Notes under the pieces: model-generated
Told to the model about the DNA's origin: nothing
Database searches by the model: none
The model's input: the letters and a program-made list of their open reading frames with translations, nothing else
Part shown: one piece after another, positions 1 to 50,343 of the stretch
How the letters are laid out: each line of letters opens with the position of its first letter
Position numbering within the stretch: the stretch's first letter is position 1
NCBI GenBank assembly: GCA_905233365.1
Contig: CAJODT010000007.1
Location: forward strand, 1 to 50,343
Length of the DNA: 50,343 nucleotides
Direction: 5' to 3'
From: an uncultured Succiniclasticum sp.
GTDB lineage: Bacteria; Bacillota; Negativicutes; Acidaminococcales; Acidaminococcaceae
Translations under genes and position numbers: made by a program

Positions 1-10
1 AGGGGGAACT

Positions 11-841
11 ATGGAGCCGGTGATTGAAACCAAAGGGCTTAAACATGTTTATATAGATGCCGACAACAATCAGGTCACTGCCCTGGACGGGATTGAAATG
101 CAGATCCCGCCGGGAGAGTTTGTGGCGGTCATCGGCGCCAACGGCAGCGGGAAAAGCACGCTGGCCCGTCATTTTAACGCGCTGCTTCTGCCCACAGAAG
201 GCAGCGTGAAAGTTCACGGGCTGGATACGCTGGACGAAAACAACCTGTGGCAGATCCGGCAGAATACGGGCATGGTGTTCCAAAATCCGGACAACCAGAT
301 CGTGGCAGCCATTGTGGAAGAGGATGTTGCCTTTGGGCCGGAAAATATCGGCGTGCCAACAGAGGAACTGAAACAAAGAGTGGAAGAAGCGTTGCGGGCG
401 GTGGACATGCTGGATTACCGGGAACACGCCCCGCATCTTTTGTCCGGAGGGCAGAAGCAGCGGGTGGCCATCGCCGGGACACTGGCGCTGGGCTCCAACT
501 GCATCGTGCTGGACGAGCCTACTGCCATGCTGGACCCGAAAGGCCGCAAAGAAATCCTCAATACCATGCTGAAGCTGAACAGGGAGCAGCACATTACCGT
601 CGTTTTTATTACGCATTTTATGACAGAAGCCATGCTGGCCGACCGGGTCATCGTTATGGATAAAGGGCAAATAGAATTCCAGGGCACGCCGCAGGAAGTG
701 TTCTCCCGGGTAGACGAACTGGAAAAGATGGGACTGGAAGCTCCCCTGGCCGCGAAAATTGCCTTTGAGTTACGTAAAAGCGGCGTGAAGCTGCCCCAGG
801 GTATCATTACTAACGAAGAACTGGCAGAGGCGCTGGCATAA
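11..841 (+). CDS. ecfA1: Energy-coupling factor transporter ATPase EcfA1
   Basis: Walker A GANGSGKST, LSGGQKQR signature, DEPTAMLD Walker B; followed by a second ATPase and EcfT. Confidence 0.93.
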   Translation: MEPVIETKGLKHVYIDADNNQVTALDGIEMQIPPGEFVAVIGANGSGKSTLARHFNALLLPTEGSVKVHGLDTLDENNLWQIRQNTGMVFQNPDNQIVAAIVEEDVAFGPENIGVPTEELKQRVEEALRAVDMLDYREHAPHLLSGGQKQRVAIAGTLALGSNCIVLDEPTAMLDPKGRKEILNTMLKLNREQHITVVFITHFMTEAMLADRVIVMDKGQIEFQGTPQEVFSRVDELEKMGLEAPLAAKIAFELRKSGVKLPQGIITNEELAEALA

Positions 842-939
842 AACGTAAACTCTTTTTGAATAATTACGCAGCGGTTCGCGGTGCAACAGACCGCGACAAA
901 CGCTGATCATACGAAGCAGGCAGAACAGGAATAATCATC

Positions 940-1797
940 ATGTCAATGAAGCTGGAACATGTTTCCTATGTATATATGCCGGGGACGCCTTATGAAAAGG
1001 AAGCGCTGCAGGATGTTTCCCTGGAAATCAATAAAGGCGAATTCGTAGCCGTCATCGGGCACACCGGCAGTGGAAAATCCACGCTGGTGCAGAACCTGAA
1101 CGGGCTGTTGCATCCCACCAAGGGAACAGCATCTTTGGACGGTGTCGACCTGTCCGGCAAAACCAAAGAGGCCAAGGCGGCGCGGGGACGGATCGGTATG
1201 GTATTCCAGTATCCGGAACACCAGCTGTTTGCGGAGACCGTATACGAAGACGTTGCCTTTGGCCCGAAAAACCTGGGGCTGAGCCAGGATGAAGCCGATG
1301 CGCGGGTTAAGGAAGCCATGAAGTTTGTAGGGCTGGACTTTGAAACCTACGCCCACCGCTCGCCGTTTTCCCTGTCCGGCGGGCAGATGCGCCGCGCTGC
1401 CATTGCGGGCGTGGTAGCCATGAACCCGGACTACCTGATTCTGGACGAACCCTCGGCCGGGCTGGACCCCGGCTCCCGCAAGGCCGTGTTCGCGGAAATC
1501 ATGACACTGTACAAAAAAAGGGGCATCGCTATCATCATGGTGACTCACAGCATGGAAGAGGCAGCAAAATATGCCAGGCGCATGCTGGTGATTAATAAAG
1601 GGCAGATCATCCTGGATGGCAAACCGGCGGAAATCTTCCGGAAAGAAAAGCAACGCTTGCTGGAAGTGGGGATGGATGTACCCGAAGTCTATAAGCTGGC
1701 AGAGGCACTGCGAGCAAAAGGCATGCGTCTGTCAAATGAAATCACTGACGCGAAGCTGCTGCTGGCAGAAGTGAAACGCAGGAAGGGGCTGAAATAA
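940..1797 (+). CDS. ecfA2: Energy-coupling factor transporter ATPase EcfA2
   Basis: GHTGSGKST, LSGGQMRR, DEPSAGLDP; ecfA1-ecfA2-ecfT order. Confidence 0.93.
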   Translation: MSMKLEHVSYVYMPGTPYEKEALQDVSLEINKGEFVAVIGHTGSGKSTLVQNLNGLLHPTKGTASLDGVDLSGKTKEAKAARGRIGMVFQYPEHQLFAETVYEDVAFGPKNLGLSQDEADARVKEAMKFVGLDFETYAHRSPFSLSGGQMRRAAIAGVVAMNPDYLILDEPSAGLDPGSRKAVFAEIMTLYKKRGIAIIMVTHSMEEAAKYARRMLVINKGQIILDGKPAEIFRKEKQRLLEVGMDVPEVYKLAEALRAKGMRLSNEITDAKLLLAEVKRRKGLK

Positions 1798-2596
1798 ATG
1801 CTGGATATTTCGCTGGGCCAATATTACCCGGGCAATAGCTTCATTCACCGTCTTGACCCGCGGACCAAAATTTTAGCAACTCTGCTCCTGATCGTCGCCG
1901 TGTTTCTGGCCAATTCAGCCATCGGTTACGGCGCGCTCTGCGCTATGGTGCTGTTCATTATTGCGGTGTCGGGCCTGCCCTTTATGCTGGTGCTGAAATC
2001 CGTCAAGCCGCTGTTGTTCATCATCGTGCTGACACTGGTGCTGCATGCGGTGATGGGGCAGGGGGAGCACATATTATATCAGTGGAAGTTTATTAAAGTT
2101 ACGGAAGAAGGCCTACGGCTGGGTGTGCAGATGGCCATGCGCCTGATCCTGCTGTTGATGATTTCTTCCATATTAACATTCACCACTTCGCCCATCGTAT
2201 TGACAGACGGTATTGAAGCACTGCTGCGTCCCTTCTGTGTCATCGGTGTGCCCGCCCATGAGCTGGCCATGATGATGACCATTGCGCTGCGTTTCATTCC
2301 AACTTTAATGGAAGAAACGGATCGTATCATTAAGGCGCAGACGGCACGTGGCGCGGATTTTTCCGGCGGCAATCTGCTGGTCCGGGCCAAAAACATGCTG
2401 CCGATTCTGGTGCCGCTGTTCATCAGCGCCTTATGATCTGGCTATCGCTATGGAAGCGCGCTGCTACCGTGGAGGGGAAGGTCGGACACGGATGCATCAG
2501 CTGGCCTACCGTTTTGGCGACGGGGTGGCTTTTGTATTTGCCTTTGCTATGATCGCTCTGCTGGCATTTCTGCGTTGGGGGCCGAAGATTGTATGA
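1798..2596 (+). pseudogene. ecfT: Energy-coupling factor transporter transmembrane protein EcfT, frame disrupted near 2425-2436
   Basis: Frame 1 ends ...LVPLFISAL* at 2436; the adjacent frame continues YDLAIAMEARCYRGGEGRTRMHQLAYRFGD, the conserved EcfT coupling region. Confidence 0.85.
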
Positions 2597-3387
2597 AACG
2601 AACGATAAAACTAACCGTCTGTTACGACGGAAGCAACTACTCCGGCTTCCAGCGGCAGGCAAAGGAAACAACCATACAACAGATGCTGGAAGAAAAACTG
2701 GCGCGGATCTGCGGCGAAACCGTAACCGTCACCGGAAGCGGACGGACGGACGCGGGGGTCCATGCCCGCTGCCAGGTGGTTTCATTTGCCACAGAAGGAA
2801 GCATTCCCACAGCGAACATGGCGCGGGCCTTGAACGGCATTTTGCCGGAAGATATCAGGGCCTTGCGGGCCGAAGAAGCGCAGCCCGGTTTTAATGCGCG
2901 CAAAGATGCATGCTGGAAAGAATACGAGTACCGCATCCGCTACACTCCGGAACCGGATCCGTTTTCCCGCAACTACGTGTGGCAGATGCAGGAGCTGCCG
3001 GACATTGACAAAATGAATGCAGCGGCTGCCATGATTATTGGTACGCATGATTTTGGCGGTTTCCAGAGCAGCGGAAGCACGCAGGCCTCACCAGTAAAAA
3101 CGATCTACAAATCCTGCTGGGAAAAAGAGCAGGAAGGTACGTTTGTCTATCACATTGCGGGCAACGGCTTTGTGTATCACATGGTGCGTAATTTAGTATG
3201 GTCCATGGTGCAGATCGGGCTGGGGAAAAAACCGACCCAGGCGATGGCAGACGAACTGACGCAAAAGCGGGGCGAATTTGAGAATTCCCCGGCGCCGCCG
3301 CAGGGTTTATATCTGGCAAGAGTTGAGTACGAAAATTTTACCAAAAAATCTGCAAAGAACATTGACAAAATGCGCAAAAGTGATTAA
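2593..3387 (+). CDS. truA: tRNA pseudouridine(38-40) synthase TruA
   Basis: MKRTIKLTVCYDGSNYSGFQRQ, GSGRTDAGVHA motif; internal ATG at 2593. Confidence 0.93.
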   Translation: MKRTIKLTVCYDGSNYSGFQRQAKETTIQQMLEEKLARICGETVTVTGSGRTDAGVHARCQVVSFATEGSIPTANMARALNGILPEDIRALRAEEAQPGFNARKDACWKEYEYRIRYTPEPDPFSRNYVWQMQELPDIDKMNAAAAMIIGTHDFGGFQSSGSTQASPVKTIYKSCWEKEQEGTFVYHIAGNGFVYHMVRNLVWSMVQIGLGKKPTQAMADELTQKRGEFENSPAPPQGLYLARVEYENFTKKSAKNIDKMRKSD

Positions 3388-3390
3388 AAT
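3362..3390 (+). promoter_or_regulatory. Sigma-70-type promoter for rplM-rpsI, overlapping the 3' end of truA
   Basis: TTGACA (3362-3367), 17-nt spacer, TAAAAT (3385-3390). Confidence 0.7.
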
Positions 3391-3609
3391 ATATTTACGT
3401 GATTTTGCGTCCCGAATTCACTAGCCCCGATGTAGGGATTGCAATGACTCATCATCACATTCACGTTTTCCTTTTTCGTGGAGTGTTTCCGGTGAAACGC
3501 TTCATGACAAAACGCAGCGATTGCTTCATTCCGGCGCGTTTCAGACAAAATGCTTCATTAATTTAATAAGAGGATAACTTCAAGTAATAATCCTGGGAGG
3601 GACATTGAA

Positions 3610-4047
3610 ATGAAATCTTTCATGGCAAACCCGTCCAACATCGAACGCAAGTGGTTCGTGGTGGACGCCACTGATAAAACGCTGGGCCGTCTGGCCGCGG
3701 AAGTTGCCAAAGTCCTGCGCGGTAAGCACAAACCGACCTTTACCCCGCACATGGACACCGGCGACAATGTAATCATCGTAAACGCTGACAAAGTAGTGCT
3801 GACCGGCAAAAAACTGACCCAGAAGACCTACTTCCATCATACCGGTTACCTGGGCGGCGACCGCTTCGTACTGGCGAAAGACATGCTGGCCAACAACCCG
3901 GTCCGCATGGTGGAAATGGCAGTTCGCGGCATGATCCCGAAGAACCGTCTGGGCGACCAGATCTACAAGAAACTGCACGTATACGCAGGCCCGGAACATC
4001 CCCATGCAGCGCAGCAGCCCGAAGTTTTGGAAATTGATATTCGGTAA
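3610..4047 (+). CDS. rplM: 50S ribosomal protein L13
   Basis: [36 protein letters not shown]; adjacent to rpsI. Confidence 0.97.
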
Positions 4048-4065
4048 TCAGGAGGAGGAATAATC

Positions 4066-4458
4066 ATGGCAGAAGTAGTATACAGCGCGACAGGTCGTCG
4101 CAAATCTTCCATTGCCCGTGTCCGCCTGGTACCGGGTGAAGGCAAAGTGGTCATCAACGGCCGCGAAATGAACGATTATTTTGGCCTGGAAACCCTGAAG
4201 CTGATCGTAAACCAGCCGTTGGAGCTCACCGAGACCAAAGATAAATATGATATTTTAGTAAACGTAATCGGCGGCGGTTTCTCCGGCCAGGCCGGCGCAA
4301 TCCGTCACGGCATCAGCCGCGCTCTGTGCAAAGTGGACGAAGAATATCGTCCGGCTCTGAAAAAAGCAGGCCTGATGACCCGCGACCCCCGCGAAAAAGA
4401 ACGTCGCAAATACGGCTTAAAGAAAGCCCGCAAGGCTTCCCAGTACAGCAAGCGTTAA
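4066..4458 (+). CDS. rpsI: 30S ribosomal protein S9
   Basis: [16 protein letters not shown] ... [13 protein letters not shown]-terminus. Confidence 0.97.
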
Positions 4459-4477
4459 TTATTACGATTTTGTGCAA

Positions 4478-4507
4478 AAAACCCGCAACCAAATTGTTGC
4501 GGGTTTT
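4478..4507 (+). terminator. Rho-independent terminator after rpsI
   Basis: AAACCCGCAAC caaatt GTTGCGGGTTTT. Confidence 0.85.
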
Positions 4508-4584
4508 GCAATTTACATTGCCAATTACGGCGAACTGTTTACGCGAAAAATCGCAAAACGAAACAGCGTTTTTGTACAAAACCG

Positions 4585-4619
4585 ACCCCTGCAGCCAGAA
4601 GGCTGCAGGGGTTTTGTTT
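4585..4619 (+). terminator. Second terminator-like hairpin
   Basis: CCCCTGCAGCC AGAA GGCTGCAGGGG TTTTG. Confidence 0.8.
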
Positions 4620-4827
4620 AGTACTAATTTCATTGTTAAATGTTGCGGTTTCAGGGGAAAGAAATAATCGGTCAGCATTTCGCTTTTTGAAAACTTATGG
4701 TACAATATATTAGAACCGGTGGTTCATTTGCCAGCAGGCAAGTACTTGCGGTTCCCTGTTTACAGGCTTTCGTTTTACAGAATTATAAAGACCTATTTTA
4801 AAGCAATGGAGGAGTAATATAACAGAC

Positions 4828-5727
4828 ATGGATGCAAACAGTAGTAATGTTATTAAAAAAGTAAAATGGCTGAAAACATTCCTTGACCTGAACCGGTTCG
4901 CGGTTAAGGACCGGGTGAGCCCGGAAGAGATAGTCGAATATTATACGATTACCGATTTTCCGTTCAAGAAGTTCTTTTCAAAACAGGGTTTTATGCATTT
5001 CCATGTTTCGATGGATGGTAAGTATTCCCCAGAGGATGCGTACTATCAACCTAAGACGGTATCACGCTTTATCCATTCCGGGGACAATGTGATGGAACTT
5101 GGTTTCGGAAAATGCGCCAATCTTTTTTACCTGGCGGGACAGCATCCGGATGTGGAATTTACCGGTATTGACCTGGCCAAGCTGCATCCGGAGAACACCT
5201 TTTCCAATGTAAAGCTGTATTACCAGAATTACAGTGATCTCTCCAATTTTGCGGACAATACCTTTTCGGTAGTGTATGGCATTGAAACGCTATGCCACGT
5301 AATTGATAAAAATCCGGTGTTCCGTGAAGTAAATCGCGTATTAAAGCCGGGCGGTTATTTTATTGTTTACGATTATGCAATACCAAAGCCGCTAGAAACC
5401 TTTGATCCGGACGCACAGACTGCCATTGCGTGCTTTACCAGGGTGGGTGCTGCTACTGTTGCGAAAACCGCGGAAGGATGGGAAGAGGATTTCCTTCGGA
5501 ATGGCTTTAAGCGTGAGAGCATTACGGATTTAACTAAAAACGTCTTGCCGGATATGAAGCGCATGGAAAACGTGGCTCTTCGTATTATGGATTCGAAGAT
5601 AAAGGCCAAGGTGGCTTTTGAAACGATGCCTGACTTGCTGGTTGGGAACCTTCTTCCTGGTTTTATGGCTTATGACCTGTACAACGAAGGTTATATGAAT
5701 TACAAAGAGTGGATTTTTACAAAATAG
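4828..5727 (+). CDS. Class I SAM-dependent methyltransferase (paralogue 1 of 3)
   Basis: VMELGFGKCANLFYLA motif I; NRVLKPGGYFIVYDY; paralogous to the two following genes. Confidence 0.85.
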   Translation: MDANSSNVIKKVKWLKTFLDLNRFAVKDRVSPEEIVEYYTITDFPFKKFFSKQGFMHFHVSMDGKYSPEDAYYQPKTVSRFIHSGDNVMELGFGKCANLFYLAGQHPDVEFTGIDLAKLHPENTFSNVKLYYQNYSDLSNFADNTFSVVYGIETLCHVIDKNPVFREVNRVLKPGGYFIVYDYAIPKPLETFDPDAQTAIACFTRVGAATVAKTAEGWEEDFLRNGFKRESITDLTKNVLPDMKRMENVALRIMDSKIKAKVAFETMPDLLVGNLLPGFMAYDLYNEGYMNYKEWIFTK

Positions 5728-5875
5728 AGGAATAAATATGTAAAGTAATGAACTGCTTTTAATGTATGGTGAAAGCAGAACTTACGCGACCGAACGCTTT
5801 ACCGCATAAATAGTTACCCGTTTCATCCGGGAGAAAGGAACATCCGATCACGTAATGGTTGGGTAAACAGAGATC

Positions 5876-6794
5876 ATGCCGGACGCAAAGAAAAAGAGAG
5901 ATACAGTCAGGGAAAAAATCGAATACATGGAGACGTTCCTGGACCTGGATTCGTTCATAACGGGGGACAGGAATTCCACGGAACAGATCCGTTCCTATTA
6001 CAAGACGAACCATCCTGCCTACCGGCGGGTTCACAATAAAAAGGGATTCATGCATTTCCATGTTTCCAAAACGGGAACCTTTTCGGAAGATGATGCCTGC
6101 TACCAGCCGGATGTGGCGGCCCGGTACATCAAACCGGGGGACAAGGTGCTGGAATTGGGATCCGGTCAGGGCGCTAACAGTATTTATCTGGCAGAAAAAT
6201 ATCCTGACCGTTACCATTACCGGCCTTGACCTTTCTGCCCCGCCGCACATGGAAAAACCCATGAGGAACGTGACACTGTTACAGCAGAATTACTGCGACA
6301 TGTCCAACTTTGCGGATCACAGATTTGACGTTGTGTTTGGCATCGAGACCCTGGTGCACTGCACAGACAAAAGCCCTGCCCTGCGGGAAGTACACCGTGT
6401 GCTAAAACCGGGCGGCGTGTTCGTAACCTATGATTACGCTCTGTCCGACAAATTTGAAACCTTTGGTCCTGCTGAGCAAAAGGCGATTGCCCTGATTTCC
6501 AAGGGGGGCGCCGCGGCTCTTATCGAGTCCGTAGCGGAGTGGGAGGAGTTGTTTGTGGCAAACGGCTTTGCCATTGATATCCGCACCGATTTGTCGAAAG
6601 AAGTGCTGCCGGATTTGAAGCGGCTGGAGCGAAGGGCGGCGACCCATGTGATGGATCATCCCATGCGGGCAAAGATTATGTTCCGTACCCTGCCACGTCA
6701 ATTCGTCAGTAACATAATCCTGGGGTACCTGGGCTACGGCTCCGATGCGGAGGGCATCATAACCTACAAGGAGTGGATACTGAAGCCCGTATAA
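5876..6794 (+). pseudogene. Class I SAM-dependent methyltransferase (paralogue 2 of 3), frameshifted near 6208-6218
   Basis: Frame 1 MPDAKKKRDTV...LAEKYPDRYHYRP* ends at 6229; the other frame continues VTITGLDLSAPPHMEKPMRNVTLLQQNYCDMSNF; consistent with one extra nucleotide. Confidence 0.85.
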
Positions 6795-6833
6795 TTGACG
6801 CCTGTAATTCCCAAACGCGGCAGCGTCCGGCAC

Positions 6834-6872
6834 ATAACATGTCTGCCGTCAAAGGCGGCAGGTAATGTTATT
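6834..6872 (+). terminator. Terminator-like hairpin after methyltransferase 2
   Basis: ATAACAT/ATGTTAT and CTGCCG/CGGCAG stem. Confidence 0.6.
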
Positions 6873-7044
6873 TCAGAAAAAATCCTGATTTATATTTTGC
6901 TTTTCATGTGCTTTTCGTGTATAATATTAATGTCAATATTGTCAACTTAACATGGCGATTGAGGCAAAATGTAATCGGCGTGTAAGCAACATTACAAAAA
7001 AGGAGACGAATAAATCAGCGTTTCCGAAATGCAAAATGATAACT

Positions 7045-7121
7045 GCGCGGATAGCTCAGCTGGTTAGAGTGCCGTCTTGACATGGCGGAGGTCGTGGGTT
7101 CGAGCCCCACTCTGCGCACCA
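7045..7121 (+). tRNA. tRNA-Val(GAC)
   Basis: Acceptor GCGCGGA/TCTGCGC, D arm GCTC/GAGT, anticodon loop TTGACAT, T arm GTGGG-TTCGAGC-CCCAC, encoded CCA. Confidence 0.95.
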
Positions 7122-7189
7122 GCAATCACGCCCTCAATTCCGGTTGGACATTGAGGGTAATTATATAGTAAGAAAGAAAGGTATACCTC

Positions 7190-8104
7190 ATGAGTAAGAA
7201 ACCAAAGCCCGCAACGGTAGACGAAAAGATTCGCTACATGGAGGAATTCATTGATTTAGATAAATATCTTACGGAAAATCCCAATGATTCGGAAAAGATC
7301 ATTGCCTATTTTAAGGAGAACCATTCCAGGTACCGCCATCTCTACAACGGGAAGGGCAATATGCATTTTATCGTTTCCAAAGACGGCAAGACCTTTTCCT
7401 ATGACGATATGTACTATCAGCCGGACGTTGCCATAAGCTACGCCAAACCTGGCAGCAAGGTGCTGGAGCTGGGCTCCGGTCAGGGCAATAACCTTATGCA
7501 TCTGGCCAAATCGCATCCGGATATGGAATTCTACGGGATGGATCTTTTCCCTGCTGAACTGAAGGAGAAGCCTGCCAATTTGACGATCCGGAAACAGAAT
7601 TATACTTCCATGCCGGATATCCCGGACAATACCTTTGACGTGGTGTACGCCATTGAGACGGTTGTGTACAACAACAGTGAAATGAAGGATAAACTGATGG
7701 CCGAGGTCCGCCGCGTGTTAAAACCGGGCGGGCATTTCCTGGTTTGGGATTACGCGACGGCATATCCCTTTGAAACGTACAGCCGGGAGGTGCAGACTGC
7801 CCTGACGATTTGCGCCCACGGCGGCGCCTATGCGCAGGTCGAGACCTGGGAAGAATGGAAAGGGCATTATGACGGGGCCGGTTTCAAAACGGTTGCCATT
7901 AACGACCTGACAGATCTGTGCATGCCTGATGTGACACGTATGCAGAAGCATTTTGACCTTGTGATGGCTCACCCGTTACGGGCTAAGATTATCTTCCGTA
8001 CGATGCCCCGCAATTATACAGTTAACCTGATCGCCGGGTGGATTGCTTATAATCTGGTCAAAGAGCACGTCGGGAATTATATGGAATGGATTATGCAGAA
8101 ATAG
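7190..8104 (+). CDS. Class I SAM-dependent methyltransferase (paralogue 3 of 3)
   Basis: KVLELGSGQGNNLMHLA; shared N-terminal KIRYMEEFIDLDKYLTEN...NMHFIVSKDGKTFSYDDMYYQPDVA. Confidence 0.87.
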   Translation: MSKKPKPATVDEKIRYMEEFIDLDKYLTENPNDSEKIIAYFKENHSRYRHLYNGKGNMHFIVSKDGKTFSYDDMYYQPDVAISYAKPGSKVLELGSGQGNNLMHLAKSHPDMEFYGMDLFPAELKEKPANLTIRKQNYTSMPDIPDNTFDVVYAIETVVYNNSEMKDKLMAEVRRVLKPGGHFLVWDYATAYPFETYSREVQTALTICAHGGAYAQVETWEEWKGHYDGAGFKTVAINDLTDLCMPDVTRMQKHFDLVMAHPLRAKIIFRTMPRNYTVNLIAGWIAYNLVKEHVGNYMEWIMQK

Positions 8105-8141
8105 GCGCGCGTTCAGAAGAATGAACTAGCGTTCCGTAGAA

Positions 8142-8163
8142 TTCAGACAGTACACTGTCTGAA
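8142..8163. promoter_or_regulatory. Perfect 22-bp palindrome, candidate operator or hairpin
   Basis: TTCAGACAGT AC ACTGTCTGAA, 31 bp upstream of the FIST-GGDEF start. Confidence 0.5.
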
Positions 8164-8193
8164 GGAGCTTGGAAGATTGGAGGGGGTTGCTTA

Positions 8194-9942
8194 ATGAAGC
8201 TGTTCCAGTTTGATTACAAAAACGAAATATCATTAAGGGGAAAACTGAACAGAATCAGGCAATTCTGTGAAGATAAACATGCATCCAAGATCCTGTTCCA
8301 TATTTTTACCGATGCTCCGGATAAAGAACTGATTGACGGTATCTGTGCCGTACTAGATGATGAAATGCCGGCCGCGGAATATGTGGGTTGCTCTACCAAC
8401 GGCAATATCAGCAGCGGCGATTTCTCACCCTCCGGTGTATCCATTACCTGCACGGTGTTCGAGCATCCTTCCATCCAGGTAGAGACGCTGCAGTACAAGC
8501 TTTCGGAAGAAGTTGCCATAGAGTTGACCAATGACCTGAAACGGCTAGTAAAGGCGCGCCCCTGGGTCAAAGCCATAGAGCTGGTAGCCACGATCCGGGG
8601 TCTGTCCATGTCGAATTTCTGCGACAACCTGCAGGATCTGGATCCTTCTATCGTAGTATTTGGCGGCGGCGCGTTCAGCGGCAAGCTGGATGCGGTACAG
8701 GCCTGCATATTCTCCAAAAAGGGCGGCGTTATGCAAAAGGGCGTAGCCTTTGTGCTTTACGGCGGCGATGACTTCTATATTTCCACACAGTTTGTGTCCG
8801 GCTGGAAGCCCCTGGGCAAGGAAATGAAGGTGACCCGGGCCGAGGGGAACATCGTGTACGAGCTGGACGGCAATCCCACCTATGACGCCTACCAACGTTA
8901 TTTAAAAATCAAGAATGATGAAAACTTCTTCTTCCATACCATCGAGTTCCCGTTTTACTACATCAAAAACGGCGTGAACATCCTGCGGGATCCGGTCTGC
9001 TGCAACGAAGACGGCTCCATCGAGATGACCTCCGACGTGAAGGAAGGGGCGTCTGGCCGCCTTGCCTATGGCGACCCTCAGACCATTCTGGACAGCGTGG
9101 CGGAGACCCGGGCCGAAGTGGCGCGTTTCTCGCCGGAAGCCATCCTCATCTTTTCCTGCGCAGGCCGCCGCCTGTTCTGGGGCGACGACAGGATCGGCCG
9201 GGAAACACAGCCTTTTGAATCCCTTGCGCCAACCTTTGGCTTCTTTACATCCAGCGAGTTTTTACGCACCAACGGCTTTGTGAACCAGCATAACGTGACG
9301 CTGGTCATCGCCGCTATGCGGGAAGGCGCGCCCAAAGAAAATGCCGCTTCTGCTGCGGAAAAGCTGGATCATTCGGAACGCATCTCCATGATCCACCGCC
9401 TGGCCACCTTCATCAACATGGCCACGTCGGAACTGGAAGAGGCAAACGAGAAGCTGCATCAGTTCGCCATCACCGACGCGCTGACCGGGATATACAACCG
9501 GGGCGAGATACAGCGGCGCATCGAAGTGTTGGCAGAAGAAACAGGCAAGCCTTTCTCGCTGATCATGATCGATCTGGATGACTTTAAAAAGGTAAACGAC
9601 AACTACGGGCACAAAATCGGCGACGAGGTCCTGACAGGACTGGCGGATTTCCTGAAGGTCAAGCTGCATACAGAGGCTGTGCCCAATCAGACCGGGCGCT
9701 GGGGCGGCGAAGAATTCATGATCGTCCTGCCTGGCATGCATAAGGAAGATGCCGTGAAGATTGCGGAGACGCTGCGGTTCGGTTTTGCGGCGATTGAGTT
9801 TAAGGGAGCCGGCAAACAGACCATGAGCCTTGGCGTGACAGAGTACATTCCCGGCGAAGACGCCGACACGCTTTGCATCCGCGTGGACGACGCTCTCTAT
9901 GCGGCAAAACGCGCAGGGAAGAATTGCGTTGTGGTGAAATAA
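8194..9942 (+). CDS. FIST domain-containing diguanylate cyclase (FIST_N/FIST_C plus GGDEF)
   Basis: N-terminal FIST-like region; C-terminal DALTGIYNRGEIQ...LIMIDLDDFKKVNDNYGH...GRWGGEEFMIVLPG. Confidence 0.88.
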   Translation: MKLFQFDYKNEISLRGKLNRIRQFCEDKHASKILFHIFTDAPDKELIDGICAVLDDEMPAAEYVGCSTNGNISSGDFSPSGVSITCTVFEHPSIQVETLQYKLSEEVAIELTNDLKRLVKARPWVKAIELVATIRGLSMSNFCDNLQDLDPSIVVFGGGAFSGKLDAVQACIFSKKGGVMQKGVAFVLYGGDDFYISTQFVSGWKPLGKEMKVTRAEGNIVYELDGNPTYDAYQRYLKIKNDENFFFHTIEFPFYYIKNGVNILRDPVCCNEDGSIEMTSDVKEGASGRLAYGDPQTILDSVAETRAEVARFSPEAILIFSCAGRRLFWGDDRIGRETQPFESLAPTFGFFTSSEFLRTNGFVNQHNVTLVIAAMREGAPKENAASAAEKLDHSERISMIHRLATFINMATSELEEANEKLHQFAITDALTGIYNRGEIQRRIEVLAEETGKPFSLIMIDLDDFKKVNDNYGHKIGDEVLTGLADFLKVKLHTEAVPNQTGRWGGEEFMIVLPGMHKEDAVKIAETLRFGFAAIEFKGAGKQTMSLGVTEYIPGEDADTLCIRVDDALYAAKRAGKNCVVVK

Positions 9943-9974
9943 GAATAAAACAAAATTGTAAAAAGAGAACCTGG

Positions 9975-10285
9975 CGGATTTGATACAGTAGGCGAAAGCG
10001 TTTATGGAGCAGACCCTGCCGGTATTAACTCGGCTGGGCATTGCCTGATTAGGGTGCCCTGGTCGTAAAAACGACCAACCTTGCAACGCAAACCCGCATA
10101 GCTATTGGGCTGAAGCCGTCCTACCTCTCAATATATAAAGGTAAAGTCTTTATTGGAAGCTTTAGCTGTAGAAATGACTGTATGACAGTGCATTTCAACT
10201 GCCAGAAGAGGCGTAATTCAGGGGTTCCCCCCGCCGCAACAGTATACACTTGCAGCTGTTCCTTACGGGGCAGCTGTTTTTGTGT
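9975..10285 (+). ncRNA. Candidate structured non-coding RNA ending in a terminator
   Basis: Series of local helices (TGGTCGT-AAAA-ACGACCA; GAAATG-ACTGT-ATG-ACAGT-CATTTC; GCCG/CGGC; ACCCT/AGGGT; GGGG-TT-CCCC) and a terminal hairpin plus T-tract; no ORF of note. Confidence 0.5.
10253..10285 (+). terminator. Rho-independent terminator
   Basis: CAGCTGTTCC TTAC GGGGCAGCTG TTTTTGTG, 10-bp stem. Confidence 0.75.
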
Positions 10286-10477
10286 GATAGATTCATCTCC
10301 GGAGAGTGGATGGGTTCAGCTTTGCGACAAATACCCAATTATCATAGCATTTTACGGTAAAATCTGCTATAATATCAGTGCGCAGGGCTTTTCTCTGTCA
10401 TGTGTACGAGCAGGGAATAGAAAAGCGTTGCGCCGGGTCAATCGTTCCTGTTTTGGATTACAGAAAGGAATGATTGA

Positions 10478-11413
10478 ATGGCGAAACATTTCAATAGCAA
10501 AGTTCTGGCTAATGGTAAACCGCTCAACCGCATGAACGACGTCTTTGCCAAGTTTATCTTCGCAAACGAGGCGCGCAAAGACCTCACGCTGGACTTGATT
10601 AACAGTGTCTTTGAGTTGGATGGGACGAAAGAGATTGTTGATTTTGATTTCAGGGATCGCGAACTGGATTCGAATCGGGAAGATGGCAGGGGTATTGTGT
10701 TGGATGTTACAGGCAAATGCAGCGACGGCACACTGGTAAATGTGGAGTTCCAACTGCATAAATTGGACGGCATGGAACAGCGGATGTTGTATTACTGGTC
10801 GCTTCTTTATGGCAGACGGCTGGTAAGAAGCGAGGAGTACACCGCGCTGAACCATACGGTGGTTATCAGTATTTTGGCTTACAGACTGTTTGACGACGAA
10901 GTATGGCCGCATTACCACAGCAGTTTTGCCGTGTTGAACACAAAAGACATGAACCATAAGCTGACGGATGATTTGGAGATTCACTTTGTGGAACTGCCAA
11001 AGTGGAAAAGGAAACCTGTAAGCGAAATGTCGCGGTTGGAACGCTGGATGGCGTACCTTTCGCCCAGAACGACAGACGAGGAAAGGGGGCAATTGGCGAT
11101 GGTAGACAACGCAATTGAAACCGCGATGGAAGCGGAGAATGTGTTTGTGGCAAGTCCGGAGTATCTTACTGCTTACGAGCGGTATGAGAAGAGAGTTCGC
11201 GACGAAGCGGCCATGAAATCGGCTGCTCGCAAGGATGGTATTGCTATAGGTGAAGCCAGAGGTGAAGCCAAAGGACGCAGAGCCGAACGTAACAAGTTGA
11301 TTATAAAATTGCACAATGCCGGAATGAGTAACGCCGAAATTGCCGGCCTGGTTGAAGCAGATGAATCAGAAGTCGCTTCTGTTATCCGGAAGGGCGAAGC
11401 TGCTGTCAACTGA
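10478..11413 (+). CDS. Rpn family recombination-promoting nuclease / PD-(D/E)XK nuclease family transposase
   Basis: LNRMNDVFAKFIFAN...LDVTGKCSDGTLVNVEFQLHKLDGMEQRMLYYWSLLYG; C-terminal EARGEAKGRRAERNK repeats. Confidence 0.88.
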   Translation: MAKHFNSKVLANGKPLNRMNDVFAKFIFANEARKDLTLDLINSVFELDGTKEIVDFDFRDRELDSNREDGRGIVLDVTGKCSDGTLVNVEFQLHKLDGMEQRMLYYWSLLYGRRLVRSEEYTALNHTVVISILAYRLFDDEVWPHYHSSFAVLNTKDMNHKLTDDLEIHFVELPKWKRKPVSEMSRLERWMAYLSPRTTDEERGQLAMVDNAIETAMEAENVFVASPEYLTAYERYEKRVRDEAAMKSAARKDGIAIGEARGEAKGRRAERNKLIIKLHNAGMSNAEIAGLVEADESEVASVIRKGEAAVN

Positions 11414-11507
11414 AAAGCGAGAGCAGCACTGAATGATTTGAAGTATTTTGAATTATAAAGTTTAACCAACCAGCGAACGATTGACTTCGTATTATTCGTC
11501 GTACACA

Positions 11508-11552
11508 CGCAGCCTGCAGGTTTATGTCAACTTGCAGACTGCGTTTTTTGAT
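11508..11552 (+). terminator. Rho-independent terminator
   Basis: CGCAG-C-CTGCAGG ... TTGCAG-A-CTGCG TTTTTT. Confidence 0.65.
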
Positions 11553-11576
11553 GCTGCTGTAATTTTTACCGCTCCA

Positions 11577-11671
11577 TGCCGGTGAAAGACTTTGAAAAGC
11601 TGATCGCGGACAAGAGCAACGTGGAGCAGGGAGCCAAGAGTATTAAGAACAAACTGGGTCTTGGGAAGTGA
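11577..11671 (+). pseudogene. Remnant encoding a C-terminal protein tail (MPVKDFEKLIADKSNVEQGAKSIKNKLGLGK*)
   Basis: Protein-like reading frame running out of the preceding terminator with no complete gene upstream. Confidence 0.35.
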
Positions 11672-11840
11672 GAAATGAATGCGGAATTGCCTGGGCAATG
11701 AGCCGCTGAAATGTAAACAAAATGTCACAAACGGATTGGGATTTGTGGTTGTATAAATGTTGATTTGCGTTTATAATAATAACGTAATTTAAAAAACATA
11801 ATGCTGTTACAGCTGTGACGGCGGGAAGGGAGAAATATAA

Positions 11841-12302
11841 ATGAAGAAATTATTGATGGCTTTGGTACTTTCTCTGGCAGTCAGCGCCAGCTGCTTTGCT
11901 GCGGGAGCGTCCGGACGGTTTGCTGCGGAAGAAAAAACGGCGGATGCTCTGGTAGCTGCCCTTACCGGCAACGGCGGGACCTATGAACAGGTCAGCAAGA
12001 GCTTCAGCCCGGCGCTGAAGGAAAAACTTACGGCAGAACAGTTTGCCGCTGTTCAGGCTGGGGTCAAGAATCAGGTTGGGGCGATTAAGAATCCGGCCTT
12101 TGTGCTTCTGAACAAACAGTATGATCTGCAGAAGGGCTACAGCGGCATTGACGAGCTGGTGTATTTCGGCACCGTGAGCAAGGACAAATTCGCCAGGATT
12201 TTCGTATCCTTTGCGGAAGAAAACGGCAAACCGGTTGTGACCGGCTTCCAGGTTACGCCCATTGAGCCGGCGAAACAGCAGCCTGCTCCTGCCAAAAAAT
12301 AA
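11841..12302 (+). CDS. Secreted protein, DUF3887-like
   Basis: Signal peptide MKKLLMALVLSLAVSASCFA; short secreted alpha/beta-type domain. Confidence 0.6.
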   Translation: MKKLLMALVLSLAVSASCFAAGASGRFAAEEKTADALVAALTGNGGTYEQVSKSFSPALKEKLTAEQFAAVQAGVKNQVGAIKNPAFVLLNKQYDLQKGYSGIDELVYFGTVSKDKFARIFVSFAEENGKPVVTGFQVTPIEPAKQQPAPAKK

Positions 12303-12411
12303 AAAGGAAATTGTAAATCTTAATTGCGTAAAGCGCGTGGTGTTTCCTGCGACAGATTAAAGCCGTAGCGGACGCGTTGTCATACGATTTGAGATTGGTG
12401 TTGCGAAAACA

Positions 12412-12450
12412 AGCCTCTGTGGTCTGACGATTCAGATTGCAGAGGCTGTT
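12412..12450 (+). terminator. Terminator-like hairpin
   Basis: AGCCTCTG ... CAGAGGCT followed by TGTTTATTT. Confidence 0.55.
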
Positions 12451-12559
12451 TATTTGTGAACATTTTACGCTTTCCATACACAAAGCGCGGGCACAGTGCT
12501 ATAATTAAATAGGAAGAGTTTTCTGATTGACGGATTGCGGTTTGGGAAGTGTTTGTTGT

Positions 12560-13717
12560 ATGGAACAGTGGAAACGTAACGTTTATATTTGCACTCTGGC
12601 GGCGTTCATTACGTCGGTGGGCATGAGCCAGCTGGCTCCCATGCTGCCGCTGTATATTCAGTCGCTGGGGGTGGAGGACCCGGGCGAGGTGGCGCGCTGG
12701 GCCGGTATCATCTTTGCCATGAACTTTGTGACGCTGGCCATCTTTTCACCTATCTGGGGCAGGCTGTCCGACCGGTACGGGCGCAAGCTCATGTGCCTGC
12801 GGGCGGTCATCTGGCTGGCGGTCATCAACTTCGGCATGGGCATGGCCCAGAACGTGTACCATCTGGTGATATTGCGTCTGCTGCAGGGCGCCCTGAGCGG
12901 TTTCCTGGCTACCGCCATTCCCCTTGTTTCTTCGGAGTCACCCGTCCATCGGGCAGGCTGGGCCCTGGGGGTATTCTACACCGGGCAGATCAGTGGTACG
13001 CTGATCGGTCCCCTGCTGGGAGGCTGGCTGGCGGAGACCGTAGCGGCCTTTTGTCTGTTGAGCAGCCAGGCCATTATGGGAATCCATGAGACACGCAAGG
13101 TTACCGATACGGCTGCGGTGAACGCTTCCAACCGGGACGCTTTTGCTTCCCTGTCCCGTCCTTCCGCGCTGTTCGGTGTATTTGTGACCACGTTTACGCT
13201 CCAGTTTTCCCTCATGTGCATCGAGCCGATTCTTACGGTGTATATTGCGGGACTGGTGCCGGAGTCGAACCACGTTGCGCTGATTTCCGGGGCGGTGTTT
13301 TCCAGCGCAGGGTTTGCCAGCGTCCTGTTCGGTTCCCGTTTGGGGGCCCTGTCTGACCGTATCGGTACCCAGAAGGTGTTGTTCGGCGCCCTGCTGACAG
13401 CTTGTGCGGTGGCAATTCCCCAGGCCTTTGTCACGGCGCCCTGGCAGCTGGGGGCGCTGCGTTTTATCCATGGCATCGCGGTGGCGGGGCTGATGCCATC
13501 CATAAATCATCTGATCAAGGAGTTTGTGCCCCAGGAGTTTTTGGGCCGCATGTACGGCATCAACCAGTCCTTCCAATTTATCGGCATGAGCTCCGGCGCC
13601 ATCTTCGGCGGCTTCATTGCGGAACATTTCGGCATCCCCGTCCTGTTCTTCCTGGCAGCGGGCATGCTGCTGGCCAGCGCGGGGCTGTGCTACAAGGTGA
13701 TAGGAAGGAATGGATAA
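12560..13717 (+). CDS. MFS transporter
   Basis: MEQWKRNVYICTLAAFITSVGMSQLAPMLPLYIQSLG; GRLSDRYGRKLM and GALSDRIGTQKV loops. Confidence 0.88.
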   Translation: MEQWKRNVYICTLAAFITSVGMSQLAPMLPLYIQSLGVEDPGEVARWAGIIFAMNFVTLAIFSPIWGRLSDRYGRKLMCLRAVIWLAVINFGMGMAQNVYHLVILRLLQGALSGFLATAIPLVSSESPVHRAGWALGVFYTGQISGTLIGPLLGGWLAETVAAFCLLSSQAIMGIHETRKVTDTAAVNASNRDAFASLSRPSALFGVFVTTFTLQFSLMCIEPILTVYIAGLVPESNHVALISGAVFSSAGFASVLFGSRLGALSDRIGTQKVLFGALLTACAVAIPQAFVTAPWQLGALRFIHGIAVAGLMPSINHLIKEFVPQEFLGRMYGINQSFQFIGMSSGAIFGGFIAEHFGIPVLFFLAAGMLLASAGLCYKVIGRNG

Positions 13718-13862
13718 AATCAATTACATTTTCTGATTGATGTGGTATAATATGTAAAGAAAAGCGTCAGAGCATTTGCTGTTGAAAGGAATGCTGTGGC
13801 GTTGCGATTACGAAATTGAATTTGCGTTTCTGTTTGCAGAGACTTTATCTGGAGGGATGGTC

Positions 13863-14300
13863 ATGAAAAAGATATTTATTTTGTGTGCGTTGCTGGTTAC
13901 ACTGTTTGCGTCAGTGTGCAGCGCGGAACCGGTGTCCGATTACTGCAAGCTGGATCAGGGCAAGTGGATCTGGCTCAGCTCCACGGATTATCAGGGTACG
14001 TTTTTTGATCGCACGTCTGTGGAAAGGGTGCCCGACAAAAATGAGAAGAAGGTCTGGGTTTGCACCTACACCTGGGTGGACGACACCTTCGGCAAGGGCA
14101 TGCACTATGTGTATGTAAGGTACGGCATCAATTATGACAATTACACTGCGTACATGGAAAAGGGCGCGGTGCAGGACGAAAACCTGAATACCATCAAGTC
14201 CTATGACAAATTGAAATATAATCCGCAGCCCATCCGGGAGGGTACCTTGCTGGACCGCCTGGCCAAACGGGTAAAAGCCTTTGGGAATGAGGAGAAGTAA
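13863..14300 (+). CDS. Small secreted protein of unknown function
   Basis: Signal peptide MKKIFILCALLVTLFASVCSA; start at 13863 rather than 13776. Confidence 0.6.
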   Translation: MKKIFILCALLVTLFASVCSAEPVSDYCKLDQGKWIWLSSTDYQGTFFDRTSVERVPDKNEKKVWVCTYTWVDDTFGKGMHYVYVRYGINYDNYTAYMEKGAVQDENLNTIKSYDKLKYNPQPIREGTLLDRLAKRVKAFGNEEK

Positions 14301-14315
14301 AGGAAACTGGATTTT

Positions 14316-14358
14316 AAAACCGGATGCATCTTTGAAAAAGCATCCGGTTTTCTTTTTT
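14316..14358 (+). terminator. Rho-independent terminator
   Basis: AAAACCGGATGC ... GCATCCGGTTTT CTTTTTTT. Confidence 0.85.
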
Positions 14359-14508
14359 TATTTACAAAAATACGAAAAATATGTATTACAAATAGCACAA
14401 TTTAGTGTATAATATATATAACAAAAATCGGAATTGCGTTGTACTTATTTCCCTCAAACCTGTCAATCGTGTCTGCACTATGATTATTATGAAAGGCGGC
14501 GAGTATTC

Positions 14509-16413
14509 ATGGAAATGCACAACTGGTCAGAAGAACATAAAAAATGTCTTGAATTGCTGACGCGGCAGTTCCCGACCCAGGAAGCGACGGTCACGGAGAT
14601 CGTCAACCTGCAGGCCATCATCAACCTGCCCAAAGGCACGGAACATTTCATGAGTGACTTGCACGGAGAGTACGAGGCCTTTTACCACATTTTAAACAAC
14701 TGCTCCGGCGTCATCCGGGAAAAGGTGGACATGCTGTTCACCGAATCCATGAATGACCGGGACCGCAAGAATCTCTGCACCCTTATTTATTACCCCAAAG
14801 AAAAGCTGGACATGATGGACAAGGAAACCCCGATCCTGGAGACCTGGGCGAAGACCACCCTGCGCCGTCTGCTGCGGCTGGCGCGGCTCTTGTCCTCCAA
14901 GTACACCCGGTCCAAGGTGCGTAAGGCTATGCCGGAAGGCTTTCGTTATGTATTGGACGAATTGCTCCATGCCCAGCCGGACGAAGACCAAAACCGGTAC
15001 GTATACCACGCTAAAATTCTGGACACGATCTGGGAGACCGGCAGCTTCCGTCCTTTCGTCTATGCCCTGACCTATCTGATCAAACGGCTGGCGGTGGACC
15101 ACCTGCATATCGTCGGGGATATCTATGACCGCGGTCCCTATGCCCATAAAATTATGGACCGTCTGCTGACACATCACTCCGTGGACGTACAGTGGGGCAA
15201 CCACGACGTGCTGTGGATGGGGGCGGCGGCCGGCAGCATTCCCTGCATCATCAATGTCATCCGCAACAATATCCGGTACAACAACTGGGAAATTCTGGAA
15301 AACGGCTACGGCATCAGCCTTCGGGATTTTGTGGTCTTTTCCGCGGAAAAATATCAGAAAGATGAAAGCAAGAACGCGCTGGTGAAAGCCATCAACGTGA
15401 TGCTGTTCAAAGCGGAAGGCCAGGCCATGCTGCGCCATCCGGAATATAAGATGGAAGACAGGCTGCTGTTCGACAAGATCGACCCGGTGAAAGGCATCGC
15501 CATCCTGCCGGACGGGAAGCAGTATGAAATGAACACCACGGACTTCCCCACCTACGATCCGGAGCATCCCTATGAGTATTCGCCGGAGGAAGAGAAGATT
15601 ATTGAAGACTGGCAGTGGGATTTCATGAACAGCGAAGCGCTGCAGAAACATATGGACTTTTTCTTCAGCCACGGTTCCCTGTATAAAGTCATGAACGGCA
15701 ACCTGATGTTCCACGGCGGGCTGCCCATGGACGAGGAGGGCAATTTCCGGGAGGTCACCCTCATGGGCAAAACCCTGAAAGGCCGCGCCTATATGGACTG
15801 GGTGGATCACCTGAGCAGGGTCTGCTTCCGTCGCCGCAAATTAGAAGATCAGGATTTCTTCTGGTTCCTGTGGATTCATCCCGATTCCCCGGTTACCGGT
15901 CGTACCATCAAGACCTTTGAACGCAGCTATATTGATGATGAAGACACCTGGAAGGAGCCTCAGGATCCGTATTACAAGCTGCACCGGAAGAAGGAAATCT
16001 GTGAAAAAGTGCTGCATGAATTTGGTCTGGACAGCCCTCAGTCCCACATCATCAACGGGCACACCCCGGTGAAGGTGGCCAAGGGCGATACGCCGGTTCG
16101 TGCAGGGGGCAAGGAGATATGCATTGACGGCGGCTTTTGCAAGGCGTACCAAAAGTCCACCGGCATCGCGGGCTACACGCTGATCTTCAACTCCCACGGC
16201 ATCCGCATCAAGGCCCATTATCCCTTCCAGGATATTGAGCATGTGCTCACCACCAACGCGGACATTGATTCCGTCACCACCCAGGTGGAGATGGAACCCA
16301 AACGGGTGATGATCGGCGACACGGACAACGGCCAGAATTTAAAACAGCAGATCTCCGATCTGAAGGATCTGCTGGAAGCGTATAGGAATGGACGGATTGT
16401 GGAGAGAAAATAG
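14509..16413 (+). CDS. fbp: Fructose-1,6-bisphosphatase class III
   Basis: MSDLHGEYEAFYHILNNCSGVIREKV; HIVGDIYDRGPYAHKIMDRL; WGNHDVLWMGAAAG; NGHTPVKVAKGDTPV. Confidence 0.93.
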   Translation: MEMHNWSEEHKKCLELLTRQFPTQEATVTEIVNLQAIINLPKGTEHFMSDLHGEYEAFYHILNNCSGVIREKVDMLFTESMNDRDRKNLCTLIYYPKEKLDMMDKETPILETWAKTTLRRLLRLARLLSSKYTRSKVRKAMPEGFRYVLDELLHAQPDEDQNRYVYHAKILDTIWETGSFRPFVYALTYLIKRLAVDHLHIVGDIYDRGPYAHKIMDRLLTHHSVDVQWGNHDVLWMGAAAGSIPCIINVIRNNIRYNNWEILENGYGISLRDFVVFSAEKYQKDESKNALVKAINVMLFKAEGQAMLRHPEYKMEDRLLFDKIDPVKGIAILPDGKQYEMNTTDFPTYDPEHPYEYSPEEEKIIEDWQWDFMNSEALQKHMDFFFSHGSLYKVMNGNLMFHGGLPMDEEGNFREVTLMGKTLKGRAYMDWVDHLSRVCFRRRKLEDQDFFWFLWIHPDSPVTGRTIKTFERSYIDDEDTWKEPQDPYYKLHRKKEICEKVLHEFGLDSPQSHIINGHTPVKVAKGDTPVRAGGKEICIDGGFCKAYQKSTGIAGYTLIFNSHGIRIKAHYPFQDIEHVLTTNADIDSVTTQVEMEPKRVMIGDTDNGQNLKQQISDLKDLLEAYRNGRIVERK

Positions 16414-16449
16414 AATAGTGTTAGCATTTGGCGTTGAATTTGTAAACCA

Positions 16450-16478
16450 TTGACATTGTGGTTGCGCAATGGTAAAAT
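16450..16478 (+). promoter_or_regulatory. Promoter of the candidate antitoxin RNA
   Basis: TTGACA (16450-16455), 17 nt, TAAAAT (16473-16478). Confidence 0.75.
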
Positions 16479-16484
16479 ACAAAT

Positions 16485-16583
16485 AGAAAAAGAGTGTCAC
16501 CGATGAACGGTTGACCCAGATTATACAGTTGCTTCGAGAAGTAACCGCATCCTTTGGTCGAGGGCGGTTACTTCTTGTTTTCT
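16485..16583 (+). ncRNA. Candidate cis-encoded antitoxin RNA (about 95-100 nt), convergent with the small toxin gene
   Basis: Strong promoter just upstream; ends at hairpin AGAAGTAACCGC (16537-16548) / GCGGTTACTTCT (16564-16575) plus T-rich tail. Confidence 0.6.
16537..16583. terminator. Terminator hairpin shared by convergent transcripts
   Basis: 12-bp perfect stem; T-rich on + strand; the stem contains the toxin stop codon (16568-16570). Confidence 0.75.
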
Positions 16584-16657
16584 ATTAACGCTATCAGCAA
16601 TGTTACGATGATTGCAAGCATCATCAGTACAATGCTTAAGGTTTCATAGTCACTCAA
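16568..16657 (-). CDS. Putative holin-like / Fst-TxpA-like type I toxin, 29 aa
   Basis: TTG start at 16657 after AAAGGAGGGC; product MSDYETLSIVLMMLAIIVTLLIALIENKK: short hydrophobic helix, charged tail, YETLS signature typical of holin-like toxins. Confidence 0.75.
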   Translation of the reverse strand: MSDYETLSIVLMMLAIIVTLLIALIENKK

Positions 16658-16769
16658 AGTTAAGCCCTCCTTTCCACAGACATTCCCTTGCGGGTTTCTA
16701 TGTAATCGGAGGGTCCAGACCCTCCGTAGAAGGTCAACCGTCCACCGTTTAGGGTGACACCCAAGGCGT

Positions 16770-16798
16770 ATTATAGCACACGAATGTTTGAAATTCAA
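16770..16798 (-). promoter_or_regulatory. Promoter of the toxin mRNA
   Basis: Minus strand TTGAAT (16798-16793), 17 nt, TATAAT (16775-16770). Confidence 0.75.
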
Positions 16799-16805
16799 GT
16801 TGTTT

Positions 16806-17633
16806 TTAACAGTTTCCCGTATACACAAATTTTAAATACTCTCGCGCCACGTCTGCCAGCCGGTACACCCGGGCGGCAGGCGTTTCGTTTCTGTCCACCA
16901 TGTTCCAGCGGGGGAAGAACTTGCTCGTATGCAACGGAATGTCCGGCGAAAGGGACGCGATCCATTGGGCGATGGTTTCCATTTCCTCCGGACTGTCGTT
17001 TTCGTTGGGCACGATGAGAGTGGTCAGTTCCACGTGGGCCGTTTTGCAGGCTTCGGTGATGAACGCTTTCACCATTTCCAGGTTGCCTCCAAGTTTATTG
17101 TACCATTCCGGTGTGAAGCCCTTCAGGTCAATGTTGTAAGCGTCCACGATGCCTGCCAGGTTTTTGGCTATTTCCACAGAAAAGTTCCCATTGGTGACCA
17201 CCACGTTCTTCTGTCCGTTACGGTGGACAAGCTCCCCTGTGTCGCGGATAAACTCCCAGCTTAGTAAGGGCTCATTGTAGGTGAAGGCGACGCCGATATT
17301 GTTCCGGTTTTTCAGTTCCAGGGCTTTGGCCGCGATTTGTTCCGGCGTGGCGATGACAGGCTGGAATGCGTCCCGTCCGTATTGGGAAATGGTAAAATTC
17401 TGGCAGAAGGGGCAACGCAGGTTGCAGCCGTAGCTGCCCAGAGACAGAATGGTTGTGCCGGGATAAAACCGGTTAAGGGGTTTCTTTTCAATTGGATCCA
17501 ACGCCAGCGAAGTAAGGAAACCGTAATTGCCGCAGACGTTTTTGCCGTCATGCAGCGTACGGACGCGGCAGAAACCGGTTTTGCCTTCCTGCAGATTGCA
17601 ATGGTGGTGACAGTAGGGACAGGTGTTTGGCAT
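16806..17633 (-). CDS. amrS: AmmeMemoRadiSam system radical SAM enzyme
   Basis: MPNTCPYCHHHC...SLGSYGCNLRCPFCQNFTISQ (CxxxCxxC-type cluster); adjacent Memo/AMMECR1 gene. Confidence 0.88.
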   Translation of the reverse strand: MPNTCPYCHHHCNLQEGKTGFCRVRTLHDGKNVCGNYGFLTSLALDPIEKKPLNRFYPGTTILSLGSYGCNLRCPFCQNFTISQYGRDAFQPVIATPEQIAAKALELKNRNNIGVAFTYNEPLLSWEFIRDTGELVHRNGQKNVVVTNGNFSVEIAKNLAGIVDAYNIDLKGFTPEWYNKLGGNLEMVKAFITEACKTAHVELTTLIVPNENDSPEEMETIAQWIASLSPDIPLHTSKFFPRWNMVDRNETPAARVYRLADVAREYLKFVYTGNC

Positions 17634-17726
17634 AAAATAAACTCCTTGTATGAAAAAACATTAAAGTCCTGCTGATGCTATCTGAATGCAGCAGCTTGTT
17701 CTAAGATGGCGAGGAGTTAAAAAATC

Positions 17727-19118
17727 TCAATAATGCCGTATCACTTCAAACCGCTTCAGTTCACAGCCGCTTTCTTCCGGACGGATGCCCGCCTTCTGTT
17801 TCGCTATGTCGACCTGCTGCTCGATGGTATCCACGCCGGGCAGGTTGGGCAGCAGCAAACCGCTGCGGCTTCCCTTGGTCACCAGTACGCCGTACCTTTT
17901 TACGTCTAACTGGGCAGGGGAGCTGATGGGTTCCATGGGGCCCAGCACGTCCACGCTGTATTCCAGTTCTTCCAGTTCCTCGGGCAGCACCGGGGTGAAG
18001 CGGGGGTCGCGGCTGCAGGCGGAGATGGCGTTGTGCCGGATCTCTTCCGCCACGTTGTCGTACATGGGGCCGATGGTACCGATGCAGCCCCGCAATGCGC
18101 CGCGGATCTTTAACGAAACAAACACGCCGGCTTTTTGTTGCGTCATTTCCGGGGAAATATGCTGGGGCGAGCGCAGGTAGCCGCCCTTGCTGTTCACGTA
18201 ATGTTCAATTACTTCCCGGGCCAGCTTCACGTAGTCGTCTTCTTTGGCCAGCCGTTCCGCTTTCATCCTGCCCCGGATGGTGTCGTAAGCGTTAAGGAAG
18301 TGACGGCTTTCATCTGCCCCGGCAGGGGTGAACAGGGTGACGCCGTAGCCCACGCCGAAGGGCCCTTCGTAGCTCAGCATTTTGCTTTGTACCGCCAGCC
18401 CGTCGAAGGCGCCGGCCATGAGGACGAAGGAACGGTGGCCGCATTCGGCGGCTTCTTCCAGAAACATGTCTTTAAAGGCAAACAGCTCCGGGAAGTTACC
18501 GCTTCCCATCACTTCCATGATTTTTCTATCGTATTCCGGGCCTGCGGGGTTGAAGCCGTAAGGCCCGCTTTTTGTGAGCTTGTGGGATAAATCGCCGCTG
18601 GCGATCCAGGCGATCTTCCGGCCCAGCTTCTCCGCCATCTCCGCAATGAGCATACCCACCCGGTAGTGCTCTTTCAGCGAAAAACCGGAGAGGGCCACCC
18701 GCACGATTTTACAGCTTGTGCAATATTTGGCGAGAAAATACAGCGGCACCATGGTACCGTGATCCAGCTCCGGCTGCCGGTTGCCCAGCGTGCCTGCGGG
18801 GATTCCTCTTTCTTTGGCCGCCGCGTCGATGGCCTTTACCAGCTCTTCATCGTAATTCACACTGAATTTGACCTGGGGCGCGCCGAACTGGGCCAGGGTT
18901 CCTTTGGCGGAAGGGCCCGGCGAGATGTGGAAGTAATCGGAGTACAAAATGGAATGGGGGCTGGAGATGATAACCGTATCTGGCTGCAGGTCCGCAATGA
19001 ATTTCGCAGCTGCTTCGTAAGCGTCGATGGTGGCCTGGATACCTTTTTCCTGTCCGTGTCCCACTTCGGGAACGATGAGGGGCGGATGGGGAACCTGTAC
19101 TGCGCCGAGGATTGCCAT
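17727..19118 (-). CDS. AmmeMemoRadiSam fused proteins B and A (Memo/LigB-like plus AMMECR1 domain)
   Basis: N-term GAVQVPHPPLIVPEVGHG ... IASGDLSHKLTKSGPYGFN; C-term GVFVSLKIRGALRGCIGTIGP. Confidence 0.9.
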   Translation of the reverse strand: MAILGAVQVPHPPLIVPEVGHGQEKGIQATIDAYEAAAKFIADLQPDTVIISSPHSILYSDYFHISPGPSAKGTLAQFGAPQVKFSVNYDEELVKAIDAAAKERGIPAGTLGNRQPELDHGTMVPLYFLAKYCTSCKIVRVALSGFSLKEHYRVGMLIAEMAEKLGRKIAWIASGDLSHKLTKSGPYGFNPAGPEYDRKIMEVMGSGNFPELFAFKDMFLEEAAECGHRSFVLMAGAFDGLAVQSKMLSYEGPFGVGYGVTLFTPAGADESRHFLNAYDTIRGRMKAERLAKEDDYVKLAREVIEHYVNSKGGYLRSPQHISPEMTQQKAGVFVSLKIRGALRGCIGTIGPMYDNVAEEIRHNAISACSRDPRFTPVLPEELEELEYSVDVLGPMEPISSPAQLDVKRYGVLVTKGSRSGLLLPNLPGVDTIEQQVDIAKQKAGIRPEESGCELKRFEVIRHY

Positions 19119-19331
19119 GGTGAGGACTCCTTTCTTTGTTTGCTTTTGGAATGTGATATATCAATTAGTTTGTTTGACGGTTGTGCCATTACAGAATGGA
19201 CGGTTCAATCAGCGTCTCCTTATATTATACAGCAAAATGGAAAGAAACGTATCAGTAAAATTGACAAGAAAAGTTTGCCTTGTTAAGATTAGTATGAACT
19301 GAATTACAACTCTTACTTTTCGGAGCCTTGT

Positions 19332-21206
19332 GTGATGAAGCCGAATGAAAAAAACGACAATGAAATAAAAAAGGATAATACCACTGGGTCAGTTGAGAGC
19401 GAAGCAGCCGCTAACGCGACGGATAAACCGAATGCGGGTGACGCAGCGCAATCTTCCGCTCCCGTGCAGGAAGTAGACACCGCGTCCGTTAACACAGCGG
19501 AGCAGGATGCGGCAAGCCAGCCAAAACGCCGGCAGCGTCCCAAACGGAAAGGCCGGGCGGTGGCCGGGCAGATTTCCCGACTGAAGATGGCTGTCATGTT
19601 TCTGATTCCCCTGCTGCTTGTAGCGTTCTGGACGGAAATTGCGCCGTTACTAGTGTCTGCCGGTATACGGGGCAGCCTGATCGATCTGCCGGACCCGCAC
19701 GCAGCGGCGAACCTGCGCGGGGTGCTGCAGCTGTTATTACTGTCGCCGGTTTTGTATGCGGGCCGTCAGTTTTATCAGCAGGCGCTGCAGGACCTGCAGG
19801 AACGCATCCCATCAGCGGAAGTGCTGCTTCTGCTCGGTACCCTTGCTGCTGTGACTGGTGGTATATACACATCTATCCATCTGGTACAGGGGCAGCATTA
19901 CTGGAACCTGCCGCCACTGTTCCTTGCCTATATCGGGGTGTGTGTAACGACGGCGCTGGGCAGCGTCTATCTGGACCGCTGGTGCAAGGCGCCTTTGCCG
20001 CAGTTTCTGGATCTGCCCTCCATGTGGCTGGTGAGCGGTTCCATTTTACTGGCCATCGTAGCCTGCCTCAGCTTTTTCTTTACCGGTAAGGCAACCTTCC
20101 CCGTCTGGCAGATTGCCATGTCTATTTTTGTCTGCTGCTGCCCTGTGTTACTGTTGCCTGCTGTCAGTGCGGCAGCCTTTACCGCGGTGCAGAAAGCGGC
20201 GGAGCAGAATATCCTGCTGCGGGACGGAACGATTTTAGGCGACGTGGGTGAAACCTCACTGATCATTTTTGATAAAACGGGAACCCTCACCATAGGTCAT
20301 CCGGTGCTGACGGATATCCATATCTTCAACAACGGTTCCGAGCCGGGTCTGTTAAGTCTGGCAGCTGCCATGCTGCAGGATAGCGATTTGCCGGAAGCCG
20401 CGGCGGTACGGGATGCGGCGGAAGGTTGTAAGCTTCCTCTCTGTACGGAAATCCAATCCACGCCGGAAGGCTGGCACAGCGCCCGCTGCTTTAAGGAAAA
20501 TATCAGGCTGGGCTCTCTGGATTTTGTAAAACGCTATGCCCGGATTCCGCCGGAAACCAACAGGTACGTGGAGCAGATGTCCGATGCGGGCAAGACCGTG
20601 TGGTACCTGACGGTGGGGCGCACCCTGTACGCCATTTTCGGTTTTTCCGATGAACTGCGGGAAGAAACACAGGAAGCCATGCGCAGATTAAAAGAAATGA
20701 ACATTACCACTTCCGTGATGACCGGGGACAATAAGCGGGCGGGTCTGTATCTGGGCAGGCTGGCCGGCGCGGACCGGGTGGCGGCGCAATTGCTGCCCAC
20801 CCATAAGGCGCAGCTGGTGCAGACCTTCCGCAAAGGCGGCGAAATCGTAGCGGTGGTAGGCGACGGGGATAACGACGCCCCGGCGCTGGAGTGTGCGGAC
20901 TTCGGTTTTGCCGTAGGCAGCGGTACCAAAACGGTGTGGAAAGCGGCCCAGGTGGTGCTGACGGACAACGACCTGCGCAACGTGGCGGCTACCTTTAAGC
21001 TGAGCCGCGCCTGCGTGGAAACCATAAAAGGCGATGTGCGCATCGTCTGCATTTGCAACCTGGTGCTTCTGCCCTTTGCTGTGGGTCTGATTTTCTTATT
21101 GGGCGGTCCCCTGCTGCAACCCTGGATGCTGCTGGTGGTGACCATTGTGGCGGCGGCGCTGCTGGCACATAATACATGGAAACTAAAAAGGATAGATTTG
21201 AAATAA
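19332..21206 (+). CDS. P1B-type (CopA/ZntA-like) P-type ATPase homologue lacking the actuator domain
   Basis: DKTGTLT, MTGDNK, VGDGDNDAPAL, P1B-like membrane helices; no TGE(S) actuator segment, CCCP in place of CPC, no HP motif. Confidence 0.8.
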   Translation: MMKPNEKNDNEIKKDNTTGSVESEAAANATDKPNAGDAAQSSAPVQEVDTASVNTAEQDAASQPKRRQRPKRKGRAVAGQISRLKMAVMFLIPLLLVAFWTEIAPLLVSAGIRGSLIDLPDPHAAANLRGVLQLLLLSPVLYAGRQFYQQALQDLQERIPSAEVLLLLGTLAAVTGGIYTSIHLVQGQHYWNLPPLFLAYIGVCVTTALGSVYLDRWCKAPLPQFLDLPSMWLVSGSILLAIVACLSFFFTGKATFPVWQIAMSIFVCCCPVLLLPAVSAAAFTAVQKAAEQNILLRDGTILGDVGETSLIIFDKTGTLTIGHPVLTDIHIFNNGSEPGLLSLAAAMLQDSDLPEAAAVRDAAEGCKLPLCTEIQSTPEGWHSARCFKENIRLGSLDFVKRYARIPPETNRYVEQMSDAGKTVWYLTVGRTLYAIFGFSDELREETQEAMRRLKEMNITTSVMTGDNKRAGLYLGRLAGADRVAAQLLPTHKAQLVQTFRKGGEIVAVVGDGDNDAPALECADFGFAVGSGTKTVWKAAQVVLTDNDLRNVAATFKLSRACVETIKGDVRIVCICNLVLLPFAVGLIFLLGGPLLQPWMLLVVTIVAAALLAHNTWKLKRIDLK

Positions 21207-21238
21207 AAAACCGGTCACTTGCGTGACCGGTTTTTCAT
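21207..21238. terminator. Bidirectional terminator
   Basis: AAAAACCGGTCAC TTGC GTGACCGGTTTTT between convergent genes. Confidence 0.85.
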
Positions 21239-22993
21239 TTCCCATATACGTTTTCAATGATTGTCTTCATAAAGTTCTCTTCCCAACGGTAGTTACGGCT
21301 GTAACGTCCTTTGTTATATTTATAATCGGTGGCGAAGCCGTTCTGCAGGAAAACAAATCCGTTTTTCGTGCCGGGCTGCCACATAAGACCGCCGATGAAA
21401 CCGTAGGCTTCCCCCAGATGCCCGACCAGATCAAAGTCGGGGCGGTTGGGAGCCGGTTTTGTGGAACCTGTGCCGCTGAAATACTGCAGGGCCAAACCGT
21501 AACTTTCAATGGCATCGTTGTCAATGTCGCCGTTGGGCTGGGACGGATTGTATTTCCAGACCGGTTTTTCCATAATCTGCACCGAGGCGGATTTAAGTAT
21601 TTGTTTTCCTTTATAGTTACCCTGGTTCATCAACATTTGCAGCATATGGGCCAGCTCTTCCGGTGATATGCGCAGTCCGCCCTGGGGGGAAAAGATGCCT
21701 GCGTTGGTTCCGGGCCTGTAGTTGGCCAGCAGGGAGGCGTTTGGCAGTTCGATGGGACGGTCGTCGATCTGGGCATAATAGCGGCCGGATTCCCCTTTGG
21801 TTTTACGGTAAAGCGTCCCCATCTTCTGCAGGTCGCCGGAGGAAAAGTCCCGCAGGTTGAAGCTGCCTTTGATCTCCAGGGGCTTCAGCACGTTTTTCGT
21901 CATGTATTTGTCGAAACGCTGGCCGGACACCTTTTCCATAATGGTAGCCAGCAGGACAAAATTCAGATTGCAATAGCTGAAATTGGTGCCGGGGGCCCTG
22001 TTCTTCGTCCAGCAGTCTGCAGAGGTGAAAAACGATCTGACGTTGCTTTTAAAAGGTACGTAGGGAGTGGGGTAGTCCCGGATGGATGACGTGTGGGAAA
22101 GCAGCATCCGGGAGGTGATGGCCCTGTTGGGATAATTCGGGTTCCGCAGGGTGAAGCCCAGGTAACGGCTCACGTCTTCGTCCAGATTGATCTTTCCTTC
22201 TTCCACCAGCTGCATGTAACCGGTAGCGGTGAAAATTTTGGAAATTGAAGCTACGCGGAACCGGCTGTCGGAGGTGACAGGCAGGTTCCAGTTTTTATTG
22301 CGGGGGCTGAGGAAGCGGTTGCCCATCATGTTACGGTATACTTCCTTGCCGTTTTTGAACACGATGACGGCCAGGCCCGGTACTTTTTCCCCATAGCCGC
22401 CGATCATGTCGGCCAGTGCGGCATCCAGTTTCCGGGTTGCGGTTTTGTTTAACAGGGAGTTGTAGTTTTCCTCTTTGTTCTGGACGCGGAAGGGGTGGCC
22501 GGGGACAACGGCGGTTTTTTGTTTTTGCGTTGCGGCGGGTTTGGCGTTTTCTGTATTGGTCTTTGTGGCAGATGTTGTCTTGCTGGTTGGTTTGATTATG
22601 GCAGGGGCATTCTGTGTTGGAGCAGGCTGCGTTGTTGTATCAGGCATAGTTGACGCCACAGGTTCCTTTTTGGTTTGCGTCGTACTTGCAGGCGCGGGCT
22701 GCGTTGATTGCTTTTGTTCAGGCTGAGGCTGTACAGAAGCTGGCGTGCTGTTTGTTTGTGCCGGCAGCGTTGTAACAGTTGAACTGGTTTGCGTTGTACT
22801 TGCCGGAGGTGTATTAGCCGGCTTCGTGTCGGCAGGCGCTGGTGTATTTGCAGGCGCAGAACCAGTCGGTGCGGTTGTATGGTGCGCGCACTGTCGGCGC
22901 GGCAGGAGCGGCCATTGCTATACTTGTTAAAAAAGAACAAATCAGTGCAACGGCGATTGTACTGATTTGTTTTTTGTGTGCGGTAAAAATCAT
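21235..22993 (-). pseudogene. Secreted beta-lactamase-family serine hydrolase with Pro/Thr/Ala-rich linker; frame disrupted near 22880-22895
   Basis: Catalytic region RFRVASISKIFTATGYMQLVEEGKI; signal peptide MIFTAHKKQISTIAVALICSFLTSIAMAAPAAP lies in another frame, joining across a GCGCGC tract. Confidence 0.8.
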
Positions 22994-23095
22994 AAAAGCC
23001 TCCATATAAACTGAAACGGAAGATGGAGTATTAGGTTATAATTGCAGCAACGTTATACAATGGAAGGCGTTGCGCATAAAAAGCAGAGGATTTTC

Positions 23096-23425
23096 TTATA
23101 TGACGTATTTAAAAATGCAGAAGAATACCGTTCCCGCTACCAGCGCTACCGGCAGGGACTGCGTTTTGTAAACGATGGGGAAGGCGCAGACGGTGGCCCA
23201 TAAGCCGTAGTTCTGCAAGGTAAAGTTCAGCGCATTGTCTTTCAGGAAAATATCCGGAAAGATCAGCGCGCCAAAGATGGCGGTAGGGATGTACTTCAGC
23301 CAGATGCTGAACCAGTCCGGCAGCTTACGGCCCCGCAGCAAAAGCAGGGGCAGTTCCCGGCAGGAAAAGGTGCCGATGACCATCATCAGGGTGGCGCCGT
23401 ATATATATAAGGATTCGTTACTCAT
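23096..23425 (-). CDS. azlD: AzlD domain-containing protein
   Basis: Small hydrophobic protein GTFSCRELPLLLLRGRKLPDWFSIWLKYIPTAIFGALIFPDI; next to azlC. Confidence 0.85.
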   Translation of the reverse strand: MSNESLYIYGATLMMVIGTFSCRELPLLLLRGRKLPDWFSIWLKYIPTAIFGALIFPDIFLKDNALNFTLQNYGLWATVCAFPIVYKTQSLPVALVAGTVFFCIFKYVI

Positions 23426-23499
23426 TGGAAGTCTCCAGTCTGCCGGTCGCTTTCCGGCCTGTGTTTCAGGTTAGCAGTTATACAGATAAAACGTTGTTC

Positions 23500-24261
23500 T
23501 TAAGAACCTGCTTCTTCTTTTTTCGTATGTTTTACTTCCAGCCAGCAGGCGATCACCGATACGATGAGCGTGGCCAGCACGATGTGCAGCTTGAAGGGTA
23601 CGACAAAGGAAAGAAGAACGGATAGAATGCCGCCCAGCAGGCCGGCGATCAGCAGTACCGTATCGTGCAGGTAACTGCTCCAGATACCCAGGAACATGGC
23701 AACTAAAATATAAGAAACCAGCTCCGTGGGCGGATTCAGCCAGGCTGCCGCCGTGCAACCGATAAAGTTGGCGCTGGCCCAGACCAGGCAGGGAGAAAAA
23801 CCTAACGCCAGCCCCTGCCGGGGATCCCAGTCCTTATCCTTGTTAAAGCAGTCCAGATTCACCGCAAAGGTCTCGTCGGTAATGTTCTGGGCGAACAGGA
23901 TGGAATAGGGAAGGGAGCAGTTTTTAATGTGGGGGTACATGGCCGTGGAAAAGAACATGTACCGCAGGCTCACCATAAAATTGGTGACCAGGATGGAAAA
24001 CAGCGAGGCGTTGTCCAGCAGCATGGCGATGCAGATGAACTGCCCGCTGCCGGAGTAGGCCAGGATGCTCATAATGAACGCTTCCACTGGCGAGATGCGG
24101 GCCTGCTGTCCCAAAATACCGCAGGCCAGCCCCAAAAACAGGTAGCCGATATAAATGGGCATCGCCCGCTGGATCACTTTCTTGTTGAAATGCAAAATAA
24201 AGACCGTCCTTCTGAAACTGTAATAATACTTAATTATATAGTGAAATTCCCATTTCTGCAA
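23500..24261 (-). CDS. azlC: AzlC family branched-chain amino acid exporter subunit (true start may be 24162)
   Basis: MPIYIGYLFLGLACGILGQQARISPVEAFIMSILAYSGSGQFICIAML. Confidence 0.88.
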   Translation of the reverse strand: MQKWEFHYIIKYYYSFRRTVFILHFNKKVIQRAMPIYIGYLFLGLACGILGQQARISPVEAFIMSILAYSGSGQFICIAMLLDNASLFSILVTNFMVSLRYMFFSTAMYPHIKNCSLPYSILFAQNITDETFAVNLDCFNKDKDWDPRQGLALGFSPCLVWASANFIGCTAAAWLNPPTELVSYILVAMFLGIWSSYLHDTVLLIAGLLGGILSVLLSFVVPFKLHIVLATLIVSVIACWLEVKHTKKEEAGS

Positions 24262-24373
24262 TTACCTGCCGGATTTATATATGGAAATTCTGTAACTCCA
24301 TTGACATAATCCACTGTTTATTTCTATAATTAAATACCAGATATACATAATGACAAAATTAAAAAATAGGAAG

Positions 24374-24536
24374 GAAAAGACATGAGCAAAACGTCGGGAA
24401 CGATTGCGTCATTCCATGAGATGACATGAGCCGCCCGTGGCGAGACTGTCTGAGGGGCGAAGCCCCGAGTTTCGAAGCCACAGGCGAATGAGTCCATGGA
24501 ATAGCAATCGTGTACGGTTTTGCGAAGTCTTTTCCG
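24374..24536 (+). repeat. 163-bp fold-back interspersed repeat, copy 1
   Basis: Gapless match, about 88% by eye, to the reverse complement of 37100-37262; nested complementary arms from GAAAAGA/TCTTTTC to GGGGC-GAA-GCCCC. Confidence 0.9.
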
Positions 24537-24557
24537 GGCTTTACAGGAGGTTTTTCT

Positions 24558-25808
24558 ATGGCAACGGTAAGACCCTTCAGAGGCTTGAGACCGGAATCGG
24601 AACTGGCGGCGAAGATCGCGTCGCTGCCCTATGATGTAATGGATACGGAAGAAGCCCGCGGCAAGATTGCGGCGGATCCGTTCAGCTTTTTAACGGTAAC
24701 CAAATCGGAAGCGACCCTGCCTGAAGGCGTGGACGCCTACAGCGATGAAGTGTACGCGAAAGCAAGGGAAAACCTGGTGAACTATGTCGCCAGCGGCAAG
24801 ATGAAACAGGATAAGACGCCCTGCTTTTACATTTACCGCCAGCGCATGAACCAGCACATCCAGATTGGTCTGGTGGCGACGGCTTCCGTGGAAGAATACC
24901 GCAACGGTATCATCCGGCGTCACGAGCTCACCCGCACGGAAAAGGAGCAGGACCGGGTGCGTCACATTACGGCGACAAAAGCGCAGACAGGTCCGGTGTT
25001 CCTGACCTACCGGCAGCGCCCGGAGATCAGCTCCTGCATTTTGAAGCTGATGGCGGAGCGGGAACCGGTCATCAACTTTATCGCGGAAGACGGCGTGCGC
25101 AACACCCTGTACGTGGTGGACGACCCGGTGCAGATCCAGGAGATCATCCGCCTGTTTAAGGCAGTGCCTGCCTTTTACATTGCAGACGGGCATCATCGCT
25201 GCGCCGGTGCCATGCGTGTGGCGGATCAGATGGAAAAGGAAGCGGGCGTGAAGGACGCAGAGGCGGAGTATGAGTACTTCCAGGCTGTCATCTTCCCCGA
25301 CAACATGATGGAAATCCTGGATTACAACCGTGTGGTGGCGGACCTGGCCGGTCTCAGCCAGGCATCCTTCCTGCAGGCAATAGAAGAGAAGTTCTTGGTG
25401 AAATCGGTACAGAAGGCGTACCGTCCGGAAGCACGCCACACCTTCGGCATGTACCTGGGCGGGCTCTGGTACGAACTGAAGGCCAAAGAAGGGACCTATG
25501 ACGCGCAGGACGCGATTGCGTCATTGGATGTTTCCGTTCTGCAAAACAACCTGCTGGCGCCGGTCCTGAAAATCGGCGACCCCCGTACGGACAAACGCAT
25601 TGGATTTGTAGGCGGCATCCGGGGCATGGAGGAACTGGAGCGCAAGGTGGACAGCGGCACATTTGCCGTGGCCTTTTCCATGTACCCCACCCTGATGCAG
25701 GAGGTCATGACCGTGGCGGACGCGGGCAAGATCATGCCCCCCAAATCCACCTGGTTCGAGCCCAAGCTGCGGGACGGTATGGTGGTCCATCTGCTGGAAG
25801 ATTTATAA
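24558..25808 (+). CDS. DUF1015 family protein
   Basis: MATVRPFRGLRPESELAAKIASLPYDVMDTEEAR; YIADGHHRCAGAMRVADQM; upstream of serC. Confidence 0.88.
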   Translation: MATVRPFRGLRPESELAAKIASLPYDVMDTEEARGKIAADPFSFLTVTKSEATLPEGVDAYSDEVYAKARENLVNYVASGKMKQDKTPCFYIYRQRMNQHIQIGLVATASVEEYRNGIIRRHELTRTEKEQDRVRHITATKAQTGPVFLTYRQRPEISSCILKLMAEREPVINFIAEDGVRNTLYVVDDPVQIQEIIRLFKAVPAFYIADGHHRCAGAMRVADQMEKEAGVKDAEAEYEYFQAVIFPDNMMEILDYNRVVADLAGLSQASFLQAIEEKFLVKSVQKAYRPEARHTFGMYLGGLWYELKAKEGTYDAQDAIASLDVSVLQNNLLAPVLKIGDPRTDKRIGFVGGIRGMEELERKVDSGTFAVAFSMYPTLMQEVMTVADAGKIMPPKSTWFEPKLRDGMVVHLLEDL

Positions 25809-25913
25809 TAGAACGGATATTTCCAAACGGAACATGCTTTGTTATCCGGGCAACGGATGGCAGCGTATAATGAATTAAAAGTATCAGAACTTAAAGGAAA
25901 GGAAGTTGTAAAC

Positions 25914-27002
25914 GTGAGCCGGATTTTCAATTTTAACGCGGGCCCTGCGGCCCTGCCTCTGGAAGTTTTGGAAGAAGTACAGGCGGAACTGCTGGATTTT
26001 AACAATACCGGGATGTCGATCCTGGAGATCAGCCATCGCAGTCCTGCCTTTGAAAAAGTGCTGGAAGAAACCAAACAGGATATTAAAGACCTGCTGAACC
26101 TGCCGGATGATTACGGCATCTTCTTTATGGGCGGCGGCGGCAGCCTGCAGTTCAGCTGCGTACCGTATAACTTTCTGAAAGACGGGATGACGGCGGCCTA
26201 TGCTGACACCGGTTCCTTTGCCGACAAGGCTTTTGAGGAAGCGGAAAAAGTGGGCAAGGCGGTGAAAGTGTTCAGCTCCAAGGCCCGGGGTTACGACCGG
26301 GTGCCCCGTCCCGAAGAAGTAAAGTTGCCGGAGAACTGCGCGTACCTGCACATCACCGGCAACAATACCATTGAAGGCACGGAGTATTTCGTATATCCCG
26401 AGACGGGGGATGTGCCCCTGGTGGCGGACATGTCCTCGGAAATCCTGTCCCGGCCCTTCCCGGTGGAGAAGTTCTCCCTCATTTACAGCGGGGCCCAGAA
26501 GAATATCGGCCCGGCCGGCGTGGTGCTGATCATTGCGAAGAAGGACTTTGTGGCCGGACGCGACAAAAAGCTGCCCGTCATGATGAACTATGAGACCATA
26601 CTGAACAAGGATTCCCTGTACAATACGCCGCCGGTGTTTGCCATTTACATCGTAGGCAAGGTAGCGAAATGGCTGAAGAAGCAGGGCGGCCTGGCCGCGA
26701 TGGAAGCCGTGAACCGGAAAAAGGCAGCCCTGTTATATGCGCTGCTGGACAAATACCCTGAGTTTTATAAGGGAAGGGCGGCAAAGGACAGCCGTTCCAT
26801 CATGAACGTGACATTTAACCTGGGGTCCAAAGAGCTGGAAGCAAAGTTCGTTGAGGAAGGCAAGCAGCGGGGTCTGGGGGGCCTGAAAGGCCACCGTAGC
26901 GTGGGCGGCATCCGCGCTTCCATTTACAACGCCATGCCGCTGGCAGGCTGCGAAGCGCTGGCGCAATTCATGGAAGAGTTTTACCAAAGCAACAAGGCGT
27001 AA
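25914..27002 (+). CDS. serC: 3-phosphoserine/phosphohydroxythreonine transaminase
   Basis: GTG start after GGAAGTTG; SRIFNFNAGPAALPLEVLEEVQ; YSGAQKNIGPAGVVLIIAKKD. Confidence 0.94.
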   Translation: MSRIFNFNAGPAALPLEVLEEVQAELLDFNNTGMSILEISHRSPAFEKVLEETKQDIKDLLNLPDDYGIFFMGGGGSLQFSCVPYNFLKDGMTAAYADTGSFADKAFEEAEKVGKAVKVFSSKARGYDRVPRPEEVKLPENCAYLHITGNNTIEGTEYFVYPETGDVPLVADMSSEILSRPFPVEKFSLIYSGAQKNIGPAGVVLIIAKKDFVAGRDKKLPVMMNYETILNKDSLYNTPPVFAIYIVGKVAKWLKKQGGLAAMEAVNRKKAALLYALLDKYPEFYKGRAAKDSRSIMNVTFNLGSKELEAKFVEEGKQRGLGGLKGHRSVGGIRASIYNAMPLAGCEALAQFMEEFYQSNKA

Positions 27003-27025
27003 GAAGCGTCTCCTTAAAATACAAC

Positions 27026-27068
27026 GCAGCGGGCGTTTTGCATTTTTGCGGAAAGCCCGCTGTTTTTC
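27026..27068 (+). terminator. Rho-independent terminator after serC
   Basis: CAGCGGGC ... GCCCGCTG TTTTTCTTT. Confidence 0.75.
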
Positions 27069-27131
27069 TTTGCGTAATTGCATAGAGAATGGTAAAATAA
27101 TAATAACAAACCAAGAAAGGTGTGACCTTTT

Positions 27132-28283
27132 TTGTTTAAGCAACTGATATGCAAAACGCTGCCCACCGCCATGTGCCACGGCAGCTGTCTGGCGGCGCTG
27201 CCCAACGGTTCCCTGCTGTGCGTGTGGTTCGGCGGCAGCCGGGAAGGCGCGGCAGACACAGAGATTTATTTCTCTGTGGGCAGGCCCCGTTATATTGCAA
27301 GGAAAGATGAACCGCAGGAGATGGACCGGGAATACATCCACGACGGTCGCGTGAAGGAAACGTTATCGGTAACCTGCGACTGGACGGAACCCGTCTGCGT
27401 CACCAGTATGCCGGAAGCCTGCTGGAATCCGGTGCTGCTGGTACAGCACGAGCATGTGCTGCTGTTTTTTAAGACGGGGAATAAAATTGCCGACTGGAAG
27501 ACCATGGTCATGGTTAGCCGGGCTGATCCCGTTTACTGGGGACATCCCCGGCCGCTGGTGCCGGGAGATTCAACCGGGGGCAGGGGGCCGGTGCGGACAA
27601 AACCGATCATCCTTCCTTCCGGCCGTATCTGTGCCGGCGGCAGCGTGGAACGGGGTGAATGGCAGTCCTTCTGCGATTGCAGCGACAATTACGGTATCAC
27701 ATGGAACCGGACTGCGTTGATGGGCCTGAACCTGCTGGCCCTCAATCTGCCGGAGGCAGGAGAGAACGCGCAGGAAGAACCGCTGGCGGCTTCAGTTTTG
27801 CCACCCATCAGTCCCCAGAGCTTTAATGGCCGCGGGGTGATCCAGCCGGTGCTGTGGCAGGAAAAGGGCCGGCTGCACATGTATATGCGCAGCACGGAAG
27901 GTTATATTTACAGCAGCATTTCGGATGACGAAGGGAAGCACTGGACAGAGCCGCAGCCTACGGAGTTGTATAACAACAACAGCGGCTTTGACGTGATCCG
28001 TACGCCGGGGGGAAGGCTGTTCCTGGCCTGCAACCCGGTGAAAGGCAACTGGGGGGCCCGCACGCCCCTGGCCCTGTTCATGGGTAGGGAAAACGGCAGC
28101 CACTGGGAGATGTTTTTGCGGTTGGAAAAAGGAAAGGGCGAGTTCAGCTATCCTTCCCTTACATATTCATTCCACGGCTTGTGGGTTTCCTATACCTATA
28201 ACCGGGAAAATATCGCCGTGGCGTTTCTGACCTGGAGGGAGATTGCCCAGTGCCGTAAGTTCAGGATCAGGGAAAGCGGCTGA
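27132..28283 (+). CDS. Sialidase-family (BNR repeat) protein
   Basis: CHGSCLAALPNGSLLCVWFGGSREGAADTEIYFS; SDDEGKHWTEP Asp-box-like motif. Confidence 0.8.
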   Translation: MFKQLICKTLPTAMCHGSCLAALPNGSLLCVWFGGSREGAADTEIYFSVGRPRYIARKDEPQEMDREYIHDGRVKETLSVTCDWTEPVCVTSMPEACWNPVLLVQHEHVLLFFKTGNKIADWKTMVMVSRADPVYWGHPRPLVPGDSTGGRGPVRTKPIILPSGRICAGGSVERGEWQSFCDCSDNYGITWNRTALMGLNLLALNLPEAGENAQEEPLAASVLPPISPQSFNGRGVIQPVLWQEKGRLHMYMRSTEGYIYSSISDDEGKHWTEPQPTELYNNNSGFDVIRTPGGRLFLACNPVKGNWGARTPLALFMGRENGSHWEMFLRLEKGKGEFSYPSLTYSFHGLWVSYTYNRENIAVAFLTWREIAQCRKFRIRESG

Positions 28284-28399
28284 GGAAGCCTGCATTAATA
28301 GCAGACAGTTGCTTTCCGGATACAGCAGAAAACAGAAATTGTTCAGCGTTTCCTTACAATAAAAATAAAAGAGTCGGAATACCGGAGGGGGGATATCGC

Positions 28400-29380
28400 T
28401 TGAAGAGGCTTTTAACTTCATTATTGATAATAACGGCTATGCTTTTAGGCGTGGCCGGTTGCGGCAGCAGTAATACGGAAAAGCTGCCGGGAAAAGAAGC
28501 AAGCTATCCTGCGGATGGCGATATCACCGTTATCATTCCCAGAGCTGCCGGGGGAGGTACGGATACCAGCGCCAGGATCCTTTGTTCTTTACTGCAGAAA
28601 GAATTAAAAGGCAGCCGGTTCGTGCCGGTCAATAAGCCTGCCGGCGGAGGACTGACCGGAATGACAGAGCTGGCAAAGGCAAAACCTGACGGACATACAT
28701 TGGGTATGGTCACGGTTGAACTGGTCATGTTCCCCCATCAGGGTAAAACCACGCTGACCTATAAGGATTTTGTTTATATCTGCGCCCCTGTTGTTACTTC
28801 TGCAGCATTAATCGTGTCCGGAGAACTTCCCTGTTATACAGTACCTGAATTTGTAAAATATGCAAAGGCAAATCCCGGGAAAATCAGGATAGGCAATGCA
28901 GGAACAGGTTCGGTGTGGCATATTGCCGCGCTGAATTTTGAAAAGGAATTTGGCGTAAAATTTAAGCATGTCCCTTATCCCAAGGGGACCGCTGATATCT
29001 CAGCCGCATTCGCGGGGAAACATATTGATGTGACGCTGGCGGATCCCGCCGCATTTAAGGATAAGGCTGCAAAGGGGGCAGTAAAGATTCTGGGCGTTAT
29101 GACAGAAACCCGCAGCGTAGCCCTTCCTGATATTCCGACCTTCAGGGAGCTGGGTCATCCGATGACCGTTCGCGCCTGGGCTGTCCTGGCAGCGCCAAAA
29201 GATTTGCCCAAAGAAAGGCTCGCGATCTTACGTAATGCGGCAGAAAAAATAGGCGCAAGCAGGAAATACAAAGAAAAGTTCAGGAAAGAGGGCATTGATC
29301 CGGTGACGTTTTCCGGAGAAGCCTGTGAAGCGATGATGGCGAAAGACGACGCGATGTATGCCAAAATCCTGAAACCATAG
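28400..29380 (+). CDS. Tripartite tricarboxylate transporter (TctC/Bug-type) substrate-binding lipoprotein
   Basis: Lipobox LLGVAGCG; PRAAGGGTDTSARIL; GNAGTGSVWHIAALNFEKEFGVKFKHVPYPKG. Confidence 0.88.
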   Translation: MKRLLTSLLIITAMLLGVAGCGSSNTEKLPGKEASYPADGDITVIIPRAAGGGTDTSARILCSLLQKELKGSRFVPVNKPAGGGLTGMTELAKAKPDGHTLGMVTVELVMFPHQGKTTLTYKDFVYICAPVVTSAALIVSGELPCYTVPEFVKYAKANPGKIRIGNAGTGSVWHIAALNFEKEFGVKFKHVPYPKGTADISAAFAGKHIDVTLADPAAFKDKAAKGAVKILGVMTETRSVALPDIPTFRELGHPMTVRAWAVLAAPKDLPKERLAILRNAAEKIGASRKYKEKFRKEGIDPVTFSGEACEAMMAKDDAMYAKILKP

Positions 29381-29452
29381 GTTGGACGAAGCAAACGTAT
29401 TTGTAGAAGTAAGAAAGCTATATTTCTGTATCGTTATAATTGGTGTAAAAAG

Positions 29453-29517
29453 AAAAAACTGCAACATACAAACCTGCCAGAATGGCAGAGATTTGTATTG
29501 TTGCAGTTTTTGTTTTT
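29453..29517. terminator. Long bidirectional terminator
   Basis: AAAAACTGCAACA-TACAAA-CTGCCA ... TGGCAG-TTTGTA-TGTTGCAGTTTTT. Confidence 0.8.
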
Positions 29518-29528
29518 TCAGGGGACAG

Positions 29529-30005
29529 TTATTCGTCCTGCCAGCCTTTGCAGAGATCTACCCAGCCTTCGTTGACGGTGTATTTCTCCAGCTCTTCCGG
29601 CGTCAGCTCGATGGCGTTGTTCTCTTCTCCCGCGGCGGGGAACATGGTGGGGAACCGTTTCATGGAAATATCCAGATACACTTTCACTCCTTCGTTCACG
29701 CCAAAGGGACAGACGCCGCCGGGCGCGTGGCCGATTTGCGCTTCCACTTCGGCAAAGGGAAGCATATGGGCTTTCATGCCGAAAAAGTGCTTGAATTTGG
29801 CATTTTCGATTTTTGTGTCCCCGGCAGTTACAATCAGCACGGGGTGTTCTTTCCCTGTAAAAGACAGCGTTTTAGCGATCCGCGCCGGCTCCGTTCCGGC
29901 TGCCTTGGCCGCCAGCTCCACCGTAGCACTAGACTCCTTAAAAGTGATGATCTTATCTTCCATCCCAAATTGGGACAGGAACCTTCTGGCACGTTCTACA
30001 GACAT
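29529..30005 (-). CDS. YbaK/EbsC family aminoacyl-tRNA deacylase
   Basis: SATVELAAKAAGTEPARIAKTLSF; GHAPGGVCPFGV. Confidence 0.88.
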   Translation of the reverse strand: MSVERARRFLSQFGMEDKIITFKESSATVELAAKAAGTEPARIAKTLSFTGKEHPVLIVTAGDTKIENAKFKHFFGMKAHMLPFAEVEAQIGHAPGGVCPFGVNEGVKVYLDISMKRFPTMFPAAGEENNAIELTPEELEKYTVNEGWVDLCKGWQDE

Positions 30006-30150
30006 GTTTTTGCTCCTTTATCATTATCATTTAGCATTTCTAAAAATGGTTTTTCTTAAGTTTACGTTTTTCTGTTTCACTTGTCAACCGACGCGTTACA
30101 GATTAAAATAGAATATAGGAATAATTCTTTATTTAAAAAGGAGCAAAAAC

Positions 30151-31281
30151 ATGGGACCCTTACAGGATATCAGAGTGCTTGACTTATCCCGGCTGCTGCC
30201 CGGACCCTTCTGTACCCGCATGTTCGCGGATATGGGGGCGGATGTCATTAAAGTAGAAGAACCGGTGAAGGGTGACTACTCCCGGGACTTTGTACCCCGC
30301 CGGGGGAATTTTGCCTGCTGGTTCATGGAAGTGAACCGCAACAAGAAGAGCGTGGCGCTGGATCTGAAGCAGGAAAAAGACAGGGAGATCTTCATGGAGC
30401 TGGCAAAGACCGCCCATGTGGTGGTGGAAAGCTACCGCCCCGGCGTGATGGAAAAGCTGGGGGTCGACTTTGCTACAGTGAAAAAGGTAAATCCGAAAAT
30501 AGTCTACTGTTCCATTACCGGTTACGGCAAGCAGGGTCCCCTGGTGAAGCAGGCGGATCACGATATCGGCTACCAGAGCCTGGCGGGGCTGATCTCCCTC
30601 AGCGGGGAAAAGGACGGGAAACCGTCCATACCCGGCGTGCTGGCAGCGGACATGCAGGCTTCCGCCTTGGCGGGCATGTCGATCCTGGCTGCGCTGCGGC
30701 ACGCGGACCGGACCGGGGAAGGACAGGAGATCAGCATTTCCCTGTTTGATATCTGTCTGGCGCTGGTGCCCGGCGTCAGCGCTACCTATTTCGGCAACGG
30801 GTTCGTGAACATGCGGGGCAACAACTGGCTCAGCGGGGCCAACCCCAATTACAATGTGTACCGGACCAAGGATGGCAGGTACATGAGCGTGGGCTGCCTG
30901 GAGGAGAAGTTCTGGACAAAGCTGTGCAAGGTGCTGGACCGGCCGGATCTGGTGACGGAAATCCGGGATGAGAAGAACTATCCGCACCTGAAGCAGGAAC
31001 TGACCGCCATCATTGCGGAAAAAACGATGCTTGAGTGGACGGAGCTGGCAAAGGGTTCCGATGCCTGCTTTGAACCGGTACTGAATTATGATGAGGCGGT
31101 GGCGGCGGAGCAGGTAAAAGCCGATGAGATGGTGCTGGACATAGAGGACGCGGAGTTGGGAAATTACAAGACTATGGGCTTTGTACCTAAATTTTCCGCC
31201 ACGCCCTGCGCCTTTTACCGGCGCGCCCCCCGCTTAGGCGAGCATACGGAAGAAGTGCTGAAAGAGATTTCGAAAAAATAA
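30151..31281 (+). CDS. CaiB/BaiF family (family III) CoA-transferase
   Basis: MGPLQDIRVLDLSRLLPGPFCTRMFADMGADVIKVEEP; NRNKKSVALDLK; VVVESYRPGVMEKLGVD. Confidence 0.92.
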   Translation: MGPLQDIRVLDLSRLLPGPFCTRMFADMGADVIKVEEPVKGDYSRDFVPRRGNFACWFMEVNRNKKSVALDLKQEKDREIFMELAKTAHVVVESYRPGVMEKLGVDFATVKKVNPKIVYCSITGYGKQGPLVKQADHDIGYQSLAGLISLSGEKDGKPSIPGVLAADMQASALAGMSILAALRHADRTGEGQEISISLFDICLALVPGVSATYFGNGFVNMRGNNWLSGANPNYNVYRTKDGRYMSVGCLEEKFWTKLCKVLDRPDLVTEIRDEKNYPHLKQELTAIIAEKTMLEWTELAKGSDACFEPVLNYDEAVAAEQVKADEMVLDIEDAELGNYKTMGFVPKFSATPCAFYRRAPRLGEHTEEVLKEISKK

Positions 31282-31296
31282 AAAAAACAAAAACAG

Positions 31297-31335
31297 CAGG
31301 CTGCGATTGGTTCGTAACCTGCTGTTGTGTTTTAT
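31297..31335 (+). terminator. Terminator-like hairpin
   Basis: CAGCAGG ... CCTGCTG TTGTGTTTT. Confidence 0.6.
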
Positions 31336-31372
31336 GAATGATGAAGAGGGCAAACCGGAACGCCGTTTCCTG

Positions 31373-32293
31373 TTATGCTTCGGCGGTCTCTTTATATTCT
31401 TCCGTCTCTGCTTTTTCCGCAATCAGGGAAGCAGGAGTGGCAGGGTCGGCAACAGCCGTCTGTGTTGCCATATGTACCGACTTGGCCGGCGTTTTCGTGA
31501 TCCGTTCCGCCGCGGTCTTTGATTTTCGTTTCGGGGACCCCTTAGGGGCGTAAACAGGCACCTGCCGGATGGTGTTGCCGGGAGCGATGGCTTCCATAAA
31601 GGCTTTTACAATTTCCGGATCGAAAGCGGTACCCATGGCGCTTAACAGTTCCTGCAGCGCTTCCTGGTGGCTTTTCTGCCATTGGGCACTGGAGGGGTTG
31701 ATCACGCTGTCGTAATAATCCGCTACGGCGATGATGCGCGCGCCTAACGGAATATTCACGCCCTTCAGCCGTTTGGGATACCCTGTGCCGTCCCACTTTT
31801 CGTGATGGCTGCGGATCAGATCGATGATGCCGGCGAACTCTTCCATGTTTTCCAGCATGCTGCAGCCGGCAACACAGTGACGCTTGTACTGGGCCAGTTC
31901 CCGGGTGCTCAGGTAAGGGAACTTGTTCATGATGCTGTTGGGTACGCTCAGAAGGCCGATGTCGTGCAGCAACGCCGCTGTCCGGATGATACCGATCTCC
32001 TTCCGGGAGAGTCCCAGCTTGGCGGCCACGCTGGCCGAATAATTGGCAACCTGCTGCGAATGCAGATAAAGCGCTTCGCTCTTACGCTGTAAAAGATCCA
32101 GAAAAAAACTGCAGATCTCTTTCGTCTTCCCTGTATAGGCAAAATCAAGATACTGGGGGATAGAAAGCATAATATCACGTCCGTACTTCATGTATTGTAT
32201 GGAACTGCCGGCTTCTTTTCCGGTCAGCGTAAACGCATGGAACCGGCATTCCCGTAATTGCTGTTTTACCAGATAAATATAACCGGAATTCAT
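31373..32293 (-). CDS. HD-GYP domain protein (predicted c-di-GMP phosphodiesterase)
   Basis: LLHDIGLLSVPNSI; HHEKWDGTGYPKRLKG; ARIIAVADYYDSV. Confidence 0.87.
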   Translation of the reverse strand: MNSGYIYLVKQQLRECRFHAFTLTGKEAGSSIQYMKYGRDIMLSIPQYLDFAYTGKTKEICSFFLDLLQRKSEALYLHSQQVANYSASVAAKLGLSRKEIGIIRTAALLHDIGLLSVPNSIMNKFPYLSTRELAQYKRHCVAGCSMLENMEEFAGIIDLIRSHHEKWDGTGYPKRLKGVNIPLGARIIAVADYYDSVINPSSAQWQKSHQEALQELLSAMGTAFDPEIVKAFMEAIAPGNTIRQVPVYAPKGSPKRKSKTAAERITKTPAKSVHMATQTAVADPATPASLIAEKAETEEYKETAEA

Positions 32294-32510
32294 CCGGTTA
32301 AGGTTCGGTTAAGATTCCGTTTTTTGTGTGTGATTATAGTATAGTGGCTTTGGGAAAAAACGTCAAGACAAACTGAATTTCGCCAAAAACAGGTTCGTCA
32401 AATGCTGCCCTGTGTGTTACGAATTAAACACAAGATAAAAAGACGGTAAGATAGTGCCGTGAAACGCTTGAAATATTCAATCCGGTGTGTTACACTTAAT
32501 GAATAAAAAC

Positions 32511-32770
32511 AATCCGGGTCTGTGGTTGAAAGTCGATGCCAGTTGCAGGCGAAACGATCCACGTAAGCAGTAAAATTACTGTGAGCACGGTGCAGCTTAG
32601 AGGTAAGTCCTGCCGTACGGAATCCGGCAGCCAGAGTCTGACCGCAAGGTTCAGACCTGGAGCCGGCCGTTCCTGTACGAGAGGAGCAGTAGTGGGGAGC
32701 AGATGCTTAGGAGCGAACCTTCCAGCAGGCGGGTGTGGGGGCGAAAACCAGGTCAGCCGGGGCGTTTTTA
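32511..32770 (+). ncRNA. Candidate structured RNA or leader upstream of the amino-acid SBP operon
   Basis: Closing helix CCGG..CTG.TGGTT / AACCA..CAG.CCGG around internal hairpins CTGCCG/CGGCAG and CCAG.GTCTGA.CC-GCAA-GG.TCAGAC.CTGG; followed by GCGTTTTTA. Confidence 0.5.
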
Positions 32771-32882
32771 TTCCATGACATGTTGTTTCCGGATACTGTC
32801 CGCATAAAAGGGATAGAGGCGGTGACGACTGGAATGCTGCCATGGATGTTTCATTCAGTTAAATCGTTTGGAGGATGTTTGG

Positions 32883-33686
32883 ATGAAAAAGCTGATCGCA
32901 ATAGCAGGCTTTCTCATTTTAGCCTTGGGGGTTCTGGCTGCAGGGTGCGGCGGCCAGAAGGATGACACTAAAGCAGCTTACAAAGCGGTCCTGAAGGATG
33001 AAGTGATCGTGGGGACCGAAGCCGCCTTCGCACCGTTTGAGTATTACGATGAAAAAGACAGAAGCCTGACCGGCTTTGATGTGGATCTGATCCGTGCCGT
33101 AGCCAAAGAGATAGGCTATAAAAACTGTACTATAAAGCATATGGATTTTGACGCGCTGATCCCGGCTGTCAATTCTGACAAAGCAGACATGGTTATTTCA
33201 GCCATGACGATTACAGAAAACCGTAAAAGGGTCGTGCTGTTTTCCCAGCCGTATTATAAATCAGGCCTGGCGTTTATCGTGCGCAAGGAAGTGAACGACG
33301 TCAAGAAGTTTGAAGACCTGCAGGGTAAGACCATCGCGGTGCAGGAAGAAACGACCGGCGCCGTATATGCGGAAAAGCTGAAGGACAAGGGCGCCGTCAT
33401 CAAAGCCTATGATAACAACGACCGGGCCCTCGTGGAACTGAAGAACGGAAAAGCGGATGCAGTCGTTTGCGACCTGCCCGTACTGCAGTACTTCCTGAAG
33501 AACGGCGGCAGCGCTTACGCCAAATTGGTAGGCGAGCCCCTGACGGCGGAAGAATATGGCATCGCGGTAGCCAAGAAGAAACCGGAAATGGAAAAAGCGG
33601 TGAATCAGGCGCTGGATACCCTGAAGAAAAACGGAACCTATGACAAGATTTATGAAAAGTGGTTTGGCAAAGGCGGAACCAAATAG
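32883..33686 (+). CDS. Amino acid ABC transporter substrate-binding lipoprotein 1
   Basis: LAAGCGGQ lipobox; EAAFAPFEYYDEKDRSLTGFDVDLIRAVAKEIG. Confidence 0.92.
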   Translation: MKKLIAIAGFLILALGVLAAGCGGQKDDTKAAYKAVLKDEVIVGTEAAFAPFEYYDEKDRSLTGFDVDLIRAVAKEIGYKNCTIKHMDFDALIPAVNSDKADMVISAMTITENRKRVVLFSQPYYKSGLAFIVRKEVNDVKKFEDLQGKTIAVQEETTGAVYAEKLKDKGAVIKAYDNNDRALVELKNGKADAVVCDLPVLQYFLKNGGSAYAKLVGEPLTAEEYGIAVAKKKPEMEKAVNQALDTLKKNGTYDKIYEKWFGKGGTK

Positions 33687-33746
33687 CGTTTCCTGCTGTA
33701 AAAATACAGTGAATAAACAATAAAAAACCTGGAGGGGGAAAAGAAA

Positions 33747-34565
<819 letters not shown>

Positions 34566-34696
34566 GAGAACGTCTGCATAACCCGGTTTGGGAACGGGAT
34601 TTACGCTATAATGTTAAGCGACGGGTAGAATCCGTTTGATATTGCTTAAAACAGTATGCAGGACATTTTATAAAAACGAGGAGGCAGAACAAACAA

Positions 34697-35470
34697 ATGA
34701 AAAAAGCATTAGTGCTTATGATGACCCTGTTGATGGCTGTAATGATGGTAGCCGGCTGTGGCGGCGGAGAAAAGAAAAAGGCGGAAGCGCCCAAAGTGCT
34801 GCGGGTAGGTACGGAACCCACCTTTGCTCCCTTTGAATTCCAGAAAGAGGGCAGCAAGGAGTTTGATGGCTTCGATATGGACCTGATCCGGGCCATCGGC
34901 AAACAGCTGAACATGAAAGTGGAAATCCTGAACATGGGCTTTGACGCCCTGATCCCGGCCCTGAACGCGGGCAACATCGATGTGGCTGCCGCGGGCATGA
35001 GCATCACTCCGGACCGCCAGAAAGCCGTAGACATGAGCGATCCCTATTACGTATCCGGCCTGGTTGTTGTGGTAAATAAGGACAACGAAGCCGTAAAGAA
35101 CGTGAATGATCTGGGCAACAAGGGTATAGCGGTGCAGATCGGTACCACCGGCGCGGAACGGGCAGCAAAGGTCCCCGGCGCCAAAGTGAAAAACTTTAAT
35201 ACCAACGCAGAAGTTTTCCTGGAGCTGAAGAACAAGGGTGTTGACGCAGTCATCATCGACAAGCCCGTTGCGGAGTACTTCCTGGCTACCGGCGGCGGCA
35301 AAGACTATGCCAAAATCGTAGGCGATACCATGGAAGCCGAATCTTACGGTTTGTCGCTGAAGAAGAACAGCCCGCTGACCAAGGATATCAACAAGGCCCT
35401 GCTGGATCTGAAGAAGAACGGCGAATACGACAAGCTGTATTCGAAGTGGTTCGGCGCTGTAAAGAAATAA
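34697..35470 (+). CDS. Amino acid ABC transporter substrate-binding lipoprotein 3
   Basis: MVAGCGGG lipobox; EPTFAPFEFQKEGSKEFDGFDMDLIRAIGKQL. Confidence 0.92.
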   Translation: MKKALVLMMTLLMAVMMVAGCGGGEKKKAEAPKVLRVGTEPTFAPFEFQKEGSKEFDGFDMDLIRAIGKQLNMKVEILNMGFDALIPALNAGNIDVAAAGMSITPDRQKAVDMSDPYYVSGLVVVVNKDNEAVKNVNDLGNKGIAVQIGTTGAERAAKVPGAKVKNFNTNAEVFLELKNKGVDAVIIDKPVAEYFLATGGGKDYAKIVGDTMEAESYGLSLKKNSPLTKDINKALLDLKKNGEYDKLYSKWFGAVKK

Positions 35471-35517
35471 GCTGTATACTATCTGACAGTATTTGTATTT
35501 TTTGATACGCAAAACAA

Positions 35518-35560
35518 GGCAAAAGGGGATTTTGCATAAATTCCCTTTTGCATTTTTTAT
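35518..35560 (+). terminator. Terminator or attenuator between SBP3 and the permease gene
   Basis: GCAAAAGGG ... CCCTTTTGC ATTTTTT. Confidence 0.7.
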
Positions 35561-35677
35561 TTATGTAGTATAATATTACAGAGCTGTTTGTACGTTGCCT
35601 TTCCTGCGTACCTGACAGCCTGTGTTTGCATTTGCAAAATGTAAAAAAATACAAATTGTTAAGAAGGGTTTTGTTTT

Positions 35678-36334
35678 ATGGACGTTAATGTTGAGTTGAT
35701 ACAAAGCGCGATCCCGCTGTTGATCGCGGGGGCATGCATTACCGTTGAGATTACGGCTCTTACTGTTTTTTTCGGTATGATTATAGGTATTTGTGTTTCC
35801 CTGATACGCATGTCCGACTTTAAGATCCTGCGTTGGATGGGTAATGTGTATGTGGATTTTATCCGGGGCACACCTCTTCTGATTCAGATTTTCCTGGTGT
35901 ATTTTGCCTTGCCCAGCATCATCGGGCATCGGGTGGACGCCTACTTTGCCGCCATTTCTGCCTGCTCTATCAACAGCGGCGCCTATATGGCGGAAGTATT
36001 CCGGGGCGGCATCCAGTCCATTGACATAGGGCAGATGGAAGCGGGCCGCAGTCTGGGCATGACCTGGTGGCAGACTATGCGTTACGTTATCCTGCCCCAG
36101 GCTTTCAAGCGCATCATCCCCCCGCTGGGCAACGAGTTCATCGCCATGCTGAAGGACTCCTCCCTGGTTTCCGTTATCGGTTTTGAGGAACTGACCCGCC
36201 GCGGACAGCTGATCATTGCCCGCACCTATGCGTCCTTTGAAATCTGGATGGCGGTGGCGATCATCTACCTGATCCTGACATTCACGGTTGCCCGGCTTAC
36301 CGGTCTCCTGGAAAGGAAGTTTGAAACGAAATGA
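35678..36334 (+). CDS. Polar amino acid ABC transporter permease
   Basis: [70 protein letters not shown]. Confidence 0.93.
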
Positions 36335-37068
36335 CATCACCACAGGATATTATAAAAATCACCGGACTGAAGAAGAGCTTCGGCGACCTGCACGTGCTGA
36401 AAGGCATCGACCTGCACATAAAAGAAAAGGAAGTTGTAGTCATCATCGGGCCTTCCGGCAGCGGCAAGTCCACCCTGCTGCGTTGCATCAATTACCTGGA
36501 AGAGCCTTCCGGTGGAGAGATTGTTTTTGACAATATCCCCTTAAACGGGGCAGCGAATATCAATGAGGTCCGCAAGGAAGTGGGCATGGTGTTCCAGCGG
36601 TTCAATCTGTTCCCCCACATGACGGTGCTGGAAAACCTGGTGCTGGCTCCCATGAAGGTGCGGAAGGTCAGCCGGAAGGAAGCAGAAGAACTGGCCATGA
36701 CCTACCTGAAAAAAGTCGGACTGGCGGAGAAAGCGAATAATTATCCGGACCAGCTTTCCGGCGGGCAGCAGCAGCGTGTGGCTATTGCCCGCGCTTTGTG
36801 CATGAAACCCAAGGCCATGCTGTTTGACGAACCCACTTCGGCCCTGGACCCGGAAATGATCAACGAAGTGCTGGAAGTTATGAAGCAGCTGGCCAAAGAA
36901 GGCATGACCATGGTGGTGGTGACCCACGAAATGGGCTTTGCCAAGGAAGTGGGCGACCGGGTGCTGTTCGTGGACGGCGGCTATATTGTGGAAGAGGGGA
37001 CGCCGGAGCAGGTGTTCGACCATCCGCAAAACCCAAGAACCCAGAGCTTCCTGTCCAAGATATTGTAA
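36331..37068 (+). CDS. Polar amino acid ABC transporter ATP-binding protein (GlnQ-like)
   Basis: [43 protein letters not shown]. Confidence 0.94.
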
Positions 37069-37099
37069 AAGATTAGTTTTCGCAAAGATGTAGCAGCGG

Positions 37100-37262
37100 C
37101 GGAAAAGACCTCGCAAAACCGTCCGCGTTTGTTATTTCATGGACTTATTCGCCTGTGGCTTCGAAACTCGGAGCTTCGCTCCTCAGACAGTCTCGCCACG
37201 GCCGGCTCATTTCGTCTCATGAAATTACGCAAACGCTCCCGATGTTTTGCTCAGTTCTTTTC
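37100..37262 (-). repeat. 163-bp fold-back interspersed repeat, copy 2
   Basis: Reverse-complement copy of 24374-24536, about 88% identical by eye, no gaps. Confidence 0.9.
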
Positions 37263-37535
37263 TGCCGTTGCTTTTCTTTCGAAAAATATGGTTAATACAG
37301 TTGTAACGAAATTTGCAATTTTGCACAAAAAAGTGACAAAAGTTAGAAATCTTACTTTGTATACAGGAATAATACGCAGCATGTCGAATGATACTACAAC
37401 GGACAAAGGGGACGGAACCCTGCGGACAGGACAGGCAAAGAGGAGGCTTTACAGATCGGTTACAGAACGGGCCGCGGTTCCGGATCCGGAGCCTGTAATA
37501 ACCAAGTGACCTTGGACGTTCAAGGAGGACTCAGT

Positions 37536-38087
37536 ATGGCCATTATCGTAAAAGGAAGAAACACCGTTGTATCACCGGCAGTAAAAGCGTATGTGGAAAA
37601 AAAGATCGACAAAGTTACCAGGCAGTTTAAGGCGGTGGGAGATATCACCGCGGTCCTTAAGGTAGAAAACGGAAACCATATTGCGGAAATAACCGTTCCG
37701 GCCAAAGGCATCCTGCTGCGGGCCCAGGAATCGACGAAGGATATGTATTCGTCCATCGACCTTGTGGTGGAGAAGATCGAGCGGCAGGTGCACAAATATA
37801 AGACCAAGCTGATGAAACGGAAATACAACAATTTCCGGGAAGTTCCGGCAGAGACGGTTCCCGCAGCGGGACAGGCGGCCGTTCCGGCGGAGGCGGAAGA
37901 AGAATTCAGCATTATCCGCAACAAGAGCTTTACCATGAACCCCATGACCCCGGAAGAGGCAATCCTGCAGATGAACCTGCTGAATCATGATTTCTTCGTA
38001 TTCTACGATCCGGATTTCGGCGGGGTCAGCGTGGTGTACCGGCGCAAGGACGGCAACTACGGTTTGCTGGAGCCGAAGATGGAATAA
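37536..38087 (+). CDS. hpf: Ribosome hibernation promoting factor (long form)
   Basis: ATG after AAGGAGGA; MAIIVKGRNTVVSPAVKAYVEKKIDKV; C-terminal EEFSIIRNKSFTMNPMTPEEAILQMNLLNHDFFVFYD. Confidence 0.94.
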   Translation: MAIIVKGRNTVVSPAVKAYVEKKIDKVTRQFKAVGDITAVLKVENGNHIAEITVPAKGILLRAQESTKDMYSSIDLVVEKIERQVHKYKTKLMKRKYNNFREVPAETVPAAGQAAVPAEAEEEFSIIRNKSFTMNPMTPEEAILQMNLLNHDFFVFYDPDFGGVSVVYRRKDGNYGLLEPKME

Positions 38088-38108
38088 AGTATCGCTGCAT
38101 ATATTCAA

Positions 38109-38134
38109 CGCAGGACGAAAGTCCTGCGTTTTTA
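38109..38134 (+). terminator. Rho-independent terminator after hpf
   Basis: CGCAGGAC GAAA GTCCTGCG TTTTT. Confidence 0.9.
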
Positions 38135-38327
38135 CTTTTATTATTCACGCAAACTTCACAAACTACACCGGTGAAACAGCCGTGTTTTTTTGACTTTTGC
38201 GGCTCTTTCTGTTAAAATTTTATGATAGACAATAATGGATAATTGTTTGCTTTAAGCAAAATGTATCATACTGGCTGCTGGAGTAAAAGAGCGGACAGGA
38301 TTGTTCAGTACTAATATAAGAGGAGTG

Positions 38328-40874
38328 ATGAATTTGCTGGAATCTTTAATAAAGAAGATATTCGGAGATCCCAATGAGAAAGAATTAAAAAACATCCAGC
38401 CGATCGTGGACAAAATCAACGCGCTGGAGCCTGAGATGGAGCGGATGAGCTCCGCCAACCTGCAGGCCAAGACCGCGGAGTTCAAGCTGCGCCTGCAGAA
38501 GGGCGAGACCTTGGACGATATCCTGCCGGAAGCGTTTGCGGTGGTAAGGGAAGCGTCCAAACGCGCCACCGGTCTGCGCCATTTTGATGTGCAGCTGATT
38601 GGCGGCGTGGTACTGCACCGGGGCAAGATTTCCGAGATGCGTACCGGCGAAGGCAAGACCCTGGTGGCGACCCTGCCGGTGTATCTGAACGCACTGACCG
38701 GCCACGGCGTCCATGTGGTCACCGTCAACGACTACCTGGCCCGCCGCGACAGCGTGGACATGGGCCGCATCTATAATTTCCTGGGCCTGACGGTGGGCCT
38801 CATCGTCCATGATCTTGATTTCACGGAACGGAAGGCGGCCTACCAGGCGGATATTACCTACGGCACCAACAACGAATTCGGTTTCGACTACCTCCGCGAC
38901 AACATGGTGGTTGATAAAGACCAGATGGTGCAGCGGGAGCTGAATTACTGTATCGTGGACGAAGTGGACTCCATCCTCATCGACGAGGCACGGACTCCGC
39001 TGATCATATCCGGCCCCGGCGAAAAGTCTGCCGATTTGTACAAAGTCATCGCCCGTATCGTCGCCGGCATGAAGCTGGGCGAGGACTACACCGTGGATGA
39101 AAAACAGAAGCAGGTGGCGCCAACGGAAGTAGGTATCGCCAAAGCGGAAAAGGCGCTGGGCGTGTCCAATTTGTATGACACGGAACACGGCGTGGACTTC
39201 TCCCACCATATCATGTGCGCTATCAAAGCCAAAGAGCTGATGATCCGCGACCGGGATTACGTGGTGAAAGACGGCGAGGTCATCATCGTCGACGAATTCA
39301 CCGGACGTCTGATGTACGGGCGCCGTTACTCCGAAGGCCTGCACCAGGCCATCGAAGCCAAGGAAGGCGTAGTGGTGCAGCGCGAAAGCCAGACCCTGGC
39401 GACAATCACCTTCCAGAATTACTTCCGTATGTACAAAAAGCTGGCCGGCATGACCGGTACGGCCAAGACGGAGGAACAGGAATTCCAGAAGATATACGGC
39501 CTGGACGTTGTCGTGATCCCCACCAACAAGCCCATGATCCGTACCGATTATCCGGACGTGATCTACAAGACCAAGGCTGCCAAATACAGGGCGGTCGTGA
39601 AGGAAATCGTGGAACTGCATAAGGAAGGACGCCCGGTGCTGGTAGGTACTACTTCCATCACCCAGTCCGAAGACCTGAGCGCGCTGCTGAAAAAGCAGGG
39701 CATTCCCCACAACGTGCTGAATGCCAAGTATCACGAAAAAGAAGCCATGATCGTGGCGGACGCCGGCCAGCCGGGCCAGGTCACCATCGCCACTAACATG
39801 GCAGGCCGCGGTACCGATATCGTATTGGGTGAAGGCGTAGCCGAAAAGGGCGGTCTCCACATCCTGGGTACGGAACGCCACGAGAGCCGCCGTATCGATA
39901 ACCAGTTGCGCGGTCGCTGCGCCCGTCAGGGCGACCCCGGTTCTTCCCGTTTCTACCTGTCCCTGGAAGACGACCTGATGCGCCTGTTCGGTTCCGATAA
40001 GATCAAAGGCATGATGGACAAGCTGGGCATGGAAGAAGATGAGCCCATTGAGAACAAGATTGTGACCAGCTCTATCGAAAATGCCCAGAAGAAAGTGGAA
40101 GAACGCAACTTCAACATCCGTAAGATGGTACTGGAGTATGACGACGTCATGAACCAGCAGCGCGAGGTCATCTACAAAGAACGCCGCAAGGTGCTGGACC
40201 AGGAAGACCTGCGTTCTACCGTCATGGAATTCACCCACAAGATCGTGGATCGGGCCATGAGCATGTATTGCCCGCCGGAATCCTATTCCGAAGACTGGGA
40301 TTTGAAAAATATGGTGCGGTACTGTGAAGAGTACTTTGCTCCTTTTGGTGAGCTGAAGGAAGAAAAGCTGGCTGACCTGGGCAGGGATGAGATAGGCGAA
40401 TACCTGCACAAACTGGCGGACGATATTTACGCAAGCCGGGAAGAGGAAATCAGCCCCGAAATCATGCGGGAGCTGGAGAACCTGGTTATGCTGAAGGTGG
40501 TGGACAACCACTGGATGGAACACCTGGACGCCATGGACATGCTGCGTGAAGGCGTGGGCCTGCGGGCGTACGGCCAGAAGGACCCGTTGGTGGAATACAA
40601 GTTTGAAGCCTTTGATATGTTCGAAGCCATGATCGAAGCCATTGAGGACGATGTGGTGAAATACATGTACCGGGTCAATGTGGTGTCCCAGCCCATGATG
40701 GCCATGGACGATCATCTGGAAAACGCCACCACGAACAACCCCACGGTGGATACCACGGAGGGGGAAGCGGTGAAGCAGCCGGTGGTCAACAAAGGGCCGG
40801 AAGTGGGACGGAACGATCCCTGTCCCTGCGGCAGCGGCAAAAAATATAAAAACTGCTGCGGCAAAGGGAAATAA
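38328..40874 (+). CDS. secA: Preprotein translocase subunit SecA
   Basis: [49 protein letters not shown]-terminal [20 protein letters not shown]. Confidence 0.97.
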
Positions 40875-40985
40875 AAGACAGAAATACGTCTGTTGCCGCA
40901 ACACGGGTTGCGCAACAACGACAGATAAGCTTTGTCGGTTTTAACGGGCAAAGCTGCAAAATAACCAGTAAAGGATGTGAGAAAG

Positions 40986-42114
<1,129 letters not shown>

Positions 42115-42119
42115 TTTTT

Positions 42120-42178
42120 GCAGCGACATGCATCTTCGGATGTGTGCCGCTGGAATTTGTGCGTTTTTTTAAGTTTTT
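42120..42178 (+). terminator. Terminator-like hairpin after prfB
   Basis: CAGCG ... CATC-TTCG-GATG ... CGCTG, later T-run. Confidence 0.5.
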
Positions 42179-42190
42179 TGTAAGAATGAA

Positions 42191-44341
42191 ATGAATAAAA
42201 CGAATTGGAAAGACCGTTACAACCCAATATTGGTAGCGTGCATTATCGTTGCGTTCTGCGCGGCGCTGTACCTGATGCAGATCCGCGTGGGCATTGAAAA
42301 GCGCAGCGACACGGTGGAGCAGACCCTGGACTATCAGGCGATCTGCATGATGGCCCAGCGGGAAGGTTACAGCAGCGACAAACTGCTGCAGCAGTTTAAG
42401 GATGCCGGTGTGACCACGCTGATTGTGTACGACGCCACGCTGGAACGGCTGGACCGGGAGAAACGCATCTCCGCCATGCCCGGGGATGTGCTGCAAAAAT
42501 CAGCGGCCGGTGTTCACCACGGCGACTTCGATGCGATCCTCGCCTTGCCTTCCCTTGATCCGGACGCGGTCTATGTGACCCGGGGTCAGGACGAAGAGGC
42601 GTGGACCGAAGTGAAAGAGGATCTGTTCCTGCGGTATGGCGAAGAACGGGTAAAAGTGATCAGCCAGGCTCCGGAAATCCTGGAAGTGAAGGGCGATTCC
42701 CGCCTGCTGCTGGAACCGGATTACCGGGCCAAGACGCCCATGATGCAGGCGCCGTTGGGCCTGTCCGTGAAGGAACTGCGGGAAGTGCAGCAGAAGGGCT
42801 TTTATGTTGCGGTACGTCCCCAAAACTACCTGCCCTATACGCGAAAGGGCGTGGACAGCCTTTTTGCCCGTATTGACAAAGCCAACGTGCAGGTGACCAC
42901 GTACATTCCCTGCGGTACCGATGTGACCGGGTTCCCCAAGGACATCGCTTACATGGGCCAAAAGCTTACGGAACGGAATATCCGGCTGGGCCTGCTGGAG
43001 CATGTGACCCAGCTGCAGTTTGCCAAGTTTGCCGGGCTGGACGACCTGCTGCGCGCAGTGGATAACAACGCGGTGCGGGTGCTGAACATCGACGCCCAGG
43101 AAAACAGCAAGCTGATGATGCCGGACGCCCTGCGGCGCTGGGCCCTGGCAGATGAAGAACGAAACATCCGCGTCAATTACGTGCGCCTGTTCCTGAAACC
43201 CCAAAACGGTGTGGACATTATTGATCTGAACCTTGACTATATGCGGCAGATCACCCGGCAGGTGAAAGGCCGTGGCTATAAAATCGGCGTAGCCGGCGTG
43301 TTCCAGAAACCGGGCGAGGCGGTTGCTGCTTCGGCCAACGGCAACCCGGGCTTTGCCGGTTCCTACGATCCGGACCGCAAGGCGCTGCTGCTGGTTGCGC
43401 TGGGCGCCTGGGCGGCGCTGGCGCTGTATGTGGGAATGATCATTCCCACTTTTAAGGGGACAAAGCAGTATATTTTAGTCGTTGCCGGCATGCTGGTTAC
43501 CGCGTACAGCCTGTTCGTGGGGCGCGGCCTAACCATCCGGCAGGCGCTGGCCTTTCTTTCGGCGGTGCTGTACCCTGTCCTTTCCATCAGCGTAATCATG
43601 ACTCTGTGGGAAAACATAAAAACAGATGACAGACCCTTGCTGGGCGTCATCTTTACCGCGTTGTGGCAGTTGGCACTGGCCATCGCCCTTTCCCTGATAG
43701 GCGCCACCCTGAACGGCTCCATCATGGGCGACCTGCGCTTTATGCTGGAAGCGGATATTTACCGGGGCGTCAAGCTTACCTTTATCATGCCTGTGCTGTT
43801 GACGCTGCTGCTTTTTTTGCGGCAGTACAGCATTTTTAATCAGGATCCGGCGAAACCGGCCGACCTCTTTAACCAGCTCGTACAGATCTGCAAGACCCGT
43901 CTGACCCTGGGCCATTTCGTCATGTTAGGCGTGCTGCTGTTTGTCGCTTACATCTTTGTGGGACGCAGCGGCCATACCGGCGGCGTGCCGGTGCCTGCCA
44001 TCGAGATCAAACTGCGCCTCTTCCTGGAGCAGGTGATGTACGCCCGCCCCCGGGAAAAGGAATTCCTGATTGGCCACCCGGCCTTCTTCCTGGCCGTGCT
44101 GGCCGCGTACCGTATGGCGCCCAACTGGTGCAAGCTGGCACTGGTGCTGGGGGCTGTCATCGGGCAGGGCTCCCTGGTGCAGACCTTCTGCCATATGCGG
44201 ACGCCGGCCATGATGAGTTACATCCGGGCGGCGGACGGCTACCTGCTGGGTTCTGCTTTGGGAATTATCGCAGTTATTGCAGTTTCAATTTTAATGCCAT
44301 ATGTAAAACCGTGGCTGAGGAGATTCACACTTAATGAGTAA
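42191..44341 (+). CDS. DUF5693 family membrane protein
   Basis: Large N-terminal extracellular region then multiple TM helices; directly upstream of csaB. Confidence 0.8.
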   Translation: MNKTNWKDRYNPILVACIIVAFCAALYLMQIRVGIEKRSDTVEQTLDYQAICMMAQREGYSSDKLLQQFKDAGVTTLIVYDATLERLDREKRISAMPGDVLQKSAAGVHHGDFDAILALPSLDPDAVYVTRGQDEEAWTEVKEDLFLRYGEERVKVISQAPEILEVKGDSRLLLEPDYRAKTPMMQAPLGLSVKELREVQQKGFYVAVRPQNYLPYTRKGVDSLFARIDKANVQVTTYIPCGTDVTGFPKDIAYMGQKLTERNIRLGLLEHVTQLQFAKFAGLDDLLRAVDNNAVRVLNIDAQENSKLMMPDALRRWALADEERNIRVNYVRLFLKPQNGVDIIDLNLDYMRQITRQVKGRGYKIGVAGVFQKPGEAVAASANGNPGFAGSYDPDRKALLLVALGAWAALALYVGMIIPTFKGTKQYILVVAGMLVTAYSLFVGRGLTIRQALAFLSAVLYPVLSISVIMTLWENIKTDDRPLLGVIFTALWQLALAIALSLIGATLNGSIMGDLRFMLEADIYRGVKLTFIMPVLLTLLLFLRQYSIFNQDPAKPADLFNQLVQICKTRLTLGHFVMLGVLLFVAYIFVGRSGHTGGVPVPAIEIKLRLFLEQVMYARPREKEFLIGHPAFFLAVLAAYRMAPNWCKLALVLGAVIGQGSLVQTFCHMRTPAMMSYIRAADGYLLGSALGIIAVIAVSILMPYVKPWLRRFTLNE

Positions 44342-45428
44342 AATCGTTATTTCCGGGTATTACGGATTCAATAACGCCGGCGACGAAGCGCTGCTGACGG
44401 CGATGCTGGCCGCGTTGCGCGCAGTGGAGCCGAAGGCGGATATTACCGTGATTTCCGGGAATCCGGGAAATACAATCGTAAAACATCAGGTCAAATCCCT
44501 GTACCGTTTTGCAGCGGTACGACTGCTGCGCGCCATCGGCGAAGCGGACCTGGTCATCAGCGGCGGCGGCAGCCTGTTGCAGGATGTGACCAGCAAGCGC
44601 AGCCTGGCCTATTACCTTTCCGTTATTGCGGCGGCAAAATGGAAAAGGAAGAAGGTCATGCTGTTCGCCCAGGGCATCGGTCCCATCCGCAGCCGGTTCA
44701 TGAGGATGCTGACCCGTCTGGTAGTAAGCAAAGCGGACGTGATTACAGTCCGTGATCAGGATTCTGCGGAAGAACTGGCGCGCATGGGGGTCCCCGCTTC
44801 GAAAGTGGAGGTCACGGCGGACCCGGTGCTGATGCTGAACCCGGAATCGAAAGTTGCGGGGAAGACGATACTGGCAGAAGCCGGCCTGGATCCCTACAAG
44901 CCGATCATCGGCGTTTCCGTGCGGGAATGGCCGGATAACCAGCGCTGCCTGAAACAGCTTGCGGCGGCGTTGGGTAACCTCAGCGAAAAGCACAATGCGC
45001 AGATTGCCATTCTGCCGCTGCAGGTTTCCAAAGATCTGAAAGACAGCCAGCTGTTGCAGAGCTATCTGCCCAAAATGCGGAACAAGGTCGTCCTGCTGCA
45101 GGGGGATTATTCTACCGAGGAGTTCCTCAGTATCATCGGCAGCTTCCGTCTGCTGATCGGCATGCGCCTGCATGCGCTGATTTTTGCCGCCGTGATGAAG
45201 GCGCCGCTGATGGCTGTATCCTACGATCCCAAAGTGGACAGCTTCCTGAAAGCCATCGGCACAGAATCGGTGGGGACGGTGGAAACACTGGACGCCGCCA
45301 GAGTTGAGCAGGCGGCAGAAGAACTGTGGGGACGGAAACCGCAGCTGCAGGAAGAACACCTGGCCGCCATGCGGGAACTGGCGCAAAGCACCGTAGTCAA
45401 AGTGTTTGAACTTCTGAAGCGTCAATAA
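44334..45428 (+). CDS. csaB: Polysaccharide pyruvyl transferase CsaB
   Basis: ISGYYGFNNAGDEALLTAML; LVISGGGSLLQDVTSKRSLAYYLSVI; FAQGIGPIRS; GMRLHALIFAAVMKAPLMAVSYDPKV. Confidence 0.93.
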   Translation: MSKIVISGYYGFNNAGDEALLTAMLAALRAVEPKADITVISGNPGNTIVKHQVKSLYRFAAVRLLRAIGEADLVISGGGSLLQDVTSKRSLAYYLSVIAAAKWKRKKVMLFAQGIGPIRSRFMRMLTRLVVSKADVITVRDQDSAEELARMGVPASKVEVTADPVLMLNPESKVAGKTILAEAGLDPYKPIIGVSVREWPDNQRCLKQLAAALGNLSEKHNAQIAILPLQVSKDLKDSQLLQSYLPKMRNKVVLLQGDYSTEEFLSIIGSFRLLIGMRLHALIFAAVMKAPLMAVSYDPKVDSFLKAIGTESVGTVETLDAARVEQAAEELWGRKPQLQEEHLAAMRELAQSTVVKVFELLKRQ

Positions 45429-45615
45429 TTCGCAATTATTTTGCAAACAGCCTGCGCAAAAAGTAGTATATTTGTATGTAGTGAACAGAACTGTTCAGTG
45501 AAATTTCAAATGAAATACTGACAAGTGGTTAAGTTGTAAAGTATATATCAGAGAAATGTAAAAGGCCGTAACGGGGACGCTGTTTCCCCGTGCAACATTG
45601 GAGGGAGTTTTACCG

Positions 45616-46308
45616 GTGCTGGAAATGATCGATGTCAGCAAAACATACCCCGGCGGGAATGTGGCGCTGCGTAATATTAACGTCCGGATCGAACAGGGCG
45701 AGTTTGTGTTTATCGTAGGCCCCAGCGGGGCCGGCAAGTCCACGTTCATCAAGATGCTGTTCCGGGAAGTGCTGCCCACTTCCGGCAGTATCCGGCTGAA
45801 CGATGTGGATATTTTGAGTTTAACTGCGAAAGAAGTACCATACCTGCGGCGCCAGCTGGGGATCATTTTCCAGGATTACCGCCTGCTGCCGGACCGTACG
45901 GTTTATGATAATGTGGCCTTTGCCATGCAGGTAATTGAAGCGCCCTACCGCAAAATCAAACGGCGCGTGATGAACGTGCTGGACCTGGTAGGTCTGCGCC
46001 GCCGCGCCTATTCCCGGCCCAACGAGCTGTCCGGCGGGGAACAGCAGCGCATTGCCATTGCCCGGGCAATAGTCAACAGCCCCAGCCTGGTGATCGCGGA
46101 CGAACCCACCGGGAACCTGGATCCGGAAACCAGTATGGAGATCATGGAGATTTTCCAGGAGATCAACAATACGGGCACGACGATCATCATGGCAACCCAT
46201 GACAAGGAAATCGTCGATGCCATGGGCAAGCGGGTCATTGCCATCGAGCAAGGCGAAATCGTCCGCGACGAACTGAACGGAGTATACGGATATGAGTCTG
46301 AGCAGTAA
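45616..46308 (+). CDS. ftsE: Cell division ATP-binding protein FtsE
   Basis: [46 protein letters not shown]; followed by ftsX. Confidence 0.94.
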
Positions 46309-47179
46309 AGAGTATTTTATCCGTGAGACGGGCAAATCCATTAAGCGTAACGGCATAATGAGCATTGCCTCCATCTCTACGGTTGCCGTTTCCCTTCTGG
46401 TACTGGGCATCTTCTTGCTGATGTACCTGAATACGGATAACCTGGCGAAATATCTGGAAGGTCAGGTAGAAATGACGGTCTACCTGGAAGACACCGCTAC
46501 CGGCGAAGAAGTGGCCGACATGCGGGAAAAACTGAAAAAAATGGAAGGCGTGGTGCAGGTTACGGAAATCACCAAGGCCATGGCCATGGAACGATTCAAA
46601 AACCGGCTGGGGGACCAGGCGACCTTGTTGAAAGCGCTGGGCAAGGACAACCCCTTCCCCTTTTCCTTTGAGGTGCAGGTAGACCGGCCGGAGCGAATCA
46701 AAGCGCTGGTGGCCCAGGTGGAACACTGGCCCAAGGTGGAGACCGCGAAATTCGGGCAGGAAGTGGTGGAGCATCTCTTTGCCCTGACCCGGGTGATGCG
46801 CATCGGGGGCGCGGTGCTCATCGTCTTTTTATGTTTTGCCACGCTGTTTATCATCATCAACACCATACGCCTTACCGTGTTTGCCCGGCGGCGTGAAGTG
46901 GTTATCATGAAATACGTGGGCGCCACCGACTGGTTCATCCGCTGGCCCTTCATGCTGGAAGGCATGACCCTGGGCCTGGGCGGCGGCATCATTGCCTGCG
47001 CCGTAGTGGACCTGATTTATATCAGCCTCAGCGGCAGACTGCATACCACCTTTGCGTTCTTCCCGGTGCTGCCCTCCTGGCCGACCCTGCTGTACGCGGA
47101 CATTTTCATCCTGGCCTGCGGCACGCTGATCGGCGCCTTAGGCAGTTACCTTTCCCTCAAGAAGTTCCTGCGGGTATAG
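46292..47179 (+). CDS. ftsX: Cell division permease FtsX
   Basis: Overlaps ftsE; FtsX-type topology; [27 protein letters not shown]. Confidence 0.93.
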
Positions 47180-47191
47180 GGAGGCCGGCCT

Positions 47192-48328
47192 ATGAAATCA
47201 CGTAAAGTTTTCGCGGCGCTCTTCGCCCTGTGGCTGTTCCTGCTGAACATGCTGCCCGCCTTTGCCGCCAGCGAATTGGAAAAACAGCAGAAGGAACTGG
47301 ACAAGGCCCAGCATAATGTGCAGGTGGCAGAGGAAAAGAAAGACGCGGCGAAGCATAAAGTAGAAGCGGCCAAAGAAAGCCTGGGCCAGATCGTGGCCAA
47401 GCTGAGCCGTCTGCAGCAGGATATCAACAAGCTGCAGAAAAAGGCGGACGCGCTGCAGAAAGACATTGATAAAAACACGGAGATACTGAACAAAAAGAAA
47501 GCGGAAATGGAAGGGCGGCTGGAGATCTACCGCCGCCGTCTGCGGGATATTTACGAAAACGGGCAGATCAATTATCTGGACGTGCTGCTGGGGGCCAAGG
47601 ACTTCGGCGATTTCGCCTCCCGTATGTACCTGCTGCAGAAGATCATCCGCAGCGACCTGGATCTGATCGCCGTCATCGAAAAGGAACAGGCGGAAATCCA
47701 GAAACGGCAGAACCTGCTGGATTCCCAGATGGCGGAAATCAAAAAGGACAAAGCCGCGCTGGTGCAGAAACGCAACGAAGCAGAAGAAATGCGGGAACAA
47801 CGGGCCCAGAAACTGTACAAAGCCGAGGAAGAAAAACGGAAGTCCGAAGCGGAATACGACCGCCTGCTGGCAATCTCGGATAACATCAAATCCATGTTGC
47901 AGGGCTTGGAAACCGCTTCCGTGATGCCCTCCGGCGGCGGTAACGGTTCCTTTGTATGGCCCTGCTCCGGTACGATCACTTCCTATTACGGCTGGCGTGT
48001 ACATCCCATCTTCGGTACCCGGAAATATCATTCCGGGATGGACATCGGGGTGGATTACGGCACGCCGATCCATGCGGCGGCAGCCGGCGTAGTGGTGTAT
48101 TCCGGCTGGATGGGCGGCTACGGGTATGCGGTCATGATCGACCACGGCGGCGGCCTGGTTACGATTTACGGGCATAACTCCAGCCTGTCGGTAAGCGAAG
48201 GCCAGCGGGTATCCCAGGGACAGGTGATCGCGCTGGCAGGCAGTACCGGGTATTCTACCGGACCCCACTGTCATTTTGAGGTACGCCTGCACGGGGAAGT
48301 GACGGAGCCGCTTAACTATCTGCCGTAA
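47192..48328 (+). CDS. EnvC-like murein hydrolase activator, M23 peptidase domain
   Basis: Signal peptide, long coiled coil, HPIFGTRKYHSGMDIGVDYGTPIHAAAAGVV...GPHCHFEVRLHGE. Confidence 0.93.
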   Translation: MKSRKVFAALFALWLFLLNMLPAFAASELEKQQKELDKAQHNVQVAEEKKDAAKHKVEAAKESLGQIVAKLSRLQQDINKLQKKADALQKDIDKNTEILNKKKAEMEGRLEIYRRRLRDIYENGQINYLDVLLGAKDFGDFASRMYLLQKIIRSDLDLIAVIEKEQAEIQKRQNLLDSQMAEIKKDKAALVQKRNEAEEMREQRAQKLYKAEEEKRKSEAEYDRLLAISDNIKSMLQGLETASVMPSGGGNGSFVWPCSGTITSYYGWRVHPIFGTRKYHSGMDIGVDYGTPIHAAAAGVVVYSGWMGGYGYAVMIDHGGGLVTIYGHNSSLSVSEGQRVSQGQVIALAGSTGYSTGPHCHFEVRLHGEVTEPLNYLP

Positions 48329-48375
48329 CCGGTGATGCAGCTTACCGTGACGGTCTCCTTAATAAGGATATAATC

Positions 48376-48412
48376 AGGAGGAAGGAACTCGTCTTCTTTC
48401 CTCCTTTTTCGG
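48376..48412 (+). terminator. Rho-independent terminator
   Basis: AGGAGGAA ... TTCCTCCT TTTTC. Confidence 0.7.
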
Positions 48413-48452
48413 TATTATGTTTTATACTGCTGTTTGAAGCGGGGGGATTTGC

Positions 48453-49582
48453 GTGTTAAACCTGTTTAAGAAAAAAGTAAGCATCAATGTCTGGCTGATC
48501 CCGGTATTTGTCATCGGTATCATGACGCTGACGCTCATCAGCGTGTTTTGGGGCATGCATAAGCTGACCCATAACGCGGGGGGCACGCTGCAGTTCCTGT
48601 ACACGCTGGGGAAAATCCGTTCCAGCTATGTAGGGGAGTACACAGATAAAAAACTCTTTGAAGGCGCCATTCACGGTCTGGTGGAAAGCCTGGACGATCC
48701 CTATTCCGAATATCTGGATGAAACAGGCTTTTCCCGCCTGAATGAGATGACGGACGGCACCTTTGGGGGTATCGGCGTGGTGCTGGGCCAGCGAAACAAG
48801 GAATTTGTGGTGGTATCTCCCATGGAAGGATCTCCCGGGGCGAAGGCAGGCATCGAAGCCGGCGACAAGATCCTGAAGGTGAACGACGTGGATACCAAAG
48901 GCCGTACCCTGGAAGATGTGGTCAGTACCATCCGCGGGAAAAAGGGAACCAGCGTCAAGCTGCTGCTGGAGCACAAAAACGGCCAGCAGTTTACGGCGGA
49001 CATCGTGCGGGACGATATCAAGGTGAAGTCTGTGGCGGGCAGGATGCTGCCGGATTCCAAAATCGGCTACATCCGCATCGCCATGTTCAATGAAAATACC
49101 GGGGAAGAGTTTAAAAAGGCGTATGAAAAGCTGGAACAGGAAGGGATGCAGGCGACCCTGCTGGATCTGCGCCATAACCCCGGCGGTCTGTTAACGGAAT
49201 GCGTGAAAGTGTCCAACTATATCGTTCCCAAGGGGCCGGTGGTTTCTATTACGGATAAAAAGGGCAACACCAAAGTGTACGAATCCAAACTGGCAGCGCC
49301 GGCGCTTCGGAAATCGTATCCGCCGCGGTACAGGATACCAAAGCCGGCAAACTGTTCGGGGTCAAAACATACGGGAAGGGCTGTGTGCAGTCCGTGTTCC
49401 ATATTACCACAAAAACCGGGCTGAAGCTGACCACAGCCATGTACTATACGCCCTCCGGGCGTTCCATCCACAAGGTGGGCGTCACGCCGGACGTGGAGAT
49501 CGAACTGCCGGAGAAAGCCACGGTTGACGTGCAGCTGAATAAAGCGGAAGAGTATTTGCGCGATGAATTAATGAAACGCTGA
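48453..49582 (+). pseudogene. ctpA: S41 family C-terminal processing peptidase, frame disrupted near 49292-49305
   Basis: PDZ region and DLRHNPGGLLTECV in frame 1; GSAGASEIVSAAVQDTKAGKLFGVKTYGKGCVQS...YYTPSGRSIHKVGVTPDVE continues in another frame. Confidence 0.87.
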
Positions 49583-49638
49583 TCCGTCCTACATCGCACA
49601 AATGCATGTAATCAGCGTCTCCTTACACAAGGATAAAT

Positions 49639-49692
49639 AAAAAAGAGCGTGGCCTGTCCAACCATAAATGGACAGGCCACGCGTTTTTTTCG
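49639..49692 (+). terminator. Strong Rho-independent terminator after ctpA
   Basis: GCGTGGCCTGTCCA ... TGGACAGGCCACGC GTTTTTTT. Confidence 0.92.
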
Positions 49693-49824
49693 CAAAGTTG
49701 CTTTATTGACTTTTCAGCTAAAAAACTGGCATTTCAACCAGAATTCTCTTGAATTTATAAGGATAAAAAGTTATTATAATAAGGTAAGGATACGTAGCTT
49801 ACTGTTGTATAAGGAGTGAATGAA

Positions 49825-50343
49825 ATGTTTGAACGATGGCGTACTTTTGAACTTACCCCCGACGGTTACAGAGAGACTGTCAATGGGATTGGCGACACGC
49901 TCCGGTAGCTGGGTGTGTCCGATAAGGAAGCGGAAGCCGGAAAGCAACTGGTGGAGCATATTTATTCCCTGCAGCTTTCCAGACGCCCGGAGGTTTGCGA
50001 CAAAGTGAAGGTCCTCAAGCGCTTCGGCGATGTTTCTCTGCGCCTGGAGACGAAAGGCGATGAGTATAATCCGCTGCAGATGCAGGAAGAATGGAACGAG
50101 GACGATCCCGATTATGAGCGGACGGTGTTCCTGAAATCAAAGAAGGAGCAGCTCTCTTACGCTCACAAAAACGGTTTGAACATTGTGACGGTCCGGATAC
50201 ACGAGGCGGGGAACAAGCAGATCCGCTACACCCTGTTCGCCATGGTGCTGGGCATCGATCCCCTGACCTCCATGTTCCGCACGACCATCAATACGATCGG
50301 GGATATCGCGGTGACTACGGCGCTTTCTAAGAATGAAGACATG
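49825..50343 (+). pseudogene. Cation:dicarboxylate symporter family protein with N-terminal ATPase-like domain; in-frame TAG at 49906 and large internal deletion (runs off window end)
   Basis: MFERWRTFELTPDGYRETVNGIGDTLR*LGVSDKEAEAGKQLVEHIYS...NKQIRYTLFAMVLGI joined to IDPLTSMFRTTINTIGDIAVTTALSKNEDM, which resembles the last helix of the symporter family. Confidence 0.65.

Follow-up and report, generated by a model that had tools for sequence, protein, structure and literature searches.

The window, i.e., the whole stretch of 50,343 nucleotides from an uncultured Succiniclasticum sp. that was analysed, encodes at positions 19332-21206 (+) a protein that is probably a pseudoenzyme derived from a P1B pump. 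The 624-aa product has a CopA-type pump of the Acidaminococcaceae as its ancestor and has had its actuator (A) domain removed between the membrane helices M2 and M3; erosion has also reached its metal and nucleotide motifs, and it is under strong purifying selection. It is likely a conserved pseudo-P1B ATPase and not a pump, in which the P-N module, carried by a membrane domain like that of a pump, probably acts as a scaffold or sensor.

The open frame runs uninterrupted for 624 codons, starting with GTG at 19332 and with ATG as the next codon at 19335, and the probability of an equally long open random frame of the same composition is about 3e-11. Its product is a P1B (CopA-type) homologue with eight membrane helices and both a P and an N domain. 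Residues 1-83 (19332-19580, +), assigned from Pfam, comparison of orthologues, and the model, whose confidence is low at residues 1-41 and 64-70, constitute an N-terminal tail that is acidic and alanine-rich with a VQEVDT motif and then carries a Lys/Arg cluster; it is situated where P1B pumps usually have their metal-binding domain and is devoid of an HMA metal-binding domain. Helices MA, MB, M1, and M2 (residues 84-217; 19581-19982, +) were assigned from hydropathy and from the predicted structure, in which they span residues 75-109, 122-156, 162-185, and 196-217, the last of them with low confidence. Helices M3 and M4 (residues 218-291; 19983-20204, +), the N domain (residues 336-440; 20337-20651, +), and helices M5 and M6 (residues 549-619; 20976-21188, +) follow from alignment and model. 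Intact in the window copy are the phosphorylation-loop motif DKTGT (residues 314-318; 20271-20285, +) as well as TGDNK (residues 464-468; 20721-20735, +) and the hinge/Mg motif GDGDND (residues 510-515; 20859-20876, +) of the P domain, all three evident in sequence and alignment. The initial annotation, made from the sequence alone, had described such an uninterrupted frame with these motifs and with an N-terminal extension of this composition, and both are confirmed.

In the alignment with the nearest intact pump, L020, none of the 113 expected A-domain residues is present. M2 runs directly into M3 at residues 216-219 (RWCK; 19977-19988, +), SVYLD closing M2 and RWCKAPLPQFLD opening M3 with nothing between them, and TGES has no counterpart. 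The Pfam match begins only after this junction: the A-domain model PF00122 yields just a C-terminal fragment below the cut-off, covering model positions 108-180, i.e., the last 73 and thus the M3-M4 part, and the HAD hydrolase (P-N) domain is recognised. The protein is P1B-like by every profile searched, scoring below the cut-offs of the NCBIfam heavy-metal ATPase models TIGR01525 (266.5 bits versus 346.25) and TIGR01511 (195.7 bits versus 397), and sequence matches to solved structures (LpCopA and others) have their widest coverage at residues 218-622. An AlphaFold model based on a 52-row alignment, which included P1B pumps from viral-contig loci, has a mean pLDDT of 83 and a pTM of 0.79, with the P-N part above 90; a model from only five close sequences was unusable (pLDDT 31). 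The prediction contains eight long helices together with the P-N module, and four residues lie between M2 and M3, M2 itself being weakly supported due to alignment rows that are shifted over it; the membrane domain MA-M6 is present according to both hydropathy and model. Superposition on LpCopA (3RFU) extends over 530 residues (Z 31.2, rmsd 3.4) with the A domain absent. An A domain hidden elsewhere in the protein was rejected, since none is seen in the model and Pfam finds neither an HMA nor an A-domain match in the tail. The earlier claim that the actuator domain including TGES is absent therefore holds in the alignment and in the structure. As the A domain is the one whole domain missing in Succiniclasticum, we also considered that another gene might supply it in trans; nothing in favour of such a split pump was found, no stand-alone A-domain ORF exceeded the Pfam cut-off in the window's genome or in 14 related genomes, and other motifs are degraded as well, rendering this explanation extremely improbable.

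The CPC motif of M4 had initially been read as CCCP. The site is indeed altered, although the aligned form is CPV (20139-20147, +; alignment and model), the first cysteine being retained and the second one gone, and in relatives it appears as CPI, CPS, CPA, or SPA. The MxxSS motif of M6 is absent from the window copy according to alignment and model. Among the nucleotide motifs of the N domain, SxHP is replaced by SDLP (the SDLPEA reported initially), GxGxxG by PEGWHS, and GN by GS within LGSL. The reported lack of the Gly-rich nucleotide segment is therefore correct, but the N domain persists as a fold with a predicted pLDDT above 90, the replacements being confined to its ATP-signature residues. 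A point against a non-catalytic protein is that nucleotide can still be bound when just the HP histidine is lost, as a CopA P-N fragment with a His-to-Gln exchange was crystallised with AMPPCP (3A1E).

The gene is found in all 14 Succiniclasticum genomes, among them that of S. ruminis DSM 9236 (family Acidaminococcaceae). All 13 whole copies lack the A domain and have an identical M2/M3 junction, and the remaining copy, from G007, ends at a contig edge. An assembly error or frameshift was rejected because the same architecture recurs in 13 independent assemblies, and a recent private deletion because loss of the A domain is genus-wide. Pairwise Nei-Gojobori estimates, which are rough where dS exceeds 1, give a dN/dS of 0.11-0.19 for the A-less gene in the main Succiniclasticum clade, and of 0.22-0.34 among three deep-branching Succiniclasticum species; intact CopA, compared in four of the main-clade species pairs, gives 0.10-0.12. 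Purifying selection on the A-less protein is about as strong as on intact CopA (dN/dS about 0.11 and 0.10, respectively), and the low dN/dS means that the gene is no decaying relic. In some lineages motifs are eroded and the protein evolves faster, which might point to a decaying gene or a sequencing artefact; however, the gene is uninterrupted in 13 independent assemblies including that of a named strain, dN/dS is near 0.11, and one junction occurs in all, so that conservation refutes this explanation and leaves it a negligible probability.

Within the main Succiniclasticum clade, the A-less protein changes most slowly in its P and N domains. In the ten main-clade species, dN/dS of the P domain is 0.01-0.07 where computable. 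For the N domain, three of four species pairs give a lower value in the A-less protein (0.05-0.06) than in intact CopA (0.11-0.15), and the remaining pair gives 0.081 and 0.076, respectively. MA-M2 and M5-M6 change faster than P-N, which argues against a passive or uncoupled path in which the membrane domain, ungated without an A domain, would let a metal ion run down its gradient. All eight helices are present and one Cys-Pro of the M4 site is kept in most species, as might be expected of such a path, but the second CPC cysteine and the M6 motif are lost throughout, the site reads SPA in L015, and CPC is wholly lost in L021 and in genus g2; passive flux is therefore very unlikely. Judging from the same two losses, and from those relatives that retain a metal-binding domain (L094, L096, L097, and L100), where its first cysteine is replaced, binding of metal would also be less likely. 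An intact CopA of about 900 aa is encoded as well in the Succiniclasticum genomes examined, and the A-less protein might be its regulatory partner in a mixed complex. However, G018, a genome with a completeness rating of 100%, has a degenerate member and no intact CopA-type pump among its listed matches, and we give this possibility slightly less credence still than passive flux.

In Succiniclasticum, the gene is preceded by FBPase, the radical SAM protein AmrS, and MEMO/AMMECR1, and followed by a serine hydrolase, in some genomes AzlD/AzlC, then DUF1015 and SerC, where MEMO/AMMECR1, serine hydrolase, and DUF1015 are named from Pfam and other names were partly given by eye. The set of neighbours varies by genome, AzlC/AzlD being missing at three deep-branching loci, and although the neighbours are conserved, they lie on other strands or apart from the A-less gene. 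AmmeMemoRadiSam is a widespread gene set of unknown function; its genes, encoding a radical SAM protein and a fused MEMO/AMMECR1 protein, occupy 16806-19118 of the window and are divergent from the A-less gene, as they are at nearly every Succiniclasticum locus examined. At the loci compared, no neighbour or operon partner is conserved across all genera of the clade described below.

Maximum-likelihood analysis places the window protein inside a clade of 25 rows (support 100/100) consisting of one short-branched intact pump of 746 aa (L020, from G015) and otherwise degenerate members; the window protein is 42% identical to L020 from residue 216 onward. As long branches can attract each other, the seven degenerate lineages were also treed one at a time, and each attaches to L020, the support labels beside the L020 branch being 98-100 and possibly shifted by rerooting. 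As far as sampled, the clade is confined to the Acidaminococcaceae, with members in 29 of 59 family genomes and 8 of 18 genera, the degenerate ones in 28 genomes and 7 genera (profile matches counted). No A-less relative from outside the family is among the class- and phylum-level matches listed, all of which began at or after the M2/M3 junction, distant relatives being possible. The initial annotation had suggested that a family would be defined if orthologues had this architecture too; they do, and the family is larger than expected. L020 in G015, L022 in G018, and the A-less gene of the neighbouring genus G030 are each located within about 5 kb of one uS9-uL13-TruA-ECF transporter cluster, identified by eye, and the G030 gene also lies beside DUF1015-SerC, the downstream neighbours in Succiniclasticum; this synteny is evidence that the A-less protein descended vertically from a G015-like pump. 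By parsimony, loss of the A domain requires two changes, and a single A-less clade is not rejected (p-AU 0.33).

The degenerate members differ in the parts that they have lost. In G030, the A domain is gone save for a 29-residue remnant and CPC is lost, DKTGT being kept. The G018 member has TGEV, CPS, and SGGNR, those of G023/G035 have TGSS/TGNS, GKTGT, and SSCHND/SGCHND, and that of G034 has TDVT, CPG, and AKTGL. In G073, TGSF, YPC, and SCHKD are found and the N domain is gone, frames of 595-600 aa of this kind being present in three further g16 genomes. Members from genus g2 lack the A domain and GDGxND, and in all five of them DKTGT has become DESFA, DEGFA, or DEALA, i.e., the aspartate stays and the KTGT loop is gone. 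DKTGT is also lost in L019 (SETGT), L096/L097 (GKTGT), L100 (AKTGL), and L094 (SCHKD), indicating that pump catalysis is dispensable in this clade. The whole clade might have arisen from one ancestral CopA paralogue that is apparently still a pump in one genus, whereas in seven others varying essential parts of it (A domain, N domain, phosphorylation motif, and metal sites) disappeared and selection maintained a new function shared by all members, probably in signalling or scaffolding via the P-N module; we put forward this family-wide conversion tentatively, rating it a little below an even chance. At three g2 loci (L146 8414-10664, L147 6956-9377, and L152 7997-10376), the degenerate gene and a gene for a MerR-family regulator overlap at the end of the latter, with small multidrug resistance genes nearby. 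At two loci of genus g16 (L148 7097-8872 and L149 7712-9487), a pseudo-pump without N domain and without DKTGT is located upstream of an RNase J gene.

Other unusual P1B proteins were encountered as well. In three of three sampled genomes of one genus (G027, G081, and G082), P1B pumps of 613-616 aa lack the N domain, with metal-binding domain, TGES, CPC, DKTGT, and GDGVND intact (L089 1060-2901, L090 1076-2923, and L091 198-2036). A Zn/Cd-type P1B-like protein from G014 (L092 1341-3251) has an A domain of 85 instead of 113 residues without the TGES loop, its other motifs being intact. The window's own genome contains an unusually long P-type ATPase open frame of 1133 aa (G000:C9:17231-17764; L002) with a metal-binding motif, TGEP, and CPC. 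Relatives of P1B-type ATPases, many nearly full length, occur on 63 IMG/VR viral contigs (L162-L224), viral carriage being putative.

In P-type ATPases, TGES dephosphorylates the aspartyl phosphate, and rotation of the A domain is coupled to M1-M3. From this biochemistry, a protein without the TGES loop should have no programmed dephosphorylation, one without an A domain should have no rotation to move M1-M3, and the window protein should consequently neither pass through a Post-Albers cycle nor pump metal. The homologue and structure checks thus lend good support to the early proposal of a pseudo-pump without a normal cycle, and of the initial interpretation these points and the family stand, the roles offered there of metal sensor, chaperone, or phosphatase being conjectural. 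With less certainty, the cytosolic P-N module would be the working part: anchored to the membrane through the eight pump-like helices, it would probably bind or sense a further protein or a ligand, as a scaffold or sensor and not as a catalyst. Against a non-catalytic reading, the P domain has intact HAD motifs and the very low dN/dS given above, which would be natural if chemistry persists. The main rival is therefore a membrane-tethered HAD-type switch, in which the Succiniclasticum P domain would be autophosphorylated slowly or act on a small phosphorylated compound, slow unassisted dephosphorylation serving as timer or sensor and motif-less lineages being later decayed forms. All HAD motifs are kept in the ten main-clade species (DKTGT, TGDNK, which reads TADNK in two of them, and GDGDND), dN/dS is low for the P and N domains, and DKTGT is kept in G030 too. 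However, the ATP signatures of the N domain are replaced, and within the same genus L017/L018 have GNDSYD in place of GDGxND and L019 has SETGT and GRGADD and thus no Asp, yet these genes are open and have a dN/dS of 0.22-0.34. We consider such a switch unlikely, and give still less weight to passive flux, to a split pump, and to a mixed CopA complex. Phosphatase or autokinase activity, as far as the motifs tell, would be possible only in members keeping DKTGT, and several do not.

The pseudo-P1B ATPase that we favour is a selected protein with the full membrane domain of a pump and a P-N module but no A domain, so the scaffold can serve without pumping, and in Succiniclasticum, a genus of rumen bacteria, and in its relatives a pump has apparently been turned into a non-pump. 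With an intact ancestor-like pump and intermediate stages in one clade, the order in which functions were lost and replaced becomes testable. As these genes resemble copper exporters by sequence and most of them should not confer copper export, annotation calls for caution.

MJ0968-type soluble P-type-ATPase-like proteins consist of a P-N module and have neither an A domain nor a membrane domain; the window protein is like them in having P-N without an A domain and differs in keeping all eight helices. With CopA-type Cu(I) P1B-1 ATPases (LpCopA, 3RFU/4BBJ; L020) it shares helices MA-M6, the P and N domains, and DKTGT/TGDN/GDGxND, whereas the A domain, TGES, SxHP, GxG, GN, the metal-binding domain, and the M6 motif are missing and CPC is CPV. 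A review describes A, P, N, and M as machinery that all P-type ATPases share, and expects further unexplored diversity of these enzymes in prokaryotes (PMC10654040). In the open literature searched, which leaves most subscription journals outside its scope, there is neither a bacterial P-type ATPase pseudoenzyme family nor an A-domain-less P-type ATPase. The window protein resembles pseudoenzymes in general (reviews PMC5106787 and PMC10211241) in that the fold is kept, catalytic motifs are lost, and the gene is selected. An apicomplexan guanylyl cyclase with a fused P4-ATPase-like domain likewise employs a P-type module beyond simple ion pumping; that domain, however, keeps the catalytic Asp and has been reported to be both catalytically active and essential (PMC7858053).

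Follow-up and report, generated by a model that had tools for sequence, protein, structure and literature searches.

For decades, palindromic repeats of bacteria such as ERIC, YPAL and BOX have been described without agreement on how they move. YPAL elements are placed behind stop codons, with targets that overlap terminator-like sequences, and ERIC is associated with a TA target duplication. YPAL, palindromic elements of Yersinia of about 168 bp, were reportedly described by De Gregorio et al. in J Bacteriol in 2006. Their length and structure are listed in PMC2267715 and their copy numbers in PMC2847712.

The DNA studied here, referred to as the window, is a stretch of 50,343 nucleotides from an uncultured Succiniclasticum sp. 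and carries two copies of a hairpin element. Copy 1 (163 nt; 24374–24536, + strand) lies in the 5' leader of the DUF1015-serC unit and scores 179.5 bits with the covariance model, while copy 2 (37100–37262, − strand; 175.3 bits) lies inside a terminator-like stem 3' of an ABC-transporter ATPase gene. A preliminary description had placed both copies at these coordinates in opposite orientation with about 20 mismatches, which BLASTN bore out with 88% identity over positions 1–163 and about 20 differences on opposite strands; the stem differences it had reported between the copies are real. Its view that each copy folds into a single extended hairpin was likewise upheld, with folding energies of −72.6 kcal/mol for copy 1 and −62.3 kcal/mol for copy 2 (z = −7.0 and −5.0) and not one of 200 shuffled sequences as stable as the window copies. 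The apical signature of copy 1, ACTGTCTGAG-GGGCGAAGCCC-CGAGTTTCG (24445–24474, + strand), consists of a C-GAA-G tip and a TGTYT bulge with facing GA/GA; that of copy 2 is at 37162–37191 on the − strand.

As had also been described, copy 1 stands just upstream of the DUF1015-serC RBS, its end 21 nt before the DUF1015 ATG (24558), and copy 2 stands between the ABC ATPase gene (end at 37068) and hpf, as assigned with Pfam. A promoter-like TTGACA-N18-TATAAT (24301–24330, + strand) that matches the sigma-70 consensus at 12/12 positions precedes copy 1, which thus sits between a perfect consensus promoter and the RBS and, because of this site, is very probably transcribed as a 5'-leader hairpin. A similar TTGACA..TATAAT pair is found upstream of DUF1015 in several congeners. 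In relatives the spot of copy 1 is either empty or taken up by nested composites, a 61-nt mini or a fold-back unrelated to the element. Fold-backs at this spot upstream of DUF1015 in two relatives (G003 and G006; L069 and L066) have a common core, TGAATAAGCG..CGCTATGAA, and differing outer stems.

By its predicted fold, copy 2 has a terminator-type foot, which copy 1 lacks. The left outer arm of copy 2, AGCAGCGG (37092–37099, + strand), is outside the element and pairs with 37263–37272; from the DNA fold and the orthologous terminators it is assigned to the foot of the host terminator. The right outer arm is followed by a T-rich tail (37263–37281, + strand; sequence and DNA fold). At orthologous positions, relatives have either a plain terminator or the element as a full copy, mini or micro remnant. 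The window that contains copy 2 and hpf also contains a raiA RNA (RF03072, 183.8 bits; 32509–32765, + strand).

The genome-wide BLASTN search that the preliminary description had proposed returned many dispersed copies: at least 19 of full length in the source genome (a 2.34 Mb draft), plus split, partial and mini copies, and more in the genus. In total, 148 distinct full-length copies were collected from Succiniclasticum, where the element is present in 11 of 14 genomes. Copies are 161–163 nt long, have arms paired end to end and contain no ORF. BLASTN found no match in the sampled genomes of other genera of the family, order and class, and when 85,462 species were scanned for exact occurrences of 36 nt of the apical core, with a few positions left free, only Succiniclasticum-type genomes (Acidaminococcaceae, rumen) were retrieved, S. 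ruminis DSM 9236 included. The Rfam search, also proposed earlier, gave no match above the gathering score or at E up to 1, so that a known RNA family was rejected; an origin from a phage or plasmid was rejected likewise, as neither collection held similar DNA. Recent transposition is rare, since even the most alike copies within one genome are only 92–99% identical. Internally deleted minis and nested composites occur, and in a 225-nt variant and others a different fold-back replaces the apical part, one of these holding a further element. Three congeners have fold-backs of another family, unrelated to this one (AGGGAAACGCTGATTAA...TTAATCAGCGTTTCCCT, about 160–210 nt, likewise variable at the apex), at L166:11972–12130, L174:8432–8645, L217:6190–6353, L226:7892–8050 and L205:16909–17066.

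Beyond the conserved part, the flanks differ from copy to copy and are nevertheless mutually complementary for about 15 nt. Pairing is 86% at the first outer position and as far as about position 20 is mostly higher than after shuffling; at least nine of 12 outer positions are paired in 81 of the 148 copies, compared with 8.5 expected by chance (maximum 14). An A-tract precedes the element in 68% of cases (18% in the control) and a T-tract follows it in 64% (28%). A paired foot together with an A/T-tract is present in 60/148 copies, 25 of them GC-rich. The paired flanks, the A-tract before and the T-tract after show that many copies are placed inside the stem of bidirectional intrinsic terminators just behind stop codons (median distance 30 nt), element and terminator forming one continuous hairpin. 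A filled site (G013:L192) and its empty counterpart (G005:L276) share the same outer stem: the empty site is a terminator, AAACCGGG-TTTTGTAAT...ATTACAA-CCCCGGTTT-ATTTATTTTT, and in the other genome the element lies within that same terminator. At the site of G000:L002, relatives have plain terminators or other element-in-terminator versions. As regards gene context (34 convergent, 66 tandem and 8 divergent, against 112/745/151), positions between convergent genes are over-represented (odds ratio 3.7, p = 1e-7) and those between divergent genes slightly under-represented (p = 0.03).

Of 227 comparisons of orthologous positions, 153 gave a filled, 46 an empty and 28 a partial or other state. Both orientations of the element relative to the host flanks occur at 14 of 29 multi-genome sites, a count that leaves out G011:L246:4092, a self-antisense match, and hence is 14 and not 15. 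Six of the sites (11 flipped pairs) have inverted orthologs that are more similar to one another than to any other copy. For instance, G005:L267 and G013:L194 are 97–98% identical after flipping and 61% unflipped, with flanks at 87–89%. These six sites are best read as inversion in place, judging by reciprocal similarity; at the remaining two-orientation sites, independent insertion into a favoured site is possible. Exact inverted words inside copies have a median length of 8 nt and reach at most 16 nt, which is probably too short for RecA-type recombination between the arms. Assembly error was rejected as the source of the inversions, as k-mers of at least 21 should resolve inverted words of this length. 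A literature search on in-place inversion returned nothing relevant.

For the analysis of covariation the 148 distinct full-length copies were aligned, and RNAalifold gave a consensus of one hairpin with 43 pairs and heavy two-sided variation (e.g. a pair that is A-T in 77 and T-A in 51 copies). Changes were counted on a FastTree tree with parsimony states, using random partners and slid registers as controls. Joint changes from one Watson–Crick pair to another amounted to 164 branch events, against a random-partner mean of about 6 (maximum 25) and 1–6 in slid registers, and 27 of the 43 pairs had at least two such events. A second count, on 43 diverse copies, agreed and found 95.3% of cells paired and 184 double-changed cells versus 52 after shuffling (0/500). 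Because tree-based counting removes shared ancestry, these patterns strongly support a constraint on stem pairing and not an effect of subfamily ancestry. The preliminary description had argued for selection on RNA or cruciform structure rather than a decaying MITE. The constraint on the stems stands, and pairing is kept across the 148 copies without the erosion of a decaying MITE, but the opposition to a MITE was a false choice in view of the MITE-like anatomy. Terminator function was rejected as the cause of stem selection, since hairpin integrity is equal in terminator-like and other copies (0.960 vs 0.959).

A triloop ends 131 of the 134 readable copies and is of the C-GNA-G type in 120/134, mostly as GCGAAGC; beneath the tip there is a 5-nt bulge, TGTYT, and GA faces GA. 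The minihairpin d(GCGNAGC) is extraordinarily stable as DNA, and its RNA counterpart is not known to be so. Part of the literature makes use of GCGAAGC as an extra-stable DNA mini-hairpin. A sister genus (G053) gave 16 weak, repeated covariance-model matches (E from 4e-5) that agree in the apex and have other arms. The pattern ACTGTYTGAG-N(3-24)-CGAGTTYCG was found in 23 of 381 Negativicutes genomes and 9 of 102 genera, on hairpins with unrelated arms, and in two other sampled genomes of the phylum; the backward control gave zero matches. Copies inspected in other genera were mostly dispersed long hairpins, and viral contigs yielded seven matches, mostly due to chance. The apex is thus conserved more deeply than the arms, as would be expected for a recognition site. 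A text search of papers for the apical sequence led only to unrelated work. In several Negativicutes (G486, G494 and G694; L353, L356, L359, L370, L371 and L375–L378) another hairpin, of the type CTTTTGGTTACTTTTGGGGCRATGCCAAAAGTAAC, comes after the apical one. Clustered or back-to-back copies in opposite orientation, about 200 nt to 4 kb apart, occur at G319:C28 (40070–44181) and at G486:C14 and C90.

We interpret the element as a family of mobile DNA hairpins that extends through the genus, is non-autonomous and of fold-back, MITE-like type, and is acted on by a putative enzyme, and assign this reading a probability of about 0.58. It is the simplest account because it covers the lodging in terminators, the nesting, the inversion, the presence/absence polymorphism and the DNA-type tip. 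A putative recombinase or transposase would act on the folded, probably single-stranded, DNA hairpin and would recognise the conserved apex, i.e. the C-GNA-G minihairpin plus the TGTYT/GA..GA internal loop. The hairpin may be inserted, excised and re-inserted at hairpin tips, and this would account for its lodging in terminators as well as for its inversion. Insertion of this kind would be tolerated because a hairpin within a hairpin keeps the terminator stem and the U-tract together. An effect on the host, if any, would concern transcript ends and, for copy 1, the DUF1015-serC leader.

An unlikely alternative, though the one that survives best, is a structured RNA, such as a 3'-UTR stabiliser, a terminator cassette or a protein-binding RNA with a kink-turn-like apex, spread and kept by selection on transcripts. 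The position of copy 1 between a consensus promoter and an RBS would suit this explanation, as would the 3' placement with a U-tract and the apical internal loop, since TGTYT/GA..GA would as RNA resemble a kink-turn with a long bulge. Compensation moreover proceeds stepwise and prefers G-T (G-U in RNA) over A-C intermediates, by 109:40 overall in orthologous pairs (binomial tests; pairs not all independent). This excess is, however, not reversed in copies opposed to the neighbouring gene (34:19 in the same and 36:25 in the opposite orientation); the strand preference goes with the frame of the element itself and thus argues against selection on the host transcript, albeit with small numbers per class. 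Orientation to genes is unbiased (35 same, 31 opposite), the element is inverted at orthologous sites and absent in 46 of the 227 comparisons, and the tip is a C-GNA-G triloop rather than a GNRA or UNCG loop. Taken together, the GNA triloop typical of DNA, the lack of orientation bias, the in-situ inversion and the equal integrity inside and outside terminators make the evidence lean towards a DNA hairpin over a classic RNA family. An RNA role, especially for copy 1, may exist.

A purely mutational cause, in which template switching or arm-to-arm conversion corrects the palindrome without selection, is improbable. The very high rate of double changes, the uniform integrity of the hairpins and the pairing even of the site-specific outer flanks would be in keeping with it, yet close orthologs differ mainly by single-sided changes. 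At 95% identity or more, double changes numbered just 3, whereas single changes led to G-T in 16 cases, to A-C in 4 and to other mismatches in 11; doubles come with divergence and make up 43% of changes at 80–90% identity. Compensation is therefore stepwise, through G-T wobble intermediates, against instant correction by template switching. Correction would also hardly favour G-T over A-C or leave the asymmetric bulges and internal loops conserved as they are. Equally improbable is a relic of inactive MITEs, i.e. past spread followed by decay of copies carried along where 3' regions permit, the covariation being only apparent and due to subfamily ancestry: dispersed non-coding copies, minis and fragments and a convergent-gene bias like that of pneumococcal BOX/RUP/SPRITE (PMC3049150) would fit, but covariation persists after tree-based counting and 95–96% of stem cells still pair.

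As for the source of mobility of the proposed DNA hairpin, the element shows features of MITEs (under 500 bp, inverted-repeat arms, lack of an ORF, dispersed copies and filled/empty polymorphism). No autonomous longer copy with the same ends was found in the 2.6 Mb sampled or in the element's own genome, the drafts being incomplete. Y1 (IS200/RAYT) transposases were rejected as the driver, as Y1_Tnp is lacking in four copy-bearing genomes (G000, G001, G002 and G003) and present in the element-free G009. An IS110/IS1111 DEDD transposase was rejected too, since of the 14 congeners just G000 and G008 have one that scores above the cut-off. Direct repeats of 5–10 nt, not constant in length, are present at only a few insertion sites, and the flanks are palindromic. 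S. ruminis DSM 9236 (G005) contains about 30 fragments of a Y1 (IS200-type) transposase, most at contig ends, which suggests that an IS200-like element in high copy number interrupts the assembly.

The occurrence of the apex in other genera invites a wider and more tentative proposal, which we consider doubtful: a system extending over the Negativicutes, in which an enzyme would read the conserved apex and insert, excise and invert whole DNA hairpins at hairpin tips, mainly those of transcription terminators, leaving the arms free to diverge. If hairpins do insert into hairpins, this would explain why terminators survive the entry of mobile DNA. The Succiniclasticum family allows element-free, filled, shortened, nested and inverted states to be compared at orthologous sites, including those of the cultured S. 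ruminis DSM 9236, and the conserved apex offers a tangible starting point in the search for its recognition protein.

Mobile hairpins without an assigned enzyme and with conserved stems are also represented by the repetitive and double hairpin elements of mitochondria (PMC2800124); these are organellar, much shorter and variable in their loops, whereas in the Succiniclasticum element the loops are conserved and the stems covary. With SPRITE, RUP and BOX of pneumococcus (PMC3049150) the element shares the convergent-gene bias, the 3' location, the resemblance to terminators and the mutual nesting, and differs from them as a GC-balanced 163-nt hairpin that is lodged in an already existing terminator stem and inverts where it sits. 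ERIC, a 127-bp imperfect palindrome of enterobacteria, is similar in occurring in both orientations, in having short variants and internal insertions and in forming RNA hairpins; the Succiniclasticum element is longer, lodged in terminators and equipped with a C-GNA-G apex, and the TA target duplication of ERIC was not seen for it. YPAL is alike in size, in its single long hairpin and as a dispersed intergenic MITE-like repeat, but its host is unrelated and the likeness is one of description. YPAL is not known to invert in situ, to have a deeply conserved apical signature or to be flanked by paired sequences specific to each site. The element hence resembles YPAL and ERIC in kind and, as the comparison is by description, is set beside rather than within either family.
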